Assembly (NCBI RefSeq): GCF_000143685.1
Contig: NC_014328.1
Coordinates: 2,046,001 to 2,110,000 of the forward strand
Length of the DNA stretch: 64,000 bases
From: Clostridium ljungdahlii DSM 13528
GTDB taxonomy: Bacteria > Bacillota > Clostridia > Clostridiales > Clostridiaceae
Direction: 5' to 3'
Below, in pieces: positions 1 through 64,000 of this stretch. The position numbers and the translations under genes were made by a program. The number at the start of each line of letters is the position of its first letter. The first letter of the stretch is position 1. The notes below the pieces were generated by a model. It saw only the letters and a program-made list of their open reading frames with translations. It did no database searches and had not been told where the DNA came from.

Positions 1-1
1 T

Positions 2-1687
2 ATAATGCAGTGCTATGTAGCAGATGAAACAAAACAGATGTTAATATATCCTGAAAGTGTTAAGCTGCCAGAAGGTTATGATCCAACTAGTAGACAGTGG
101 TATAAAGATACCATGGCTGCAGATGGACAAGTATTTGTAACTAAACCTTATAAAGATGCATTTACTGGTAAGATTATTATAACTATTGCAAAAAAAGTAA
201 CTTTTAGTAATGGAAAACAAGGTGCTGTGGGAGCAGATGTGGATTTATCTGCTTTGCAGAAAAAGTTAACGGAAACTAAAGTCGGAGAAACTGGATATGC
301 CATACTTACTTTAAGTGATGGAACAATAATTGCAGACTCCAATAATAGTAACATAATGCACAGTATAAAAAATGAAGTTGAGGGTGGACAAAAAATTATA
401 GATGAGAAAAATGGTAACTTTAAGTGTGGTTTAGGGAAAAAATCTCAAGTAATTGGATTTAGCCAATCCAAAGCAACAGGATGGATAGTTGTGACCATTC
501 TTCCACAAAGTGATTATGCACAGGATTTAAATAAGAGTGAATGCATAAGCCTTATAGTTCTTATAATTATGTTAGCAGCTGCAGTGATTTGTGGAATATT
601 CATTGCAAAATACATATGTAAACCGCTTTTAAAGATACAGGTATTTGCCAAAAGGTTATCTTTATGTGATTTTACTACTCCTATAAAAATGAACAGACAT
701 GATGAATTTGCAGATACTGCTAATTCCTTAAACAAAGCTCAAGAAAATGTAAGGTCACTAGTTAAAGTAATAGTTGCAAATTTTAAAAATATTAATGCTT
801 CAAGTCAGCAGCTTTCTGCAACGGTTCAGGAAATGACGTCAAAATTTGAAAATATAAATAATTCCATAAATCGTATAGCAGATGGATCTCAGGAAACAAC
901 TGCTTCTGTAGAAGAAATTACTGCATCTATAGAAGAGATAGATTCCAGTACAGTACAGCTTACAAATAGGACTGAAAATGAAAATAAAACCGCAAGTAAA
1001 TCTCAACAAAATGCTCTCTCTGTTCAACAAAATGCTCAAAGTGCCATAAACCAATGTAAAAATATCTATAAGGATGAGGAGGAAAAGATATTAAAAGCTA
1101 TAGATGATGGAAAAGTAGTTTTACAAATAAAAGAAATGGCGGATGTAATAGAAAGTATTGCAGATCAAACTAACTTATTAGCATTAAATGCAGCTATTGA
1201 AGCACAAAGGGCTGGTGAGCAGGGAAAAGGATTTGCTGTAGTTGCTGAAGAAGTGAGAAGTCTAGCAGAACAGTCTTCTGAAACAGTTTCTACAATTCAA
1301 AGTACGGTATTAAAGGTTCAGCAAGTTTTTGATAATCTTTCAAAAACTAGTCATAATTTGCTGCAATTTATTGATAAAAGCGTAAATATGCAATTGGATA
1401 ACTATTTGAGTACAGGACAACAATATTATGAAAACTCTAAACTTACAGCTAATAATATAGAACAAGTGGCTTCTATGGCTGAAGAAATAGCAGCTACAGT
1501 AAATGAGATTACAAAGGCTATTGGCGGCATGTCTGAAGTTGTACAAAAGTCTTCGGAAAGTACCAATGAAATTCGAAATGCTATAAATGATGCAACAGAG
1601 AAAATGGCTCAATTTGGTAAAAATATGCAAAGTCAAGCAGAATTAGCTGAGACTTTAAATAGTACAATTAAAAAATTTAAGATTTAA
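2..1687 (+). CDS. Methyl-accepting chemotaxis protein, 5'-truncated by the window edge
   Basis: Transmembrane chemoreceptor that would signal to CheA/CheW. The frame is open to the left edge, so the N-terminus is missing. What is visible (numbered from the first Met at 5): about 180 residues of an extracytoplasmic Cache-type sensor with the DPTSRQWY and [11 protein letters not shown] motifs, one membrane segment at about 181-203, a HAMP region at about 205-257, then a coiled-coil signalling domain. The conserved hairpin tip [14 protein letters not shown] followed by [16 protein letters not shown] lies at about 386-420. A small oddity is AIEAQRAGE where most relatives have AIEAARAGE. The family call is firm; the ligand is unknown. 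Confidence 0.95.
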
Positions 1688-1715
1688 ATTTTTAAAATGG
1701 AAGTAAGCAAAACAT

Positions 1716-1783
1716 GTTAATCCAAGGACTAGCCCTTCTAATAGTTCTACTTTTTAAAGGGGAGATATTAGAGAGGCTATGTC
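1716..1783 (+). repeat. Degenerate copy of the dispersed structured repeat
   Basis: Right after the chemoreceptor gene, this stretch follows the layout of the repeat seen at 13357, 46767 and 61051: GTTAATCC, then GACTAGCC, a short hairpin region, TATTAGAG, then GGCTATGTC. The outer GAC/GTC and AGCC/GGCT pairing is kept although the sequence has drifted. It is followed by a T-rich run and could also act as a transcription terminator. Confidence 0.4.
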
Positions 1784-1821
1784 TTTATTTTTTTGTTAAC
1801 AATAATGTAATAAAAAAGATA

Positions 1822-1878
1822 TTGATAAAAAAAAGCATTAGTAGTAAAATATTTTACACATAAAGGTTCGCATACGAA
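1822..1878 (+). promoter_or_regulatory. Promoter and candidate MarR operators
   Basis: TTGATA (1822-1827), a 17-nt spacer, then TAAAAT (1845-1850). A perfect 14-bp palindrome, GTAAAATATTTTAC (1844-1857), covers the -10 box, and a shorter dyad TTCGCATACGAA (1867-1878) follows it. The next gene is a MarR repressor, so autoregulation is likely; which dyad is bound is inference. Confidence 0.5.
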
Positions 1879-1936
1879 AGATTTCAATACAAAATATTAT
1901 GGAATACTTAATTAAAAATGTAAAAGAGGTGAGTAC

Positions 1937-2371
1937 ATGGATGATAATAAAAGTATTGTAATAATGAGGGAAATAAAAACAATACTATGTTTTTTAAAAA
2001 AGAACATGAAAAATAGTTTTAATAATTTTAATCTTACTGCACCTCAAGGAATGCTTATTGAAATATTGTGCAGATATGGTGAGATGAAAATAAGTGATTT
2101 GAGTAACAAGATGGGACTATCAAGTAGCACTGTTTCCGGGATTGTAGATAGGTTAGAAAAACAAGGACTAGTAAAAAGGACTAGAAGTGATGAGGATAGA
2201 AGAGTAGTTTATGTAGATGTAACTGATAAGTTTAAAAATGGATTCCAGGGGAATTTTAAAAAAATTGAGCAAGAATTTGAGAATATGATGAATAAAGCTT
2301 CCCCAGGGGAAATTGATAGTATACTTAATGGACTTCATATATTAAAAAATTTAGTTAGTAAGAAGAAATAA
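1937..2371 (+). CDS. MarR-family transcriptional regulator
   Basis: 144-residue winged-helix regulator. The recognition region reads LSNKMGLSSSTVSGIVDRLE, followed by the wing RTRSDEDRRVVYVDVT, both typical of MarR. The start follows a GAGGTG ribosome binding site. It lies 46 bp upstream of a two-gene ABC exporter on the same strand, the usual arrangement in which a MarR protein represses its own gene and a drug or toxic-compound exporter. The effector is not known. Confidence 0.93.
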   Translation: MDDNKSIVIMREIKTILCFLKKNMKNSFNNFNLTAPQGMLIEILCRYGEMKISDLSNKMGLSSSTVSGIVDRLEKQGLVKRTRSDEDRRVVYVDVTDKFKNGFQGNFKKIEQEFENMMNKASPGEIDSILNGLHILKNLVSKKK

Positions 2372-2417
2372 TCTGAAGTAAAATTATGGTGTTTATATAA
2401 GGAGAATATACAATAAT

Positions 2418-4643
2418 ATGATTAAATTAATAAAGCATTTAAAGCCTTTTGTAGGACTGATTATTGCAGCTGTAATGCTTTTGTTCGTACAGGCCATGTG
2501 TGATCTTGCACTTCCTGATTATACATCTAATATTGTAAATAAAGGTATACAGCAAGGTGGTATTGTAAGTTCTGTACCTCAGGCAATAAGAGAAAGTCAA
2601 ATGAAAAAGATAAAAATATTTATGAATAAAAGCGATTTAGAGGAAGTTTCTAAAAGTTATGTTCCTGTTGATAAATCAAATGCAGACTATACTAGGTATT
2701 TAAAGAAGTATCCAAATCTCAAAAATGAACCTATTTTTGTACTTAAGGATGTTGATAAAAATGAAATGAACAAATTAAGTTCTATAATGGGAAGATCCAT
2801 AATAGATGCTTCAGGTGTTGAACAGATTAAGTCCAGTGCGAAAAATGGGATAATTTCATTTAATGGCATGAAAATACCGGCTAGTGCAGATTTATTTGAT
2901 ATGATTTCTAAAATGCCAGATAAGCAGCGTTTAAGAATAATTGAAGACATAAACAAGAAAGCATCTAGTTTGGATGATAATATGGTTATCCAATTGACTG
3001 CCTCTAAAATTAAAGCAGAATACAAGGCACTTGGAATGAATACGGATAAAATCCAAAGCAAATATATAATAAATGTTGGAGTAACTATGCTTTTTATATC
3101 ACTTCTTGGAGGTGTGTGTACCGTTGCAGTTGGATTTTTAGCAGCAAGAACTGCAGCAGGACTTGCCAGAAATTTACGTAAAAATGTATTTGAAAAGGTT
3201 GAGAACTTTTCAAATGCGGAATTTGATAAATTTTCAACTGCATCTCTTATAACAAGGAGTACAAATGACATTACGCAAATACAAATGCTCATGGTTATTA
3301 TGATAAGAATGGTATTTTATGCACCAATTATGGGAATTGGTGGTGTAATAAGAGCTATGGGAAAAAGTAAATCCATGTCATGGATTATTGCACTTGCAGT
3401 TATAGTGCTTTTAGGGTTGATACTTGTAGTATTTGCAGTAGCTTTTCCAAAGTTTAAAATTATACAAAAGCTAATAGATAAACTAAACCTTGTAACTCGT
3501 GAAAATCTTTCTGGAATGATGGTAATAAGGGCTTTTAATACACAAAAATTTGAAGAAGAGCGTTTTGACAAGGCAAATAAAGATGTGACAAAGACAAATT
3601 TGTTTGTAAATCGTGTGATGGTGTCCATGATGCCTGTAATGATGTTTGTAATGAATGGAATTACACTGCTCATAATATGGGTTGGTTCCCATGAAGTTGC
3701 AAATTCAAATATGCAGGTAGGAGACATGATGGCATTTATGCAATATGCAATGCAGATAATTATGGCATTTTTAATGCTTGCTATGATGTTTATTTTAATA
3801 CCAAGAGCATCGGTTTCTGCAGGGCGTATTGAAGAAGTTTTAGAAACAGATATTTCAATCGTAGATCCAGAAGATAGGGCACATTTTCAAGACAATATAC
3901 AGGGACTTGTTGAATTTAATAATGTATCTTTCAGATATCCTGGAGCAGGTGAAGATGCCTTAAAAAATGTAAGTTTTAAAGCCCTTCCTGGAAAAACAAC
4001 GGCATTTATAGGTTCTACAGGTTCTGGAAAGACAACTCTTGTAAATTTGATTATGCGTTTTTATGATGCAACAAGTGGTGAAGTGCTTGTAGATGGAGTG
4101 AATGTAAAGAAAATAACTCAACATGAACTTCGGGATAAAATTGGATATGTACCACAGAAAGGGTACTTATTTAGTGGCACAATTGAATCCAACCTTAAAT
4201 ATGGAGATAAAAAAGTAGGTTATGATGGTATAAATCATGCTATAGAAGTTTCTCAGTCCGAAGGATTTATAAATGAAAAAACTAAGGGAATTAAAAGTGA
4301 AATTTCTGAGGGAGGCTCAAATGTATCTGGAGGTCAGAAACAGAGACTTTCTATTGCCCGTGCCCTTGTAAAGAAACCTGAAATTTATGTATTTGATGAT
4401 AGTTTTTCTGCTCTTGATTTTAAAACGGATGCTGCTCTTAGAAAGGCACTTAGAAAAGAGACTACTTCAAGTACATTCCTTATTGTGGCACAGCGTATTT
4501 CTACAATTATGGATGCAGATCAAATAATAGTTCTTGATGATGGTAATGTAGTAGGAATAGGTACTCATGAGGAGCTTATGAAAAATTGTGAAACTTATAG
4601 GGAGATTGCTCTTTCACAGCTTTCAAAGGAGGAATTGGCATGA
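2418..4643 (+). CDS. ABC exporter half-transporter with degenerate ATPase site
   Basis: 741-residue fused membrane/ATPase half-transporter. TM1 is at about 12-33. It is followed by an unusually long non-membrane stretch (about 55-210), then the remaining membrane helices and an ATPase domain from about 490. Walker A is GSTGSGKT (532-539, K538) and the signature is VSGGQ (636-640). Walker B ends in DD (660-661), so the catalytic Glu is Asp. Together with the partner's altered signature this points to a heterodimeric exporter with one non-hydrolysing site, as in the TM287/288 or LmrCD group. Its stop overlaps the next start by 4 bp. Likely substrate: drugs or lipids; not determinable from sequence. 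Confidence 0.92.
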   Translation: MIKLIKHLKPFVGLIIAAVMLLFVQAMCDLALPDYTSNIVNKGIQQGGIVSSVPQAIRESQMKKIKIFMNKSDLEEVSKSYVPVDKSNADYTRYLKKYPNLKNEPIFVLKDVDKNEMNKLSSIMGRSIIDASGVEQIKSSAKNGIISFNGMKIPASADLFDMISKMPDKQRLRIIEDINKKASSLDDNMVIQLTASKIKAEYKALGMNTDKIQSKYIINVGVTMLFISLLGGVCTVAVGFLAARTAAGLARNLRKNVFEKVENFSNAEFDKFSTASLITRSTNDITQIQMLMVIMIRMVFYAPIMGIGGVIRAMGKSKSMSWIIALAVIVLLGLILVVFAVAFPKFKIIQKLIDKLNLVTRENLSGMMVIRAFNTQKFEEERFDKANKDVTKTNLFVNRVMVSMMPVMMFVMNGITLLIIWVGSHEVANSNMQVGDMMAFMQYAMQIIMAFLMLAMMFILIPRASVSAGRIEEVLETDISIVDPEDRAHFQDNIQGLVEFNNVSFRYPGAGEDALKNVSFKALPGKTTAFIGSTGSGKTTLVNLIMRFYDATSGEVLVDGVNVKKITQHELRDKIGYVPQKGYLFSGTIESNLKYGDKKVGYDGINHAIEVSQSEGFINEKTKGIKSEISEGGSNVSGGQKQRLSIARALVKKPEIYVFDDSFSALDFKTDAALRKALRKETTSSTFLIVAQRISTIMDADQIIVLDDGNVVGIGTHEELMKNCETYREIALSQLSKEELA

Positions 4644-6499
4644 GTGATAAATATAAAATAAAAAGACAAAAAGTACATCAGCATGGACCTGGCGGTATGA
4701 TACATGGTGGTGAAAAGGCAAATAACTTTAAAGGTACTATGAAAAAACTCATGTCATATATGAATGAATATAAATTAGCTGTTATTATAGTATTTATATT
4801 TGCAGCTGCAAGTTCTGTGTTTTCCATAGTAGGACCTAAGATATTGGGCAAGGCTACAACTAAGCTCTTTGAGGGAATTATGGGTAAAATTTCAGGATCA
4901 GGCTCTGGAATAGACTTTGATTATATAGCTAGGATATTAATAATACTTGCAGGATTATATGCATTAAGTACACTTTTTAGTTATATTCAAGGATGGCTTA
5001 TGTCTGGGGTTTCCATGAAAGTAAGCTACAAGATGCGAAAGGAAATTTCAAAAAAAATAAACAAATTACCTCTTAAATATTTTGATGGAACAAATCAAGG
5101 GGAGGTACTATCTCGTGTTACCAATGATGTGGATACGGTAAGTCAGACTCTAAATCAGAGTTTGACTCAGATAATTACTTCCATTACTACTGTAGTAGGG
5201 GTACTTGTGATGATGCTGAGCATAAGCTTTACTATGACTTTAGTAGCACTTTGCATAATTCCACTATCTATGGGAATTATGATGTTCATAATCAAACAAT
5301 CCCAGAAATATTTTAAAGAGCAGCAGGACTACTTGGGACACGTAAATGGGCACGTAGAGGAAATGTATGGTGGTCATATAGTTATGAGAGCTTTTAATGG
5401 TGAAGAAGATAGCATTGAAAAGTTTGATGGACTAAATAATACACTGTATAAATCTGCATGGAAATCACAGTTTTTATCAGGCATGATAATGCCAATCATG
5501 AATTTTGTCAGCAATCTTGGTTATGTAGGTGTATGCGTGCTTGGAGGATGGCTTGCCATAAAAAAGACTATTGAAGTTGGAGATATTCAAGCTTTCATAC
5601 AGTACGTAAGATTCTTTACCCAACCAATTACTCAAATAGCAAATATATCAAACATACTTCAGCAGACTGCTGCTTCAGCAGAGCGTGTATTTGAATTTTT
5701 AGAAGAGGAAGAGGCAGTACCTGAGACTTGCAATCCTGTAAAACTTGAAAAGGTTGAAGGATATGTAGAATTTAAAAATGTTCGTTTTGGATATAATCCT
5801 GATAAAGTTGTTATAAATGATTTTTCAGCTAAAATAAAGCCAGGTGAAAAAGTTGCAATTGTAGGACCAACAGGTGCAGGAAAAACTACTATGGTGAAAC
5901 TTTTAATGAGATTTTATGATATAAATAGTGGATCTATTTTAGTAGACGGACATGATATAAGAGATTTTAGGCGAAATGACTTGAGATCTATATTTGGTAT
6001 GGTGCTCCAAGATACGTGGCTTTATAATGGAAGTATAATGGAAAATATAAGATATGGGAGACTTAATGCTTCTGATGAAGAGGTCAAAATTGCAGCAAAG
6101 GCAGCTCATGTGGATAGCTTTGTGAGAACCTTGCCAGGTGGATACGATATGATTTTAAATGAAGAAGCCTCCAATGTATCTCAAGGACAAAAGCAGCTTT
6201 TAACAATTGCAAGGGCTATACTTGCAGATCCTAAAGTTCTTATTTTGGATGAGGCAACCAGTTCTGTAGATACTCGTACAGAAGTTAGAATAAAAAAGGC
6301 AATGGATAATCTTATGAGAGATCGTACTAGTTTCATTATTGCACACAGGTTGTCTACAGTGCGTGATGCAGATTTAATTCTTGTAATGAATAATGGTGAT
6401 ATTGTAGAACAGGGAAATCATGAAGAACTTTTGAAAAAGAAAGGATTTTACGCTAACCTTTATAATAGTCAGTTTGAAGATTCTCTGGCTGCTGAATAA
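4640..6499 (+). CDS. ABC exporter half-transporter, catalytic partner
   Basis: 619-residue fused permease/ATPase translationally coupled (ATGA overlap) to the preceding half-transporter. It starts with a His/Gly-containing cytoplasmic tail, then six membrane helices (about 48-340). The ATPase domain has Walker A GPTGAGKT (409-416), Walker B LDEA with the normal catalytic Glu538, and a deviant signature VSQGQ (513-517) instead of LSGGQ. The deviant signature would face the partner's Asp-type Walker B, making one complete and one degenerate ATP site per heterodimer. Export of a hydrophobic compound under MarR control is the likely role. Confidence 0.93.
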   Translation: MSDKYKIKRQKVHQHGPGGMIHGGEKANNFKGTMKKLMSYMNEYKLAVIIVFIFAAASSVFSIVGPKILGKATTKLFEGIMGKISGSGSGIDFDYIARILIILAGLYALSTLFSYIQGWLMSGVSMKVSYKMRKEISKKINKLPLKYFDGTNQGEVLSRVTNDVDTVSQTLNQSLTQIITSITTVVGVLVMMLSISFTMTLVALCIIPLSMGIMMFIIKQSQKYFKEQQDYLGHVNGHVEEMYGGHIVMRAFNGEEDSIEKFDGLNNTLYKSAWKSQFLSGMIMPIMNFVSNLGYVGVCVLGGWLAIKKTIEVGDIQAFIQYVRFFTQPITQIANISNILQQTAASAERVFEFLEEEEAVPETCNPVKLEKVEGYVEFKNVRFGYNPDKVVINDFSAKIKPGEKVAIVGPTGAGKTTMVKLLMRFYDINSGSILVDGHDIRDFRRNDLRSIFGMVLQDTWLYNGSIMENIRYGRLNASDEEVKIAAKAAHVDSFVRTLPGGYDMILNEEASNVSQGQKQLLTIARAILADPKVLILDEATSSVDTRTEVRIKKAMDNLMRDRTSFIIAHRLSTVRDADLILVMNNGDIVEQGNHEELLKKKGFYANLYNSQFEDSLAAE

Positions 6500-6515
6500 A
6501 CAGAGTAAGTTTGTT

Positions 6516-6556
6516 ATAGGATAGATAGTTAAATACTATTTATCCTATATTTTTTT
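6516..6556 (+). terminator. Rho-independent terminator of the MarR-ABC unit
   Basis: ATAGGATAGATAGT (6516-6529) pairs with ACTATTTATCCTAT (6535-6548) over a 5-nt loop, followed by A and seven Ts. Confidence 0.8.
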
Positions 6557-6575
6557 ATGAAAGTATAAAATTTGC

Positions 6576-6628
6576 TTGACAAATAGAGACTACAAATGTA
6601 GTATGATATTAAAGACTACAAATGTAGT
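6576..6628 (+). promoter_or_regulatory. Promoter with twin BlaI-type operators
   Basis: TTGACA (6576-6581), a 17-nt spacer, TAGTAT (6599-6604). Two identical copies of the dyad ACTACAAATGTAGT lie at 6589-6602 (spacer and -10) and 6615-6628 (just downstream), 26 bp apart. The TACA/TGTA core matches the known BlaI/MecI operator type, and the next gene is a BlaI homologue, so autorepression is well supported. Confidence 0.85.
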
Positions 6629-6647
6629 ACAGAAGGAGGTGAAAAAA

Positions 6648-7022
6648 TTGAACAAAATACCTAAAATATCGGATTCAGAATGGGAAGTGATGAAAGTTTT
6701 ATGGAAAAAATCGCCCCTTACTTCCAGCGAAATTATTGAGATTTTAAAGGAGCATAGTTCTTGGAATCCCAAAACTATTCATACTCTTATTAGCAGACTG
6801 GTAACTAAAGATGCTATCAATGTAAAAAAAGATGAACCTTTTTATTTATATTCCCCTAATATATCCGAGAAAGAATGTAAAAAAGTGGAGACAAAATCTT
6901 TTATTAAAAAGGTTTATGACGGCTCAATCAATTTGTTGATTTCCAATTTTATAAAAGATGAAAAATTATCGAAGAAGGAAATAGAAGAATTAAAACAAAT
7001 ATTAGATGAAAAAAAGAAGTAG
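6648..7022 (+). CDS. BlaI/MecI-family repressor
   Basis: Winged-helix repressor of 124 residues beginning at a TTG, seven bases after a strong AGAAGGAGGTG site. An in-frame TTG further upstream (6576) is rejected because it is the -35 box itself. The N-terminal half carries the family pattern SDSEWEVMKVLWKKSP and NPKTIHTLISRLVTK; the C-terminal helices mediate dimerisation and hold the usual cleavage region. It is followed 12 bp later by a BlaR1-like membrane protease that would inactivate it on signal. Nothing like a beta-lactamase is nearby, so the regulon is unclear. Confidence 0.93.
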   Translation: MNKIPKISDSEWEVMKVLWKKSPLTSSEIIEILKEHSSWNPKTIHTLISRLVTKDAINVKKDEPFYLYSPNISEKECKKVETKSFIKKVYDGSINLLISNFIKDEKLSKKEIEELKQILDEKKK

Positions 7023-7034
7023 GGGGCAATTTTT

Positions 7035-8981
7035 ATGCAGCTTTCTTATATATTTAAAATGGTTGTGTTATCGTCAGTTGTAGGTAGTATAGTTACAATT
7101 ATAATTCTTGTATTAAAAAATTTATTAAAAAATAAACTTAATGCCTCTTGGCAATATTTTATATGGTTTTTGCTTATCATTAGGTTGATTATACCTACTG
7201 AATTCGATACCCCGCTAAGTAAGTTTAATGTATTTGCAAATGCCACTCAGAGAATTCAGACATCTCAAAGTATAGTTAGAAATACTAACTATGAAGAAAA
7301 TAATATTAAGAGTGACAGCCAAATTCCAAAAGCTGGTTTAGAAAAAAACAATGACTTCAAAGAAACAAAAGTTAAGGATTTTAATTACTATTTTAACGTA
7401 GCAAGTGTAATATGGGCATTAGGTGTTATCCTAATTTTATCTATTATATTATCTATGAATGGAATATTCTTTTTAAAGGTAAGAAAGCAGTCTCATTGCG
7501 AAGATACAGATACAATTACAATTTTAAAAAAATCCAAAGCTATTATGAATATTTCTAGATCTATACCTATTATTTATGATAAATATGTAAAGACTCCTTC
7601 ACTTTTTGGAGTTATTAATCCTAAGATTTTAATTGATTCGGATTTAGTGCAGAAACTTTCTCTTGAGGAAAAAAAGTGTATCTTTTTGCATGAACTTTCT
7701 CATTTTAAGAGAAAAGATATTTTTGTAAACTGGATAATATTGCTTTTAGAAACAATTAATTGGTTTAATCCTGTAATATGGTTTGCTTTTAGCAAGATGA
7801 GAGAAGATTCCGAATTAGCCTGTGATGCTCATGTATTGTCCTATTTAGAGGAAGAAGAGCAAAACAAATACGGTGAAACTATTATAAAACTTGCCCAATT
7901 TATTTCAGGTATTAAGTGGATTCCTGGAACTAGTGGAATAATTAAAAGAGGGTCAAATATAAAGAGGAGGGTAATTATGATAAAAAATTTTAAGAAACAT
8001 CCGTTTAAATGGATAGGAGTACCTGTTTCAATTTTAGCTGCTGTGTGCATGATTGGTATAACTAATATACCTGCCCAAGCTATGGGACTAAAAACTAATG
8101 ATGAAGTATTAAAACCAAAAGAGAGTAAAATAAATTATCCCAATATAGCTAAGGAAGTTTCAACTGGAAGTTCACAAACTACGACATCCAGTAATAAAAA
8201 AGAAACTAAAAGTGGATCATTAGAAACAGATCAAAGTAAAACAAATTATGTAAATATAGTAAAAAGTTTTTTGCCTAAAAATGCACAAATTGTAACTTGG
8301 GGTAATACCAAAGAAGAGGATAATGTTTTTTTAAAGGATCTGGATGGGGATGGCACGAATGAAATTATTACTTCATATAAGTTAAATGAAGAAAATGAAA
8401 AAATAAATGTAATGGCCTTAAAAAAAGTAGGGGGAAATTGGACTAAAGTTTTGGATGAACCTGTAGAAGGTTTTAAAATAGATTTTGTACAGACAGCAGA
8501 TATAGATGGTGATGGAGAAGATGAAGTGCTTCTGGGCAGAAGAATTGGTGGAACTACAGGACAACTTTCCGTTTATAAGTGGAATAATAAGGCATTAGGT
8601 AAAATATCAAATGAAGATATATATTATTCTAAACTAGACATAGTAGATATCCCAGGAAAAAATATGAAGGCAATAGCTACATGGAACCATGATACTGGCA
8701 ATGCCTATATGGTTGATGTATTAAAGTGGAATGGAAAAGCTTTTAAATCAGCAGAAGAACTCTATCCTAATTACTTTAAGCAGACAGTGGTTCCTTATTA
8801 TGAGCAGAAAGTAAAAGAAATGCCAAAGGTAGGATTTTACTGGTATGATCTAGCAGATTCACAAATAAAAGCAGGAGATAAAAAATCAGCACTAAAATCC
8901 ATAGAAGAAGGTTTGAATTTAAATACAGGTTATCCGTCCCAAGAAGAATTTAACAAGCTTAAAGAAAAAGCTTCTAAATAG
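7035..8981 (+). CDS. BlaR1-like M56 membrane metalloprotease with a non-penicillin-binding C-terminal domain
   Basis: 648 residues. The N-terminal half is a BlaR1/MecR1-type membrane protease: TM segments near 5-28, 35-52 and 120-148, zinc motif HELSH (219-223) and third-ligand region SELACD (Glu260). TM4 lies around 325-350. Where BlaR1 has a penicillin-binding domain, this protein has a Ser/Thr/Lys-rich linker (about 355-410) and then FG-GAP-like acidic repeats, DLDGDGTNE (about 435) and DIDGDGEDE (about 489), ending in a TPR-like helix pair. The stimulus is therefore probably not a beta-lactam by the classical mechanism. Paired with the repressor upstream. Confidence 0.88.
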   Translation: MQLSYIFKMVVLSSVVGSIVTIIILVLKNLLKNKLNASWQYFIWFLLIIRLIIPTEFDTPLSKFNVFANATQRIQTSQSIVRNTNYEENNIKSDSQIPKAGLEKNNDFKETKVKDFNYYFNVASVIWALGVILILSIILSMNGIFFLKVRKQSHCEDTDTITILKKSKAIMNISRSIPIIYDKYVKTPSLFGVINPKILIDSDLVQKLSLEEKKCIFLHELSHFKRKDIFVNWIILLLETINWFNPVIWFAFSKMREDSELACDAHVLSYLEEEEQNKYGETIIKLAQFISGIKWIPGTSGIIKRGSNIKRRVIMIKNFKKHPFKWIGVPVSILAAVCMIGITNIPAQAMGLKTNDEVLKPKESKINYPNIAKEVSTGSSQTTTSSNKKETKSGSLETDQSKTNYVNIVKSFLPKNAQIVTWGNTKEEDNVFLKDLDGDGTNEIITSYKLNEENEKINVMALKKVGGNWTKVLDEPVEGFKIDFVQTADIDGDGEDEVLLGRRIGGTTGQLSVYKWNNKALGKISNEDIYYSKLDIVDIPGKNMKAIATWNHDTGNAYMVDVLKWNGKAFKSAEELYPNYFKQTVVPYYEQKVKEMPKVGFYWYDLADSQIKAGDKKSALKSIEEGLNLNTGYPSQEEFNKLKEKASK

Positions 8982-8992
8982 ATACTAAGTGA

Positions 8993-9049
8993 AAAGTTAA
9001 TATATATTCGGGAATAAGAGGGTACATTTTCGAGTATATATTAACTTTT
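8993..9049. terminator. Long inverted repeat, possible bidirectional terminator
   Basis: AAAGTTAATATATATTCG (8993-9010) pairs with CGAGTATATATTAACTTT (9031-9048) across 20 nt, with one G-U pair. The stem is AT-rich and is followed by T-rich DNA. Terminator is the simplest reading; an operator for the next gene is possible. Confidence 0.5.
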
Positions 9050-9091
9050 ATTAAAAGTAAGTTTGAGCTTTAGGAGGATTCATAGTAGTAA

Positions 9092-10399
9092 ATGGTAGAA
9101 AGTATAGACAGAGAAGAAAGATTAATAAAAAAACAAAAATTAAAAATTAATAAAAAGAAAGCAGTAAGGTCTATTTGTATATTAGTTTTATTTATATATG
9201 CTTTACATGTAATTTGGGTACATTTTTTAGTTAATAGATATAATAAGCTCATATATCCAGGAGTTAAAGTTGAAGGTATAAAATTAAGCGGAAAAACACA
9301 AGAAGAAGCGGTAAGTACTTTAAGGAATAAGTACATAAATGAGATATTAAAGAAGAATATAGTGATTAAAATTGACAATAAGATGTATACAATAAATTAT
9401 TCAAAGTTAAATATAAGTTATAACCTAGAAGATACAATAAAAAATGCTTTTGACTATGGTAAAAGTGGAGATATGTCTTACAAATATAAGATCATAAGCA
9501 GTGGCAAAGAAAAAAATTTTTCTCTAGAATACAGTTATGATAAAAAAGAAATTCAAAAAACTATATCAAAAATTCAAGGTGAATGTGATAAAAAACCAGT
9601 AAATGCAAGTATGACTAAAGATAAAAACGATAAATTTCAAATTACTAAAGAAAAAGTAGGATATGAAGTTAATAAGGACAAGCTTCTTAGGGATATTGAT
9701 AGGGAAATAGGAAATAGGGATATTAAGGATATTATAGTTGATGTTAAAATAAAAAAAGTTGAGCCTGCTATAAAAAAAGTAGATTTGCAGAAAATAGATA
9801 CGAAAATATCCAGTTTTGCTACGGATTTTTCTTCTTCTACAGCAAACAGAGCTAATAACATACAGGTAGCTTCTAAAGCACTGAATGGAACTGTTGTTAT
9901 GCCAAATGAAACCTTTAGCTTTAACAAAGTAGTAGGAGAGAGAACTTCAGAAAGAGGATATGAATCTGCACATGTTATTGTGGGCGATAAAGTAGAATCT
10001 GGATTAGGAGGAGGAGTATGTCAGGTATCGAGTACTCTTCATAATGCTGTAGTAGGAGCAGGCATAGTGCCTACAGAAAGAGATCACCACAATATGCCTG
10101 TGAGTTATGTAGGTATTGGAATGGATGCTACTGTGGATTATGGAAACATAGATTATAAATTTAAAAATACACTGGGATATCCTATATATATAGAATGTAC
10201 AACTGATGATAAGAAACTTACATTTAATATTTATTCAAATTCTAAGTTGACTAAAAAGACCTATAAGCTTGTAAATAGTGTGAAAACAGTAAATAGATCT
10301 GGCAAGGCGGTATGTGAGGCAAAAGCTTATAAAGTTACTTATGAAGATGGAAAAGAGGTTTCAAGAGATGAGATAAACAGTGATTGTTATGTGAAATGA
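9092..10399 (+). CDS. VanW-family protein with putative peptidoglycan-binding domain
   Basis: 435-residue membrane-anchored envelope protein. A basic N-terminus precedes one membrane helix (about 28-48). Next comes a PG_binding_4-like domain (about 70-190) beginning PGVKVEGIKLSGKTQEEA, then the VanW domain (about 240-400) with MPNETFSFNKVVGERT, GGGVCQVSSTLHNA and ERDHHNMPVSYV. AGGAGG lies 14 nt upstream, a rather long spacing, but no closer start exists. The family is linked to the cell wall; its exact reaction is not established. A shortened second copy of the 3' 500 bp lies at 19741-20278. Confidence 0.9.
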   Translation: MVESIDREERLIKKQKLKINKKKAVRSICILVLFIYALHVIWVHFLVNRYNKLIYPGVKVEGIKLSGKTQEEAVSTLRNKYINEILKKNIVIKIDNKMYTINYSKLNISYNLEDTIKNAFDYGKSGDMSYKYKIISSGKEKNFSLEYSYDKKEIQKTISKIQGECDKKPVNASMTKDKNDKFQITKEKVGYEVNKDKLLRDIDREIGNRDIKDIIVDVKIKKVEPAIKKVDLQKIDTKISSFATDFSSSTANRANNIQVASKALNGTVVMPNETFSFNKVVGERTSERGYESAHVIVGDKVESGLGGGVCQVSSTLHNAVVGAGIVPTERDHHNMPVSYVGIGMDATVDYGNIDYKFKNTLGYPIYIECTTDDKKLTFNIYSNSKLTKKTYKLVNSVKTVNRSGKAVCEAKAYKVTYEDGKEVSRDEINSDCYVK

Positions 10400-10661
10400 G
10401 ACAGGTTGATATATTATTCTAAATATAGTAATATATAAGATATATTATAGAAAGGGCAAGGTATGTAATTAATGAAGATTAACTAATTCAGCGTTTTTTA
10501 AAATCAATTGAGATTTATTTTTAAGGCTTTTTATGTCTTTATTTTTGCTGGGTTAGTTTAAATGAAATAATAATTACTATAGACGTTTATGCTTTTTTGG
10601 CATAGCTATATACTTATGGATTCATTTATCTTTCCGGCGTTTGCAAAGGAGAGATTTTTTT
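9892..10661. repeat. 770-bp direct repeat, copy A
   Basis: Covers the last 508 bp of the VanW gene and the spacer up to a GGAGAGATTTTTTT run. It aligns with 19771-20540 at a constant offset of 9,879 with no indels and roughly 14 substitutions (about 98 % identical by eye). In copy B the spacer runs straight into the start of the ABC-F gene; in copy A it runs into the 3' end of the collagen-like gene, marking 10661/10662 as the left edge of inserted DNA. Confidence 0.95.
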
Positions 10662-10669
10662 GTATCTAG

Positions 10670-10701
10670 AATACTGGCCATTTAAAAAAATAGCCAGTAT
10701 T
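10670..10701. terminator. Hairpin at the island's left edge
   Basis: AATACTGGC (10670-10678) pairs with GCCAGTATT (10693-10701). It lies just beyond the stop of the collagen-like gene, read leftwards, and probably terminates it, although no clean T-run follows in that direction. Confidence 0.5.
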
Positions 10702-10715
10702 AATTATATTTTACT

Positions 10716-13148
<2,433 letters not shown>

Positions 13149-13356
13149 TCATTATGCTGTTTTATAATTATGCTATTACAATATATGTTTCTGTACTAAA
13201 ATAGGATACAAAAAAGCATTAAGTTTATAAGATTTATAATTATTACCTAAAAAATTATATGCAAAAAGTCTCAAATTTGGTATGCTTATATTGCCTAAAA
13301 ACAAATAAACAAATTTGAAACTTTCTACAATGAATAGTTTATATGAAAAAGAATTA

Positions 13357-13438
13357 TAGAAATCGTTATCCAGGGACGTACCCACTCTTTACCCCACTTG
13401 AAGAAGTTTGAGTATTAGTGTGGTTAGTTATCGGATAA
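13357..13438 (+). repeat. Structured repeat, 3' two-thirds of a copy
   Basis: TAGAAATCGTTATCCAGGGAC leads into a hairpin region (CTCTTTACCCCACTT / AAG..GAGTATTAG) and closes with TTATCGGATAA. It matches 61101-61182 in order and spacing. The 5' hairpin of the full repeat is missing. The decayed transposase begins at its right end. Confidence 0.75.
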
Positions 13439-14270
13439 AAAACAAAAAGAAAGAAACCCCTGTAAGAACTCTCTCAAACATAGTAGAAGATGTATGTCTT
13501 ATACTTAAAAATTGGTCTTCTCATGCTGATGAACTGCTTGCAGTATGTACCAGTTGCACTAACGATAAAATACTTTCCATTGGTGCCCATTACGATTTTA
13601 TTTCCAGATTGGGGCTATCTGATTTATCATCTGATAGAAATAAACTCAAATTTGTACGCTCTTATAAGAAAAAGCCATCCAAAATAAAAACTCCTGGCAA
13701 GAATAACAAATTTCCTAATAAAAAGCTTGGTTCTGTAAAAAGAATATGCAACTTTTTTGAAAATAATCATTCATTCTCTCTTAGAGCTAAAAAATTACTT
13801 CAAAAAATTTTCTCTCTTGTTGCTGTTAAACCCTCATTTAACTTAAACTTAATCCAACAAAAAAATCTTACAGTTGCTGGTGATGGTACCTGTGTTCACT
13901 ATTATTCTTCTTACTATGGTCATAAAAAATAGAAAGGGTGTTCCATATGCATAGGTAACCATGAAATGGTTTATGATGATTTTGAAAAAGCCGTTAGCGC
14001 CTTAAATGGCTTTGCCCTATAGCTTGTGTGAAAATTGAAAGTTGCTCTTGCTCTAAACATTGTTCGCCTTTACCATATGATAAGGTAATCCACACTAAAC
14101 CTGTATTGGAGTTACGATTATTTACAAAAATACCGCGCGTCTCAAAACAGTGGAAAAAAATTTATAAAACTAGAACTTGTTCAGAACATATAAATAATCG
14201 TATCCTTAACGACTATAGAATTCATTCTTTAAAAATATGCGGAAAAAAGCTATTGCATTCGCTATACTAA
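13408..14270 (+). pseudogene. Decayed DDE transposase remnant
   Basis: Two separated open pieces. The first (13408-13932) has transposase-like sequence ending AGDGTCVHYYSSYYGHK, which resembles the first catalytic Asp region of IS1182/IS4-type enzymes. The second (14028-14270) has IYKTRTCSEHINNRILNDY, typical of the C-terminal part of such enzymes. Between them the frame is broken by several stops and the central catalytic part is lost. It is not functional. The exact IS family is uncertain. Confidence 0.7.
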
Positions 14271-14517
14271 TATATGCAAATTTAAAATAAACTTTCTCAA
14301 TTGAGATTTAAAAGATGTTTTTTTCATTTCCTGATGCAAATGGAATAATGGAGCTATTGCCAATAAGTTCAACAACTCCTTGAATTCCTTATGCACCATT
14401 AGTACAAGTTTACAGCACATTCATGATATTTGCATTTATATATAGGGTAAATTGCTAGTTCTACTGTATCCAAATCATAATATTAGCTATATCTTCATCC
14501 CGATTAAAGTTATTACA

Positions 14518-16047
14518 TTATTTTCTTAATAATAATCTGAAACAATATAAGCCGCCTAATAATTTAGAATATACAGCATTAGGATATATTTTATAATCAA
14601 CTGAATCTACAAATTCAAATCCTGCAGTTTTTAAATTGTTAACTAATAAATTTAAATCCGCAGTTGGATAATCAACAGTTAATACAAGTAAGCCATCTTT
14701 TTTTAATACTCTGTAAAACTCCTTAATAGCTTCTCCTTTATCTACATTTGAAAGATGCTCAAGTACTGAAATACAATAAACTTTATCAAATTTATTATCC
14801 TCATAGGGAAGACTTGTCAAACTGCTATTTGAAAAGTTTATTTTATCTATATATTTTGAAGCCTCTTTAACATCTTCTTCATCAAAATATTGACTAACCC
14901 TTGATAAAGTTCTATTTTTATCTAAAATGTCAGTATCAATATCACATGCATATACATTTTTACATATGCTGGCTAAATAAAATTTGAAAGGGTGAGGAGC
15001 ACCACAAGCTGCATCTAAACAGGTATCATTTTTTTCTAAAAAGTTTGATGCCCAGGCATATTCATAACATCTGCTCCACCAGTCACTAGGAATTTTTAAT
15101 AAGCATTTTGTCTTTTTCTCATCTGTAGTAACTATAAATCTTGAAGATTTTTTGTCTATAGGAATTTTTGTTTTAGAGCTGTTTTTTTCAATATACATAT
15201 TATACTTCTTATATATATCTGGATTTATTATAGATTTACGATATTCATCTATGAAAAAATCATTGTTTGGATAAATTCTACTTAATTCTTTTAATCCATA
15301 TGCTCCATACTGTGATTTTAATCCTAAATAATTTTTATTAAAGGATTCGGATACATTTTGGAGTTTAAATCTTTGAAATAATGTCTTGTGGTAAACATAG
15401 GATTTATGACAAATTTTAGGCGCCCATTTTTTATTGGTACCCATATAATAATTATATCCTAATAAAATACTATCATCTTCATAACCTTGGGTACCTGTTA
15501 AAAAACCAACGTCATATGGACATATTTCTTTTAATACGCTTAATTTATGAATAACAGGATGCACAAATCCATTAGTAATTTTATTTTCTCCCATTGTAGA
15601 CAAATATTTAATTTTATCTTCTAGAGTAGTATTTTTATTTGGAAAAGCGCTATCTGAAAAATTAGTTATTATTGCAGGAGATATCATTGGTTCTTCAGAT
15701 GAATTCAAATATTGTATTAATGGTTCTTGCCAATTAGGAGGAAAAATCATATCAATATGAGCTTCTATAACATAATTAATATTAGAATAATTTTCTATAA
15801 TATATCTAAGTCCTATATATCTGGATAATGTAATTCCTACATTTTCACCAATACCAATTATTTTATAGTTAAAATTGAATTTCTTCAAAATTTCTTCCAG
15901 CTCTTTATTGGACAAGCATCCCTGATTAAAAATCAACATATTAACATCTTTAGAATAGGATAAACTTTTCAAACATTGGGATGCCATAGTTATTTCTTCA
16001 CCATAATTTTCTTTATTTATTAAAAACGGTAGCATATAAATATTCAT
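14518..16047 (-). CDS. Glycosyltransferase-methyltransferase fusion
   Basis: 509 residues. The first ~280 look like a GT-A type glycosyltransferase (NQGCLSNKELEEIL, GENVGITLSRYIGLRYI, the acidic EAHIDMIFP segment in the DxD position, and later TGTQGYEDDSILLG). Residues ~320-509 are a class I SAM methyltransferase: motif I LDAACGAPHP (344-353), ACDIDTDIL, VLEHLSNVDKGEA and LLVLTVDYP. A single protein could add a sugar and O-methylate it, as in the methylated sugars of spore collagen-like proteins. It is transcribed in the same direction as the collagen gene, which lies on the far side of a transposase remnant. Activity is inferred from motifs only. Confidence 0.82.
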   Translation of the reverse strand: MNIYMLPFLINKENYGEEITMASQCLKSLSYSKDVNMLIFNQGCLSNKELEEILKKFNFNYKIIGIGENVGITLSRYIGLRYIIENYSNINYVIEAHIDMIFPPNWQEPLIQYLNSSEEPMISPAIITNFSDSAFPNKNTTLEDKIKYLSTMGENKITNGFVHPVIHKLSVLKEICPYDVGFLTGTQGYEDDSILLGYNYYMGTNKKWAPKICHKSYVYHKTLFQRFKLQNVSESFNKNYLGLKSQYGAYGLKELSRIYPNNDFFIDEYRKSIINPDIYKKYNMYIEKNSSKTKIPIDKKSSRFIVTTDEKKTKCLLKIPSDWWSRCYEYAWASNFLEKNDTCLDAACGAPHPFKFYLASICKNVYACDIDTDILDKNRTLSRVSQYFDEEDVKEASKYIDKINFSNSSLTSLPYEDNKFDKVYCISVLEHLSNVDKGEAIKEFYRVLKKDGLLVLTVDYPTADLNLLVNNLKTAGFEFVDSVDYKIYPNAVYSKLLGGLYCFRLLLRK

Positions 16048-16290
16048 TACAATCGACCCCTTATCTATATAAATTCTAACTACATTATATGAAGTTGTAA
16101 TAATTTTAGTTAAGTTTTATATACAATTAACTTTTAATCATAAATTATTTATCAATAAATCTATAGTATTGAATCATATCGACTTTTATTTATAGGCAAA
16201 ATTGAAGTTTATGAATAATATATAAATGAAAATAATTTAGTAAGTAATGACCCTATAAATTTATAGTGAAATTATATAGGAGGAAATTTA

Positions 16291-18237
16291 ATGGATAAAA
16301 ATAGACAGATTCTAATTGGAAGTCCTATAAGACAATCATGTGATATATTAGTTAATTTTATAAGCTTTTTAAAAAATATAGTAAAGAAAAACCTTTCAAT
16401 AAACTACTTTTTTATAGATGATAATGATGATGTTAATTCAAGTAATTTGCTAAAAAATTTCTCTTTGGAATCAAATGACAAAGTTATAATTGAAAAAGGA
16501 GATAAAATAGACAATTATATTCGTACTGACAATATGCACTATTGGAAAGAAAATTTAATTTGGAAAATTGCAGAATATAAAAATAGAATTATAGATTATA
16601 CTAAAAAAAATCATTATGATTATTTATTTTTAATAGATTCAGATATAATGGTGCATCCCAAAACATTATTAAGTTTAATCAATAGTAATAAAGATATAAT
16701 ATCTGAAATATTTTGGACTAGGTGGCAAAAAGATTCCGGTGAATTACCACAAGTTTGGGTGTGTGACGAATACTCTTTTGTTAATAAAGAACGAAATGAA
16801 ATATTATCTCAAGATGAATTTAATAAAAAATATACAGACTTTATAGAAAAACTAAAAAAGCCAGGTGTATACGAAGTAGGTGGTTTAGGCGCCTGTACTT
16901 TGATAAGCAAAGAAGCTATTGAGAAGGGAGTTAACTTTAACAAAATCTATAATTTATCATTTTGGGGAGAAGATAGACATTTTTGCATAAGAGCAGCAGC
17001 TTTAGGTCTAAAATTATATGTTGACACCACTTATCCAGCCTATCATATATATAGAAAAGATAATTTAGAAAAAATCGAAGAATTTAAAAATAAATGTATA
17101 TGTGATATTAACAAATCTTTGTATATAGATAATTTTACAAGAAATTTTTTAAAAAATTTTTATTCATATGATTATAACAATATTAATAAATTTGATGTAA
17201 ATAAATATTTATGTTCTGCCTATGCAGATAAATTTAATAAGGACAAAAATAATATTATAAAGTATATATTAGAGAAAAAGCTTATTTGTAATATAAATAT
17301 ACTCGATATTAATACTGATAAAATCAATATTAACGAAAACAAAATAAATATAATATGTAAATTTCAATTAGAAAATAAAAGTATCACAGAAGATTCTACA
17401 AAAATTTTTATTTGCAATTTACAATTAAATAATCAAACTATGCTAATAGAAAATATAAATTTTACAAATAACGATAACAAACCTCTCTTTGGATACAATA
17501 TTTTAGATTTATTAGAGGAACGGATAAGAATAAATAAAGATAAAAAAAATAAGATAACACTTGCCATGCTTATAAGAAATGAAAGTGGAAAATTTTTAGA
17601 AAGAGTTTTAACACATGCAGCTAAATATGTAGATAATGTTGTAATTTTAGATGATGCTAGTGAAGACAATTCGGTTGAAATATGTAAAAAAGTATTTGAA
17701 AATATGGCTCTAACGTTGGTGCAAAATAAAAAACATGGATTTAATAATGAAGTCATTTTAAGAAAACAATTGTGGGAAATAACAGCAAGTACAAATCCAG
17801 ACTGGATATTATTTTTAGATGCTGATGAAATTTTTGAAGATAGAATATGTAAAGTTATTAGAGAATTAATTAATCAACCAAATTTTGATTATTATGCTTT
17901 TAGGCTATACGATATGTGGGATGAGAATCATTATAGAGAAGATTTTTATTGGAAATCACATAAGTATTATAGACCGTTTTTAATAAGATATCAGCCTAAT
18001 TTTAATTATAATTGGCAGGAAAAACCTCTTCATTGTGGAAGGATTCCTGAAAATATATTTAGCTTGCCTGGATGTATATGTTATGTAAAATTAAAGCATT
18101 TGGGTTGGTCAACCAAAGAATTAAGGCAATCTAAATATATTAGATATCTAAAAGCAGATCCTGAAGGCAAGTATGGAATTTTAGAACAATATAAATCTAT
18201 CCTAGATGAAAATCCAAGATTAATAAAGTGGGAATAG
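16291..18237 (+). CDS. Two-domain glycosyltransferase
   Basis: 648 residues with two catalytic modules. The N-terminal module (about 1-300) carries LFLIDSDIM (D116xD118), EVGGLGACTLISKEAIEKG and FWGEDRHFCIRAAALG, resembling ANP1-like glycosyltransferases. A linker with many Asn/Lys/Ile residues follows. The C-terminal module (about 425-648) is GT2-like: ITLAMLIRNESGKFLERVL, VVILDDASEDNS, ILFLDADEIF (D510xD512). RBS: TAGGAGG. It is divergent from the upstream glycosyltransferase-methyltransferase gene and convergent with the next glycosyltransferase. Likely builds the glycan of the collagen-like protein. Confidence 0.85.
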   Translation: MDKNRQILIGSPIRQSCDILVNFISFLKNIVKKNLSINYFFIDDNDDVNSSNLLKNFSLESNDKVIIEKGDKIDNYIRTDNMHYWKENLIWKIAEYKNRIIDYTKKNHYDYLFLIDSDIMVHPKTLLSLINSNKDIISEIFWTRWQKDSGELPQVWVCDEYSFVNKERNEILSQDEFNKKYTDFIEKLKKPGVYEVGGLGACTLISKEAIEKGVNFNKIYNLSFWGEDRHFCIRAAALGLKLYVDTTYPAYHIYRKDNLEKIEEFKNKCICDINKSLYIDNFTRNFLKNFYSYDYNNINKFDVNKYLCSAYADKFNKDKNNIIKYILEKKLICNINILDINTDKININENKINIICKFQLENKSITEDSTKIFICNLQLNNQTMLIENINFTNNDNKPLFGYNILDLLEERIRINKDKKNKITLAMLIRNESGKFLERVLTHAAKYVDNVVILDDASEDNSVEICKKVFENMALTLVQNKKHGFNNEVILRKQLWEITASTNPDWILFLDADEIFEDRICKVIRELINQPNFDYYAFRLYDMWDENHYREDFYWKSHKYYRPFLIRYQPNFNYNWQEKPLHCGRIPENIFSLPGCICYVKLKHLGWSTKELRQSKYIRYLKADPEGKYGILEQYKSILDENPRLIKWE

Positions 18238-18269
18238 CTTCTATAGTTTTGTTTATACAATAATAAAGC

Positions 18270-18305
18270 AGTTTTCTATGGTATTTTGATTTATCATAGA
18301 AAACT
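18270..18305. terminator. Shared terminator between convergent glycosyltransferase genes
   Basis: AGTTTTCTATG (18270-18280) pairs with CATAGAAAACT (18295-18305). Confidence 0.65.
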
Positions 18306-18373
18306 ATACTTACAGACTTTTTTCACCGTGGTTTATTTTTTAAATATACCAATTTAGAGAAAAAAGTAAATTA

Positions 18374-19447
18374 TCATTTTAATCCTATACTTTTAAAATA
18401 CTTTCTATTATAAAGTATTTTTTTATTATTAGGTATAAATTTACTAGCCATTTCATTGTGATCATAAGCCAATTTATGATTACCTATTCTGTCATAGCAA
18501 ACACATAATTGTAAATGCGGAATCCATGTCCAACAGGCATCATTAAAAAACCCTAAACTATCTTTTGGTTTTTTTAGGTTTGCAGCTGTTTCATACCAAA
18601 ATATTGCTTGATTAATCTTGTTTTCTTGTAAAAATGAAAATCCAAGTCTACAACATATTTCGGCTCTTGGAGCATCATATTCAAAGCTTTTAAATGCATA
18701 TTTACGAGCTTCCTCACCATTATTAATTGATTGATAATAATCACATATATTTCCACAAACATAAATGTTATCCTCATACCATCCTTTTTTTGAATCTAAA
18801 AAACTATTATAATATTTTAAAGCTTCTTCAAATATTTCATGTTCGTATAATTCATTTCCATAGTATAATATATCTCTAGGAGTAAACTCTACACCTTCTT
18901 TTAATTTATTTCGAAAAATCTCAAGATTACGGTTAGGAGAATAGTTTATTTTCTTATGAGTTATGCTAATTTCGCTATTAATTATATTTCCATACACTTC
19001 TAAATATTCATGGACAAATCCAATCCATTTAAAATTTTTTTCCCTTTTGACTAATCTATTACGTCGATAGCTTGTAGTTATATTCCCATATTCATCAAAG
19101 CCTATATTGTATTTCATTGTTACAGAGTCTATGGAGGTATCTAAATTTTTCTTTAAGAATTTAAACTTTTTTATATCTTCAGGAAGTAGTATATCATCGG
19201 CATCTAACCAGAAAATATAATCTTTAGTTGCTTTACTAAATGCAAAATTTCTTGCAGCTGAAAAATCATCAATCCATTTAAAATCATAAATATTATTAGT
19301 ATATTTTTTTATCATATTTTTAGTATTATCAGAAGATCCTGTATCTACTATTACGAATTCATCTACTACCTCTTTTACAGAATCCAGACATCTTCCTATA
19401 GTATCTTCCTCATTTTTTACTATCATACATAAACTTACAGTTATCAT
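18374..19447 (-). CDS. GT2 glycosyltransferase with TPR-like C-terminus
   Basis: 357 residues. The N-terminal GT2 domain has VSLCMIVKNEEDTIGRCLDS, VIVDTGSSDNT and IFWLDADDIL (Asp82-x-Asp84), then RNRLVKREKNFKWIGFVHE. From about 190 to the end it is alpha-helical with TPR-like repeats (YYGNELYEHEIFEEALKYY; GFSFLQENKINQAIFWYETA). This architecture is common in Firmicutes protein glycosyltransferases. It lies at the right edge of the island, 60-100 bp from a junction with scrambled ABC-F DNA. Confidence 0.9.
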   Translation of the reverse strand: MITVSLCMIVKNEEDTIGRCLDSVKEVVDEFVIVDTGSSDNTKNMIKKYTNNIYDFKWIDDFSAARNFAFSKATKDYIFWLDADDILLPEDIKKFKFLKKNLDTSIDSVTMKYNIGFDEYGNITTSYRRNRLVKREKNFKWIGFVHEYLEVYGNIINSEISITHKKINYSPNRNLEIFRNKLKEGVEFTPRDILYYGNELYEHEIFEEALKYYNSFLDSKKGWYEDNIYVCGNICDYYQSINNGEEARKYAFKSFEYDAPRAEICCRLGFSFLQENKINQAIFWYETAANLKKPKDSLGFFNDACWTWIPHLQLCVCYDRIGNHKLAYDHNEMASKFIPNNKKILYNRKYFKSIGLK

Positions 19448-19523
19448 ATAATCACTTCCTCAAAATTTAGTACGCTATATAATATGAAAACAAAAAAAAG
19501 ATGATACAAGCTTTATGTCATTA

Positions 19524-19553
19524 ATCAGCACCCGTTTTACGGGTGGTGCTGAT
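19524..19553. other. Hairpin at the island's right edge
   Basis: ATCAGCACCCGT pairs with ACGGG(TGG)TGCTGAT with a three-base bulge and a TTT loop. It sits exactly where island sequence meets the ABC-F fragment. GC-richer than its surroundings. It could be an end of an IS200/IS605-like element or another mobile element; this is inference. Confidence 0.45.
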
Positions 19554-19747
19554 TTAAAAATACGAAGAGGAGATAAAATTGGCATTGTAGGAGAAAACGG
19601 TGCAGGTAAAACTACACTTTTGAATATCTTATCAGGAGAGACAGATGCAGATACAGGTGTTATTAGAAGGTATTGTTCTACAGCGTATATAAAACAATTT
19701 TCAGATGAAAATGTGAATACGCAAGGTAAGCTTTTTAAAGAATTTGG
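19551..19747 (+). pseudogene. ABC-F gene fragment (Walker A region)
   Basis: 197 bp matching 20608-20804 at a constant offset of 1,057 with a single visible mismatch. It encodes residues 23-88 of the downstream ABC-F protein including GENGAGKT, then breaks off within AATTTGG, where it joins VanW sequence. No start region and no second ATPase domain, so non-functional. Confidence 0.92.
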
Positions 19748-20278
19748 GTACATTTTTTAGTTAATAGATATGTTGTTATGCCAAATGAAACCTTTAGCTT
19801 TAACAAAGTAGTAGGAGAGAGAACTTCAGAAAGAGGATATGAAGCTGTACATGTTATTGTAGGTGATAAAGTGGAATCTGGATTAGGAGGAGGAGTGTGT
19901 CAGGTATCAAGTACCCCTCATAATGCTGTAGTAGGAGCAGGTATAGTGCCTACAGAAAGAGATCACCACAATATGACCGTGAGTTATGTAGGTATTGGAA
20001 TGGATGCTACTGTGGATTATGGAAACATAGATTATAAATTTAAAAATACACTGGGGTATCCCATATATATAGAATGTACAACTGATGATAAGAAACTTAC
20101 ATTTAATATTTATTCAAATTCTAAGTTGACTAAAAAGACCTATAAGCTTGTAAATAGTGTGAAAACAGTAAATAGATCTGGCAAGGCGGTATGTGAGGCA
20201 AAAGCTTATAAAGTTACTTATGAAGATGGAAAAGAGGTTTCAAGAGATGAGATAAACAGTGATTGTTATGTGAAATGA
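19741..20278 (+). pseudogene. Internally deleted VanW gene copy
   Basis: 19741-19770 is identical to 9211-9240 of the intact gene; from 19771 it matches 9892 onward. Exactly 651 bp (217 codons) are missing between the two parts, so the reading frame is preserved across the junction, but the true 5' end and signal anchor are absent. A downstream ATG (19778) could give at most a 166-residue VanW domain without membrane anchor and without a ribosome binding site. It carries a Leu-to-Pro change in CQVSSTPHNA. Confidence 0.92.
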
Positions 20279-20540
20279 GACAGGTTGATATATTATTCTA
20301 AATATAGTAATATATAAGATATATTATAGAAAGGGCAAGGTATGTAATTAATGAAGATTAACTAATTCAGCGTTTTTTAAAATCAATTGAGATTTATTTT
20401 TAAGGCTTTTTATGTCTTTATTTTTGCTGGGTTAGTTTAAATGAAATAATAATTACTATAGACGTTTATGCTTTTTTGGCATAGCTATATACTTATGGAT
20501 TCATTTATCTTTCCAGCGTTTGCAAAGGAGAGATTTTTTT
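19771..20540. repeat. 770-bp direct repeat, copy B
   Basis: Partner of 9892-10661. It holds the VanW 3' part and the whole spacer and continues naturally into the RBS and ATG of the ABC-F gene, so this side preserves the original gene order VanW then ABC-F. Confidence 0.95.
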
Positions 20541-20541
20541 T

Positions 20542-22161
20542 ATGCTTATTTTAGAAGCTGTGAATTTGAAAAAATATTATGGAGATAGATTAATCATATC
20601 TACTAATGATTTAAAAATACGAAGAGGAGATAAAATTGGTATTGTAGGAGAAAACGGTGCAGGTAAAACTACACTTTTGAATATCTTATCAGGAGAGACA
20701 GATGCAGATACAGGTGTTATTAGAAGGTATTGTTCTACAGCGTATATAAAACAATTTTCAGATGAAAATGTGAATACGCAAGGTAAGCTTTTTAAAGAAT
20801 TTGGAGTCAATGATAAGATTGATTGTCAGAAGGCAAGTGGAGGTGAACGAGCTAAGCTTAGTATTGCAGCTGAGTTAAGTAAAAACAGTTCCTTGCTTTT
20901 AGCAGATGAACCTACATCCAATTTAGATTATAAAAGCATTAAAGTACTGAAAGAAAAGTTCAGTAAGGTAGAAACTATTGTGTTAATAAGCCATGATAGA
21001 GATTTTATGGATACCCTATGTAATAAAATTATTGAAATAAGAAATGGCAAACTTTTCTTTTACGAAGGAAACTATTCTTTTTACAAAAAGCAAAAAGATT
21101 TAAAAATAAAAAAACAGAAGATGGAATATGAAGAATATATAGAGGAGAAAGTAAGGCTTGAAAAAACAACAAGAGATGTACAGAGTAAATCAAAATCCAT
21201 GAAAAAAACTCCAAAGAGAATGGGGAATTCTGAAGCAAGACTTCACAAACGTGCAGTCAATGAAAGAAAGAAAAAATTGGATAGTGCAGTAAAGGGCATA
21301 AAGTCACGTATTGAAAAGCTGCAAGTTAAGGAAAAACCCGATAAAATTTTAAAAGTAAAAATTGATTTTTCTTTGACCAATCCTCCACAAAATAAAATTA
21401 TTATGGTTAGTTCTAATTTTTGTTTTAAATATAATAAAAATGAGATTTTTCGTAATGCTAAATTTAAGGTTTACAATGGAATGAAGACAGCAGTTGTAGG
21501 AGATAATGGCTCTGGAAAAACTACACTATTAAATCTTATAAATATGCAGGATGAGCAAATTTATACTGTTCCAAAAGCGGTTATTGGATATTTTCATCAG
21601 AACTTTGAAGATCTTGATTTTGATAAAACTGTACTCCAAAATGTTATGGTTAGTAGCATTCAAAGTGAAAGCTGTGTTCGAACAATTTTGGCAAGATTAT
21701 TGATTTTTGGTGATGCAGTGAGTAAAAAAGTTGGAGTTTTAAGCGGCGGAGAGAAAATAAAGGTTTCTTTTGCAAAGCTTTTTGCATCAAAGGCTAATGT
21801 ATTGCTTCTTGATGAGCCTACAAACTATCTTGATATGCAGTCTATTGTGGCACTGGAAGATTTCCTAAAAGTTTATGAAGGAACTGTACTTTTTGTATCT
21901 CATGATAGAGCTTTTATAAATTCTGTAGCAGATAGACTGTTTATACTTGAAAATGAAAAAATAACGGAATTTGAAGGAAATTTGGAACAATTTGAAAAAA
22001 GTAAAAACGTACCAAAAAATCAAGAAAATATATATATAGAAAAATCAATTTTGCAGATGAAGCTTACTGAAATTGTTTCTAGAATGTCCTTAAAAGATTG
22101 TGATAAAGAAGCATTGGATAAAGAATATCAATGTATTGCGAAGCAATTAAATAAGATGTAA
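20542..22161 (+). CDS. ABC-F family ATPase (probable ribosome protection type)
   Basis: 539 residues, two ATPase domains, no membrane segments. Domain 1: GENGAGKT (36-43), SGGERAKLS, LLADEPTSNLD. A long basic helical linker (about 185-275, rich in Lys/Glu) corresponds to the ribosome-reaching interdomain arm. Domain 2: GDNGSGKT, LSGGEKIKVS, LLLDEPTNYLD. Proteins of this build, such as the Vga/Lsa/VmlR group, displace antibiotics from the ribosomal exit tunnel; housekeeping EttA-like members also exist, so resistance is an inference. RBS AAAGGAG precedes the ATG. The leader of about 260 bp is duplicated at the left of the island. Confidence 0.9.
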   Translation: MLILEAVNLKKYYGDRLIISTNDLKIRRGDKIGIVGENGAGKTTLLNILSGETDADTGVIRRYCSTAYIKQFSDENVNTQGKLFKEFGVNDKIDCQKASGGERAKLSIAAELSKNSSLLLADEPTSNLDYKSIKVLKEKFSKVETIVLISHDRDFMDTLCNKIIEIRNGKLFFYEGNYSFYKKQKDLKIKKQKMEYEEYIEEKVRLEKTTRDVQSKSKSMKKTPKRMGNSEARLHKRAVNERKKKLDSAVKGIKSRIEKLQVKEKPDKILKVKIDFSLTNPPQNKIIMVSSNFCFKYNKNEIFRNAKFKVYNGMKTAVVGDNGSGKTTLLNLINMQDEQIYTVPKAVIGYFHQNFEDLDFDKTVLQNVMVSSIQSESCVRTILARLLIFGDAVSKKVGVLSGGEKIKVSFAKLFASKANVLLLDEPTNYLDMQSIVALEDFLKVYEGTVLFVSHDRAFINSVADRLFILENEKITEFEGNLEQFEKSKNVPKNQENIYIEKSILQMKLTEIVSRMSLKDCDKEALDKEYQCIAKQLNKM

Positions 22162-22168
22162 GGTTGAT

Positions 22169-22200
22169 GGGGAGTATTAGAGAAGGTAGTCATCGGATAA
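22169..22200 (+). repeat. 3' half of the structured repeat
   Basis: GGGGAGTATTAGAGAAGG followed by TAGTCATCGGATAA, matching the right arm of the copy at 61051-61182. The left arm is absent. It begins 8 bp after the ABC-F stop codon. Confidence 0.65.
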
Positions 22201-22216
22201 GGGATAGAGGAATATA

Positions 22217-22245
22217 TTGACATAAGTTTTATACTGCTGTATTAT
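22217..22245 (+). promoter_or_regulatory. Promoter for the gamma-glutamyltransferase-like gene
   Basis: TTGACA (22217-22222), 17-nt spacer, TATTAT (22240-22245), 65 bp before the chosen start codon. Confidence 0.65.
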
Positions 22246-22309
22246 GACTTTAATAATATGTGTAATATGTTACTTTCATTTCATATTAGTATTATAGAGG
22301 GTGGATATT

Positions 22310-23917
22310 ATGAATTTTAATGCCTTATACAATCCTTTTAGCTCAGCAAGAAGCACAGCCTATGGGAGAAGAGGAATGGTGGCTACATCTCAACCTTTTG
22401 CAGCAGAAGCTGGATTTGAAATTCTAAAAAAGGGTGGCAATGCAGTAGATGCTGCTATTGCAACAGCTGCCTGCTTGACTGTATGTGAGCCAACATCAAA
22501 TGGAATTGGTGGTGATGCTTTTGCTACAGTATGGTTTAATGGTAAATTGCATGGATTAAATTCAAGTGGACCATCGCCAAAAGGAATTTCTATACCGATT
22601 TTGAAAAAAGCAGGATATAATCAAATACCACAGTTTGGATGGGAACCTGTTAATGTTCCAGGGATTCCTGCAGCATGGGCATCACTTTCGGAAAAATTTG
22701 GAAAACTGCCTTTTGAAAAGCTGTTAGAGCCTGCTGTAAGGTATGCAGAGGAAGGTTTCCCTGTAACCCCAACAGTAGGAAAATTTTGGAGAAGAGCTTA
22801 TGAGTTATACAAAAGAAACTTAACTGATGAAAAATTTAAATACTGGTTTGATACTTTTGCACCAGAGGGAAGGGCTCCAAGAATAGGGGAAATGTTTACC
22901 TTAAAGGATCATGCAAAAACATTAAAAATTATAGCTGAGACTAAAAGTGAAGCATTTTATAGAGGAGAACTGGCTGAAAAAATAGATGATTTTTCAAAGA
23001 AAACTGGTGGATATATAAGAAAAGAGGATTTAGAAAAATACCATGCTGAATGGGTAAAACCTATAAGTATTAATTACAGAGGTTATGATGTGTGTGAGAT
23101 TCCTCCAAATGGACAGGGTATCACCGCACTCATAGCTCTTAATATATTAAAGGGTTTTGAATTCAATGAAAAAAATTCTGTAGATACTTATCACAAGCAA
23201 ATGGAAGCAGTGAAATTGGCTTTTGAAGATACTTTAAGGTATGTAACAGATAGAAATAAAATGACAATTAAAATAGAGGACTTGCTGTCTGATGCTTATG
23301 CTGATGAAAAAAGGAAGAGAATAAAAGAAACTGCTTTTAAGCCTGAATTTAGTAAAAATCCGAAAGGTGGAACTGTTTATCTTGCTACTGCTGATGGATA
23401 TGGGAATATGGTATCATACATACAGAGTAATTATATGGACTTTGGTTCAGGACTAGTGATACCTGGAACAGGTATTGCTCTGCATAACAGAGGAAAAAAT
23501 TTCTCCTTTGATCCAAATCATGCCAATGCACTGGAACCTGAAAAAAAGCCATATCACACAATAATTCCTGGATTTTTAATGAAAAATGGCAAAGCTGTAG
23601 GACCTTTTGGAATTATGGGAGCCTTTATGCAGCCTCAAGCCCATGTACAAGTATTGATGAACTGTATTGATTTTAATTTAAATCCACAAGCAGCACTGGA
23701 TGCTCCAAGGTGGATGTGGAATGAGGAAAAAAATATTAGTATTGAGCATGCTTTCCCTCAGTATTTGGCAAAAGCTTTGTACGATAAAGGGCACAAAATA
23801 AGTTATGCTATTGATGAGACTGATTTTGGAAGAGGTCAGATAATTTGGAGAGATGAAAATGGAGTTTTATCAGGAGGAACTGATTGGAGGACTGATGGAA
23901 CTATATATTCATGGTAA
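22310..23917 (+). CDS. Gamma-glutamyltransferase / acylase family enzyme
   Basis: 535-residue Ntn-hydrolase precursor. The ATG at 22310 is preferred over a GTG at 22301 because AGAGGGTGG overlaps the latter. The large-subunit part has GGNAVDAAIATAACLTVCEP and GIGGDAF. The expected self-cleavage site is before Thr355 in KGGTVYLATADGYGNM, and the small-subunit part has QSNYMDFGSGLV, GIALHNRG and PYHTIIPGF. There is no signal peptide, so it is probably cytoplasmic, as in YwrD-like members. Substrate (glutathione, gamma-glutamyl or acyl amides) cannot be told. The following gene is a small-molecule uptake component. Confidence 0.9.
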   Translation: MNFNALYNPFSSARSTAYGRRGMVATSQPFAAEAGFEILKKGGNAVDAAIATAACLTVCEPTSNGIGGDAFATVWFNGKLHGLNSSGPSPKGISIPILKKAGYNQIPQFGWEPVNVPGIPAAWASLSEKFGKLPFEKLLEPAVRYAEEGFPVTPTVGKFWRRAYELYKRNLTDEKFKYWFDTFAPEGRAPRIGEMFTLKDHAKTLKIIAETKSEAFYRGELAEKIDDFSKKTGGYIRKEDLEKYHAEWVKPISINYRGYDVCEIPPNGQGITALIALNILKGFEFNEKNSVDTYHKQMEAVKLAFEDTLRYVTDRNKMTIKIEDLLSDAYADEKRKRIKETAFKPEFSKNPKGGTVYLATADGYGNMVSYIQSNYMDFGSGLVIPGTGIALHNRGKNFSFDPNHANALEPEKKPYHTIIPGFLMKNGKAVGPFGIMGAFMQPQAHVQVLMNCIDFNLNPQAALDAPRWMWNEEKNISIEHAFPQYLAKALYDKGHKISYAIDETDFGRGQIIWRDENGVLSGGTDWRTDGTIYSW

Positions 23918-24070
23918 AATTATATTTATTATATTAATAAGATATGCTATAATTTTAAAGAGTTGGTATTTCATAAGGAAACCAAACTCTAATCTATGTT
24001 TAATCCTTTATCAATTTATAGAAGTCTTCCGACTTATATCCATAAAGGAATAAGAATGGAGGTTACTATT

Positions 24071-24655
24071 ATGAAAGAAATAACATTAGTAAAGAGAAAA
24101 TTTTCTACAGCACAGATTACTGTAATTGGAGCTCTATTTGGAATTACAATTGTGCTTGGTGTAACAGGCTTAGGATTTATTCCTATACCACCTTTTAAAA
24201 CAACTATTATGCATATCCCAGTAATTATTGGAGGGATAGTCGAGGGTCCTGTAGTTGGTGCTATGATTGGGCTTTTTTTTGGTGTTTTTAGTATTTTTCA
24301 AGCAATTAATACTCCTTCACCAGTTTCGTTTATATTTATGAACCCGATTATAGCGGTGCTTCCGAGGATGATGATTGGAATTACTGCATATTACGGATAT
24401 AAATTAATTAGGACAAGATCTAGAAGCATGAATATTGCTATAGGTGCAGTAATTGGCTCCTTCACTAATACCTTAGGTGTCTTAGGACTTATTTACATAA
24501 TATATATAGATGCTTATATGAAGGCTCTTCATGTAAGTTATAGTATTGCAGTAAAAAGTCTTTTAGTCCTGGCATTAAATGGGTTAATTTCAGCAGGCGC
24601 AGCAGTTGCTATTACTGTTCCTGTTGTGATTGCAGTAGGTTATCTAAGAAAATAA
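24071..24655 (+). CDS. ECF-type transporter substrate-binding (S) component
   Basis: 194-residue integral membrane protein with about six helices; start chosen after ATGGAGG (24056-24062). Sequence features include QITVIGALFGITIVLGVTGL, IMHIPVIIGGIVEGPVVGA and FIFMNPIIAVLPRMMIGI, typical of the S components that use a shared ECF energy module encoded elsewhere. The substrate, a vitamin or related molecule, is not evident. It lies 153 bp after the gamma-glutamyltransferase-like gene and may be co-transcribed with it. Confidence 0.8.
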   Translation: MKEITLVKRKFSTAQITVIGALFGITIVLGVTGLGFIPIPPFKTTIMHIPVIIGGIVEGPVVGAMIGLFFGVFSIFQAINTPSPVSFIFMNPIIAVLPRMMIGITAYYGYKLIRTRSRSMNIAIGAVIGSFTNTLGVLGLIYIIYIDAYMKALHVSYSIAVKSLLVLALNGLISAGAAVAITVPVVIAVGYLRK

Positions 24656-25072
24656 ATTTTACAGTTAACGATGTAAGTGAGGGAGTATTCTATACTAATC
24701 GGTATATAGGGGGATTTTTCATAGAATTAAATTGACTGAACTAAAAAACGAACAATTTTGAAGAACACCGTATTATTCAAAATTGGCATGCTCTCCTTGA
24801 GTCAGGCAGATTAAAAAATTAAAAATCTGTTACTGGAAAGGAGGGCATTTTTATTTGATTTTAACAAGCATATAAAAATTAATTTCTTTGGCATTAACTC
24901 CTCTAATATAATTATTATTTTATCGTATAATTCATAATTTTATTCAACAGTATTGTAAAAGCAATAGTGTAGCAATATGAAGTGAAAATCTTTATAATTA
25001 AAGTAAAATGTAGGAAAACTAATTTTGAAAATTCCTAAATATTATTTTTATAGAAAAGGAGTAGAATTTTAT
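24656..25072. other. Intergenic region
   Basis: About 420 bp without a gene. It holds the strong hairpin described separately (24788-24853) and then AT-rich leader sequence of pepF; nothing else was recognised. Confidence 0.6.
24788..24853 (+). terminator. Long terminator hairpin
   Basis: ATGCTCTCCTT (24788-24798) pairs with AAGGAGGGCAT (24838-24848, one G-U pair), followed by TTTTATT. A second stem, CAGATT/AATCTG, lies inside the loop. The length of the nested structure is more than a minimal terminator needs, so a regulated leader cannot be excluded. Confidence 0.65.
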
Positions 25073-26860
25073 ATGGTACAGACAAAAAGAAGAGATGAAA
25101 TATTAAAAGAAGATAAATGGAAGGTAGAGAAAATATATAAAGATATAGAAAGCTGGAAAAAGGATTTTGAAAAGTTAAAATCCATGGCACCAAAATTAAG
25201 TGAATACGCTGGTAAATTATTTGAAGGCAAGAAGCTTTTAGAATATTTTAAACTGGATGAAGAAGTTTCAAGATTGGCAGGAAAACTAGCTATTTTTGCA
25301 CACATGAAAAATGATGAAGATACTGCTAATCCTACTTTTCAAGTTTTAAGAGATAAAATATATGCATATAGTGCTGAAATAAAAAGCATGGAAGCATTTT
25401 TTATTCCTGAAATATTGAGTTTGCCAGAAGGAACTATAGATAAATTTATGAAGGCTGTTCCCGAATTAAATATGTATAAGTTTTTATTAGAAAGAATTTT
25501 GAAAAAGAAACCTCATATTTTAAGTGTGGAACAGGAGGAACTTATAGCTTCAGTATCAGATTGCTTAAATGCCCCAGAGAAAGTGTACAGTATGTTATCT
25601 AATGCAGATATGACTTTCCCAAAAATAAAGGATGAGAGGGGAAAAAGAGTTGAACTTACTGATGTAAATTATTCAGGTTTTATAAGGTCTAAAAAAAGAT
25701 CTGTTAGAAAAGAAGCCTTTAAATCACTATTTAACACTTATAAAAAGTATAAAAATACTTTAGCTGCATCACTTACCTCAAATATTAAAAATTTTATTTT
25801 TATATCAAAAACTAGAAAGTATAAAAGTTCAATGGAATGTTCATTAAAACCTAATGATATTTCTTTAGATGTTTATAATAATACGATTGATACTGTAAAT
25901 AATAATTTAAAGTCTCTGCACAGATATGTAAGCATTAAAAAGAAACTTTTAGGACTTCATGAAATGCATATGTACGATTTGTATGTTCCACTAATAGATA
26001 CTGTAGAAGAACATATAGAATTTGATGAAGCAGTAAAAATAGTAAAAGAAGGATTAAAGCCTTTGGGAAAAGAGTATTTAGATATATTTGATGAAGGAAT
26101 AAAAAATGGATGGGTAGATATATATCCAAACAAAGGCAAAAGAGGAGGAGCTTATTCCACAGGGGATTATGATACTATGCCTTATGTACTTTTAAATTAT
26201 AACTATAAGCTTACAGATGTTTCTACTTTAGCGCATGAAATGGGTCATTCCATACATTCTTATTATTCGAGAAAAGATCAACCTTATATATATTCAGATT
26301 ATTCTCTTTTTTGTGCAGAAGTGGCTTCAACTACTAATGAAAGCTTATTAATACATTATTTAATTGACAATGAGACGGATAAAAAAAGAAAACTTTATCT
26401 CATAAACCAAGAATTAGAGCAAATTAGGACTACTGTATTTAGACAGGTCATGTTTGCCGAATTTGAAAAAGTAACTCATGAAAAAATAGAAAATGAAACA
26501 CCACTTACAGGAGAAGATTTATGTAAAATTTGGCGAGAATTAAATGTAAAATATTTTGGAGAGAATATGGTTGTGGATGAAGAAATAGATATGGAGTGGT
26601 CGAGAATTCCTCATTTTTATTGGGACTTTTATGTATATCAGTATGCTACAGGCTATGCAGCAGCACATTCTTTTGCCAATGCAATACTAGAGAATGGAGA
26701 AAAAGCTGTAGAATCTTATAAGGAATTTTTGAAAAGTGGGTCCAGTGATTATCCAATAAATGTATTGAAAAAAGCAGGAGTGGATATGACTTCACCTAAG
26801 CCGTTAGAGGATACTATAAAGAGATTTGATGAATTATTAGATATGTTAGAAACTGTGTAA
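25073..26860 (+). CDS. pepF: Oligoendopeptidase F
   Basis: 595-residue cytoplasmic M3B zinc peptidase that degrades medium-size peptides. The zinc motif is HEMGH (388-392) within STLAHEMGHSIHSYY, with the downstream ligand in FCAEVASTTNE. Other family blocks: RGGAYSTGDYDTMPYVLLNY and HFYWDFYVYQYATGYAAA. The ATG at 25073 follows AAAAGGAG; the in-frame start further upstream has no such site. Length is usual for PepF. Monocistronic, with a terminator after it. Confidence 0.96.
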   Translation: MVQTKRRDEILKEDKWKVEKIYKDIESWKKDFEKLKSMAPKLSEYAGKLFEGKKLLEYFKLDEEVSRLAGKLAIFAHMKNDEDTANPTFQVLRDKIYAYSAEIKSMEAFFIPEILSLPEGTIDKFMKAVPELNMYKFLLERILKKKPHILSVEQEELIASVSDCLNAPEKVYSMLSNADMTFPKIKDERGKRVELTDVNYSGFIRSKKRSVRKEAFKSLFNTYKKYKNTLAASLTSNIKNFIFISKTRKYKSSMECSLKPNDISLDVYNNTIDTVNNNLKSLHRYVSIKKKLLGLHEMHMYDLYVPLIDTVEEHIEFDEAVKIVKEGLKPLGKEYLDIFDEGIKNGWVDIYPNKGKRGGAYSTGDYDTMPYVLLNYNYKLTDVSTLAHEMGHSIHSYYSRKDQPYIYSDYSLFCAEVASTTNESLLIHYLIDNETDKKRKLYLINQELEQIRTTVFRQVMFAEFEKVTHEKIENETPLTGEDLCKIWRELNVKYFGENMVVDEEIDMEWSRIPHFYWDFYVYQYATGYAAAHSFANAILENGEKAVESYKEFLKSGSSDYPINVLKKAGVDMTSPKPLEDTIKRFDELLDMLETV

Positions 26861-26974
26861 AGTAAAAAGAGGCGGATGATATGTCAAGAAAAAGTACAAA
26901 TAAATGAGAAAATACCTAGATGTGATTTATATATACCTATTTTCATAACTAAATTTATTATATTCTACGATTAT

Positions 26975-27020
26975 TTTTTAAGGAGAGACTCTTTAAATAT
27001 TGAGAGCCTCTCCTTAAAAA
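26975..27020. terminator. Bidirectional terminator
   Basis: TTTTTTAAGGAGAG pairs with CTCTCCTTAAAAA (27008-27020). It serves pepF from the left and the small membrane protein gene from the right. Confidence 0.85.
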
Positions 27021-27039
27021 TAATTTTATTGCTTTAAAT

Positions 27040-27327
27040 CTATACGATTTCTTTACTATTAGAATTAGTTTCCTTAGTATTGCAGCAACTTCCTTTTTTA
27101 TTGATACCCATCATCATGGGTATCATAAAGATCATCATTATTGGACATAAAAAAGGTGTTATTCTTTCAATTACACTACCAGCGCTAGGGTTTAGTTTCG
27201 TTATAATTGGTAATAATCCTATGATAATTATAGGTAATCCACAGCAGATAGCCATATGCAGCGTATGCTTTAATGAACTATGATTATGAGTTCCTTGTTT
27301 TTCTTTCTTATTTCCATGAGAATTCAT
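27040..27327 (-). CDS. Small membrane protein with His-rich N-terminus and C-terminal CC
   Basis: 95 residues, start chosen after TTTGGAGGG. The N-terminal 30 residues are polar and contain several His. Two hydrophobic helices follow (about 27-44, starting AICCGLPIIIIGLLPI, and 57-75 with several Met). The tail has KKGSCCNTKE. The paired Cys and the Met/His content suggest metal handling, but I do not recognise a defined function; it is somewhat like DUF2933 small proteins. Confidence 0.65.
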   Translation of the reverse strand: MNSHGNKKEKQGTHNHSSLKHTLHMAICCGLPIIIIGLLPIITKLNPSAGSVIERITPFLCPIMMIFMIPMMMGINKKGSCCNTKETNSNSKEIV

Positions 27328-27342
27328 AGTATATCCCTCCAA

Positions 27343-27991
27343 AGTAATTTTAATAATTTTTATCGTAATTGAATTATACAGTGTACATATAAAGAAGTTA
27401 TGAAGAAATTCAGAAGTTATAAAAATTAATTATTGAAGGATTTTCTTACATAGCAGTGCTAACTAGACTTTCAGTTGGAACTTTGTTTAGATCATTGGTA
27501 CAGTCCTCACAGTATGAAGTGAAAACTTGAATCAGATGGAGTTTAGAACTCAACATGATTTTTAGTTAAACGAATCCAGTGACGTAGTTACTCTTTACCT
27601 CCGATTTGAAAAAGAGGAGAGTATTACAGCGGGTAGTCATTTGATAAATACATTTAATAGATATAATATTACATAATAGTTGTGTAGAAGTTATGAAGAT
27701 GTATATTTTGATTTTAAATGAGGAGGAGATATTAAAGAAAAAGATAAGGAAAAAGCCTTAGTGAGTGGGGCGTTAAAACAAAGTTTTCTTTATTATATTT
27801 ATAAAAGAAAATATAGATAAATGTCATGTTTACTATTTTATTTTTTGTGATTAACGTAAAATGTGTATTTGATTTATAATAATTTGAGAAATAGTTATAT
27901 AATTAAGATGCAATAAAGTAAATTTATAAACTCAATAAGATAGGAGAATATAATATTTGAATAATTGAATATAGTAGGCGGAGGAAAACAT
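27343..27991. other. Intergenic region with one repeat copy
   Basis: About 650 bp without a gene. It holds the structured repeat (27531-27647) and AT-rich leader sequence of the helicase. No open frame with a ribosome binding site was seen. Confidence 0.6.
27531..27647 (+). repeat. Structured repeat, diverged full-length copy
   Basis: Begins ATCAGATGGAGTTT, then AATCCAGTGACGTAGTTACT, CTTTACCTCC, AGAGGAGAGTATTA and GGGTAGTCATTTGATAA, in the same order as at 61066-61182. The inner stem uses CCTC/GAGG rather than TTCC/GGAA or TCCC/GGGA. Confidence 0.75.
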
Positions 27992-29749
27992 ATGAAGAAG
28001 AATTCATCACAAAAAGAATTTAAAAAATTAAAAAGTCAAATTAATAATATTGAAGAGATTGTATATTATTCAAAACCAGGAGCACTTATAGAACATGAAA
28101 GTTCCATAAGAAAAAAGCTTGTTAAACTTAAGGAAATGAAAAATGAAGGATTAAAGGACTTTGAAGATGTATATGAAAGCTATGAAGAATTACTGAAAAA
28201 TGTATCAAAGAGAATACTTGACAGTTACAATAAGAAGAACAATACACACTTTGCTTTTTATGAAATTATAAAAGAAAATTACAATGCTTTTTTGAATTCA
28301 GGCATAATGACAGTACTTACTAAAAATCATATACCTAAATTAATTGCTGAAGAGTTTGAAAAGACATTTCCTGATAATCCCAAGGATGAATATATTGAGA
28401 CTAGACACATGAAGCGAAAATTCTATATTCATCTAGGGGATACGAATACAGGTAAAACTTATAATGCTGTAGAACGCCTCAAAACAGCGAAGAAAGGGAT
28501 ATATTTATCACCACTTAGAATTCTTGCTTTGGAAAATTTCGAAAAGTTAAATAAGGAAGGTATAATTTGTGATTTATTAACTGGTGAAGAAGAAGTATTA
28601 AAGATAGGCTCAACTCATATCTCCTGTACAATAGAAAAGCTTAATTTAAAGGAGCACTATGATATAGCTGTGATTGATGAAATTCAAATGATTAGTGATA
28701 AACAAAGGGGAATGGCATGGAGCAGGGCTTTATTAGGGTTAAAATGTGATGAAATTCATATATGTGGAGCTCTTAATGCTAAAGACATAATAAAAACAAT
28801 TATAAATGATTGTGAAGATGAGTATGAGATAAAAGAATATAAAAGAAGTATTCCTCTAGAAGTTGAAAATAAGAAATTTAATTATGATGACATCAAGGAA
28901 GGTGACGCTGTTGTAGTTTTTTCTAAAAAAAGAGTGCTGGAGATAGCACAGAGATATTCAAGTAAGGGCATTAAAGCCAGTATGATATATGGAGATTTAC
29001 CTCCAGAAGTTAGAAAAATGCAGTATGAACAATTTACAAATAAGGAGACAAAAGTGCTAGTTACAACTGATGCAATAGGTATGGGAGTCAATTTACCTAT
29101 TAGAAGAATTATTTTTATAAATATAAAAAAGTTTGATGGCGAAGAAGTACGGGAACTTACATCACAAGAAGTAAAACAGGTAAGTGGACGTGCGGGACGA
29201 ATAGGTATTTATGATATAGGTTATGTAGCTAGTGCTGGAGATACTCAAGATTTTATTAAATCCAAATTAGAAGCTGGAGATGAAAAAATAAAAAGAGCAG
29301 TTATTGGACCATCAGATGCAATATTAAAGATTAAAAGTTTGCCTTTAAATGAAAAATTAGCTTTGTGGGGGACTAGAGAAGAAAAACTAGATTATTATAC
29401 AAAGATGGACATCAGCGAATATATATTGATTTTAGATAAGATAAAAAAATATAAGCTAAAAGAAGAAGATCAGTGGAATTTATTGAAGGTTCCCTTTGAT
29501 GTTTCAAGAGAAGATTTAATGAATGGGTTTTTGGAATACGTAGATGAATTATTTATAAATAAACAAGATAGTTTATTTAAACCACAATGTTTTGTGGGTA
29601 ATTTAGATGACTTGGAAATATATTATCAAAAGATAAATATGTATTATTCATTTTCTAAAATATTTAATTTGAAATTTGATGTTGACTGGGTTTACAGTGA
29701 AAGAATAAAAGTGAGTGAGGAAATAAATGAAATATTAGTTAGAATATGA
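27992..29749 (+). CDS. Suv3-like DEAD/DExH RNA helicase
   Basis: 585 residues; ATG chosen after GGCGGAGG. An N-terminal helical region (1-140) precedes the helicase core: Walker A GDTNTGKT (149-156), motif II DEIQ (229-232), VTTDAIGMGVNLPI, and motif VI QVSGRAGRIG. This order and the DEIQ box match the Suv3 family of RNA helicases rather than the usual DEAD-box proteins. Bacterial members are poorly characterised; RNA turnover is the likely area. It stands alone between two long spacers. Confidence 0.85.
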   Translation: MKKNSSQKEFKKLKSQINNIEEIVYYSKPGALIEHESSIRKKLVKLKEMKNEGLKDFEDVYESYEELLKNVSKRILDSYNKKNNTHFAFYEIIKENYNAFLNSGIMTVLTKNHIPKLIAEEFEKTFPDNPKDEYIETRHMKRKFYIHLGDTNTGKTYNAVERLKTAKKGIYLSPLRILALENFEKLNKEGIICDLLTGEEEVLKIGSTHISCTIEKLNLKEHYDIAVIDEIQMISDKQRGMAWSRALLGLKCDEIHICGALNAKDIIKTIINDCEDEYEIKEYKRSIPLEVENKKFNYDDIKEGDAVVVFSKKRVLEIAQRYSSKGIKASMIYGDLPPEVRKMQYEQFTNKETKVLVTTDAIGMGVNLPIRRIIFINIKKFDGEEVRELTSQEVKQVSGRAGRIGIYDIGYVASAGDTQDFIKSKLEAGDEKIKRAVIGPSDAILKIKSLPLNEKLALWGTREEKLDYYTKMDISEYILILDKIKKYKLKEEDQWNLLKVPFDVSREDLMNGFLEYVDELFINKQDSLFKPQCFVGNLDDLEIYYQKINMYYSFSKIFNLKFDVDWVYSERIKVSEEINEILVRI

Positions 29750-30280
29750 TTTCAGCGAAAATGCTTAGGCATACAATAGAATTTTACAGAAACTTATTTA
29801 GATAAAATCAAGATATTATAAGTACTTGATCTATTTTAACAAATGCAATTCGTAATCTGAAATTAAATAAAAAATATTACATTTTTTATAAAAGGTACAT
29901 TATGAATTGCAGTTTAACAAGTCATGAACTCTTTTAAAGGCAGCAAGTAACATAAATTGAGGATGGCGATATTGGGATTTTTAATATGCATATAAATTTA
30001 AAAGTGTAAAACTATAATTTTCCTATAAATATAGTTTATAAATGTGTGACAAACAATAATTAATAATGATTAGACCAATAGTATTTTAAATGTTAGAATG
30101 ATTCAGTAAATGTGAATAAATAGTATAGAGTTGTCTACAAAGTTACATGATATAAAAAGATTACTCAACAGCTGTTAATTTTTTTAAACTATAAAAGTTA
30201 AAAATATTATAAATCCATTTTTAAACAAAATTGTCAATTGTTTAACACGTAAATAAAAGTGTTTACGAAGGAGGTTTGCA
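29750..30280. other. Intergenic region
   Basis: About 530 bp, very AT-rich, stop codons in all frames. I see no strong hairpin, no recognisable cobalamin riboswitch, and no small gene with a ribosome binding site before the GTPase leader. Confidence 0.6.
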
Positions 30281-31234
30281 TTGAGTATTAATGTAAATAT
30301 TATTTCTGGATTTTTAGGAGCTGGAAAAACTACATTTTTAAAAAAAATCCTTCCTAATATGAAAGGTAAAATTGCTTTAATTGAGAATGAATTTGGTGAT
30401 ATTGGCATTGATGGAGACTTAATTAATGACAAACTACCTATTAAAGAAATCTATGCCGGTTGTATTTGTTGTAGTTTAGTAAAAAACTTTAAAGATAGCA
30501 TAGAGGAATTAGCGTTAGAATATAAACCTGAACATATATTTATAGAACCATCTGGTGTAGGAAATTTATCAGATATCGTAAGGGTTTGTGGGAAAATTTC
30601 TGAAAATTCAAATTGTGATATAAGAATAAATCATCTTATAACTATTGTAGATATAAGTGCATTTGATGATTATTTAGAGAATTTTGGTGGATTTTATTTA
30701 GATCAAATTCAAAATGCCAATATTATCTTTTTAACTCATATGGATAGTATAGATGACGAAAAAGTGGAAGAAGTAATTTCCAAAATAAAATTAAATAATG
30801 AAAAAGCATATATCCTTAAGGATAATTGGTATTCTTATGAGAGTGAAAAAATAATTGAAATATTAGATACAATTGAAGATTTTGAAATTGATTTAAAAGA
30901 AGAAACTGTATCAACACCTGCAGATAAAGTGTTCAGTACTTTATCTATAGACAGGCCCAAAACTTTTCTAGAGAAGGATATAGATAAAATATTAAGTTCT
31001 CTGAAAAGTAAGGATTATGGTTATATTTTAAGAGCTAAAGGAATTTTAGAGCTTGATACAAAAAGATTTATTTATTTTGATTTCACTCCACATCATTTTC
31101 AGTGGAACCATGTGGAAGAATTTAAAGAGGCTAAAGTGGCTTTCATTGGAAATGAACTAAAAAAACAAAAAATATTACAATGTTTTACAAGTAGGCATGT
31201 ATCTAAAGTTTTAAGCAGATATCCAAAATTTTAA
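30281..31234 (+). CDS. COG0523/CobW-family GTPase (metal chaperone type)
   Basis: 317-residue P-loop GTPase beginning at TTG after AAGGAGG. Walker A is GFLGAGKTTF (8-17), then GDIGIDGDLI, the metal-binding CICCSL motif, and FIEPSGVGN. The C-terminal half carries a CobW_C-like domain and ends after FTSRHVSKVLSRYP. Family members deliver metals such as zinc or cobalt-linked cofactors to enzymes. The gene is first in a run of corrinoid methyltransferase genes, so it may load zinc or assist the B12 protein; this is inference from context. Confidence 0.9.
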   Translation: MSINVNIISGFLGAGKTTFLKKILPNMKGKIALIENEFGDIGIDGDLINDKLPIKEIYAGCICCSLVKNFKDSIEELALEYKPEHIFIEPSGVGNLSDIVRVCGKISENSNCDIRINHLITIVDISAFDDYLENFGGFYLDQIQNANIIFLTHMDSIDDEKVEEVISKIKLNNEKAYILKDNWYSYESEKIIEILDTIEDFEIDLKEETVSTPADKVFSTLSIDRPKTFLEKDIDKILSSLKSKDYGYILRAKGILELDTKRFIYFDFTPHHFQWNHVEEFKEAKVAFIGNELKKQKILQCFTSRHVSKVLSRYPKF

Positions 31235-31353
31235 ACAGGTATATTTAATCTATAATTTTTATTCGAATAAGCAAATTCTATCTGAACTTAAGAATCACTT
31301 GATATAAAATGCTAAGTTTTGGTCATTTACTAACTTAATAAGGAGGGATTAAC

Positions 31354-32223
31354 ATGAGTAAAATTATTGACTTTAATTGTACGTATGATAATTCTGTAGG
31401 AATTAATGAAGAGGTTACAGAAAAAACAGGCTTACATTTCCCAGAAGCCTATAAGCATTGGGATAGCATGGCTATGTTGGCAGAAGAATTAAAGAAATAT
31501 GATAACGCAAATTTTTGTGGCTTGCCATTCTGTCATACCGTTGAGGGAGAAGCTATGGGTGGCATAATTAATCTTGGAAATGAAAAAACAGGTCCAAGAG
31601 CAAAAGATTATATTTGCACAAAAGCAGAAGAGATATTAAATCTACCTGAAATCGATTACTCGAAAGGCCGTATATCAGAGGTTCTAAAAGCTTGTAAATA
31701 TTTGCGGGATAAGGGAGAGAATGTTCTTCTATATATTTCAGGACCATTTACAATTATGAATGTTTTAATTGATCCGCGTCATGTTTTTAAGTTATTTAGA
31801 AAAGAACCAGATACTATGAAGGCTATTTTTGATAAATTCCAAAAGGAAACATTACGCTTTGTTGAAGAGGCTAAAAAAGCAGGAGTTAACATGATTAGTT
31901 ATGCTGATTCTTCTGGAGGATTAAATATTTTAGGACCAAAGTATGCTGAGCAGACTGTAGAAATGTTTACTTATCCATTATTAAAAAATATTGAAAAAAT
32001 GATTGATGATGAAATGATAGTATTACTTTGTCCTAAGACTACGTTTGCATTATTAGGGACAGATAAAGCTGTGTGGAAGGATATTAATTTAGGAGGATCT
32101 ATAAAATATTCTGAAGCTTGTGAAAAAGTTATGGGGCAAGCAAAATTTGTTGGACAAATGTGTATTAAAAATAAAGATTTTGAATTAAAAGATGGAATAA
32201 TCAAAACAATTGCTTTACTTTAA
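31354..32223 (+). CDS. UroD-fold methyltransferase-like protein, short
   Basis: 289 residues, related to the uroporphyrinogen decarboxylase/MtaA/CmuA family (YKHWDSMAMLAEELKKY, FCHTVEGEAMGG, LYISGPFTIMNVLIDP, ISYADSSGGLNILGPKY). It is about 50-60 residues shorter than its two neighbours. The zinc motif His-x-Cys of the family reads LLC here, so the His ligand is missing. It may have a partner or reductive-activation role, or bind metal differently. RBS AAGGAGGG. First of five genes in close succession. Confidence 0.8.
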   Translation: MSKIIDFNCTYDNSVGINEEVTEKTGLHFPEAYKHWDSMAMLAEELKKYDNANFCGLPFCHTVEGEAMGGIINLGNEKTGPRAKDYICTKAEEILNLPEIDYSKGRISEVLKACKYLRDKGENVLLYISGPFTIMNVLIDPRHVFKLFRKEPDTMKAIFDKFQKETLRFVEEAKKAGVNMISYADSSGGLNILGPKYAEQTVEMFTYPLLKNIEKMIDDEMIVLLCPKTTFALLGTDKAVWKDINLGGSIKYSEACEKVMGQAKFVGQMCIKNKDFELKDGIIKTIALL

Positions 32224-32265
32224 TTATTAATATAAAAAATTAAAAAAATGTGGAGGATAAAAAAC

Positions 32266-33336
32266 ATGCACAAGAATGATAAAATGACGCCAAATGAAAG
32301 ATTAGCTGCATTTATGACAGGAAAACCAATGGACAGAATTTTAGCTATGCCAGTTGCTTGTTCTATGTCTGGATTAGCACTTGGAATGACTCATAAGGAA
32401 AAAAGAAGTAGTGCTTTAAATGAAGCAAAAGCACAGATTGCTTGCTATGAAAGATTTGGCAACGACTTAACTATTGTTGAATATGGATTGCATGGTGTAG
32501 GTTCAGCTTTAGGCAGTGAAATGAGTGACCCAGAAGACTCAGTACCAGCAATTGTGAAATATGCTTTAGAAGATTTGAATGATGTAGATAAATTAGATAT
32601 GTCAAAATTGGAACCAAAAAATGATAAAGCATTCCAATTACATTTAGAAGCTGCACGTATCATAATGGATGAAATAGGGAATGAAGTTCCAACTGGAGTA
32701 TTAATATCTGGGCCTTTTACTGCTGCTGCAAGTATTTACAAAATAGAAAAGTTGCTTAGAGCAACTAGAAAAAATCCTGAAAAACTTCATCAACTAATTA
32801 AATTCTGTAATGATGCATTAAAAATGATTTGCAGGGAGTTTATAAAAGCAGGTGTTCTTATTTTATTATGTGATCCTATTGCGTCAGGAACTATTCTTAA
32901 TAAAAAGCAATATTTAGAGTTTGTTTTACCATATACGCAGGAATTAATGAAAGAGATTCATGAGGCAAAGGGAATGGTTTGTTATCATATTTGTGGAGAT
33001 ACAACATCAATTGTAGGAGAAATGGTTAAATCAGGCTGTGATATGATGAGTATAGATAATAGAGTAGATTTAGCATATACAAAACAAGTAGTAGGAGACA
33101 AAGTGCCTATACTTGGAAACGTAGATCCAGTAGAAGTATTGATTTTAGGAAATACCAATGATGTAGACTCAGCAGTAAAAAATTGTATGCAAAAAGCTTA
33201 TGACAGTCCTTGTGGATATATTTTGGCATCAGGCTGCGACCTTTCAGGTGCAGTTCCACTAGAAAATATTGATCAGTTTATGGCTTCTGCTAGAAAATAT
33301 GGAAAGTGGCCACTAGATCCAAAAAATTTCTCTTAG
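32266..33336 (+). CDS. UroD-fold corrinoid methyltransferase (MtaA/MtbA-like)
   Basis: 356 residues, ATG after GTGGAGG. Family blocks: MTPNERLAAFMTGKPMDRI, GPFTAAASIYKIEKLLR, LCDPIASGTILNKKQYLEFV. The zinc ligands are visible as YHICGD (His-x-Cys) and a later Cys in LASGCDLSGAVP. Such proteins move a methyl group to or from a corrinoid protein, using a zinc-activated thiol or an alcohol/ether substrate. Whether this is the MT1 or MT2 partner is not decidable from sequence. Confidence 0.88.
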   Translation: MHKNDKMTPNERLAAFMTGKPMDRILAMPVACSMSGLALGMTHKEKRSSALNEAKAQIACYERFGNDLTIVEYGLHGVGSALGSEMSDPEDSVPAIVKYALEDLNDVDKLDMSKLEPKNDKAFQLHLEAARIIMDEIGNEVPTGVLISGPFTAAASIYKIEKLLRATRKNPEKLHQLIKFCNDALKMICREFIKAGVLILLCDPIASGTILNKKQYLEFVLPYTQELMKEIHEAKGMVCYHICGDTTSIVGEMVKSGCDMMSIDNRVDLAYTKQVVGDKVPILGNVDPVEVLILGNTNDVDSAVKNCMQKAYDSPCGYILASGCDLSGAVPLENIDQFMASARKYGKWPLDPKNFS

Positions 33337-33376
33337 AAGATAAATCGATAATTTAGGAAAAAATGGAGGGAAAACA

Positions 33377-34033
33377 ATGGCATTATCAAAAGAAGAATTA
33401 TTAAAAAGATTATCTGATGGTGTATTTGAAATGGAAGAGGAAGATACAATTGAAGCAGCTAAGGAATATGTAGAAGCAGGATATGATATACTTGATGGTA
33501 TTATGGAAGGTCTTGTAGATGGTATGAATCATGCAAGTAAATTGTATGAGGAAGAAGAATATTTTGTTACGGATTTATTATTATGTTCAGATGCAATGTA
33601 TGAAGGTTTAGCAATTTTAAGACCTCACCTTCCAGCAGATGAAGTGGATAGAGAAAAACCAAAGGGAGTAATTGGAGTTGTAGAAGGAGATACTCACGAT
33701 ATAGGAAAAAATTTAGTAAAAATCATGTTAGAAACAGCTGGATTTGATATGATTGACTTGGGTAGAGATGTTCCACTTCAGAGTTTTGTAGATAAAGCTA
33801 AGGAAGTTAATGCTTCATTTGTTTGTATGTCAACCTTGATGACAACAACAATGAATGGAATGAAAACTGTTATAGAGTTATTAAAGGAAGCTGGAATAAG
33901 AGAAAATCTTAAAGTTGTTATAGGAGGAGGTCCTATTTCAAAGAAGTTTTCTGATTTGATTGGAGCAGATGGGTATTCTGCTAATGCAACTGAGGCTGTT
34001 AAATTAGTAAAAGGATTACTTAATATAGCATAG
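33377..34033 (+). CDS. Corrinoid (B12-binding) methyl-carrier protein
   Basis: 218 residues. A helical cap (1-90; TIEAAKEYVEAGYDILDGIM) precedes the B12-binding Rossmann domain with the DxHxxG signature, Asp105-x-His107-x-x-Gly110 (EGDTHDIGKN). Further blocks: DLGRDVPLQSFVDKAKE, STLMTTTMNGM, IGGGPISKKF. It carries the methyl group between the methyltransferases encoded on either side, in the style of MtaC/MtbC or vanillate O-demethylase corrinoid subunits. RBS ATGGAGGG. Confidence 0.95.
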   Translation: MALSKEELLKRLSDGVFEMEEEDTIEAAKEYVEAGYDILDGIMEGLVDGMNHASKLYEEEEYFVTDLLLCSDAMYEGLAILRPHLPADEVDREKPKGVIGVVEGDTHDIGKNLVKIMLETAGFDMIDLGRDVPLQSFVDKAKEVNASFVCMSTLMTTTMNGMKTVIELLKEAGIRENLKVVIGGGPISKKFSDLIGADGYSANATEAVKLVKGLLNIA

Positions 34034-34048
34034 AAAGAGGTGAAGGCT

Positions 34049-35080
34049 GTGTTGTCACCAAAAGAGCGCTTAGACAAAGTTTTTAGTGGAGAAAAGGTTG
34101 ATAGACCACCATGTATTTGTCCTGGAGGCATGATGAATATGGTCACAACAGAGTTAATAGAAGAAGTAGGAATAAAGTTTCCTGAAGCACATATGAGTGC
34201 ACAAATGATGGCTGGTTTATCAGAAGCAGTGTATGAAAGAGGCTGCTTTGAGAATTATGGAGTTCCATTTTGTATGACCATTGAGGCGGAAAATTTTGGA
34301 GCAAAGGTTGATATGGGAACAAAGATTTATGAGCCTCATGTTGTAGAATATTCAATTGATTCTGTTAAGGAATGGAAGAAGATTTCTCAAATTAACTGTA
34401 CAGAAGGAAGAGCAAAGGTAGTTATTGATGCAATTAAGTTGTTGAAATCAAAGAGAAATGATGTTCCTATTATAGGTAATTTAACGGGACCTATTAGTAC
34501 AACAAGTTCTATAATGGAACCTTCTACCTTTTATAAAGAATTAAAAAAAAGCAATAAGGAAGCACATGAATTTCTTAATTTTGTTACAGATGAATTAATT
34601 AAATTTGCAAAAAAACAAATGGAAGCAGGTGCTGATATAATAGCTATTTCTGATCCTAGTGGTACAGGAGAAATTTTAGGACCAAAATTATTTGAAGAAT
34701 TTGCTGTTAAATATATTAATAAAATTATTGAAAGTGTAAAAAAAGAGAATAAAGGTACAATTGTGCATATATGTGGACAAATGAAGAAGGTATATTTAGA
34801 AGTAAATAAGGTAAAAAGTAATGCTCTAAGTTTTGATTCTATAGTTAACATGAGTGATGCAAGAAAAAATTTAAAAGACAGGGTGTTAATGGGGAATGTA
34901 AGTACTTATGCAATTGAATTTGGGGAAGCAAAGAAAATTGCAGAACTAACTGAAAAGTGCGTAAAAGATGGATCTAATATTATATCTCCAGCTTGCGGAC
35001 TTGGAATGAAATCTCCTTTAAAAAATGTAAAGGCAATGTTAAAATATTTATCAAAGGAAGATGGAGATAGTAATGACTAA
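34049..35080 (+). CDS. UroD-fold corrinoid methyltransferase
   Basis: 343 residues from a GTG that follows AGAGGTG by about six bases; a GTG nine bases upstream overlaps the ribosome binding site and is rejected. Blocks: LSPKERLDKVFSGEKVDRPP, PEAHMSAQMMAGLSEAVYER, GNLTGPISTTSSIMEP, ISDPSGTGEILGPKLFEEF. Zinc ligands are seen as VHICGQ and SPACGLG. It starts 15 bp after the corrinoid protein gene, so it is probably that protein's closest partner. Donor or acceptor unknown (methoxyaromatic, methylamine-like or other). Confidence 0.88.
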   Translation: MLSPKERLDKVFSGEKVDRPPCICPGGMMNMVTTELIEEVGIKFPEAHMSAQMMAGLSEAVYERGCFENYGVPFCMTIEAENFGAKVDMGTKIYEPHVVEYSIDSVKEWKKISQINCTEGRAKVVIDAIKLLKSKRNDVPIIGNLTGPISTTSSIMEPSTFYKELKKSNKEAHEFLNFVTDELIKFAKKQMEAGADIIAISDPSGTGEILGPKLFEEFAVKYINKIIESVKKENKGTIVHICGQMKKVYLEVNKVKSNALSFDSIVNMSDARKNLKDRVLMGNVSTYAIEFGEAKKIAELTEKCVKDGSNIISPACGLGMKSPLKNVKAMLKYLSKEDGDSND

Positions 35081-36866
35081 GATTTCTATTAAGTCACAGA
35101 ATAAAAGCTTTGAATATACACCTGATAAAAATTTGTTGCAAATTTTACTTGAAAATGATGTTTTTGTGGATAATCCATGTAATGGAAAAGGGTTCTGTGG
35201 AAAATGCAAAATCAAACTTTTAGAAGGAAATTTACCTGATATCGGAGAAACAGAAGAGAAACTTTTAAAAAAGGAAGAAATTGATTCAGGTATAAGACTT
35301 TCTTGCTTTGTAGTACCGCAAGAAGATATCGTAATTGAAATTTTACAAAAAGAAGGAAAACATGACATACTTACAACAGGTTATACGCCTGATTTTGAGT
35401 TTAATCCTTTAATTCATAAAGAGGTTTTTGAAATAGAAAAACCTACATTAGAAAATCAAGGTTCCTTTGAAGAACTTATATGTAAAACCTTTGATGTTGA
35501 AAAATTTGATTGGAGATTACTTCAGCAGCATGAATTTATAACTGGAGAAGTTACAGGAGTTTTTAATGGAAGAGAATTAATTGCAATTGAGTGCGGCGAT
35601 ACTACAGATATTCTCTATGGAGTTGCAGTTGATATTGGAACTACAACTGTTGTAACAGCATTAATTGACATGAAGACAGGTAAAGAATTAGCTGCAGCTT
35701 CAATGATTAATGCTCAAAAGAACTTTGGATTGGATGTTTTAACTAGAATAACCTATGAAGTGGAGCATCCTGAAGATGGAAAAGAAAAACTGCAATATGC
35801 AATTGTAAATTCTATTAATGAGATGATTGGAGATATATGCAATAAATCAAAAGTAGATAGAAAAAACATTTATGAGATTTCTATTGCAGCAAACTGTACA
35901 ATGATGCATCTTCTGCTAGGAATTGATGCTACATCTATTGGAATGTCTCCGTATTCACCAATATTTACAAAATCAAAAAATATATTGGCAAAAGACATTG
36001 GGTTAAAGGCAGCACCAGGTGCTAGATTATACTGCCTTCCATCAGTTTCAGCTTATATAGGTGCAGATATTGTGGCGGGGGCATATGTTTGTCAGCTTCA
36101 TAAAGCTAAGGAAAATGTCCTATTTATAGATATTGGAACTAATGGAGAAATTGTTTTATCCAATCATGGAAAGCTGTTATCATGTTCTTGTGCAGCAGGT
36201 CCAGCTTTAGAAGGAATGAATATTAGTTCTGGCATGAGAGCAGCAGAAGGTGCAATTGAGGATGTAAAAATTACTGAAAGTGGAGTTGAAGTTCAGGTTA
36301 TTGGGGATCAAAAGCCAATAGGAATATGTGGAAGTGGTATATTAGCTGTTGTAAAAGAGCTGCTTCGTACAGAGCTTGTAAAAAAGGATGGAGCATTTAT
36401 AAAGAAAGAAAAGTTAGAGGAATCAGATTATCGATATGATATGATTCAATTGGATGGCAGAAAACGACAGTTTATTTTAGAAAGCAGTCCAGATCAAATA
36501 CTAATTACACAAGGAGATATTCGTCAAGTGCAATTAGCAAAAGGCGCTATTCTTTCAGGTTTTTATGCTTTATTAAGAAAGGCTAACATTGATATGGATA
36601 ATCTTGATAAAGTTATTGTAGCAGGACAATTTGGAGCTCACTTATCAGCTGACAGTTTGGTAGGAATAGGAATTTTACCAGAAAAGGTTGAAGATAAGCT
36701 AGTATATGTAGGAAATTCATCTAAAACAGGTGCATATATGGCTCTTATGTCTGCTAATGTAAAAGAAGAAATTGAACAATTAGCTCATCAAATAGATTAT
36801 ATGGAATTAGGTGCATCCGAAGGTTATGAAAAACTTTTTGCTGCATGCCTTATATTCCCTGGTTAG
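35073..36866 (+). CDS. Corrinoid activation protein (RACo-type), [2Fe-2S] plus ASKHA ATPase
   Basis: 597 residues from the ATG after GGAGATAGTA, overlapping the preceding gene by 8 bp. The N-terminal ferredoxin domain has Cys36, Cys42, Cys45 and Cys78 (NPCNGKGFCGKCK, RLSCF). From about residue 180 it becomes the ASKHA-type activator with VDIGTTTVVTALIDMKTG, DIGTNGEIVL, GPALEGMNISSGMRA, ICGSGILAVV and AGQFGAHL. These proteins use ATP to re-reduce Co(II) corrinoid proteins to Co(I). Its presence firmly identifies the cluster as a corrinoid methyl-transfer system. Confidence 0.94.
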   Translation: MTKISIKSQNKSFEYTPDKNLLQILLENDVFVDNPCNGKGFCGKCKIKLLEGNLPDIGETEEKLLKKEEIDSGIRLSCFVVPQEDIVIEILQKEGKHDILTTGYTPDFEFNPLIHKEVFEIEKPTLENQGSFEELICKTFDVEKFDWRLLQQHEFITGEVTGVFNGRELIAIECGDTTDILYGVAVDIGTTTVVTALIDMKTGKELAAASMINAQKNFGLDVLTRITYEVEHPEDGKEKLQYAIVNSINEMIGDICNKSKVDRKNIYEISIAANCTMMHLLLGIDATSIGMSPYSPIFTKSKNILAKDIGLKAAPGARLYCLPSVSAYIGADIVAGAYVCQLHKAKENVLFIDIGTNGEIVLSNHGKLLSCSCAAGPALEGMNISSGMRAAEGAIEDVKITESGVEVQVIGDQKPIGICGSGILAVVKELLRTELVKKDGAFIKKEKLEESDYRYDMIQLDGRKRQFILESSPDQILITQGDIRQVQLAKGAILSGFYALLRKANIDMDNLDKVIVAGQFGAHLSADSLVGIGILPEKVEDKLVYVGNSSKTGAYMALMSANVKEEIEQLAHQIDYMELGASEGYEKLFAACLIFPG

Positions 36867-36878
36867 AATGTAAATATA

Positions 36879-36916
36879 AGTCCTCTCAAACTAAAAATTT
36901 GGGAGAACTATTTTTT
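36879..36916 (+). terminator. Terminator of the corrinoid operon
   Basis: AGTCCTCTCAAA (36879-36890) pairs with TTTGGGAGAACT (36898-36909), then ATTTTTTAT. Confidence 0.75.
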
Positions 36917-36983
36917 ATATGTTAATGTAATAGCCCCTTTAATTATTGGGTGGGCTAATTTTGAAAATAGAAATTCTATAATT

Positions 36984-37592
36984 TTATTGTATTATATGAG
37001 AAAAATATCTTTTAGGGATATATCCTTTTTTAATTCCTTCTGTTACAAGCAAGTAGGTGGCTGTAGTATCAAACCTGGCATCATGAAAATTTCCAGTACC
37101 ATTAAAGTATTTTTTACTTACAGCATTTATGTATGGATTTTCTATATGAAGAAATCTTACAACCTCTTCAAGTCGTGGAGCCTTGCATTTATTGTATCTG
37201 TTTTTAAGGTTACATATATTTTTATAGTAATTCATAGTGCAAAAGGTATGTTTGATGTTTAATATTTCATTGCAATTTTTAAATTCAGAAGATAGAAATT
37301 TAATATCAAAGTTTACATTATGGCCTATTAAAATATCTGCATTTTGAAAGTCATTTAAAAATTCATCTAAATGATCTTTAAAGTTCATACCGCTGCTTAG
37401 CTTGTACAAGGTTTCCACAGTAAAACCGTGTACTTTTTCTGCACTAGGCTCTATATAATCAACAGCAAAGAAAATATTTTTACCTATGGTTTTGGTTGGC
37501 TTTGCACTGGTGTCAACAAGAATGTAGCTTAGTTGGCATATGTTTCCTGGCCTTAAACCAGTTGTTTCTGTGTCAAAAAATATCATGTTCAT
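36984..37592 (-). CDS. DEDDh 3'-5' exonuclease (DnaQ-like)
   Basis: 202 residues. Exo I is FFDTETTGLRPGN, Exo II is LIGHNVNFDIKFL, and Exo III is FHDARFDTTATYLL with the His typical of DEDDh enzymes. It is a stand-alone exonuclease domain as in DNA polymerase III epsilon-like proteins. RBS AGGAGG. Divergent from the YitT-type gene. Confidence 0.92.
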   Translation of the reverse strand: MNMIFFDTETTGLRPGNICQLSYILVDTSAKPTKTIGKNIFFAVDYIEPSAEKVHGFTVETLYKLSSGMNFKDHLDEFLNDFQNADILIGHNVNFDIKFLSSEFKNCNEILNIKHTFCTMNYYKNICNLKNRYNKCKAPRLEEVVRFLHIENPYINAVSKKYFNGTGNFHDARFDTTATYLLVTEGIKKGYIPKRYFSHIIQ

Positions 37593-37721
37593 TCAAAGAC
37601 GTCCTCCTAAATTTAAGCTATATCCATTATAACATTATAGTGAGTTATACTTGCGCAATTAATAAAATTAATGGTAAAATTATTATAGGGCAAAAGAAAA
37701 TAATGCATATGGAGGGGTACT

Positions 37722-38567
37722 ATGAGAAAAAAACATAATAGAAGAGCTTCTATTGCAATAAGAATATTGTTAATGTTAGTGGGAGCGTGCTTGGATGCAG
37801 TAGGATTGAAGTTCTTTTTGATACCAAATGATGTTATTGATGGAGGAATAAGTGGTATATCCATTATGGTAAGTCACTTTACATCAATACCTCTTGGAGT
37901 ATTTATACTATTATTTAATATTCCTTTTATCATTATAGGATACAAAAATATTGGCAAAGATTTTACAATTGCCACATTTTTTTCAGTAATTTCACTTTCA
38001 GTTATGACATCAGTATTTAATCCTAAAATAGGGGTAACAAATGACCCACTTCTTGCAGCTATATTTGGGGGTATAATACTTGGAATAGGTGTAGGACTTA
38101 TGATAAGAAGTGGAGGGTCATCGGATGGAACGGAAATTGTAGCTATATTTTTAGATAAAAAAAGTGGTTTTTCTGTTGGTGAAATAGTAATGTGTTTTAA
38201 TGTATTTATACTTGGGAGTGCAGGTTTTGCATTTGGATGGGACAGAGCAATGTACTCATTAGTAGCTTATTTTATAGCATCTAAAGCTATAGATGTAACT
38301 TCTCAAGGAATTGATGAGTCAAGGTCAGTTATGATAATTTCAGACGAACATGAGGAAATAAAAGATAGGATTTTAAAAGAGTCAGGACGAGGAATAACTC
38401 TTATAAAAGGAGAAGGGGGCTATTCTAATCTCCCTACTAATGTGATTTTTGTAATAGTGTCACGACTTGAGATATCACGCTTGAAGTCCATAGTAAATGA
38501 CATAGATGATGATGCCCTTATAGTAATGCAAAGTGTGGAGGTTTCAGGAAAGAATTTTCAAAAATAA
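37722..38567 (+). CDS. YitT-family membrane protein (DUF161 plus DUF2179)
   Basis: 281 residues. Five or so membrane helices (about 10-180) include GLKFFLIPNDVIDGGISGIS and GGSSDGTEIVAIFLDKKSG. The C-terminal cytoplasmic DUF2179 domain has SRSVMIISDEHEEIKDRIL, GRGITLIKGEGGY and IVNDIDDDALIVM. Function of the family is not established. RBS GGAGGGG. Confidence 0.93.
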   Translation: MRKKHNRRASIAIRILLMLVGACLDAVGLKFFLIPNDVIDGGISGISIMVSHFTSIPLGVFILLFNIPFIIIGYKNIGKDFTIATFFSVISLSVMTSVFNPKIGVTNDPLLAAIFGGIILGIGVGLMIRSGGSSDGTEIVAIFLDKKSGFSVGEIVMCFNVFILGSAGFAFGWDRAMYSLVAYFIASKAIDVTSQGIDESRSVMIISDEHEEIKDRILKESGRGITLIKGEGGYSNLPTNVIFVIVSRLEISRLKSIVNDIDDDALIVMQSVEVSGKNFQK

Positions 38568-38626
38568 GTACCAATTTGTTTTAAGTATGTAGTTTCACAT
38601 AGTTAAAACAAATTTATAAAGATTAG

Positions 38627-38661
38627 AGGGATTGGCTAATACATTTGACCGATCCCTTTTG
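38627..38661 (+). terminator. Terminator after the YitT-type gene
   Basis: AGGGATTGG (38627-38635) pairs with CCGATCCCT (38649-38657) with one G-U pair, followed by TTTTG. Confidence 0.75.
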
Positions 38662-38670
38662 TGATTAAAA

Positions 38671-38895
38671 TTATTTAATACAATCTAGTGCTTGTGAAAT
38701 ATCAGAAATTAAATCTTCCTTGTCTTCAATGTCGTAGCTTATATGGATTAACTCTGCTGGAACACCATGTGTATGAGCAGTATTTGCAAATTTCTCGATA
38801 TCTAGTACGGTAAGAGCAGGATTAGTAATGGTTTTACCAATGCCTGGTCTGTAGCCTGCCTGTACACATTTTGTATTCATTCTATAATTAGTCAT
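38671..38895 (-). pseudogene. Collapsed O-acetylhomoserine sulfhydrylase (metY-like) remnant
   Basis: 74 residues that read as three separated pieces of a ~430-residue PLP enzyme joined in frame: an N-terminus (NTKCVQAGYRPG), a middle piece (NPALTVLDIEKFANTAHTHG) and the extreme C-terminus (AELIHISYDIEDKEDLISDI, then SQAL). All PLP-binding and catalytic residues are gone. The middle-to-end junction falls at HGVP/AELI, where both parent segments plausibly share a Pro-containing stretch. It is preserved as an open frame but cannot be an active enzyme. Confidence 0.75.
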
Positions 38896-39279
38896 TTTAT
38901 TACATCTTTTCTTGAAGATAATAATATAAATATTATAATTTTAATATTCAATCACTTCAAATGAAAATTGGTATAAGAGTTTTCAAAAGTAAATATAGAG
39001 TTTTTAAATGAAAAATAAACTTATACTTCGAATATTTTTACAATCACAAGTACGGCTAAATATTTTGATAAGTCTAAACAGAATAAATAGAAAATTTAAG
39101 AAAACCTAAGGCTTTTTCAAAACTCGTACCTCAGATAATTCAAAAGGCCTAAATTTTTCTACAAATTTTCTGTCAAGACTTATATACAAAATATTTAAAT
39201 GTACTTGTTTATTGTGAAATATTTCTATGCATAAGTTTATTTTCAAGTTAAAAACTCCATAGGAAAAACAACTTAATGC
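38896..39279. other. Intergenic region
   Basis: About 380 bp. It contains an imperfect inverted pair, AGGCTTTTT near 39110 and AAAAGGCCT near 39150, and otherwise AT-rich sequence with no gene I can support. Confidence 0.5.
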
Positions 39280-39426
39280 TTATTTGTACTCTGTATGGGT
39301 AGAAGTTTCATTTTTTCCATAAGGGCTGTTTTTTATGGCTTTATTTTTTACATTTTTAGTATAATTTTTAGATGTAGGAGATTGTGTATTACTGTAATTT
39401 TTACTAGAAGAATTTTTCTTACTCAT
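39280..39426 (-). CDS. Small Lys/Asn/Ser-rich protein, 48 residues
   Basis: Begins MSKKNSSSKNYSNTQSPT and ends THTEYK. GGAGG lies six bases before the ATG, a good site. Very basic and polar, no Cys, no membrane segment. The composition is like small proteins of spores, but no family is recognised. It lies 98 bp downstream of another small basic gene on the same strand. Confidence 0.55.
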   Translation of the reverse strand: MSKKNSSSKNYSNTQSPTSKNYTKNVKNKAIKNSPYGKNETSTHTEYK

Positions 39427-39524
39427 AATATTACCTCCATCATATAATAAGTTTGTGGTCAGCTAAATGATTCTCATAAACTTGTTTATCTTTACATTTT
39501 AGTATAGATAATAAAGTATTTGTG

Positions 39525-39695
39525 CTATTTGTTATGAGATAATTTTGATCTTTTTGTATATTTTTTGCCATTTGAATGAGATCCTATCTTTTTACCGTGT
39601 TCAATACCTATTTCAGATCCTGCTTCAGAGTGCATTTTTCTCATCTCAGCATTAGACTTAGGCCTATCTTTCATCCTATTTTTATTGTTATCCAT
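39525..39695 (-). CDS. Small basic protein, 56 residues
   Basis: Begins MDNNKNRMKDRPKSNAEMRK, continues MHSEAGSEIGIEHGKKIGSH and ends in a basic tail. AGGAGGG precedes the ATG. Helix-favouring middle (NAEMRKMHSEAGSEIG) recalls small acid-soluble spore proteins in style but does not match a class clearly. Hypothetical. Confidence 0.6.
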   Translation of the reverse strand: MDNNKNRMKDRPKSNAEMRKMHSEAGSEIGIEHGKKIGSHSNGKKYTKRSKLSHNK

Positions 39696-39763
39696 ACAAG
39701 TCCCTCCTATAAATGATAAGCTTAAATATATAAAAAATAAAAAAGCAAATACTATGATATGCT

Positions 39764-39810
39764 CCCTTTATGGTAGACAGTTAAAATAATAAAACTGTTT
39801 CCATAAAGGG
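39764..39810 (+). promoter_or_regulatory. Hairpin masking the transposase ribosome binding site
   Basis: CCCTTTATGG (39764-39773) pairs with CCATAAAGGG (39801-39810) and the inner ACAGTT (39777-39782) with AACTGT (39793-39798). The RBS AAAGGGGG (39805-39812) lies in the 3' arm, so transcripts entering from outside the element would be poorly translated. This is a known safeguard in several IS families. Confidence 0.7.
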
Positions 39811-39821
39811 GGTATATTTTT

Positions 39822-40520
39822 ATGGGTAGAAAAGAAAAAGTTACAGTTGATAGGAAGATAGCAGCTGTTAAGGATTACCTCATAGGTAAAAAAAGTTGCA
39901 TGCAAATTTGTTTTGAATTAGAAATTACTAAAGGTTCATTTAGACAATGGGTTAGAAAATATCAATTAAATGGAGAACTAGGGCTGCAATGTTATAAGAA
40001 AAATACCTATTATCCTGAATCCCTTAAATTGCAGGCTGTCTCTGATTATGAAAGAGGAGCAGGATCGTTAAATAATTTATGCAACAAATACAATATTTCT
40101 AGTCATGGTATTCTCCAACGATGGATAAAAAAGTATAATGATCATAATAGAGTTAAGTCTCATAACTCAAAAGGAGATAGTACTATGATCATTGGAAGAA
40201 AAACAAACTATGAAGAAAGAATTGAAATAGTATCATTCTGCATTAAAAATAACGATAATTATCAACTAGCATCAGAGAAATTTAATGTTTCGTATCAGCA
40301 AGTTTATGCTTGGACATCTAAGTATAAAGAAGGTGGTGTAGAAGCCCTTGTTGATCGACGTGGAAAAAGAAAAAGTCTGGAGCAACTAACAGAAACTGAA
40401 AAACTTGCTGCTCAAATTAAATTGCTTGAGGCTGAAAACAAACGATTAGAAATAGAAAATAGCTTCTTAAAAAAATTAGACGAGGTGGAAAGGAGGCGAG
40501 ATGGGAAGACAAATACATAG
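39822..40520 (+). CDS. IS3-family transposase OrfA
   Basis: 232 residues. Two helix-turn-helix modules, about 5-60 (KIAAVKDYLIGKKSCMQICF) and about 125-180 (ERIEIVSFCIKNNDNYQLAS), then a leucine-zipper-like coiled coil (ETEKLAAQIKLLEAENKRLE). A slippery A-AAA-AAA lies at 40469-40475 near the end; ribosomes slipping back one base would continue into OrfB, giving the active OrfAB transposase. Confidence 0.92.
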   Translation: MGRKEKVTVDRKIAAVKDYLIGKKSCMQICFELEITKGSFRQWVRKYQLNGELGLQCYKKNTYYPESLKLQAVSDYERGAGSLNNLCNKYNISSHGILQRWIKKYNDHNRVKSHNSKGDSTMIIGRKTNYEERIEIVSFCIKNNDNYQLASEKFNVSYQQVYAWTSKYKEGGVEALVDRRGKRKSLEQLTETEKLAAQIKLLEAENKRLEIENSFLKKLDEVERRRDGKTNT

Positions 40521-41374
40521 CTATTAGAGAATATAGTGAAGAAAATAAAATTTCGATATCTCAACTATGTGAAATTGTAGGCGTAGCCCGTTGTTCATAC
40601 TATAAATGGTTGAAGCGCATAGAAAGTATGTCAGATAAAGAAAATGCTACAATAATTAAAATTATGATTGAAATCTACTCTGAAGTTCAAGGTATATATG
40701 GGTATAGAAGAATGAATTTGAATATAAATAGGATACTTAAAAAGAAGTATAATCATAAGCGAATTTATAGATTAATGAAGTCTATTAACATGAAATCTGT
40801 AATTCGCAGGAAGAAAAAAAACTACGTTCCCAGCACTCCTCAAGTCACTGCCGAGAATATACTGGATAGAGAATTTCATGCTGATAAGCCAAATAAAAAA
40901 TGGCTTACTGATGTAACCGAATTTAAGTTAACTGATGGAACAAAAGCTTACTTGAGTGCTATACTTGACCTGCACGATAATAGCATTGTTTCCTATGTTC
41001 TTGGACATTCAAATAATAACCATCTTGTTTTTCAAACACTTGATAAAGCTATTGAAGCTAACCCTAATGCTAGTCCACTCTTTCATAGTGATAGAGGCTT
41101 TCAATATACTAGTAAATCTTTTAAGAAAAAATTAGATAATATCGGGGCCGTTCAAAGCATGTCTCGTGTTAGTAAATGTATTGATAATGGTCCTATGGAA
41201 GGATTTTGGGGAATTATAAAAGCAGAGATGTACTATCTAACAAAGTTTCATAACTTTGATGAATTACAATACTCAATCGATAAGTATATAAATTTTTATA
41301 ATACAGAAAGGCTACAAGAAAAACTTAAAGGTCTGACACCAATAGAATATCGGAATCAGACCCTAGTCTGTTAA
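40475..41374 (+). CDS. IS3-family transposase OrfB (expressed by -1 frameshift)
   Basis: The frame has no good start codon near its beginning. Reading from the slippery site in -1 gives conserved sequence ISISQLCEIVGVARCSYYKW, then the HTH_21 region (YGYRRMNLNINRIL) and the rve integrase core: LTDVTEF (first Asp), HSDRGFQYTS (second Asp), NGPMEGFWGIIKAE (Glu). All catalytic residues are intact, so the element looks potentially active. Confidence 0.9.
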   Translation: MRRGGKEARWEDKYIAIREYSEENKISISQLCEIVGVARCSYYKWLKRIESMSDKENATIIKIMIEIYSEVQGIYGYRRMNLNINRILKKKYNHKRIYRLMKSINMKSVIRRKKKNYVPSTPQVTAENILDREFHADKPNKKWLTDVTEFKLTDGTKAYLSAILDLHDNSIVSYVLGHSNNNHLVFQTLDKAIEANPNASPLFHSDRGFQYTSKSFKKKLDNIGAVQSMSRVSKCIDNGPMEGFWGIIKAEMYYLTKFHNFDELQYSIDKYINFYNTERLQEKLKGLTPIEYRNQTLVC

Positions 41375-41545
41375 TTTTTGTTTTTTTACCTGTCTACTTG
41401 ACAGGGAGCAGTTCACTATAAAGGTTATTGCTTTCCTTATAGTATTTACTTAAGTTAAGTATTTTATTAATATTAAAATTTAAAACTTATATATTATTTA
41501 CTTAATTTTTGCAGTTTAAGAACATTGCAAAGCAAAACTTCGCAA

Positions 41546-41634
41546 GTTAAGAATTAATAATGAAAAGTTAATCAAGGATTTTTTGTAGTGTAACGGAAAA
41601 AATTCACATTAACTATTAATTCTTCATTCTTAAC
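41546..41634. repeat. Imperfect 27-bp inverted repeat
   Basis: GTTAAGAATTAATAATGAAA and following bases (41546-41572) face ATTAACTATTAATTCTTCAT and following bases (41608-41634), with a 35-nt loop. AT-rich; probably a small repeat common in low-GC genomes, possibly a terminator for the gene at its right. Confidence 0.45.
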
Positions 41635-41668
41635 TATTAATTAAAATTCTATGCGTGCGAAAATTGAG

Positions 41669-42376
41669 TTATTTATTATTTTTCCTACCATAAGGGCATA
41701 TATACACACACATGCCGCAGACAGGTACTTGTTTGTTATGCTCCATTTCATTAAAATAGCTGTCACATTTTTTTACATCAAATCTTTTTTCACGATCTTC
41801 ACCTTCTATATAATTTTTACCATAGAATGCTTTCTGCGGACATATTTTCACGCAGGCCATACATTCACCGCACTTTTGTTCTATTTCTTTACCTGTAGGG
41901 TTTAATGGTAAATCAGTTAATATACTTACCCATCTTACTCTCGGACCATGTTTTGGGGTAATCAGTAAACAGCTTTTGCCTATCCATCCAAGTCCTGCTA
42001 ATCTTGCTGCAAGTTTATGTGAAAAGGCTGCATTTATATAATCACTATTTACTCTTTCTGCTGCAGATATAGGCAAAGCACTATAACCCTTTCTTATTAT
42101 ATAAGAACTTATTATAGAGGCTATATTATCTAACCTAGCATTTATAGTTTTATAACAATTTTCATATTCTAATTTTGCAATATCGTTGGAGTCATCATTT
42201 AAATGATCTACAATAGTAGATGGAAACACAATACCTAATGAAATAGCTCTTGGATAACCTTTTACAAGAGATCCCCCATATTTTACAAGTTCATTTTCAT
42301 ATTTACTTATATCTGCAACTCCATAATAATCTATCATAAAATTATTCAATATTTTTTGTATATTATATTCCAACAT
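41669..42376 (-). CDS. QueG-like protein with two [4Fe-4S] motifs
   Basis: 235 residues. N-terminal part resembles the cobamide-binding region of epoxyqueuosine reductase (LEYNIQKILNNFMIDYYGVA, KLAARLAGLGWIGKSCLLI, GPRVRWVSILTDLPL). The C-terminal part has CGECMACVKICP and CGMCVYICP ferredoxin motifs. It is shorter than QueG itself and lacks the HEAT-like tail, so the substrate may differ. RBS AAAGGAGGA. Role: a redox enzyme, possibly corrinoid dependent; not more can be said. Confidence 0.8.
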   Translation of the reverse strand: MLEYNIQKILNNFMIDYYGVADISKYENELVKYGGSLVKGYPRAISLGIVFPSTIVDHLNDDSNDIAKLEYENCYKTINARLDNIASIISSYIIRKGYSALPISAAERVNSDYINAAFSHKLAARLAGLGWIGKSCLLITPKHGPRVRWVSILTDLPLNPTGKEIEQKCGECMACVKICPQKAFYGKNYIEGEDREKRFDVKKCDSYFNEMEHNKQVPVCGMCVYICPYGRKNNK

Positions 42377-42476
42377 AAGTATGTCCTCCTTTATAATATG
42401 GTACTTTTAACCTATTATTTATCTCTTAATAATATCATAATTTTTATGATAGAATGTAAAATTCATAAAATTAAAT

Positions 42477-42543
42477 TTATCCGATGGCTAGCTACTGGAT
42501 AATTCATCTAAACTTAGTGGAAGAAATAAAACTTCCACTAAGT
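42477..42543 (-). repeat. Short variant of the structured repeat
   Basis: On the minus strand: a perfect 12-bp hairpin (ACTTAGTGGAAG / CTTCCACTAAGT, loop 8) followed by TTATCCAGTAGCTAGCCATCGGATAA (key ends TTATCC and CGGATAA). It keeps the order 5' hairpin then TTATCC...GGATAA of the long repeat but lacks the inner stem. It lies 114 bp before codB. Confidence 0.55.
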
Positions 42544-42596
42544 AAGATTCATTGATAATTGCAGAACTATTTTGCTAAATTATCAAAAAATATATG

Positions 42597-42622
42597 CGCT
42601 TTTTAGAAAAGCGTGGTATAAT
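42597..42622 (+). promoter_or_regulatory. Promoter region of codBA with a dyad
   Basis: CGCTTTT (42597-42603) and AAAAGCG (42607-42613) form a dyad just before the -10 box TATAAT (42617-42622). No clear -35 was seen, so an activator or repressor may bind the dyad. Confidence 0.45.
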
Positions 42623-42656
42623 ATGAAGAAAAAATTATTAATTTAGGAGGTAATTG

Positions 42657-44042
42657 ATGGATAACAAGGAAACAAATGAAAAAGTACATAAGGAATATGC
42701 TGCCCTTGAAACTGTACCACAGAGTGAAAGAACAATAAGTTTTTTGGACATGCTCACAACCTGGATTGGTGCCAATGCAAACAACGGAACCTGGTATGTT
42801 GGAGGAGTTGTAGCAGGGGCTACTTTTGGTGGAGCTGTGCTGGTAACTTTGGTTTCAAATCCTATTGCCTATATAATAATGGCTTTAATAGGGTTTATAG
42901 GCTACAAAGTTGGAACATCTACCATGGCACTTACAAGACCATCTTTTGGTGTTAGAGGAAGCTTTCTACCATCTGTCCTCAACATAACTCAATTTATTGG
43001 CTGGACAGCTGTAAATACTTTTATAGCTGCAATTTCTATAAGCTTTATATTAAAAGATATATTTGGGCTTCCTGCTTATGGCTCAAATGGAAGTGAAAAG
43101 ACGATGCTTATAGGAATTGCTGTAATGAGCATACTTCATCTTATATCTATTGCTACAGGGCATAAGTCTGTAAAAATGGTAGAAAAAATAGGAGTTATAT
43201 TTATATTAATTTTAGGAGTATGGGAAACGGTAGTTGTTTTAAAACAGGTTCCTTTAAGTAAAATTATAGCTTGGAGACCTCCTTCTGGAAAGGTTATGGA
43301 CATTGGTTCTGCTTTTGATGCTATGGCTGCTTTTAGTTTAGGATGGGTTCCTGCTATTGCAGATTTTACAAGATATAGTAAGAGTAAAAAAGCATCTACA
43401 GTAGCTCCTATAATTGGAGCAAATGTTGGATTATTTTGGTTTGCTTTTGTAGGCATAATTGGAGCAATAGGTACAGCAGTTACAACAGGAGTATATGATC
43501 CTAACAATTCTGATCCAAGCACTATTGTAAGCAAGCTTGGCCTTGGAGTTATAGCACTTTTAGTTATTATATTGACGAGTACTACAGCAAATGCAATAAA
43601 TCTTATGGGAGCAGGAATTTCTGTTACAAATTTAAATAAAAAAATAAAATCACAAACAGCTCTTTTTGGAGTAACGATACTTGCAGCTTTGTTAACTATT
43701 GTTCCAATTTATGCTTCTAGTTTTTTGGACTCCTTTGAAATGTTCCTTGATTATATAGGCATGGTATTTGGACCTATTTTTGGAATTATGATAACAGATT
43801 ACTATTTGGTTAGAAAAAAACAGTATGCTGTAGAACAATTTGATGATGAAAAAGGTAAGTATTGGTATAAATCTGGATTTAACCTTGTTACCATTAGTGT
43901 GTGGATAATTTCTGTCATTATATTTTTATTTATGAAGAATTTACCTATGTTTACCAAAACCATAGGAGCCATTTATCCTATAATTATAATTTCGGCAATT
44001 TTGTATTTTATAAGTAGCAAAATATTTTTAAAGAACAAATAA
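42657..44042 (+). CDS. codB: Cytosine/purine permease (NCS1 family)
   Basis: 461 residues, ATG after AGGAGG. About twelve membrane helices. N-terminal NCS1 motif: [20 protein letters not shown] and [15 protein letters not shown]; further [13 protein letters not shown] block [16 protein letters not shown] and [14 protein letters not shown]; later [20 protein letters not shown]. Followed 19 bp later by a cytosine deaminase gene, which fixes the likely substrate as cytosine. Confidence 0.92.
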
Positions 44043-44061
44043 TATAGGAAGGAAGCACAGC

Positions 44062-45330
44062 ATGTTAATAAAAAATGTAAGACTTAGAAATAAAGATGGA
44101 ATATATGATATTTTAATTGAAGATGGAGTTATAAAGGAAATTTCTAAAAATATAGCAAAAGAAGACAAAAACATAATTGAGGGGAATGGAAATTTAGCAC
44201 TTCCACCTTTTGTTGAACCCCATGTTCACCTTGATACTACTCTCACTGCAGGAGAGCCAAAATGGAATATAAGTGGAACTCTTTTTGAAGGAATAGAAAC
44301 CTGGGCACTTAGAAAGAAAATGCTTACGGAAGAAGATGTTATAAAAAGAGCTACAACTGCGCTTAAATGGCAGATAGCAAATGGAATACAGTATGTAAGA
44401 ACACATGTAGATGTTACAGATCCAGAGCTTACAGCATTAAAAGCTTTAATTAAAGTAAGAGAAGCAATGAAAGAATTTGTAGATATACAGATAGTCGCTT
44501 TTCCACAGGAGGGCATAAATTCTTTTCCCTGCGGATTAAAACTTTTGGAGGAAGCATTAAAGCTTGGTGCAGATGTAGTAGGGGCTATTCCACATTTTGA
44601 ATTTACAAGAGAATATGGCGTGGATTCTGTAAAAAAAGCATTGGAGCTTGCAGTAAAATATGATAAACTGGTTGATGTCCACTGTGATGAAATTGATGAT
44701 GAGCAGTCTAGATTTGTGGAAGTAGTTGCAGCAGAGGCATATAAGTACGGAATAGGAGAAAAGGTTACGGCAAGTCATACTACTGCTATGCATTCTTATA
44801 ATAATGCATATGCTTATAAACTCTTTAGGCTTTTAAAGATGTCAAATATAAATTTCATATCTAATCCTATAGTAAACACCCACCTTCAAGGAAGATTTGA
44901 TACTTATCCTAAGAGGAGGGGAATTACAAGAGTTAAAGAGATGATAGATGCAGACATTAATGTATGTTTTGGACACGATGATATATGTGATCCATGGTAT
45001 CCAATGGGAACAGGTAATATGCTTCAGGTACTTCAAATGGGTATACACGTATGTCAACTCATGGGTTACGATCAGATTGTAAATTCTATTGATCTCATAA
45101 CGAAAAATAGTGCAAAGACAATGCATATTGAAGATGATTATGGAATAAAAGAAGGAAATACTGCTAATCTCATTATACTCAATGGAAAAGATGAATATGA
45201 TGTTATAAGAAAACAATCAGAGGTGCTGTATTCCATAAGAAAGGGAAAAATACTCTCAAAAACTGAACCTAAAAAGACAGATATTTATGTGGATGGGGAA
45301 GAGAGAATTACCTTTGATATAAATAAGTAG
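44062..45330 (+). CDS. codA: Cytosine deaminase
   Basis: 422 residues, amidohydrolase family; converts cytosine to uracil and ammonia. Metal ligands and catalytic residues visible: HVHLDTT near 62-66, [24 protein letters not shown], and [18 protein letters not shown] with the Asp of the active site. Length fits CodA of other bacteria. RBS AGGAAGG. Forms an operon with the permease for pyrimidine salvage. Confidence 0.95.
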
Positions 45331-45364
45331 TATTATTTTTTAAATAAATATAGTGTTATTTCAA

Positions 45365-45408
45365 AAGTAAAAGAACCTAATAAAAGTATAAATTAGGTTC
45401 TTCTACTT
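45365..45408 (+). terminator. Terminator of codBA
   Basis: AAGTAAAAGAACCTAAT (45365-45381) pairs with ATTAGGTTCTTCTACTT (45392-45408). Confidence 0.7.
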
Positions 45409-45489
45409 AATTGTGTGTAAGATAAGTTATTTTCCTTTATTCCTATGATAAAATAGAGGTATATTTAGAAATGTAAAGGAGAAGTCTTA

Positions 45490-45879
45490 ATGGAGTATGA
45501 AGGAATAGTATCTATATGGCTGGCAAAATGTGAAGATATTAAAGATTTACAGCATTATCTTCAAGTGAATTATTCTAATTTTGGTGACTATTTAAATTCT
45601 AAGTTTGAAAAAAATTTTAACGTTGAGTGTTTTGATGAGGAACTAAAGGAAATAAACTTTATTGAAAGAGATTCGGATTTGTTTTCTGATATAATGAAAG
45701 ATCAATCTTTTTCACAAAATATTATTTCAGATTATAGCAAAAAGTTTTCAGATAAACTGGATAGAAAGTATAACTCAATTATATTATTATATAATTTTAA
45801 TTATGATGGTTCTATAGGAGAAGATCAGGACAACAGTGTATATGTAAAATTTATTGGAAGTTTTAAATATAGAACATAG
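45490..45879 (+). CDS. Immunity-22-like protein
   Basis: 129 residues, acidic. The pattern EGIVSIWLAKCEDIKDLQHY, then FGDYLNSKFEKNFNVECFDEE and the terminal VYVKFIGSFKYR, matches Imm22-type immunity proteins of polymorphic toxin systems. No toxin gene is next to it, so it may be an orphan immunity gene guarding against toxins of relatives. RBS AAAGGAGAAG. Confidence 0.7.
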   Translation: MEYEGIVSIWLAKCEDIKDLQHYLQVNYSNFGDYLNSKFEKNFNVECFDEELKEINFIERDSDLFSDIMKDQSFSQNIISDYSKKFSDKLDRKYNSIILLYNFNYDGSIGEDQDNSVYVKFIGSFKYRT

Positions 45880-46023
45880 AAATATAAAGGTGTTATTCAT
45901 AAGAAAAATTTTCTACAATTGTTTGATTTATTTAATGGATTGCTTGGATAGTATTTATGTTTTAGGTCATACTATATATATAACTTAAATATATAATATA
46001 TATATTGAAAGGGGAATTTAATT

Positions 46024-46185
46024 ATGGATGCACCAAAAATGGAAGTTAAATGTGGCGTTGATTGTTGTCACTATTGGAAAAATAACTGCTGTAATGCTAA
46101 GTCTTTGGAAGTTAACCCAATGCAAGGTAAAGACCCCGACACTAGTGATGATACTTGCTGTACAACATTCAAGCCGTCTAAGTGA
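46024..46185 (+). CDS. DUF1540 cysteine-rich small protein
   Basis: 53 residues with seven Cys: VKCGVDCCHYW, NNCCNAKSLEV, DTCCTTFKPS. This is the DUF1540 pattern found in many spore formers, probably binding metal. AAAGGGGA precedes the ATG. A longer open frame shifted by one base (46028-46264) is a shadow. A strong terminator follows directly. Confidence 0.85.
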   Translation: MDAPKMEVKCGVDCCHYWKNNCCNAKSLEVNPMQGKDPDTSDDTCCTTFKPSK

Positions 46186-46194
46186 GAATTTTAG

Positions 46195-46234
46195 AAATAA
46201 CTCCGGTTTAGGTTTAAACCGGAGTTATTTCTTT
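46195..46234 (+). terminator. Strong terminator after the DUF1540 gene
   Basis: AAATAACTCCGGTTT pairs with AAACCGGAGTTATTT around a short loop, followed by CTTT. Confidence 0.9.
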
Positions 46235-46449
46235 AGAGGTTTACCTATTAATATGAAGAGATAAAGAATGCTGTAAAGTCAGTTAAGTGATAATTAGAGG
46301 GAAGATAAAATATTCAATTATATATAGGTATTTATTTATGATAAATATAATATTATACAATTATACTTATGATAGACTATGTGATATTATGGAAACATAG
46401 TAAATATTAATATTTTATGTCGCTTATGGCGGCAAGATGGGGGTAAAAA

Positions 46450-46656
46450 ATGATTATTAGTGCAAGAAATCAAATAACAGGGAAAACTGAATCTGTTAAG
46501 GAAGGTGCAGTAAATGCAATTGTTACTTTAAAGGCCGATGACGGAAATACAATTACTTCTACTATTTCAATGGCTGCAGTTAAAGATCTTGGACTTGCAC
46601 CTGGAGTCAAAGCAAAAGCTGTTATTAAAGCCACGTCTGTTATGATGGCTGTATAA
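46450..46656 (+). CDS. Molbindin (single Mop/TOBE domain)
   Basis: 68 residues: IISARNQITGKTESVKEGAV, then IVTLKADDGNTITSTIS and LGLAPGVKAKAVIKATSVM. This is one complete molybdate-binding Mop domain, as in stand-alone molbindins that store molybdate or tungstate as oligomers. GATGGGGG ribosome binding site. No mod transporter nearby. Confidence 0.92.
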   Translation: MIISARNQITGKTESVKEGAVNAIVTLKADDGNTITSTISMAAVKDLGLAPGVKAKAVIKATSVMMAV

Positions 46657-46708
46657 ATTATATAAAATTTTTGCAAGCTACATAAGGTTGTTCCAAAAGT
46701 AAGTAAAA

Positions 46709-46758
46709 GTCCTTGAGAATTTCAAAGATACAAATGTGTGTTAGAAATTCTAAAGGAC
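46709..46758. terminator. Hairpin after molbindin
   Basis: GTCCTTGAGAATTTC (46709-46723) pairs with GAAATTCTAAAGGAC (46744-46758), one mismatch. It lies immediately outside the structured repeat copy. Terminator or outer arm of that repeat. Confidence 0.55.
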
Positions 46759-46766
46759 ATGATATT

Positions 46767-46900
46767 TTATCAGATAACTACTCATTCTAATACTCCCACT
46801 TCTGCAAGTGGGAGTAAAGAGTGACTATGTCCCTGGATAACGATTTCTAAGCATCAGGTGGAGTTAAAACTCCATCTGATGCCAAGAACTCTGTTTATAG
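46767..46900 (-). repeat. Structured repeat, full copy (minus strand)
   Basis: On the minus strand it starts TATAAACAGAGTTCTTGGCA and has a strong 5' hairpin GCATCAG.TGGAGTT / AACTCCA.CTGATGC. TTAGAAATCGTTATCCAGGG, then ACTCCCACTT/AAGTGGGAGT and TATTAGA follow, and it ends TTATCTGATAA. It is nearly colinear with 61051-61182. Its beginning overlaps the stop codon of the LysR fragment. Confidence 0.85.
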
Positions 46901-47152
46901 TTCATGGCATATCTTTATAAAATCTTTCATAGCACTCGTCAATAACTTATTCTTGTGATATACAATAGATAGTTTCCTATTAAAATCCATATCTTTTATT
47001 TTCAGTTCTCCTAGAGAACCTGAGGCAATATGATCTTTGATTAGTTGAAAAGGCAGTACAGCAAATCCAATATTATTTTCGGCTACATTAATTAAGGCTG
47101 TGGTGCTTGTATTTTCCCAAGAGGGATTGAAAAATAATCCAATTTCATTCAT
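46895..47152 (-). pseudogene. LysR-type regulator, C-terminal fragment
   Basis: 85 residues of a LysR substrate-binding domain (NTSTTALINVAENNIGFAVL, LPFQLIKDHI, RKLSIVYHKNKLLTSAMKDF). The DNA-binding domain and first ~200 residues are absent; the region upstream is the OsmC gene. The frame ends exactly in the structured repeat. Probably a relic of a full gene. Confidence 0.8.
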
Positions 47153-47159
47153 TCTTAAT

Positions 47160-47621
47160 TCAAACCATATAGTGCATTTGTTTTTCTATTGAAATTTTAG
47201 CTGGTTCTATTGGTACGCCATTTCTTATACTGTCTCCCATAGGGCATGTTTTTTCAACAAATTCAACTAGTTCTTTTACTTTATTTTCTGGAGAATCAGT
47301 TCTTATGTTAACGTTAAATCTTATGTCCTGATATCCAGGTCTTGAGGTAGAAGAATCTGGAGAGGTATTTGAATCCATATCACCTTCAAGTTCTATTGAT
47401 AAGTATTTTATATTTACTCCATATTTATCTGCACAGGATGCTATAGACATTGCCTGACATCCTCCTAAAGTACATAATAAAAGTTGGGCAGGGTTCATAC
47501 CTTTATTGGTGCCGCCGGATTGTTTAGTTTTATCTAGCAATACTTTAAATCCACCAGAATGTGCTTCTACTGCTATTCCATCTTTTTTTTCAACTACAGC
47601 TTTTACGGTTGTAAGTGGCAT
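47160..47621 (-). CDS. OsmC/Ohr-family protein
   Basis: 153 residues from an ATG after GAAGGGAGTG. Blocks: MNPAQLLLCTLGGCQAMSIA with the two-Cys region, and the later VEKTCPMGDSIRNGVP containing the second reactive Cys. The family reduces organic hydroperoxides with a Cys pair; distant members act on other thiol chemistry. Placed beside a broken LysR gene. Confidence 0.9.
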   Translation of the reverse strand: MPLTTVKAVVEKKDGIAVEAHSGGFKVLLDKTKQSGGTNKGMNPAQLLLCTLGGCQAMSIASCADKYGVNIKYLSIELEGDMDSNTSPDSSTSRPGYQDIRFNVNIRTDSPENKVKELVEFVEKTCPMGDSIRNGVPIEPAKISIEKQMHYMV

Positions 47622-47736
47622 TAAAATCACTCCCTTCAAATATAGTATTTCAAAATAAAATTAAATTATTATGGTGATTCTAATTTGAAGAAGTATTATA
47701 CTAAAAAGTATAATTTACATAGAGGAAGTGGTATAT

Positions 47737-48711
47737 TTGAAAATTGTAATATTAGATGGATATGTACTAAACCCAGGTGATTTAAGTTGGTCATCTCTAG
47801 AGAAGCTTGGAGATTTAACTGTCTATGACAAAACTATATTTGATAATAGCAATGATGATCTTATAATTGAAAGAATTAGGGATGCAGAAGTAGTATTTAC
47901 AAATAAAACTCCAATATCTGAAAATGTATTTAAAAGTTGTCCTAAATTAAAATATCTTGGAGTATTTGCAACAGGATATAATGTTGTAGATATAAAGGCA
48001 TCAAAAAAATTTGGCGTTGTGGTGACAAATATTCCAAGTTACAGCACAGATGCTGTAGCACAAATGGCAGTATCACTTTTGCTTGAACTCACAAATCATG
48101 TATCAATTCACAATAAGGCTGTAAAGGAGGGACAGTGGAATGAAATTGGAGAATGGTGTTTCTGGAAAAAACCGCTTATGGAATTAGGCAGTAAGACAGC
48201 AGGAATAATAGGATATGGAAAAATAGGGCAAGCAACTAGCAAGATAGTTCAGGCTATGGGAATGAAAGTGCTTGCATATAATAGACATAAAAATAAGGTA
48301 TTGGAGAGTGAAAATGTAAAGTATGCAGAGCTAAATGATGTATTTGAAAAATCAGATGTAATTTTCCTCCACTGTCCATTAACTGAAGAAACTAAGGGTA
48401 TAATTAATAGTAAATCTATAGAACATATGAAAGATGGAGTGATAATAGTAAATAATGCTAGAGGTCCTTTAATTGTAGAAGAGGACTTAGCTCATGCATT
48501 AAATATTGGAAAAGTATATGGTGCTGCATTGGATGTAACTTCTAGAGAGCCTATAGAAAAAGAAAGTCCTCTTTTAAAAGCAGAAAATTGTATAATTACT
48601 CCACATATTTCCTGGGCAGCAAAGGAAACGAGAGAAAGACTCCTAAATATTGCTGTGGAAAACTTAAAAAATTTTTTAGAAGGAAATCCTATAAATGTAA
48701 TCATACTTTAG
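47737..48711 (+). CDS. D-2-hydroxyacid dehydrogenase
   Basis: 324 residues from TTG after AGAGGAAG; the in-frame GTG at 47728 overlaps that site. Begins MKIVILDGYVLNPGDLSW, a beginning typical of glycerate/hydroxypyruvate-type enzymes. NAD-binding GYGKIGQATSKIVQAMG, catalytic Arg in NNARGPLIVEEDL, Glu in SREPIEKESPLL and His in ITPHISWAAKETR. The substrate is probably glycerate/hydroxypyruvate or a keto acid from amino acids, in keeping with the peptide genes that follow. Confidence 0.92.
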   Translation: MKIVILDGYVLNPGDLSWSSLEKLGDLTVYDKTIFDNSNDDLIIERIRDAEVVFTNKTPISENVFKSCPKLKYLGVFATGYNVVDIKASKKFGVVVTNIPSYSTDAVAQMAVSLLLELTNHVSIHNKAVKEGQWNEIGEWCFWKKPLMELGSKTAGIIGYGKIGQATSKIVQAMGMKVLAYNRHKNKVLESENVKYAELNDVFEKSDVIFLHCPLTEETKGIINSKSIEHMKDGVIIVNNARGPLIVEEDLAHALNIGKVYGAALDVTSREPIEKESPLLKAENCIITPHISWAAKETRERLLNIAVENLKNFLEGNPINVIIL

Positions 48712-48754
48712 GTGGATTGCATTTATAACAATATTATTTAAGGGGAAATTGATA

Positions 48755-49981
48755 GTGTCTAAAGTTGTAGAAAGATTTGTAAAGTATGTAAAGTATGATA
48801 CTAGATCCGATGAAAATTCCACAACAGTTCCCACTACGCGGGGGCAGTTAGAGTTAGCTAAGGAATTATCAAAGGAATTAAAGAATATTGGCATGGAAGA
48901 TATCTGCTTGGATGAGCATGGATACATAACGGCAACACTTCCCGCAAACATTACTAAAGATGTACCAGTAGTAGGGTTTATTGCCCATATAGATACTCAT
49001 CCTCAAGTTTCAGGTGCTAATGTAAAACCTAGGTTTATAGAAGCCTATAATGGTGAAGATATAATTTTAAATGAGGAAAAAAATATAGTACTTTCTCCCA
49101 AATATTTTCCAGAGCTAAAAAATTATATAGGACAAACCTTAATTACATCAGATGGAACTACTCTTCTTGGAGCAGATGATAAAGCGGGTATAGCAGAAAT
49201 TATTACTGTTGTAGAGTTTTTAATACAAAATCCTAAGATTAAGCATGGGCCTATAAGAATAGCATTTACTACAGATGAAGAGGTAGGAAAAATAGGAGAA
49301 TATTTTAATGTAGAAAAATTCAAGGCTGATTTAGCCTATACGATAGATGGAGAATCTATTGGAAGTTTAAAATATGAAAACTTTAACGCAGCAAGTGCTA
49401 AAATAACTATAAATGGCAAAAATACCTATACCGGTGAAGCTAAAGGGAGAATGGTAAATTCATTGAGAATTGCAACAGAGCTTATGAATATGTTTCCGGA
49501 AAAAGAGACCCCTGAAAATACAGAGGGAGTTGAAGGTTTTTATCATCCTTCATTTATTAATGGCAAGGTAGAAAAGACAGAAATCCATTATTTAATAAGA
49601 GATTTTGATAATAAAAATTTTGAAAAAAGAAAAAATTTTATTTCTAATGTAGTACAAACTATAAATAAAAAATATGGTAAAGACACAGTGATGCTTGAAA
49701 TAACTGAGCAGTATAGAAATATGAAAGAAAAAATTGAACCGGAAAAATATATTGTGGATATAGCTATTCAAGCTATGAAAGAAGTAAATGTATTTCCAGA
49801 TGTAACACCACTAAGGGGAGGAACAGATGGAGCTAAGTTATCTTATATGGGACTTCCCACACCAGATATATTTAATGGTGTTCATAATATCCACAGCAAA
49901 TATGAATATATCTCAACTTATTCTATGGAAAAATCTGTAGAAGTGATATTGAAAATAATTCAATTATTTACAGAAACATAA
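48755..49981 (+). CDS. Peptidase T-like M20B enzyme, diverged paralogue
   Basis: 408 residues from GTG after AGGGG. Metal ligands are present: AHIDTH, GADDKAG, TDEEVG, YTIDGE and VHNIHSKYE. Several positions conserved in PepT differ from the second copy at 52868. VDGGD is IDGES, the lid motif NVHPGSAK is NTYTGEAK (His lost), and TGGHNFHGK is NGVHNIHSK. It probably still binds two metals but may have changed substrate preference. It is 43 bp behind the dehydrogenase gene and 23 bp before the LuxR gene. Confidence 0.88.
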   Translation: MSKVVERFVKYVKYDTRSDENSTTVPTTRGQLELAKELSKELKNIGMEDICLDEHGYITATLPANITKDVPVVGFIAHIDTHPQVSGANVKPRFIEAYNGEDIILNEEKNIVLSPKYFPELKNYIGQTLITSDGTTLLGADDKAGIAEIITVVEFLIQNPKIKHGPIRIAFTTDEEVGKIGEYFNVEKFKADLAYTIDGESIGSLKYENFNAASAKITINGKNTYTGEAKGRMVNSLRIATELMNMFPEKETPENTEGVEGFYHPSFINGKVEKTEIHYLIRDFDNKNFEKRKNFISNVVQTINKKYGKDTVMLEITEQYRNMKEKIEPEKYIVDIAIQAMKEVNVFPDVTPLRGGTDGAKLSYMGLPTPDIFNGVHNIHSKYEYISTYSMEKSVEVILKIIQLFTET

Positions 49982-50004
49982 AAAGTGTTTGGGAGCAGAG
50001 AAAA

Positions 50005-52662
50005 ATGTTATTAAATTATAAGTACAATAATACTAAATTTTTAATTCCAAAAAAGAAATGTAAGATTATAGACAGAGAAAAGGTTTTAAGTAGGCTAGAT
50101 GAAGTTTTGGAAACTAAGCTTACAATTATATCTGCAGCAGCAGGTAGTGGAAAAACTACTTCCGTTATTTCATGGATATACTCAAGAAAACTAAATCATA
50201 ATACAGTATGGATTTCTTTAGATGAAAGGGACGACAATTTAGATATTTTTTGGAGATCAATTATTACAGCTATTGAAAAGTTTAAAAATAATGATATGGA
50301 TTGCAAACAAGCAGATCTTATCCAAGACCAAGACATATCAAGTGAATCGGCAGTAAATATGGCATTAGCTAGTATTTCATCTGTAAATAGGGATTTAATA
50401 CTTGTAATAGATGATTTACATTTTGTAAAGAATGAGGATATACTTGTGGAAATAAAACATTTTATTGACGGTATTTCTGATAATATTCATATTATAATAA
50501 CAAGTAGGACAAAGCTGAGCATAAATATTTCTAAGTTAAGGTTGGATGGAGAAGTAACGGAGATAGGTAAAGAAGATCTTAGTTTTTCATTAGAAGAGAC
50601 AGATGAGTTTATAAAAACCAATATGGAAATTACAATGCCAAAGGAAAGTGTACAAATATTAAATAAGTATACAGAGGGCTGGATAGCAGGAATTCAAATG
50701 ACGGTATTATCTATAAAAGAAAGAAAAAATGTAACGGAAATGAATGAAAAATTTATTGAAAGTAATAAGTATATTCAGGATTATTTCTGTGAAGAAATTT
50801 TTAATAGGCAATCAGAAGAAATTAAAGAGTTTTTATTAAAAACGTGTATTTTAGATGAATTAAATATTGAGTTATGCAATGCTGTTAGCTGCATGGAAAA
50901 TAGTCAGCAAATTTTAGAAAAAATATATGATAAAAATTTGTTTATTAATAAATTGGATTATGATGGAAAATTATTTAAATATGATATACTTTTTAAGAAA
51001 TTTTTAATGAGTAAAGCAAATGTTATAAATAAGGAAGAAATGCGTGAAGCTAGCAATAAGGCCGCTAAATGGTATGAAAATAATGGACGTATAAATAATG
51101 CTGTTAATCAGTATATAAGCATAGAAAACTATGAGCAAGCAATAGAAGTAATTGAAGATAAATGTATTAAGGAGACTTTTACCAATGAATATTTTTATGT
51201 AGAAAATTGGTTAAAAAACATACCACAAGATGTTATTGTAAAAAATGCTAGGTTTTGTATCATATATATGTATACGTATATATATGATGACATCAATTAT
51301 AAGAAATATTTAGAGTTTGCGGAAAAAGCACTGCAGAGTTGTACTGATGAAGATTACAAGAAAGAATGCTTAGGTATATTGTATATTATTAGAGGAGATA
51401 AAAGTTATATCGAATTAGATTATAAAAAAAGTATTTCATATTATGAAAATGCTTTGAATTATTTAGGAAAAGACATGTTTTGGCATACAATAATAAATCT
51501 AAAATCAGGTATAGTATATTTTTATATACAGGATTTTGTTTTAGAAGAAAAGTTTTTTCATGAATCAATAATTTTAAGTCAATCCTATAAGGATAATACT
51601 TTGTATTTAATGACTAATAGAATAATTATTTTTGCAAAGTTACTTAAAGGAGAATTAAATGAATGCGAAAATATATGTAATACATGCTTAAATAGCACTA
51701 TAAGTAATGATTTAGAAAAATCTTCACTGATGTCAATTTTTTATGTAGCACTAGCACTAGTGTATTATGAAAAAAATTATATTATAAAAGCAGAGGAGTA
51801 CGTATTTAAGGGATTAGAGCTTGTTGAAGAATGGGATTTTTATACGGCATTTATAGGGTATTATGTATATTCTGGAGTAGCCCTCAAAAATAATAAGAAG
51901 AATCAAAAGAGTGAATTAAATAAGATTTATGAAAAAGTACAAGAATTATCTAAAAAATATAAGAACAATAAGTTAGCAGATAAATACTATTTTTATAAAT
52001 TAAAAGATCATTTCAAAGTGCTGGAAATGGAGAGGTTTATAGAGTATGGCAGAATTAAATGTGTAGAAAAGTATATTGCAAAAAGGGATTTTAAAATTGC
52101 AGAAGAACTTGTTGTGTTTTCTAAAATACTCATGTGTAAAGGGAAAAATGAAGATGCATTAATGTTATTAAATAAGATTTTAGCTTCTGATAAAGAAAAA
52201 GATAACAAGAATTTAATTATAAGAGCCTATATTTTTAGATCAGAAATTCTTTCACAAAAGGATCAATACGAAAATGCCACAAAGGATTTAAGACAAGCTT
52301 TAATAATTGGATATAAGAGTGGTTTTGTCAGGTTATTTTTAATAAAGCAGACAAAGGCAAGAAAAATCTTGATAAAAACTATTAAGTCTATGAAATTTAA
52401 CAAGGATTATTATGAAATGGGGGATTATTTAAATAAAATACTAAGTTTGTATTCAACTAAGGAAGATAGCCAAATAATAAGTAAAAGAGAAAGAGAAGTG
52501 TTAATGCTAATAGAAAAAGGAGCCAAAAATTCAGAAATAGCAAAGAGATTATTTATTACAGAAAGTACTGCTAAAAGTCATATATTAAACATATTTAGCA
52601 AACTGAGTGTGCGAAATAGAATTGAAGCTGTAGCGAAGGCAAAAGAGATAGGGATTATTTAA
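50005..52662 (+). CDS. MalT-like LuxR-family transcriptional regulator
   Basis: 885 residues. N-terminal STAND-type ATPase with Walker A AAAGSGKTT (about 47-55) and Walker B LILVIDDLHFVKNED. A long helical TPR-like region follows (about 340-800). The C-terminal LuxR helix-turn-helix is ISKREREVLMLIEKGAKNSE, then IAKRLFITESTAKSHILNIF. Such ATP-dependent activators respond to a small inducer. It sits between two pepT genes and before an amino-acid permease, which are the likely targets. Confidence 0.9.
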   Translation: MLLNYKYNNTKFLIPKKKCKIIDREKVLSRLDEVLETKLTIISAAAGSGKTTSVISWIYSRKLNHNTVWISLDERDDNLDIFWRSIITAIEKFKNNDMDCKQADLIQDQDISSESAVNMALASISSVNRDLILVIDDLHFVKNEDILVEIKHFIDGISDNIHIIITSRTKLSINISKLRLDGEVTEIGKEDLSFSLEETDEFIKTNMEITMPKESVQILNKYTEGWIAGIQMTVLSIKERKNVTEMNEKFIESNKYIQDYFCEEIFNRQSEEIKEFLLKTCILDELNIELCNAVSCMENSQQILEKIYDKNLFINKLDYDGKLFKYDILFKKFLMSKANVINKEEMREASNKAAKWYENNGRINNAVNQYISIENYEQAIEVIEDKCIKETFTNEYFYVENWLKNIPQDVIVKNARFCIIYMYTYIYDDINYKKYLEFAEKALQSCTDEDYKKECLGILYIIRGDKSYIELDYKKSISYYENALNYLGKDMFWHTIINLKSGIVYFYIQDFVLEEKFFHESIILSQSYKDNTLYLMTNRIIIFAKLLKGELNECENICNTCLNSTISNDLEKSSLMSIFYVALALVYYEKNYIIKAEEYVFKGLELVEEWDFYTAFIGYYVYSGVALKNNKKNQKSELNKIYEKVQELSKKYKNNKLADKYYFYKLKDHFKVLEMERFIEYGRIKCVEKYIAKRDFKIAEELVVFSKILMCKGKNEDALMLLNKILASDKEKDNKNLIIRAYIFRSEILSQKDQYENATKDLRQALIIGYKSGFVRLFLIKQTKARKILIKTIKSMKFNKDYYEMGDYLNKILSLYSTKEDSQIISKREREVLMLIEKGAKNSEIAKRLFITESTAKSHILNIFSKLSVRNRIEAVAKAKEIGII

Positions 52663-52668
52663 GAGAAG

Positions 52669-52714
52669 GTTATGTGAAAAGTTTTATATAAGAAACTTTT
52701 CACATAACTTTTTT
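52669..52714 (+). terminator. Strong terminator after the LuxR gene
   Basis: GTTATGTGAAAAGTTT (52669-52684) pairs perfectly with AAACTTTTCACATAAC (52693-52708), then TTTTTT. Confidence 0.92.
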
Positions 52715-52722
52715 AAATATAC

Positions 52723-52799
52723 AATCATCCTAAAGTATGATTAGCTAAATGATAAATTTCATCCTACCTAGTAATACTTTAGGATGATTATCATACTTT
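52723..52799. promoter_or_regulatory. Overlapping inverted repeats upstream of pepT
   Basis: AATCATCCTAAAGTAT (52723-52738) pairs perfectly with ATACTTTAGGATGATT (52774-52789). The part AAAGTATGA (52732-52740) could instead pair with TCATACTTT (52791-52799). The two pairings exclude each other. Either paired activator sites for the LuxR protein or a regulated leader. Confidence 0.55.
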
Positions 52800-52867
52800 G
52801 AAAAAGTGATACAGTATATATGTATATATAGTTTTAACAAATTGGAGATATTATAAGGAGGCTGAAC

Positions 52868-54094
52868 ATGTCTAAGGTCGTAGAAAAATTTACTAAATAT
52901 ATAAAATTTGATACTAGATCAAATGAAGAAATGAATACGGTTCCTACTACGCAAGGACAGATGGTGCTGGCAAAAGAATTGTCAAAAGAGCTAAAGAAAA
53001 TAGGAATGAGAGAGGTTTCAGTAGATGAAAATGGATATGTAATGGCATCGTTACCATCTAATGTTGATAAAGAAGTTCCTACCATAGAATTTATTGCACA
53101 TATGGACACAAGTCCAGAAGTTTCAGGAATGAACGTAAATCCTAAATTTATTGAAAACTATGATGGTAAGGATATAGTTTTAAATGGAGAAAAAAATATT
53201 GTTCTTTCTCCAAAGGATTTTCCAGAATTAAAAGACTATGTTGGAAAAACACTTATTACTACAGATGGGACTACTCTTTTAGGCGCTGATGACAAAGCAG
53301 GAATTGCTGAGATTATCACTGCTTTAGAAACTCTAATAGAAAATCCAGAAATTAAGCATGGAAACGTTAAAGTTGCATTTACACCAGATGAAGAAATTGG
53401 AAGAGGACCAGATCATTTTGATGTTGAAAAATTCAATGCAAATGCAGCTTATACGGTAGATGGAGGAGATCTTGGAGAATTGGAATACGAAAATTTCAAT
53501 GCTGCAAGTGCAGAAGTAATTATTAGTGGAATAAATGTTCATCCAGGAAGCGCAAAAGGAATAATGATAAATTCAATGCTTATTGCTGGAGAATTTATGA
53601 GTATGCTTCCACAGAATGAAACTCCATCAACTACAGAAGGTTATGAAGGCTTTTATCATATAGTTGCACTTAATGGTGGAGTAGAGCAAACAAAGCTTGA
53701 ATATATAATAAGAGACTTTGATGAGAAAAATTTTGAAAAAAGAAAACAATTTATAACTGGTGCTGCAGAAAGTTTAAACAAGAAATATGGCAAAAGTATA
53801 GTTAAAATTGAAATAAAAGACCAGTATAAAAATATGAAGGAAAAAATTGAGCCTGTAAAACATATAGTTGATATCGCTTTTGAAGCGATGAAATCGGTGG
53901 ATGTAGTTCCAAAAGTTCAACCTATAAGAGGTGGTACAGATGGAGCTAGCTTATCTTTTAAGGGACTTCCTACACCAAATATATTTACTGGAGGACATAA
54001 TTTCCATGGTAAGTTTGAGTACATACCCGTGTATTCTATGGAAAAAGCTGTAGAAGTAATACTTAAAATAGTCCAGTTATACGGGAAAATGTAA
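52868..54094 (+). CDS. pepT: Peptidase T (tripeptide aminopeptidase)
   Basis: 408 residues, RBS AAGGAGG. Canonical M20B motifs: [74 protein letters not shown] and GGHNFHGK. Removes the N-terminal residue from tripeptides in the cytoplasm. Followed 29 bp later by an amino-acid permease in the same direction, so the pair likely forms an operon. Confidence 0.96.
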
Positions 54095-54123
54095 TCAATA
54101 AATTAATAAAGGAGGAGAGAAAG

Positions 54124-55629
54124 ATGGAATCAACTGAGCAAAAACAAAAAAAGATGACGTTAATAGCACTAGTATTAATGATTTTTACATCAGTATTTGG
54201 ATTCACTAATATACCCAGAGCATTTTATTTGATGGGTTATGGTGCAATTCCTTGGTATATTTTATCTGCAATAACTTTTTTTATTCCTTATGCATTTATG
54301 ATGGCAGAATATGGAGCAGCATTTAAAAATGAAAGAGGTGGAATCTACTCGTGGATGGAAAAGTCTGTTGGAGCTAAATATGCTTTTATAGGAACATTCA
54401 TGTGGTATGCTTCTTATGTAATTTGGATGGTTAATATATCTTCAACAATATGGGTACCGTTTTCAAATGCTATATTTGGAAGTGACAAAACGGCAACCTG
54501 GTCACTATTAGGATTAAATTCCACTCAAGTCTTAGGAATATTAGGGATATGCTGGATTTTAGTTGTAACATTAACAGCATCTAAGGGATTGGAAAAAATA
54601 ACAAAAGTAACATCAGTAGGTGGTACAGCAGTAGCATTACTTAATATTGTATTATTAATTGGAGCAGTAGCTGTTTTAATAGGAAATGGCGGCCATTTAG
54701 CTCAGCCAATTGTATCATCAGCTGCTTTTACACAATCACCAAATCCTGACTATCAAAGTGGCATTAGTGTATTGGCATTTTTAGTATTTGCATTATTTGC
54801 TTATGGCGGAATAGAAGCAGTGGGAGGATTGGTAGACCAAACTGAAAAAGCAGAAGTAACATTTCCAAAAGGTGTTACTGTAGCAGCAATAATTATTGCA
54901 ATAGGATATGCTGTAGGTATATTTTTGTGCGGCATATTTACTAATTGGAAAGAAGTGTTAGCAGTAAAAGGTGTGCACATGGGCAATGTTGCTTATGTGG
55001 TAATGCAAAACTTAGGATATCAAATAGGACAAAGCTTTGGATGCAGTCAAGCAACTTCATTGACAATAGGAGCTTGGACAGCTAGGTATGCAGGGTTATC
55101 TATGTTTTTAGCACTATCGGGAGCATTTTTTACATTGTGTTATGCGCCATTGAAACAATTAGTGGAAGGTACACCAAAGGAATTATGGCCAGGAAAAATG
55201 GCTGAAATTAAAGATGGAATGCCTAAGAATGCTATGTGGGTTCAATGTATATTTGTAGTGGCATTTATAGCACTAGTATCTTTTGGAGGAGATGCAGCGT
55301 CTAAATTTTTTAATATATTAATAAAGATGACTAACGTAGCAATGACTGTACCATATATGTTTTTATCAGCTGCATTTATTGCTTTTAAAAAGAAAACAGA
55401 AATCAAAAAACCTTTTGAAGTTTTCAAAAGTTATAAGTGGACATGTATTGCTACAGTAGTAGTTACTTTTACCATAGGTTTTGCTAATTTCTTTACAATA
55501 ATAGAACCAGCAGTACATGGAAATTTAAAAGATACAATATGGATGATTATAGGTCCAGTATTCTTTACTATAATTGCTTTATTGATATATGGATCATATG
55601 AAAAGAAAAGTAAAAAAGAATTGCAATAA
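54124..55629 (+). CDS. APC-family amino acid permease/antiporter
   Basis: 501 residues with about twelve membrane helices. The N-terminal helix 1 block VFGFTNIPRAFYLMGYGAIP and AEYGAAFKNERGGIYSWMEK resemble YjeM/GadC-like transporters. FALFAYGGIEAVGGLVDQTE is typical of helix 6. Amino-acid uptake or exchange linked to peptide breakdown is likely; the exact substrate is not clear. RBS AAGGAGGAG. Confidence 0.9.
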   Translation: MESTEQKQKKMTLIALVLMIFTSVFGFTNIPRAFYLMGYGAIPWYILSAITFFIPYAFMMAEYGAAFKNERGGIYSWMEKSVGAKYAFIGTFMWYASYVIWMVNISSTIWVPFSNAIFGSDKTATWSLLGLNSTQVLGILGICWILVVTLTASKGLEKITKVTSVGGTAVALLNIVLLIGAVAVLIGNGGHLAQPIVSSAAFTQSPNPDYQSGISVLAFLVFALFAYGGIEAVGGLVDQTEKAEVTFPKGVTVAAIIIAIGYAVGIFLCGIFTNWKEVLAVKGVHMGNVAYVVMQNLGYQIGQSFGCSQATSLTIGAWTARYAGLSMFLALSGAFFTLCYAPLKQLVEGTPKELWPGKMAEIKDGMPKNAMWVQCIFVVAFIALVSFGGDAASKFFNILIKMTNVAMTVPYMFLSAAFIAFKKKTEIKKPFEVFKSYKWTCIATVVVTFTIGFANFFTIIEPAVHGNLKDTIWMIIGPVFFTIIALLIYGSYEKKSKKELQ

Positions 55630-55666
55630 TATCTTAATTTTCAAAATTTCATAGAAATAAATAGTT

Positions 55667-55694
55667 AACCAGGGTGTATGGCCCTGGTTTTTAT
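55667..55694. terminator. Terminator between permease and DUF3298 gene
   Basis: AACCAGGG (55667-55674) pairs with CCCTGGTT (55682-55689), then TTTATT. The right side overlaps the end of the convergent gene. Confidence 0.85.
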
Positions 55695-56365
55695 TATATA
55701 AGTAAATTTATTGGACTTGTTGGACTTAAAAGATTTTTTATTTTACTATAAGGCAATTCAATTTCAAAAATTCCATAGTAGTAAGGTGTGTATTCGTAAA
55801 CTTGGTAATAAAGCACTAGTGAATTAGGAGTAAGGTAATACTTTTGATCTGGAGTTATACCCTTATACTCATTTATCAGAGTAATGTTATTGTCCTTAAT
55901 ATATTGATTAGCAAGTTCATTTAAAGAATCTACATAATAAATTTTAGGGTTAAATAAATCGCTGAAGTTGTATACTTGTCCTGTATTAACGTTTAATGTT
56001 ATGGAAGAGTAAGCTGTAAATCCGTGGGCAGCTTTATTTACATAAGTATACATATTAAACAGTATACTTAAAAGACTGCTTTTGTTTAACATTACTTTAT
56101 AAGTACCTAAAATTTCATTAAAATCTATTTTTTCTGGAAATAGGACTTGAGATGTAAAAAGTTTACTTACTTCATTTATGATAGAAGTATTTATCTTATT
56201 TATTATTTGTTCCTTATTTGGATTTGGTATGAATGGATAGCTTATGCTAAATTTTTCAGGTGATATTTTTGCTGTATTTAAGATAATTCCGCTGTTGGAC
56301 TTATTTCTGAAAAAACATTTAGCAAATGGACAGATATTTTTTGAAATATTATGATTATGTGGCAT
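55694..56365 (-). CDS. DUF3298 (RsiV-like) domain protein
   Basis: 223 residues. N-terminal DUF4163-like part (KISPEKFSISYPFIPNPNKE) and the C-terminal DUF3298 part (AAHGFTAYSSITLNVNTGQV, YNFSDLF, YYLTPNSLVLYYQVYEYTPY, IELPYSKIKNLL). There is no obvious signal peptide or membrane helix, unlike RsiV anti-sigma factors. Several Cys/His near the N-terminus. Function unknown. Confidence 0.82.
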   Translation of the reverse strand: MPHNHNISKNICPFAKCFFRNKSNSGIILNTAKISPEKFSISYPFIPNPNKEQIINKINTSIINEVSKLFTSQVLFPEKIDFNEILGTYKVMLNKSSLLSILFNMYTYVNKAAHGFTAYSSITLNVNTGQVYNFSDLFNPKIYYVDSLNELANQYIKDNNITLINEYKGITPDQKYYLTPNSLVLYYQVYEYTPYYYGIFEIELPYSKIKNLLSPTSPINLLI

Positions 56366-56550
56366 TTGTATCCTCTCAATAATAGTTTTTTATAGTATAA
56401 TTTATTTATTAAGTAGTAAAAATGTTCTTCTAGTTTTTTATTAAAAAATAAGCAATAATGAAGTACCCAAATTTGTACGATAAGTTTATAATAGGATAAT
56501 TCCAATAAACCCTAATATATATGTTAAGTATGTTTTAAGGAAGTGATAAT

Positions 56551-57753
56551 TTGGATGCATTTATAGCTAGACAACCAATATTTAATAAAAAAGAGAAAGT
56601 TGTAGCTTATGAATTGCTTTATAGGGATAGTTTTGAAAATTACTATAAGGGCAATGATGAAGATAAAGCTACGTGTAATGTTATAGCAAACGTTTTTTCT
56701 CTCGTTGGAGTAGATAAAATTACATGGGGTAAAAAGGCGTTTATCAATTTTCCTAAAAAGCTCATAACAGATGATGTTATTCCGATGTTACCTAAGAATG
56801 TAGTAATTGAAATACTTGAAACCGTTGAACCAACTCCAAGAGTAGTAAATGCGTGCAGATACTTGAAAGGGTGTGGTTATACACTTGCACTTGATGATTT
56901 TATATTTGATAAAAAGTACATAGAATTATTAGATTTGGCAGATATAGTTAAAGTGGATTTTAAGATGGCGAGATATGAAAAGAAGTTCATATTAAATAAT
57001 ACTAAAAACAATAATATTAAATTTTTAGCGGAAAAAGTTGAAACGCAAGAAGACTATAATAAAGCAAAAAATTTAGGATATGATCTTTTTCAGGGATATT
57101 TTTTTAGTAAGCCAACTATAGTATCAGCTAAAGATATTCCAAAGGAAAAATTAATATATGTAGAAATACTTTCTGAATTAAGCAAAAAAAATGTAGATAT
57201 TGTAAAATTGAAATCACTTATAATAAAAGATTTGTCTATAATATATAAATTTTTAAAGCTCATAAATTCATCTATGTATGGGCTTAAAAGTAAAATTCTT
57301 TCACCGCATCAAGCAATAACCTATCTTGGAGAAATAGAATCTTGCAAATGGCTTTATGTTATAGTTTTAGGAAGTATGGGATCTTATAGGTCAAGTGAAA
57401 TTGTAAGGGCATCTATTGTAAGAGCTAAATTTTGTGAAAGAATTGGATCAAAGTTATACCCTGATGATTTGGAAAAGCAGTATAACTTTTTTATAGTAGG
57501 TATGCTTTCTATGCTCGATGTAATACTTGAAAGGAATATGGAGAGTCTATTGAGCGAACTGTTTTTAGAGAAGGATGTAAGGGAAGCCTTAATTGGAAAA
57601 GGTAATAAATATAGGGAAGTCCTTGATTTAATAATTTCCTATGAAAGGGCTAGATGGGATGAATGTACAGAATTTTCAAAGAAGTTAAATATAAATATAA
57701 GTGCAGTTGTGAAAGAATACATTTTTGCATTGAATTGGGCTAATATAATATGA
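56551..57753 (+). CDS. EAL-HDOD signalling protein
   Basis: 400 residues from TTG after AAGGAAGTG. EAL-like domain (1-200): FIARQPIFNKKEKVVAYELL, then IEILETVEPTP, LALDDF, IVKVDF and GYFFSKP. The first motif reads YELLYRD and several catalytic acidic residues are lacking, so c-di-GMP hydrolysis is doubtful. HDOD domain (about 200-400): INSSMYGLKSKILSPHQAIT. These YuxH-type proteins are signalling or scaffold proteins. Confidence 0.92.
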   Translation: MDAFIARQPIFNKKEKVVAYELLYRDSFENYYKGNDEDKATCNVIANVFSLVGVDKITWGKKAFINFPKKLITDDVIPMLPKNVVIEILETVEPTPRVVNACRYLKGCGYTLALDDFIFDKKYIELLDLADIVKVDFKMARYEKKFILNNTKNNNIKFLAEKVETQEDYNKAKNLGYDLFQGYFFSKPTIVSAKDIPKEKLIYVEILSELSKKNVDIVKLKSLIIKDLSIIYKFLKLINSSMYGLKSKILSPHQAITYLGEIESCKWLYVIVLGSMGSYRSSEIVRASIVRAKFCERIGSKLYPDDLEKQYNFFIVGMLSMLDVILERNMESLLSELFLEKDVREALIGKGNKYREVLDLIISYERARWDECTEFSKKLNINISAVVKEYIFALNWANII

Positions 57754-57856
57754 CATAATCGAGAGCTAAGTAGACAAACTTTCATACATTAAACAAACTG
57801 AAAGTTAAAAAAATATTGGAGGAGATATATTTCACATATTTTTAATGGAAAAGTCT

Positions 57857-57909
57857 AAGGAGAGTGGTAAATAAAAAGTTTTAGTGGAAAACTAAACTTC
57901 CACCTCCTT
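57857..57909. terminator. Nested hairpin after the EAL-HDOD gene
   Basis: AAGGAGAGTGG (57857-57867) pairs with CCACCTCCTT (57900-57909) with one bulge, and AGTTTT/AAAACT pairs inside. Confidence 0.5.
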
Positions 57910-57923
57910 AAAATTTAAATTAT

Positions 57924-57978
57924 GTTGACAATGTAAACTTAGTAATGTATTATATATTCATAAGTTGACGCTGTAAAC
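57924..57978 (+). promoter_or_regulatory. Promoter with twin operators for the flavoprotein operon
   Basis: TTGACA (57925-57930), 17-nt spacer, TATTAT (57948-57953). The dyad GTTGACNNNGTAAAC occurs twice, at 57924-57938 over the -35 box and at 57964-57978 just after the expected start of transcription. Direct spacing is 40 bp. This is a classic layout for repression; the repressor is not encoded next door. Confidence 0.75.
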
Positions 57979-58002
57979 ATGATAAGGAGGTAATTTAAAC
58001 TT

Positions 58003-58575
58003 ATGAAAATATTGGTTATAAATGATAGGCAAAATGAAAACAAGCTTGGAAGGGAAATAATAGAAAAAACTATAAAAACATTTCAAACTAAAAAAATTGA
58101 GTTTAAAAGTTACAATTTAGCTTTGGACGATTTACATTATTGTATTGGATGCTTTAGCTGTTGGCTCAAGACTCCTGGTATGTGTGTATTTGATGACCTG
58201 GGAAGAAAAATATGTGAGGATTTTATAAAAAGTGATGTTGTATTGTATGTAGGCCCAATAAAATATGGATGTTACAGTCCTGTTATAAAAAGATCACTGG
58301 ATAGGCAAATACCTAATATACTTCCGTTTTTTGAAGAAGTGAATGGAGAAATGCATCATTCACCACGTTATGACAAGTATCCAGAACTAGTTGCTTTAGG
58401 ATATAGTGAAGATGTTTCTAGTGAAGAAGAAGAAACTTTTAGTTCTCTTGTTACAGCTAATGGAATAAATCTTCAAAAAAATGGAGCAAAAGCTTATGTG
58501 TGCAAAAACGATGCTGATATAGATGAATATATAAGTGATTTTGAAGTCTATTTAAAAGAAAGAGAGGTTAGGTAA
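58003..58575 (+). CDS. Flavodoxin-fold NAD(P)H oxidoreductase
   Basis: 190 residues. ILVINDRQNENKLGREIIEK starts the flavin-binding fold, followed by CIGCFSCWLKTPGMCVFDD with four Cys and VVLYVGPIKYGCYSPVIKR. The Cys-rich segment is reminiscent of iron-sulfur flavoproteins and of multimeric FMN reductases. One base separates its stop from the next start, so the two reductases are co-translated. Confidence 0.85.
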   Translation: MKILVINDRQNENKLGREIIEKTIKTFQTKKIEFKSYNLALDDLHYCIGCFSCWLKTPGMCVFDDLGRKICEDFIKSDVVLYVGPIKYGCYSPVIKRSLDRQIPNILPFFEEVNGEMHHSPRYDKYPELVALGYSEDVSSEEEETFSSLVTANGINLQKNGAKAYVCKNDADIDEYISDFEVYLKEREVR

Positions 58576-58576
58576 A

Positions 58577-59248
58577 GTGAAAAAGGCATGTTTTGTAAAT
58601 GGAAGCCCTAGAGAAAGTGGAAGCACTTCAGCTTATTTCATAGGAGAAATGCAGAAATTAATTAAAGATAATGATATAGAAACTCAATGTGTTTATGCAA
58701 TTAAAGATTTAAAATCAGGTAAGATAGATCAAAGTTTTGAGAAAATTGTAAACTCAGATAGCGTAATATTTGTTTTCCCACTTTATGTTGATAGCATACC
58801 ATCTAATTTTCTTGATTTTTTATGGAAACTTGAAAATTATATAAAAGAAAATAAGATTGATAAAAATAAACTTCCAGATTTATATGGTGTTATTAATTGT
58901 GGATTTGTAGAAGGCATTCAAAATAAAAATGCTGTAAATATAATTTATAACTTTTCGAAAAAGACAGGCTTTGACTTCAAGTTTGCAATAGGTATAGGCG
59001 GAGGAGAATTCATTAAGGGTACAAAAGATATAATACCAATTGAGAGTGAAATAAAAAGGAACATCTATCTAGCACTTTGTAAATTTAAAGATAGTATAGA
59101 AAGCGGCAGAGAGGACGATGAAAAAGGAGTATTTGTAAGCCCTAAGGTGCCTAGATCACAATTCATACTTAACGGGAATAACGGATGGGTAAAAATGGTG
59201 AAAGAAAATAATATGACAAAAGAGGACCTTTTAAAAAAGGTATATTAA
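58577..59248 (+). CDS. Flavodoxin-fold oxidoreductase, second subunit or partner
   Basis: 223 residues from GTG. CFVNGSPRESGSTSAYFIGE binds the FMN phosphate, SVIFVFPLYVDSIPSNFLDF is the usual second block, and GVINCGFVEGIQNKNAVN the third. It lacks the Cys-rich motif of its neighbour. Probably works with it in quinone, nitro-compound or other redox detoxification. Confidence 0.85.
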   Translation: MKKACFVNGSPRESGSTSAYFIGEMQKLIKDNDIETQCVYAIKDLKSGKIDQSFEKIVNSDSVIFVFPLYVDSIPSNFLDFLWKLENYIKENKIDKNKLPDLYGVINCGFVEGIQNKNAVNIIYNFSKKTGFDFKFAIGIGGGEFIKGTKDIIPIESEIKRNIYLALCKFKDSIESGREDDEKGVFVSPKVPRSQFILNGNNGWVKMVKENNMTKEDLLKKVY

Positions 59249-59275
59249 AAAAATGAGATATCTCATTTTTTTTTT
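59247..59275 (+). terminator. Terminator of the flavoprotein operon
   Basis: AAAAAATGAGA pairs with TCTCATTTTTT without a real loop apart from TA/AT, then a long T run. Confidence 0.85.
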
Positions 59276-59364
59276 ATAAAAGTTGTATATTAGACAGGTT
59301 CTATTATAATGTAATATGTGTACTCAAATTTAGCTATATGCTTTAGAAAGGTGAAAATTGCAAA

Positions 59365-60312
59365 ATGGAGAGTTTAATATACAGTTTAAATGCGACAGTA
59401 CCTGTGTTTTTAGTTATTGTGGTAGGATATGTGTTAAAACAAATAGGAATGTTGAATGATAATTTCATAGAGGTAGCTAATAAATTTAACTTTAAAGTTA
59501 CTTTACCGATATTATTATTAACTGATATTGGATCAACTAATATAATTAAAAATTTTGATGGGAAGTACATATTGTTTTGTGCAGTAGTTACATCCATTTG
59601 TTTCTGGTCAATTTGGTTTTTTACTAAAAAATTTATGAAGGATTCTTCTATGACAGGAGCTTTTGTACAAGCATCTTTTCGTGGAAGTGCAGCTATACTG
59701 GGAATTGCCTTTGTTCAAAATATTTATGGAAATGCGGGGATGGCTCCTATGATGATTATAGGAGCTGTTCCACTTTACAATATATATTCTGTTATTGTAC
59801 TTACTTTTGAAAGTGAAGATAGCAGAGGAGGAAATGATAGTATAAAAAAAGCATGCATCAATATTATAAAAAACCCCATTATCATTGGAATTTTGCTAGG
59901 AATGATAGTGTCACTATTAAATATTCATTTCCCTAAAATAATAGACAAAACACTCAAAAATTTTGCAGTTATGGCATCTCCTTTGGCACTTGTAACTATT
60001 GGGGCTGGCTTTGAAGGAACAAAAGCCCTTGCAAAGATAAAACCAACTTTGGCAGCTTCTTTTATAAAACTGGTAGCTCAAGCTGCTGTATTTTTGCCAC
60101 TAGCAGTATATTTTGGATTTAGAGATCAAGAACTTGTTGCTCTAATTATCATGCTTGGTTCTCCAACTACAGTGAGCTGTTATATAATGGCAAAGAACAT
60201 GAACAATGATGGTGTTTTGACTTCAAGTGTTGTTGTAGCCACTACTTTATTATCAGCTTTTACTCTAACTTTCTGGATTTTCGTATTAAAGAGCTTTAAA
60301 TTTATCATATAA
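59365..60312 (+). CDS. AEC-family transporter (auxin efflux carrier type)
   Basis: 315 residues, ten predicted helices. N-terminal ATVPVFLVIVVGYVLKQIGM and FNFKVTLPILLLTDIG; C-terminal LGSPTTVSCYIMAKNMNNDG, the usual signature of helix 9-10. Bacterial members move malate, malonate or other anions. RBS GAAAGGTG, spacing somewhat long. Confidence 0.92.
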   Translation: MESLIYSLNATVPVFLVIVVGYVLKQIGMLNDNFIEVANKFNFKVTLPILLLTDIGSTNIIKNFDGKYILFCAVVTSICFWSIWFFTKKFMKDSSMTGAFVQASFRGSAAILGIAFVQNIYGNAGMAPMMIIGAVPLYNIYSVIVLTFESEDSRGGNDSIKKACINIIKNPIIIGILLGMIVSLLNIHFPKIIDKTLKNFAVMASPLALVTIGAGFEGTKALAKIKPTLAASFIKLVAQAAVFLPLAVYFGFRDQELVALIIMLGSPTTVSCYIMAKNMNNDGVLTSSVVVATTLLSAFTLTFWIFVLKSFKFII

Positions 60313-60326
60313 TTTGTTTTTAAATG

Positions 60327-60357
60327 AATTGGTGGAGTATATAACCTCCACCAAATT
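60327..60357. terminator. Bidirectional terminator
   Basis: TTGGTGGAG (60329-60337) pairs with CTCCACCAA (60346-60354), flanked by AATT and ATT. It separates the AEC gene from the convergent XRE gene. Confidence 0.8.
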
Positions 60358-60363
60358 GATAAT

Positions 60364-60567
60364 CTAATCTTCAAATTTAAATAATTCTTCCACAGAAGTA
60401 TTGAATACTTTTGCGATATCCATTGCTAGTTTTAGTGATGGATTGTATCTACCATTTTCAAGGTGAACAATGGTTTCTCTTCTTACCCCTATTAATTCTG
60501 CTAATTCACTTTGTTTCATATTCATTTTTTCTCTATATTCTTTTACTTTTGTTTTTAGAGTTGGCAT
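60364..60567 (-). CDS. XRE-family small transcriptional regulator
   Basis: 67 residues, start after GAGGTATATA, one base beyond the stop of the preceding membrane-protein gene. Helix-turn-helix: [20 protein letters not shown], then [20 protein letters not shown]. Proteins of this type typically regulate the membrane protein encoded with them. Confidence 0.92.
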
Positions 60568-60568
60568 A

Positions 60569-60961
60569 TTATATACCTCGCATATCAATTACACAGAAAA
60601 TAATTGCCCGCAGGATAGTTAATGCTACTATACCTATAGCAATCAAGTAGCCTGTCATTACACCACTTGGGGTTATAAATGCGGATGGAAGTAAAATGCC
60701 GGCCATAAATAAATAAGAAAGTTTTAGACAAATAGAATCTGTTTTATTAAGGGTTTCTTTTGCAAATTCATCAAAAATCTCTGAGTTTCCTTTTAGTAGT
60801 GCTAAAAATACAAGCGTAAGTCCCAGCAATAAATATTCTATTAATATATGAATGGGTTTGAAAGTGAGGCTTACACTCATCCAATAATATATGAGAAATA
60901 ATAAAGCCGGGATTATTTTAGCACTAATCCAAATTCTTAAACTAATCTTTTTATCTTTCAT
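60569..60961 (-). CDS. Four-helix membrane protein of unknown function
   Basis: 130 residues, four membrane helices (about 10-30, 36-57, 80-102, 104-125). Strong RBS AAGGAG. Paired with an XRE regulator as in many Firmicutes, where the pair is common but its function is not settled. Confidence 0.8.
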
Positions 60962-60973
60962 AATATAATCTCC

Positions 60974-61019
60974 TTCATGTGATATATTTGTAACTTATGT
61001 TATAAATATATCACATGAA
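60974..61019. promoter_or_regulatory. Inverted repeat abutting a ribosome binding site
   Basis: TTCATGTGATATATTT (60974-60989) and AAATATATCACATGAA (61004-61019) are perfect complements over a 14-nt loop. On the minus strand the second arm runs into the GAAGGAG ribosome binding site of the membrane-protein gene. Operator for the XRE protein or an RNA switch. Confidence 0.6.
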
Positions 61020-61050
61020 ATTTTTAAAATCAAGTAAAAAGTGAATTATT

Positions 61051-61182
61051 TATAAACAGAGTTCTTGGCATCAGATGGAGTTTTGACTCTACCTGTGGTT
61101 AGAAATCGTTATCCGGGGACGTAGCTGCTCTTTACTTCCACTTGGAGAAGTGGAAGTATTAGAGCAGGTAGTCATCGGATAA
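61051..61182 (+). repeat. Structured repeat, reference full copy
   Basis: 132 bp. 5' hairpin CAGATGGAGT / ACTCTACCTG (about 61071-61095); linker TTAGAAATC; outer stem GTTATCCG (61108-61115) / CGGATAAC (61176-61183); middle stem CTGCTCT / AGAGCAG; inner stem ACTTCCACTT / AAGTGGAAGT with loop GGAG. All parts recur in the copy at 46767-46900. Confidence 0.88.
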
Positions 61183-61198
61183 CTTTATTAAATATTAA

Positions 61199-61228
61199 AA
61201 AGCCAATGCTTAATTAAGCATTGGCTTT
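61199..61228. terminator. Perfect 30-bp palindrome
   Basis: AAAGCCAATGCTTAA followed by its exact complement, then GAATTTTAT. Works as a terminator in either direction; it may belong to the structured repeat just before it. Confidence 0.75.
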
Positions 61229-61271
61229 GAATTTTATATTTATATCCAAAATATCGGTGCTTTAATTTTGA

Positions 61272-61291
61272 CACCTATCTCTCGATAGGTG
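61272..61291. other. Short perfect hairpin
   Basis: CACCTATC / GATAGGTG with loop TCTC. Followed by what may be a remnant of a transposase gene. Role unknown. Confidence 0.4.
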
Positions 61292-61600
61292 GGTGTTCTC
61301 ACAGATGTATCTATCGCTTTTAATGCCTTAAAAGGACTCATAAAAAAGTACATATCCTCATCTAAATTTGAACTCCCGATGTTTAAATGTAGGTTCAAAA
61401 TAAAAGCTTAACGTGTATTTCAGAAGTTGTACACTATAAAATTCATAATAAAAAGAAAAATCATCAACTAAGAATGTAGTCGTTTTCCTTTTGTGAGATT
61501 ATAATAACATATTTAAGTTGTCATTGCAAGTAGATAATATATGGTAAATTAATGAAGTAATAGAGGATATATCTTATAATATTTTTATTTCTAACAATTA

Positions 61601-61687
61601 TTAGTTAGCTAACTAAATTGTTATTGACAATATGAAAAAGCAATGATATATTAAAAATAAGTTAGTTAGGTAACTAAACATATTGGA
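61601..61687 (+). promoter_or_regulatory. MarR promoter with two flanking operators
   Basis: TTGACA (61624-61629), 17-nt spacer, TATATT (61647-61652). TTAGTTAGCTAACTAA (61601-61616) is a perfect palindrome upstream of the promoter and TTAGTTAGGTAACTAA (61672-61687) is its near-copy just before the ribosome binding site. Both probably bind the MarR protein encoded next. Confidence 0.8.
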
Positions 61688-61697
61688 GGAATTTTAA

Positions 61698-62240
61698 ATG
61701 GCAAATGAAGAATCAATGAAATTATTTATAGAATTACACCGTTTAGGAAGACAAATGCACCGTTTTTCACATAAAATTTCTCATGGAGGAAATCACTTTA
61801 TGGGAGGACAATCGAGAATGCTTACTATCGTTGCAGAAAATGAGGGTATTACTCAACGACAGCTTGCTGAAATCATGGATGTGAGACCTGCATCAATGAC
61901 TGTGATGATAGGAAAGATGGAACTATTTGGACTTGTTGAACGTAAGCAAGACGATAAAGATCAGAGAGTTATGCATATTTATATTACAGATAGTGGAAGA
62001 AAAGTTGAGGAGGAATCAAGAATTTCTACTCAAAAGTTAGTTGGGTCCCTATTTCAAAGTCTTTCTGATGAAGAAGTAAAACAAATGCTTATGATTACTG
62101 AAAAATTATCTAAATCACTTAATGAAGGTGACTCAGGTGATTTACAATGTGGACTTCATGATCATCATAGACATCATGGATTTCATAAACATCATCATGA
62201 GTCAGATGACAACCTTAAGCACTTGTTTAGGAATCTTTAA
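61698..62240 (+). CDS. MarR-family regulator with His-rich tail
   Basis: 180 residues. Winged helix: ITQRQLAEIMDVRPASMTVM, IGKMELFGLVERKQDDKDQR and VMHIYITDSG. The C-terminal 30 residues hold HDHHRHHGFHKHHHE, about nine His in fifteen residues; the N-terminus also has His (HRLGRQMHRFSHKISHGGNH). The tail likely binds a metal such as nickel or zinc, or senses it. 14 bp before a Fur-family gene. Confidence 0.92.
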   Translation: MANEESMKLFIELHRLGRQMHRFSHKISHGGNHFMGGQSRMLTIVAENEGITQRQLAEIMDVRPASMTVMIGKMELFGLVERKQDDKDQRVMHIYITDSGRKVEEESRISTQKLVGSLFQSLSDEEVKQMLMITEKLSKSLNEGDSGDLQCGLHDHHRHHGFHKHHHESDDNLKHLFRNL

Positions 62241-62254
62241 GGAAAGTTTTAGAT

Positions 62255-62713
62255 ATGATACCACAGGAAATTCAAGAAAAAATAAGGTCTGTAATTCAGG
62301 AAAAGGGATGTAAATTAACAAGTCAAAGGAGTGCAGTATTAAAGGCTTTTTTTGAAAAAAACTATGAACATATGACTGTTGAAGAGGTTCATTATTTTTC
62401 AAAAAGTTATTGTAGTAAGATTGGAATTGCCACTGTATATAGGTGCATACTTTCTTTTGAAAAAATTGGTGTGCTGAGGAAAATTGAAACTAATGAGAAG
62501 TATGGAAGATATGAATTGGTAATTCCAGATGAAAAATTTGAGCATCCACATTTAGTTTGTGTAAAATGTGGAAAAATAATTGGAGCCTTTGATAGTGAAA
62601 TTTTAAAGGAATTGGACAAACAGAAAAAGTTTATTGAGAATATATATGACTTTAAAATCAACAGCCAGAGTAATATTTATTATGGAATTTGTGAAGCATG
62701 TAAAGATGCATAA
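62255..62713 (+). CDS. Fur-family metalloregulator
   Basis: 152 residues. Winged helix with CKLTSQRSAVLKAFFEKNYE and IGIATVYRCILSFEKIGVLR. Metal-site features: FEHPHLVCVKCGKII and ICEACKDA, giving the two CxxC motifs for structural zinc. Which member (Fur, Zur, PerR) it is cannot be set from sequence alone. Linked to the His-rich MarR gene, suggesting metal-dependent control. Confidence 0.92.
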   Translation: MIPQEIQEKIRSVIQEKGCKLTSQRSAVLKAFFEKNYEHMTVEEVHYFSKSYCSKIGIATVYRCILSFEKIGVLRKIETNEKYGRYELVIPDEKFEHPHLVCVKCGKIIGAFDSEILKELDKQKKFIENIYDFKINSQSNIYYGICEACKDA

Positions 62714-62779
62714 TAGTTTAGTTTACAAGAGATAGTTAGTATAGTAATATAATATTATTCAAAGAGGGGGGCTAAGTAT

Positions 62780-63562
62780 ATGAAATATTATGTTGCTGAT
62801 GCTTTTACGGATGAAGTGTTTAAGGGAAATCCGGCAGGAGTATGTGTATTAGATGAGTGGCTGCAGGATGATGTAATGCAAAAAATTGCAGCAGAGAACA
62901 ATTTGTCAGAAACAGCTTTTGTAGTTAAAGGTAAAAATAAAAATGAATATGATCTAAGGTGGTTTACGCCAAAGGCAGAAATAGATTTATGCGGACACGC
63001 TACACTGGGGACTTCCTATGTTATTTCCAATTATGTAGATGTTGGAACAGATAAAATGATATTTCATACTGCAAGTGGAATACTTGAAGTCAATCGTAAA
63101 AGTGATTTATATGAAATGAATTTTCCTACAAGAGAACCTAAAAAAACTCAAATACCAGAAACAATTTTGGATATCATTGGGGTGAAACCTATAGAAACAT
63201 ACTTATCAAGGGATTTAGTTATAGTAGTTGAAACAGAAGAGCAGGTTAAAAATTTAGCTCCTGATTTTTCTAAAATGTTAAAATTAGAAGTTGGCTCAGG
63301 AGTTATCGTAACTGCAAAGGGCAGTGATGTGGATTTTGTATCCCGTTGTTTTTATCCGAAGCTTGGTGTAAATGAAGATCCTGTAACTGGTTCTGCACAC
63401 AGTAATTTAATACCCTTTTGGTCAAAAAGATTGAATAAAGATAAGATGATAGCAAAACAGCTGTCAAAACGCGGTGGAACATTATATTGTGAACTTTGTG
63501 GTGATAGGGTTAAAATAAGTGGAAGAGCTTCACTATATATGGTGGGAAATATTAATATATAG
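62780..63562 (+). CDS. PhzF-family isomerase-like protein
   Basis: 260 residues. Begins YYVADAFTDEVFKGNPAGVC; the catalytic Glu44 is in NLSETAFV. LCGHATLGTSYV and the second-half NEDPVTGSAHSNLIPFW complete the family pattern. PhzF relatives isomerise or epimerise small acids; the substrate of most is unknown. RBS GAGGGGGG. Followed by a transporter gene 18 bp later. Confidence 0.93.
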   Translation: MKYYVADAFTDEVFKGNPAGVCVLDEWLQDDVMQKIAAENNLSETAFVVKGKNKNEYDLRWFTPKAEIDLCGHATLGTSYVISNYVDVGTDKMIFHTASGILEVNRKSDLYEMNFPTREPKKTQIPETILDIIGVKPIETYLSRDLVIVVETEEQVKNLAPDFSKMLKLEVGSGVIVTAKGSDVDFVSRCFYPKLGVNEDPVTGSAHSNLIPFWSKRLNKDKMIAKQLSKRGGTLYCELCGDRVKISGRASLYMVGNINI

Positions 63563-63579
63563 TTATGAGGAGTTAAATG

Positions 63580-64000
63580 ATGGAAAATGGAAAAATAAAA
63601 CTTATAGTTGCAATGCTCATATTCGGCAGCGTTGGGCTGTTTGTCAAAAATATAGACTTGTCTTCTAGCATGATTGCATTGGTAAGGGGAATAATAGGAA
63701 GTATCTTTTTATTTACAGCAAGTTACATAACAAGACAAAATACATCATGGAAAGCCATTAAATCTAATTTAATTCCATTAATAATATCTGGAGCTGCTAT
63801 AGGTGTCAATTGGATTTTTTTATTTCAAGCATACAAGTATACCACTGTATCAAAAGCTACTTTGTGTTATTATTTTGCACCTGTAATTGTCATGTTTTTG
63901 TCTCCATTTATATTGAAGGAAAAATTGAATACAGTTAAGATTATGTGCATCATAGTCGCTATGGCGGGAATGTTTTTAATAGTAGGAGCTGGAAGTAGTG
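63580..64000 (+). CDS. EamA/DMT-family transporter, 3'-truncated by the window edge
   Basis: 140 residues are visible from the ATG after GAGGAG. About four membrane helices: LIVAMLIFGSVGLFVKNIDL, ALVRGIIGSIFLFTASYI, IPLIISGAAIGVNWIFLFQA, ATLCYYFAPVIVMFLSPF and the next, VKIMCIIVAMAGMFLIVGAG. It matches the first EamA repeat of drug/metabolite transporters. It is probably co-transcribed with the PhzF-like gene and may export its product. Confidence 0.9.
   Translation, partial: MENGKIKLIVAMLIFGSVGLFVKNIDLSSSMIALVRGIIGSIFLFTASYITRQNTSWKAIKSNLIPLIISGAAIGVNWIFLFQAYKYTTVSKATLCYYFAPVIVMFLSPFILKEKLNTVKIMCIIVAMAGMFLIVGAGSS

Follow-up and report, generated by a model that had tools for sequence, protein, structure and literature searches.

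What is the structured repeat of about 130 bp that recurs in this part of the Clostridium ljungdahlii DSM 13528 genome, and does it act as RNA or as DNA? We addressed this question in a window of 64,000 nucleotides, corresponding to positions 2046001-2110000 of a source contig of 4,630,065 bases (the genome is labelled G000 below). A preliminary description made from the letters alone had listed seven places where the repeat occurs and had left its nature between an RNA and a DNA-hairpin mobile element. In our analysis, the element consists of a 5' hairpin (H1) beside a longer hairpin (H2), whose outermost pairs join TTATCC to the terminal GGATAA. The 5' hairpin comes in four types (alpha, beta, gamma and delta), and chimeras of these are found as well. 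The features identified in the window are as follows.

61052..61182, + strand: full alpha-type element (144 bits), with left junction AT at 61052-61053 and body AAACAGAG...GGAT, then AA
61055..61110, + strand: H1, the 5' hairpin of this element, outermost pairs AAC/GTT
61109..61114, + strand: central TTATCC, which pairs with the right-end GGATAA
61109..61182, + strand: H2, the long 3' hairpin, with stems TTATCC/GGATAA, GAC/GTC, TA/TA and CTGCTCT/AGAGCAG plus an apical arm
61144-61147, + strand: apical loop GGAG, the site of a cassette in other copies
46767..46899, - strand: full alpha-type element (150 bits)
42477..42557, - strand: short beta-type element, AT followed by CAATGAATC...GGATAA, with most of H2 missing (E 3e-5)
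27514..27647, + strand: delta-type element, AT followed by GAAGTGAAAACTTGAATC...TGATAA (E 3e-10), at the same place in the sister species G005
13304..13438, + strand: degenerate copy (E 5e-14), H2 and right end kept, H1 decayed
22169..22200, + strand: 3' remnant, 31 nt in register, missed by the covariance model
6494..6520, + strand: 5' remnant ATAAACAGAGT, absent from the preliminary list
1716..1783, + strand: possible, very degenerate copy, not above chance (E 0.25 on the + strand, 0.016 on the - strand)

Six of the seven places named at the outset (61051, 46767, 27531, 13357, 22169 and 42477) are thus supported as full or partial copies, and the covariance search did not lift the seventh, at 1716, above chance. 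Of the 10 window genes beside copies that were tested, 8 gave Pfam matches, and these are ordinary genes (MarR, a DUF4284 immunity protein, OsmC, ferredoxin-type, permease, helicase, ABC and gamma-glutamyltranspeptidase).

How large is the family? A BLAST search with 61041-61192 as query returned at least about 40 near-complete copies in G000 (40 of 161 candidates scored). We built a covariance model, R1, from an alignment of 31 plain chosen copies (A1), which gave at least 148 matches at E <= 0.1 in the same genome (150 of 2578 candidates scored). These collapse to at least 131 loci, at least 122 of them at E <= 1e-5, and the number rises to at least 138 when exact 3' ends and loci with the M cassette described below are added. 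The family in G000 is therefore about 120-138 detected loci, which is a lower bound; the copies studied closely were those fetched as matches, 349 kb of 4.63 Mb. When up to one mismatch was allowed, a 15-nt 3' end was counted 99 times in the genome and its reversed pattern 0 times; for an 18-nt core, with up to three mismatches, the counts were 94 and 3. Counts by regular expression miss decayed ends and take in some shortened copies (down to 44-49 nt). For six of the 94 core matches, the nearest listed 3' end is more than 350 nt away. The match at 1048834 (L302), one of the six, does have a 3' end on reading, and a large composite copy is possible among the other five, which were judged from the pattern only. 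The reversed patterns, together with the shuffles described next, rule out chance or low complexity as a source of the repeat, in agreement with the preliminary description, which had also argued against chance; the repeat is real, multi-copy and structured.

Pairing in the fold covaries strongly. Both partners have changed in 15 of the 48 pairs of A1, against a mean of 4.0 in shuffled alignments, and none of 500 shuffles reached the observed value. An alignment of 25 chosen copies from 19 genomes (A3) raised this to 27 of 48 pairs, again reached by none of 500 shuffles, with 100 double-change cells against 25 expected; related rows in A3 can exceed shuffles, and controls in which the pairing was slid are far lower as well (7-11 pairs). 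The inner stems quoted in the preliminary description read as it stated and are true compensatory changes in A1. By eye, the foot of H1 also covaries between types (AAC/GTT, AAT/ATT and AAGT/ACTT). The AAC/GTT foot had raised the candidate of an integron attC site, which was dropped as beta and gamma lack these triplets. On the + strand, 61051-61182 has a folding z-score of -7.5 as RNA and of -10.6 as DNA, and both strands of the repeat fold well.

A conserved fold with covariation is what a functional structured RNA present in many copies (riboswitch-like, a 3' UTR element or an sRNA) would show, and we weighed this reading against pairing departures and gene context. If RNA were selected, one-sided departures should favour G-U, yet G-U and A-C are equally frequent (30 versus 28 in A1, 39 versus 39 in A3, a comparison made with no positive control). 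Because the two are equal, they give no sign of RNA function, and most one-sided departures are probably decay after insertion. For context, we used 88 copies and simple ORFs of at least 80 aa. Two of the 88 lie inside an ORF, and the copies share no single gene context. An upstream ORF was called for 84 copies, of which 47 follow a co-oriented ORF and 37 an opposed one. The start lies no more than 20 nt from the stop codon in 24 of the 47, which would suit an RNA of this kind, and in 3 of the 37. The ATAA target described below can, however, explain this closeness to stop codons. Searches with Rfam 15 at gathering score gave no match to the repeat, whether in the window or among 8 loci that include variants, in keeping with the preliminary remark that no named family was recognized. 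The 27 sub-threshold matches (best E 0.0008-0.0016) were taken as chance hairpin matches. With empty sites in relatives added to these points, we regard the RNA reading as highly improbable. The one Rfam hit in the window is an unrelated pan motif (RF01749, 23960-24062, + strand, 43.4 bits), which overlaps the start of the ORF at 23996.

The family is built from exchangeable modules. The H2 loop holds 0, 1 or 2 M hairpins of 51 nt, depending on the copy, and in some copies H1 and H2 are separated by a further hairpin that resembles H1 (H1b). M also sits in the loop of H1-beta (2757023, L294, L305 and L306), and short forms run from a beta 5' arm through M to the 3' end of H2 (L288, L289, L292, L293, L296 and L299). 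Two kinds of H2 are found with H1-alpha (for example, at 290160). The sister species G004 has the 61051 element at the same place, there with a 66-nt insert in the H2 loop that is unlike the 51-nt cassette. Three loci (L295, L301 and L303; G000 at ~2792000, 886000 and 1406300) hold tandem arrays with a 71-72 nt period of an M-like hairpin (CCAAATCTTTGATTTGG ... GTGAATCACTTACTCATTCGAC); they have no element ends nearby and form a related but separate repeat.

Next, we defined the ends. The fetched stretches contain both ends of 106 copies, of which 76 are alpha, 17 beta and 13 gamma (one nested duplicate was dropped from 107). The right end lay within the search pattern (up to three substitutions), and the left AT and the base following the right end lay outside it. 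AT directly precedes the element in 102 of the 106 copies. At the right, the element finishes with ATAA in 98 copies (as GG-ATAA), with ACAA in 7 and with ATAG in a single copy, and an A follows in 99. After the left AT, each type starts in its own way, alpha with AAACAG, beta with CAATG and gamma with CAAGT. Two copies in another genome, G141, have ATAA at the left and ATAT at the right. From the left AT, the right-end figures, the type-specific starts and these ATAT ends, we place the left junction at AT^ and the right junction at GGAT^; the preferred target is AT^AAA. Judging by the copies that end in ACAA, the AT at the right end probably moves as part of the element. Terminal inverted repeats are absent, as comparison of the left ATAAACAGAGTTC with the reverse complement of the right TTATCCGATGACTAC makes plain. 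The element inserts precisely at AT^AAA, which leaves AT on both flanks.

Two other readings of these junctions deserve attention. If the repeat were a MITE of a DDE insertion sequence, ATAA(A) would be its target-site duplication, and direct ATAA(A) at both ends with a single copy in empty sites would fit. The ends are not mutual inverted repeats, however, and the flanks do not form an equal-sequence duplication, given the 7 ACAA right ends and the ATAA/ATAT pair in G141, although a 2-bp AT duplication is possible. We consider a MITE of this sort very unlikely. Alternatively, a serine recombinase or an RNA-guided IS110-like enzyme could act on the folded element by site-specific recombination at a 2-bp AT core; AT is common to the alpha, beta and gamma junctions and the fold is RNA-like, but we think this distinctly unlikely too.

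Is the repeat mobile? We aligned the window with ~80 kb from each of two sister species, G004 and G005, and found precise empty sites for two copies, a check that the preliminary description had proposed. In place of the copy at 46767, a single TTTAT stands in each sister, and both lack the beta element at 42477, where the shared bases are AT. Precise loss of 46767 in both sisters is an alternative to gain here, since 12 of the 133 positions of this copy depart from the consensus. G005 lacks the 61051 element, but there the gap also takes in over 800 bases of surrounding sequence. Other sites record decay in the window. Near 6500, the window keeps an 11-nt remnant of a full alpha element of G004, with deletion ends that share AGT; at 22169, the element is a complete H1-H1b-H2 in G004, and the window deletion runs between two GGGAG repeats. 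That partial copies end at such short repeats suggests decay by slippage. Insertions into existing repeats are seen as well. Copy L037 interrupts another repeat that is uninterrupted in G004, and L006 and L017 occupy precisely the ATAA ends of older copies. The repeat split by L037 in G000 is a different dispersed one, ACTGCGTCGGTAGAA...CCTTGTCTGATAAAAAATATCCGTCGC, also present in G004 at window site 7011. At window positions 2385 (compared with G004) and 32229 (compared with G005), the sister species has a longer repeat-like insert and the window has none.

Movement appears fairly recent in G141, because 5 of the 9 copies read there are 96-99% alike (one pair at 133/134) and their 100-base flanks are dissimilar. 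In G000, the closest pair among the 106 copies is 97.6% alike, and the family looks old or dormant. Hence, of the two natures offered by the preliminary description, the mobile element is borne out by the empty sites, the fixed termini and target, the covariation and the near-identical copies at unrelated sites in G141, and the RNA is not. We are very confident that the repeat is a mobile, non-autonomous element.

How might it move? We propose that the element, mostly 127-250 nt long, non-autonomous and non-coding, is moved in trans, and that the unit would be recognized as single-stranded DNA in its folded form. The cleavage sites may be brought together by the hairpins at the two ends and by the central TTAT, which can pair with the right-end ATAA and with the left AT. 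In the window copy at 61052, the left AT(A)A is a second possible partner for the TTAT of the central TTATCC, for which the two ends would then compete. An HUH transposase (Y1/TnpA/RAYT-like), whether a host gene product or one encoded by a different element, would then cut after AT at both ends, and the excised strand would be joined to a new ATAAA. We hold this proposal as a whole to be the best explanation with good confidence, and that the mobilizing enzyme is of the HUH type we put somewhat short of an even chance.

A search for such an enzyme, with the scope given here, linked none to the element. Y1_Tnp had no match in G000, G003, G015 and G025 (4 of 27 element carriers searched), and 12 further carriers all had Y1 matches, which in G141 are just fragments of 22.3 and 20.9 bits (the genome is 94% complete). 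We read 80 of 175 listed Y1 matches with flanks of up to 1.5-2.5 kb. None of the 80 is an autonomous copy, that is, a Y1 gene between the same ends, and a clear element lies near 2 (L117 and L367); weak element matches lie ~2 kb from two others (L146 and L147, E 0.002-0.003). In both clear cases, the element seems to have inserted into the gene or next to it. At L117, the RAYT stop codon is within the element's 5' end. At L367, in G313, the RAYT frame runs into a gene that we take from its translation to be comM-like and that is interrupted by the element, with a second element 472 nt beyond. G000 itself has a 39-aa RAYT-like remnant (E 5e-7, one stop) and G141 a weak one. The remnant in G000 would fit a lost HUH enzyme, and such a loss is possibly the cause of dormancy there. 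Nor did an autonomous parent emerge from the IS200 copies of G009, G010 and G041, whose ends differ from those of the element, or from several RAYT flanks, which carry other palindromes. Transposition of the IS200/IS605 type has a lagging-strand bias; relative to replication, 88 copies of the element are split 50:38 by orientation (p 0.24), with no clear bias either way.

These loci also bear on whether the repeat is a REPIN-like element with a clostridial RAYT partner. It resembles REPs and REPINs in its hairpins with adjacent GTAG, found at both feet of the inner H2 stem, in being non-autonomous and in being mostly intergenic. RAYT-like genes occur in many carriers, two of them are adjacent to an element (L117 and L367), and there are the remnants in G000 and, weakly, G141. 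A RAYT gene is normally flanked by its REPs. A GTAG/GGAG foot together with a cognate RAYT gene flanked by the repeat would mark such a system; GTAG is present, but a clear element is found near 2 of 80 Y1 loci read, both explicable as insertions, and several RAYT-like genes are flanked by other palindromes. Furthermore, the element is at least three times as long as REPs, for which PMC3733652 gives 20-40 bp. We judge a REPIN unlikely. Several RAYT-like genes (L146, L147, L150, L153, L158 and similar) have palindromes of their own (GGTGCCTGTCAC, GGGACGGTTAAC and GGGGCCAGACCCC), apparently a separate REP/RAYT system.

We wondered how widespread the family might be. R1 found it at E <= 0.001 in at least 38 of 118 relatives (28 candidates scored per genome, under stricter filters) and at E <= 1e-5 in at least 20 of 291 genomes of the class (11 candidates scored per genome, likewise under stricter filters), the own genome counted in both. 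The matches fall in families f1, f23, f24, f25, f28, f33 and f76 of the class set, with f2 from the set of relatives as an eighth. The search of other Clostridia suggested in the preliminary description thus yields a family spread beyond this genome, with significant stem covariation. An exact alpha-type 35-mer occurs in 37 stretches in named genomes, all Clostridium or Clostridiaceae. An alpha copy had no match among plasmids and phages, a gamma copy and a G313 copy none among plasmids, and one exact 19-nt core none among viral contigs, leaving a plasmid or phage origin unsupported.

We then compared the element with known repeats. It shares end hairpins, a lack of terminal inverted repeats and a fixed short target 5' of the left end with IS200/IS605 elements. 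Its ATAAA target, read on the other strand, is the TTTAT that PMC6542083 describes as the bcr motif of Bacillus cereus repeats. As in bcr1, where TTTAT stands at the ends, ATAA(A) is found at both ends in most of the 106 copies, and empty sites are precise. We know of no comparable combinatorial cassettes in bcr1. That repeat, in group A of the B. cereus repeats, is 147-167 nt long (PMC2267715), multi-copy, MITE-like and often in UTRs (PMC3446304), and is described in PMC6542083 as restricted to the B. cereus group; the likeness is one of published description. PMC2267715 also lists the stem-loop repeats Clop-1 of C. perfringens (93 nt, 44 copies) and Clot-1 of C. tetani (74 nt, 19 copies), which are shorter than the clostridial element studied here. 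BOX of Streptococcus, as presented in PMC3049150, has the form boxA-(boxB)n-boxC with a variable tandem inner module, S. suis 5' and 3' module types sharing boxB, and is dormant now according to its authors. The clostridial repeat has a similar modular A-(B)n-C design, with 0-2 tandem M in H2, a likeness again drawn from description. However, BOX has terminal inverted repeats, likened to those of ISSpn2 in PMC3049150, and the clostridial repeat has none, prefers an AT^AAA target and takes cassettes into the H1 loop too.

The repeat is a real, structured, mobile, non-coding DNA element that present evidence does not allow us to assign to bcr1, the IS200/IS605 derivatives or BOX. By analogy with bcr1 and the IS200/IS605 derivatives, it would work as a hairpin-ended element free of terminal inverted repeats, and its modules resemble those of BOX. 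We found no description of the family in the open-access literature, where four 15-25-nt stretches used as text gave no papers. A broader idea, which we consider rather doubtful, is that these are class-wide self-folding DNA cassettes, in which TTATCC would act as a central guide pairing alternately with both ends and selecting AT^AAA, modules would be swapped and inserted in loops, an unrecognized enzyme would do the work, and bcr1 would be the Bacillus counterpart. Under our preferred reading of a hairpin-built element moved in trans, a large family in the model acetogen C. ljungdahlii, reaching at least eight families of its class and yet without an Rfam match, offers a natural series of folded DNA substrates. 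Their termini are conserved and their stems vary freely, so that the structural code of the mobilizing enzyme could be derived from them, and the movement of repeats without terminal inverted repeats, such as bcr1, becomes testable in another clade.

The window contains other repeated sequence. An 800-aa ORF (10716-13118, - strand) has a long repeat with a 9-nt period at 11016-12523, which may encode a collagen-like Gly-X-Y stretch, and two near-identical direct duplications pair 9884-10183 with 19763-20062 (94%) and 19550-19747 with 20607-20804 (99%).
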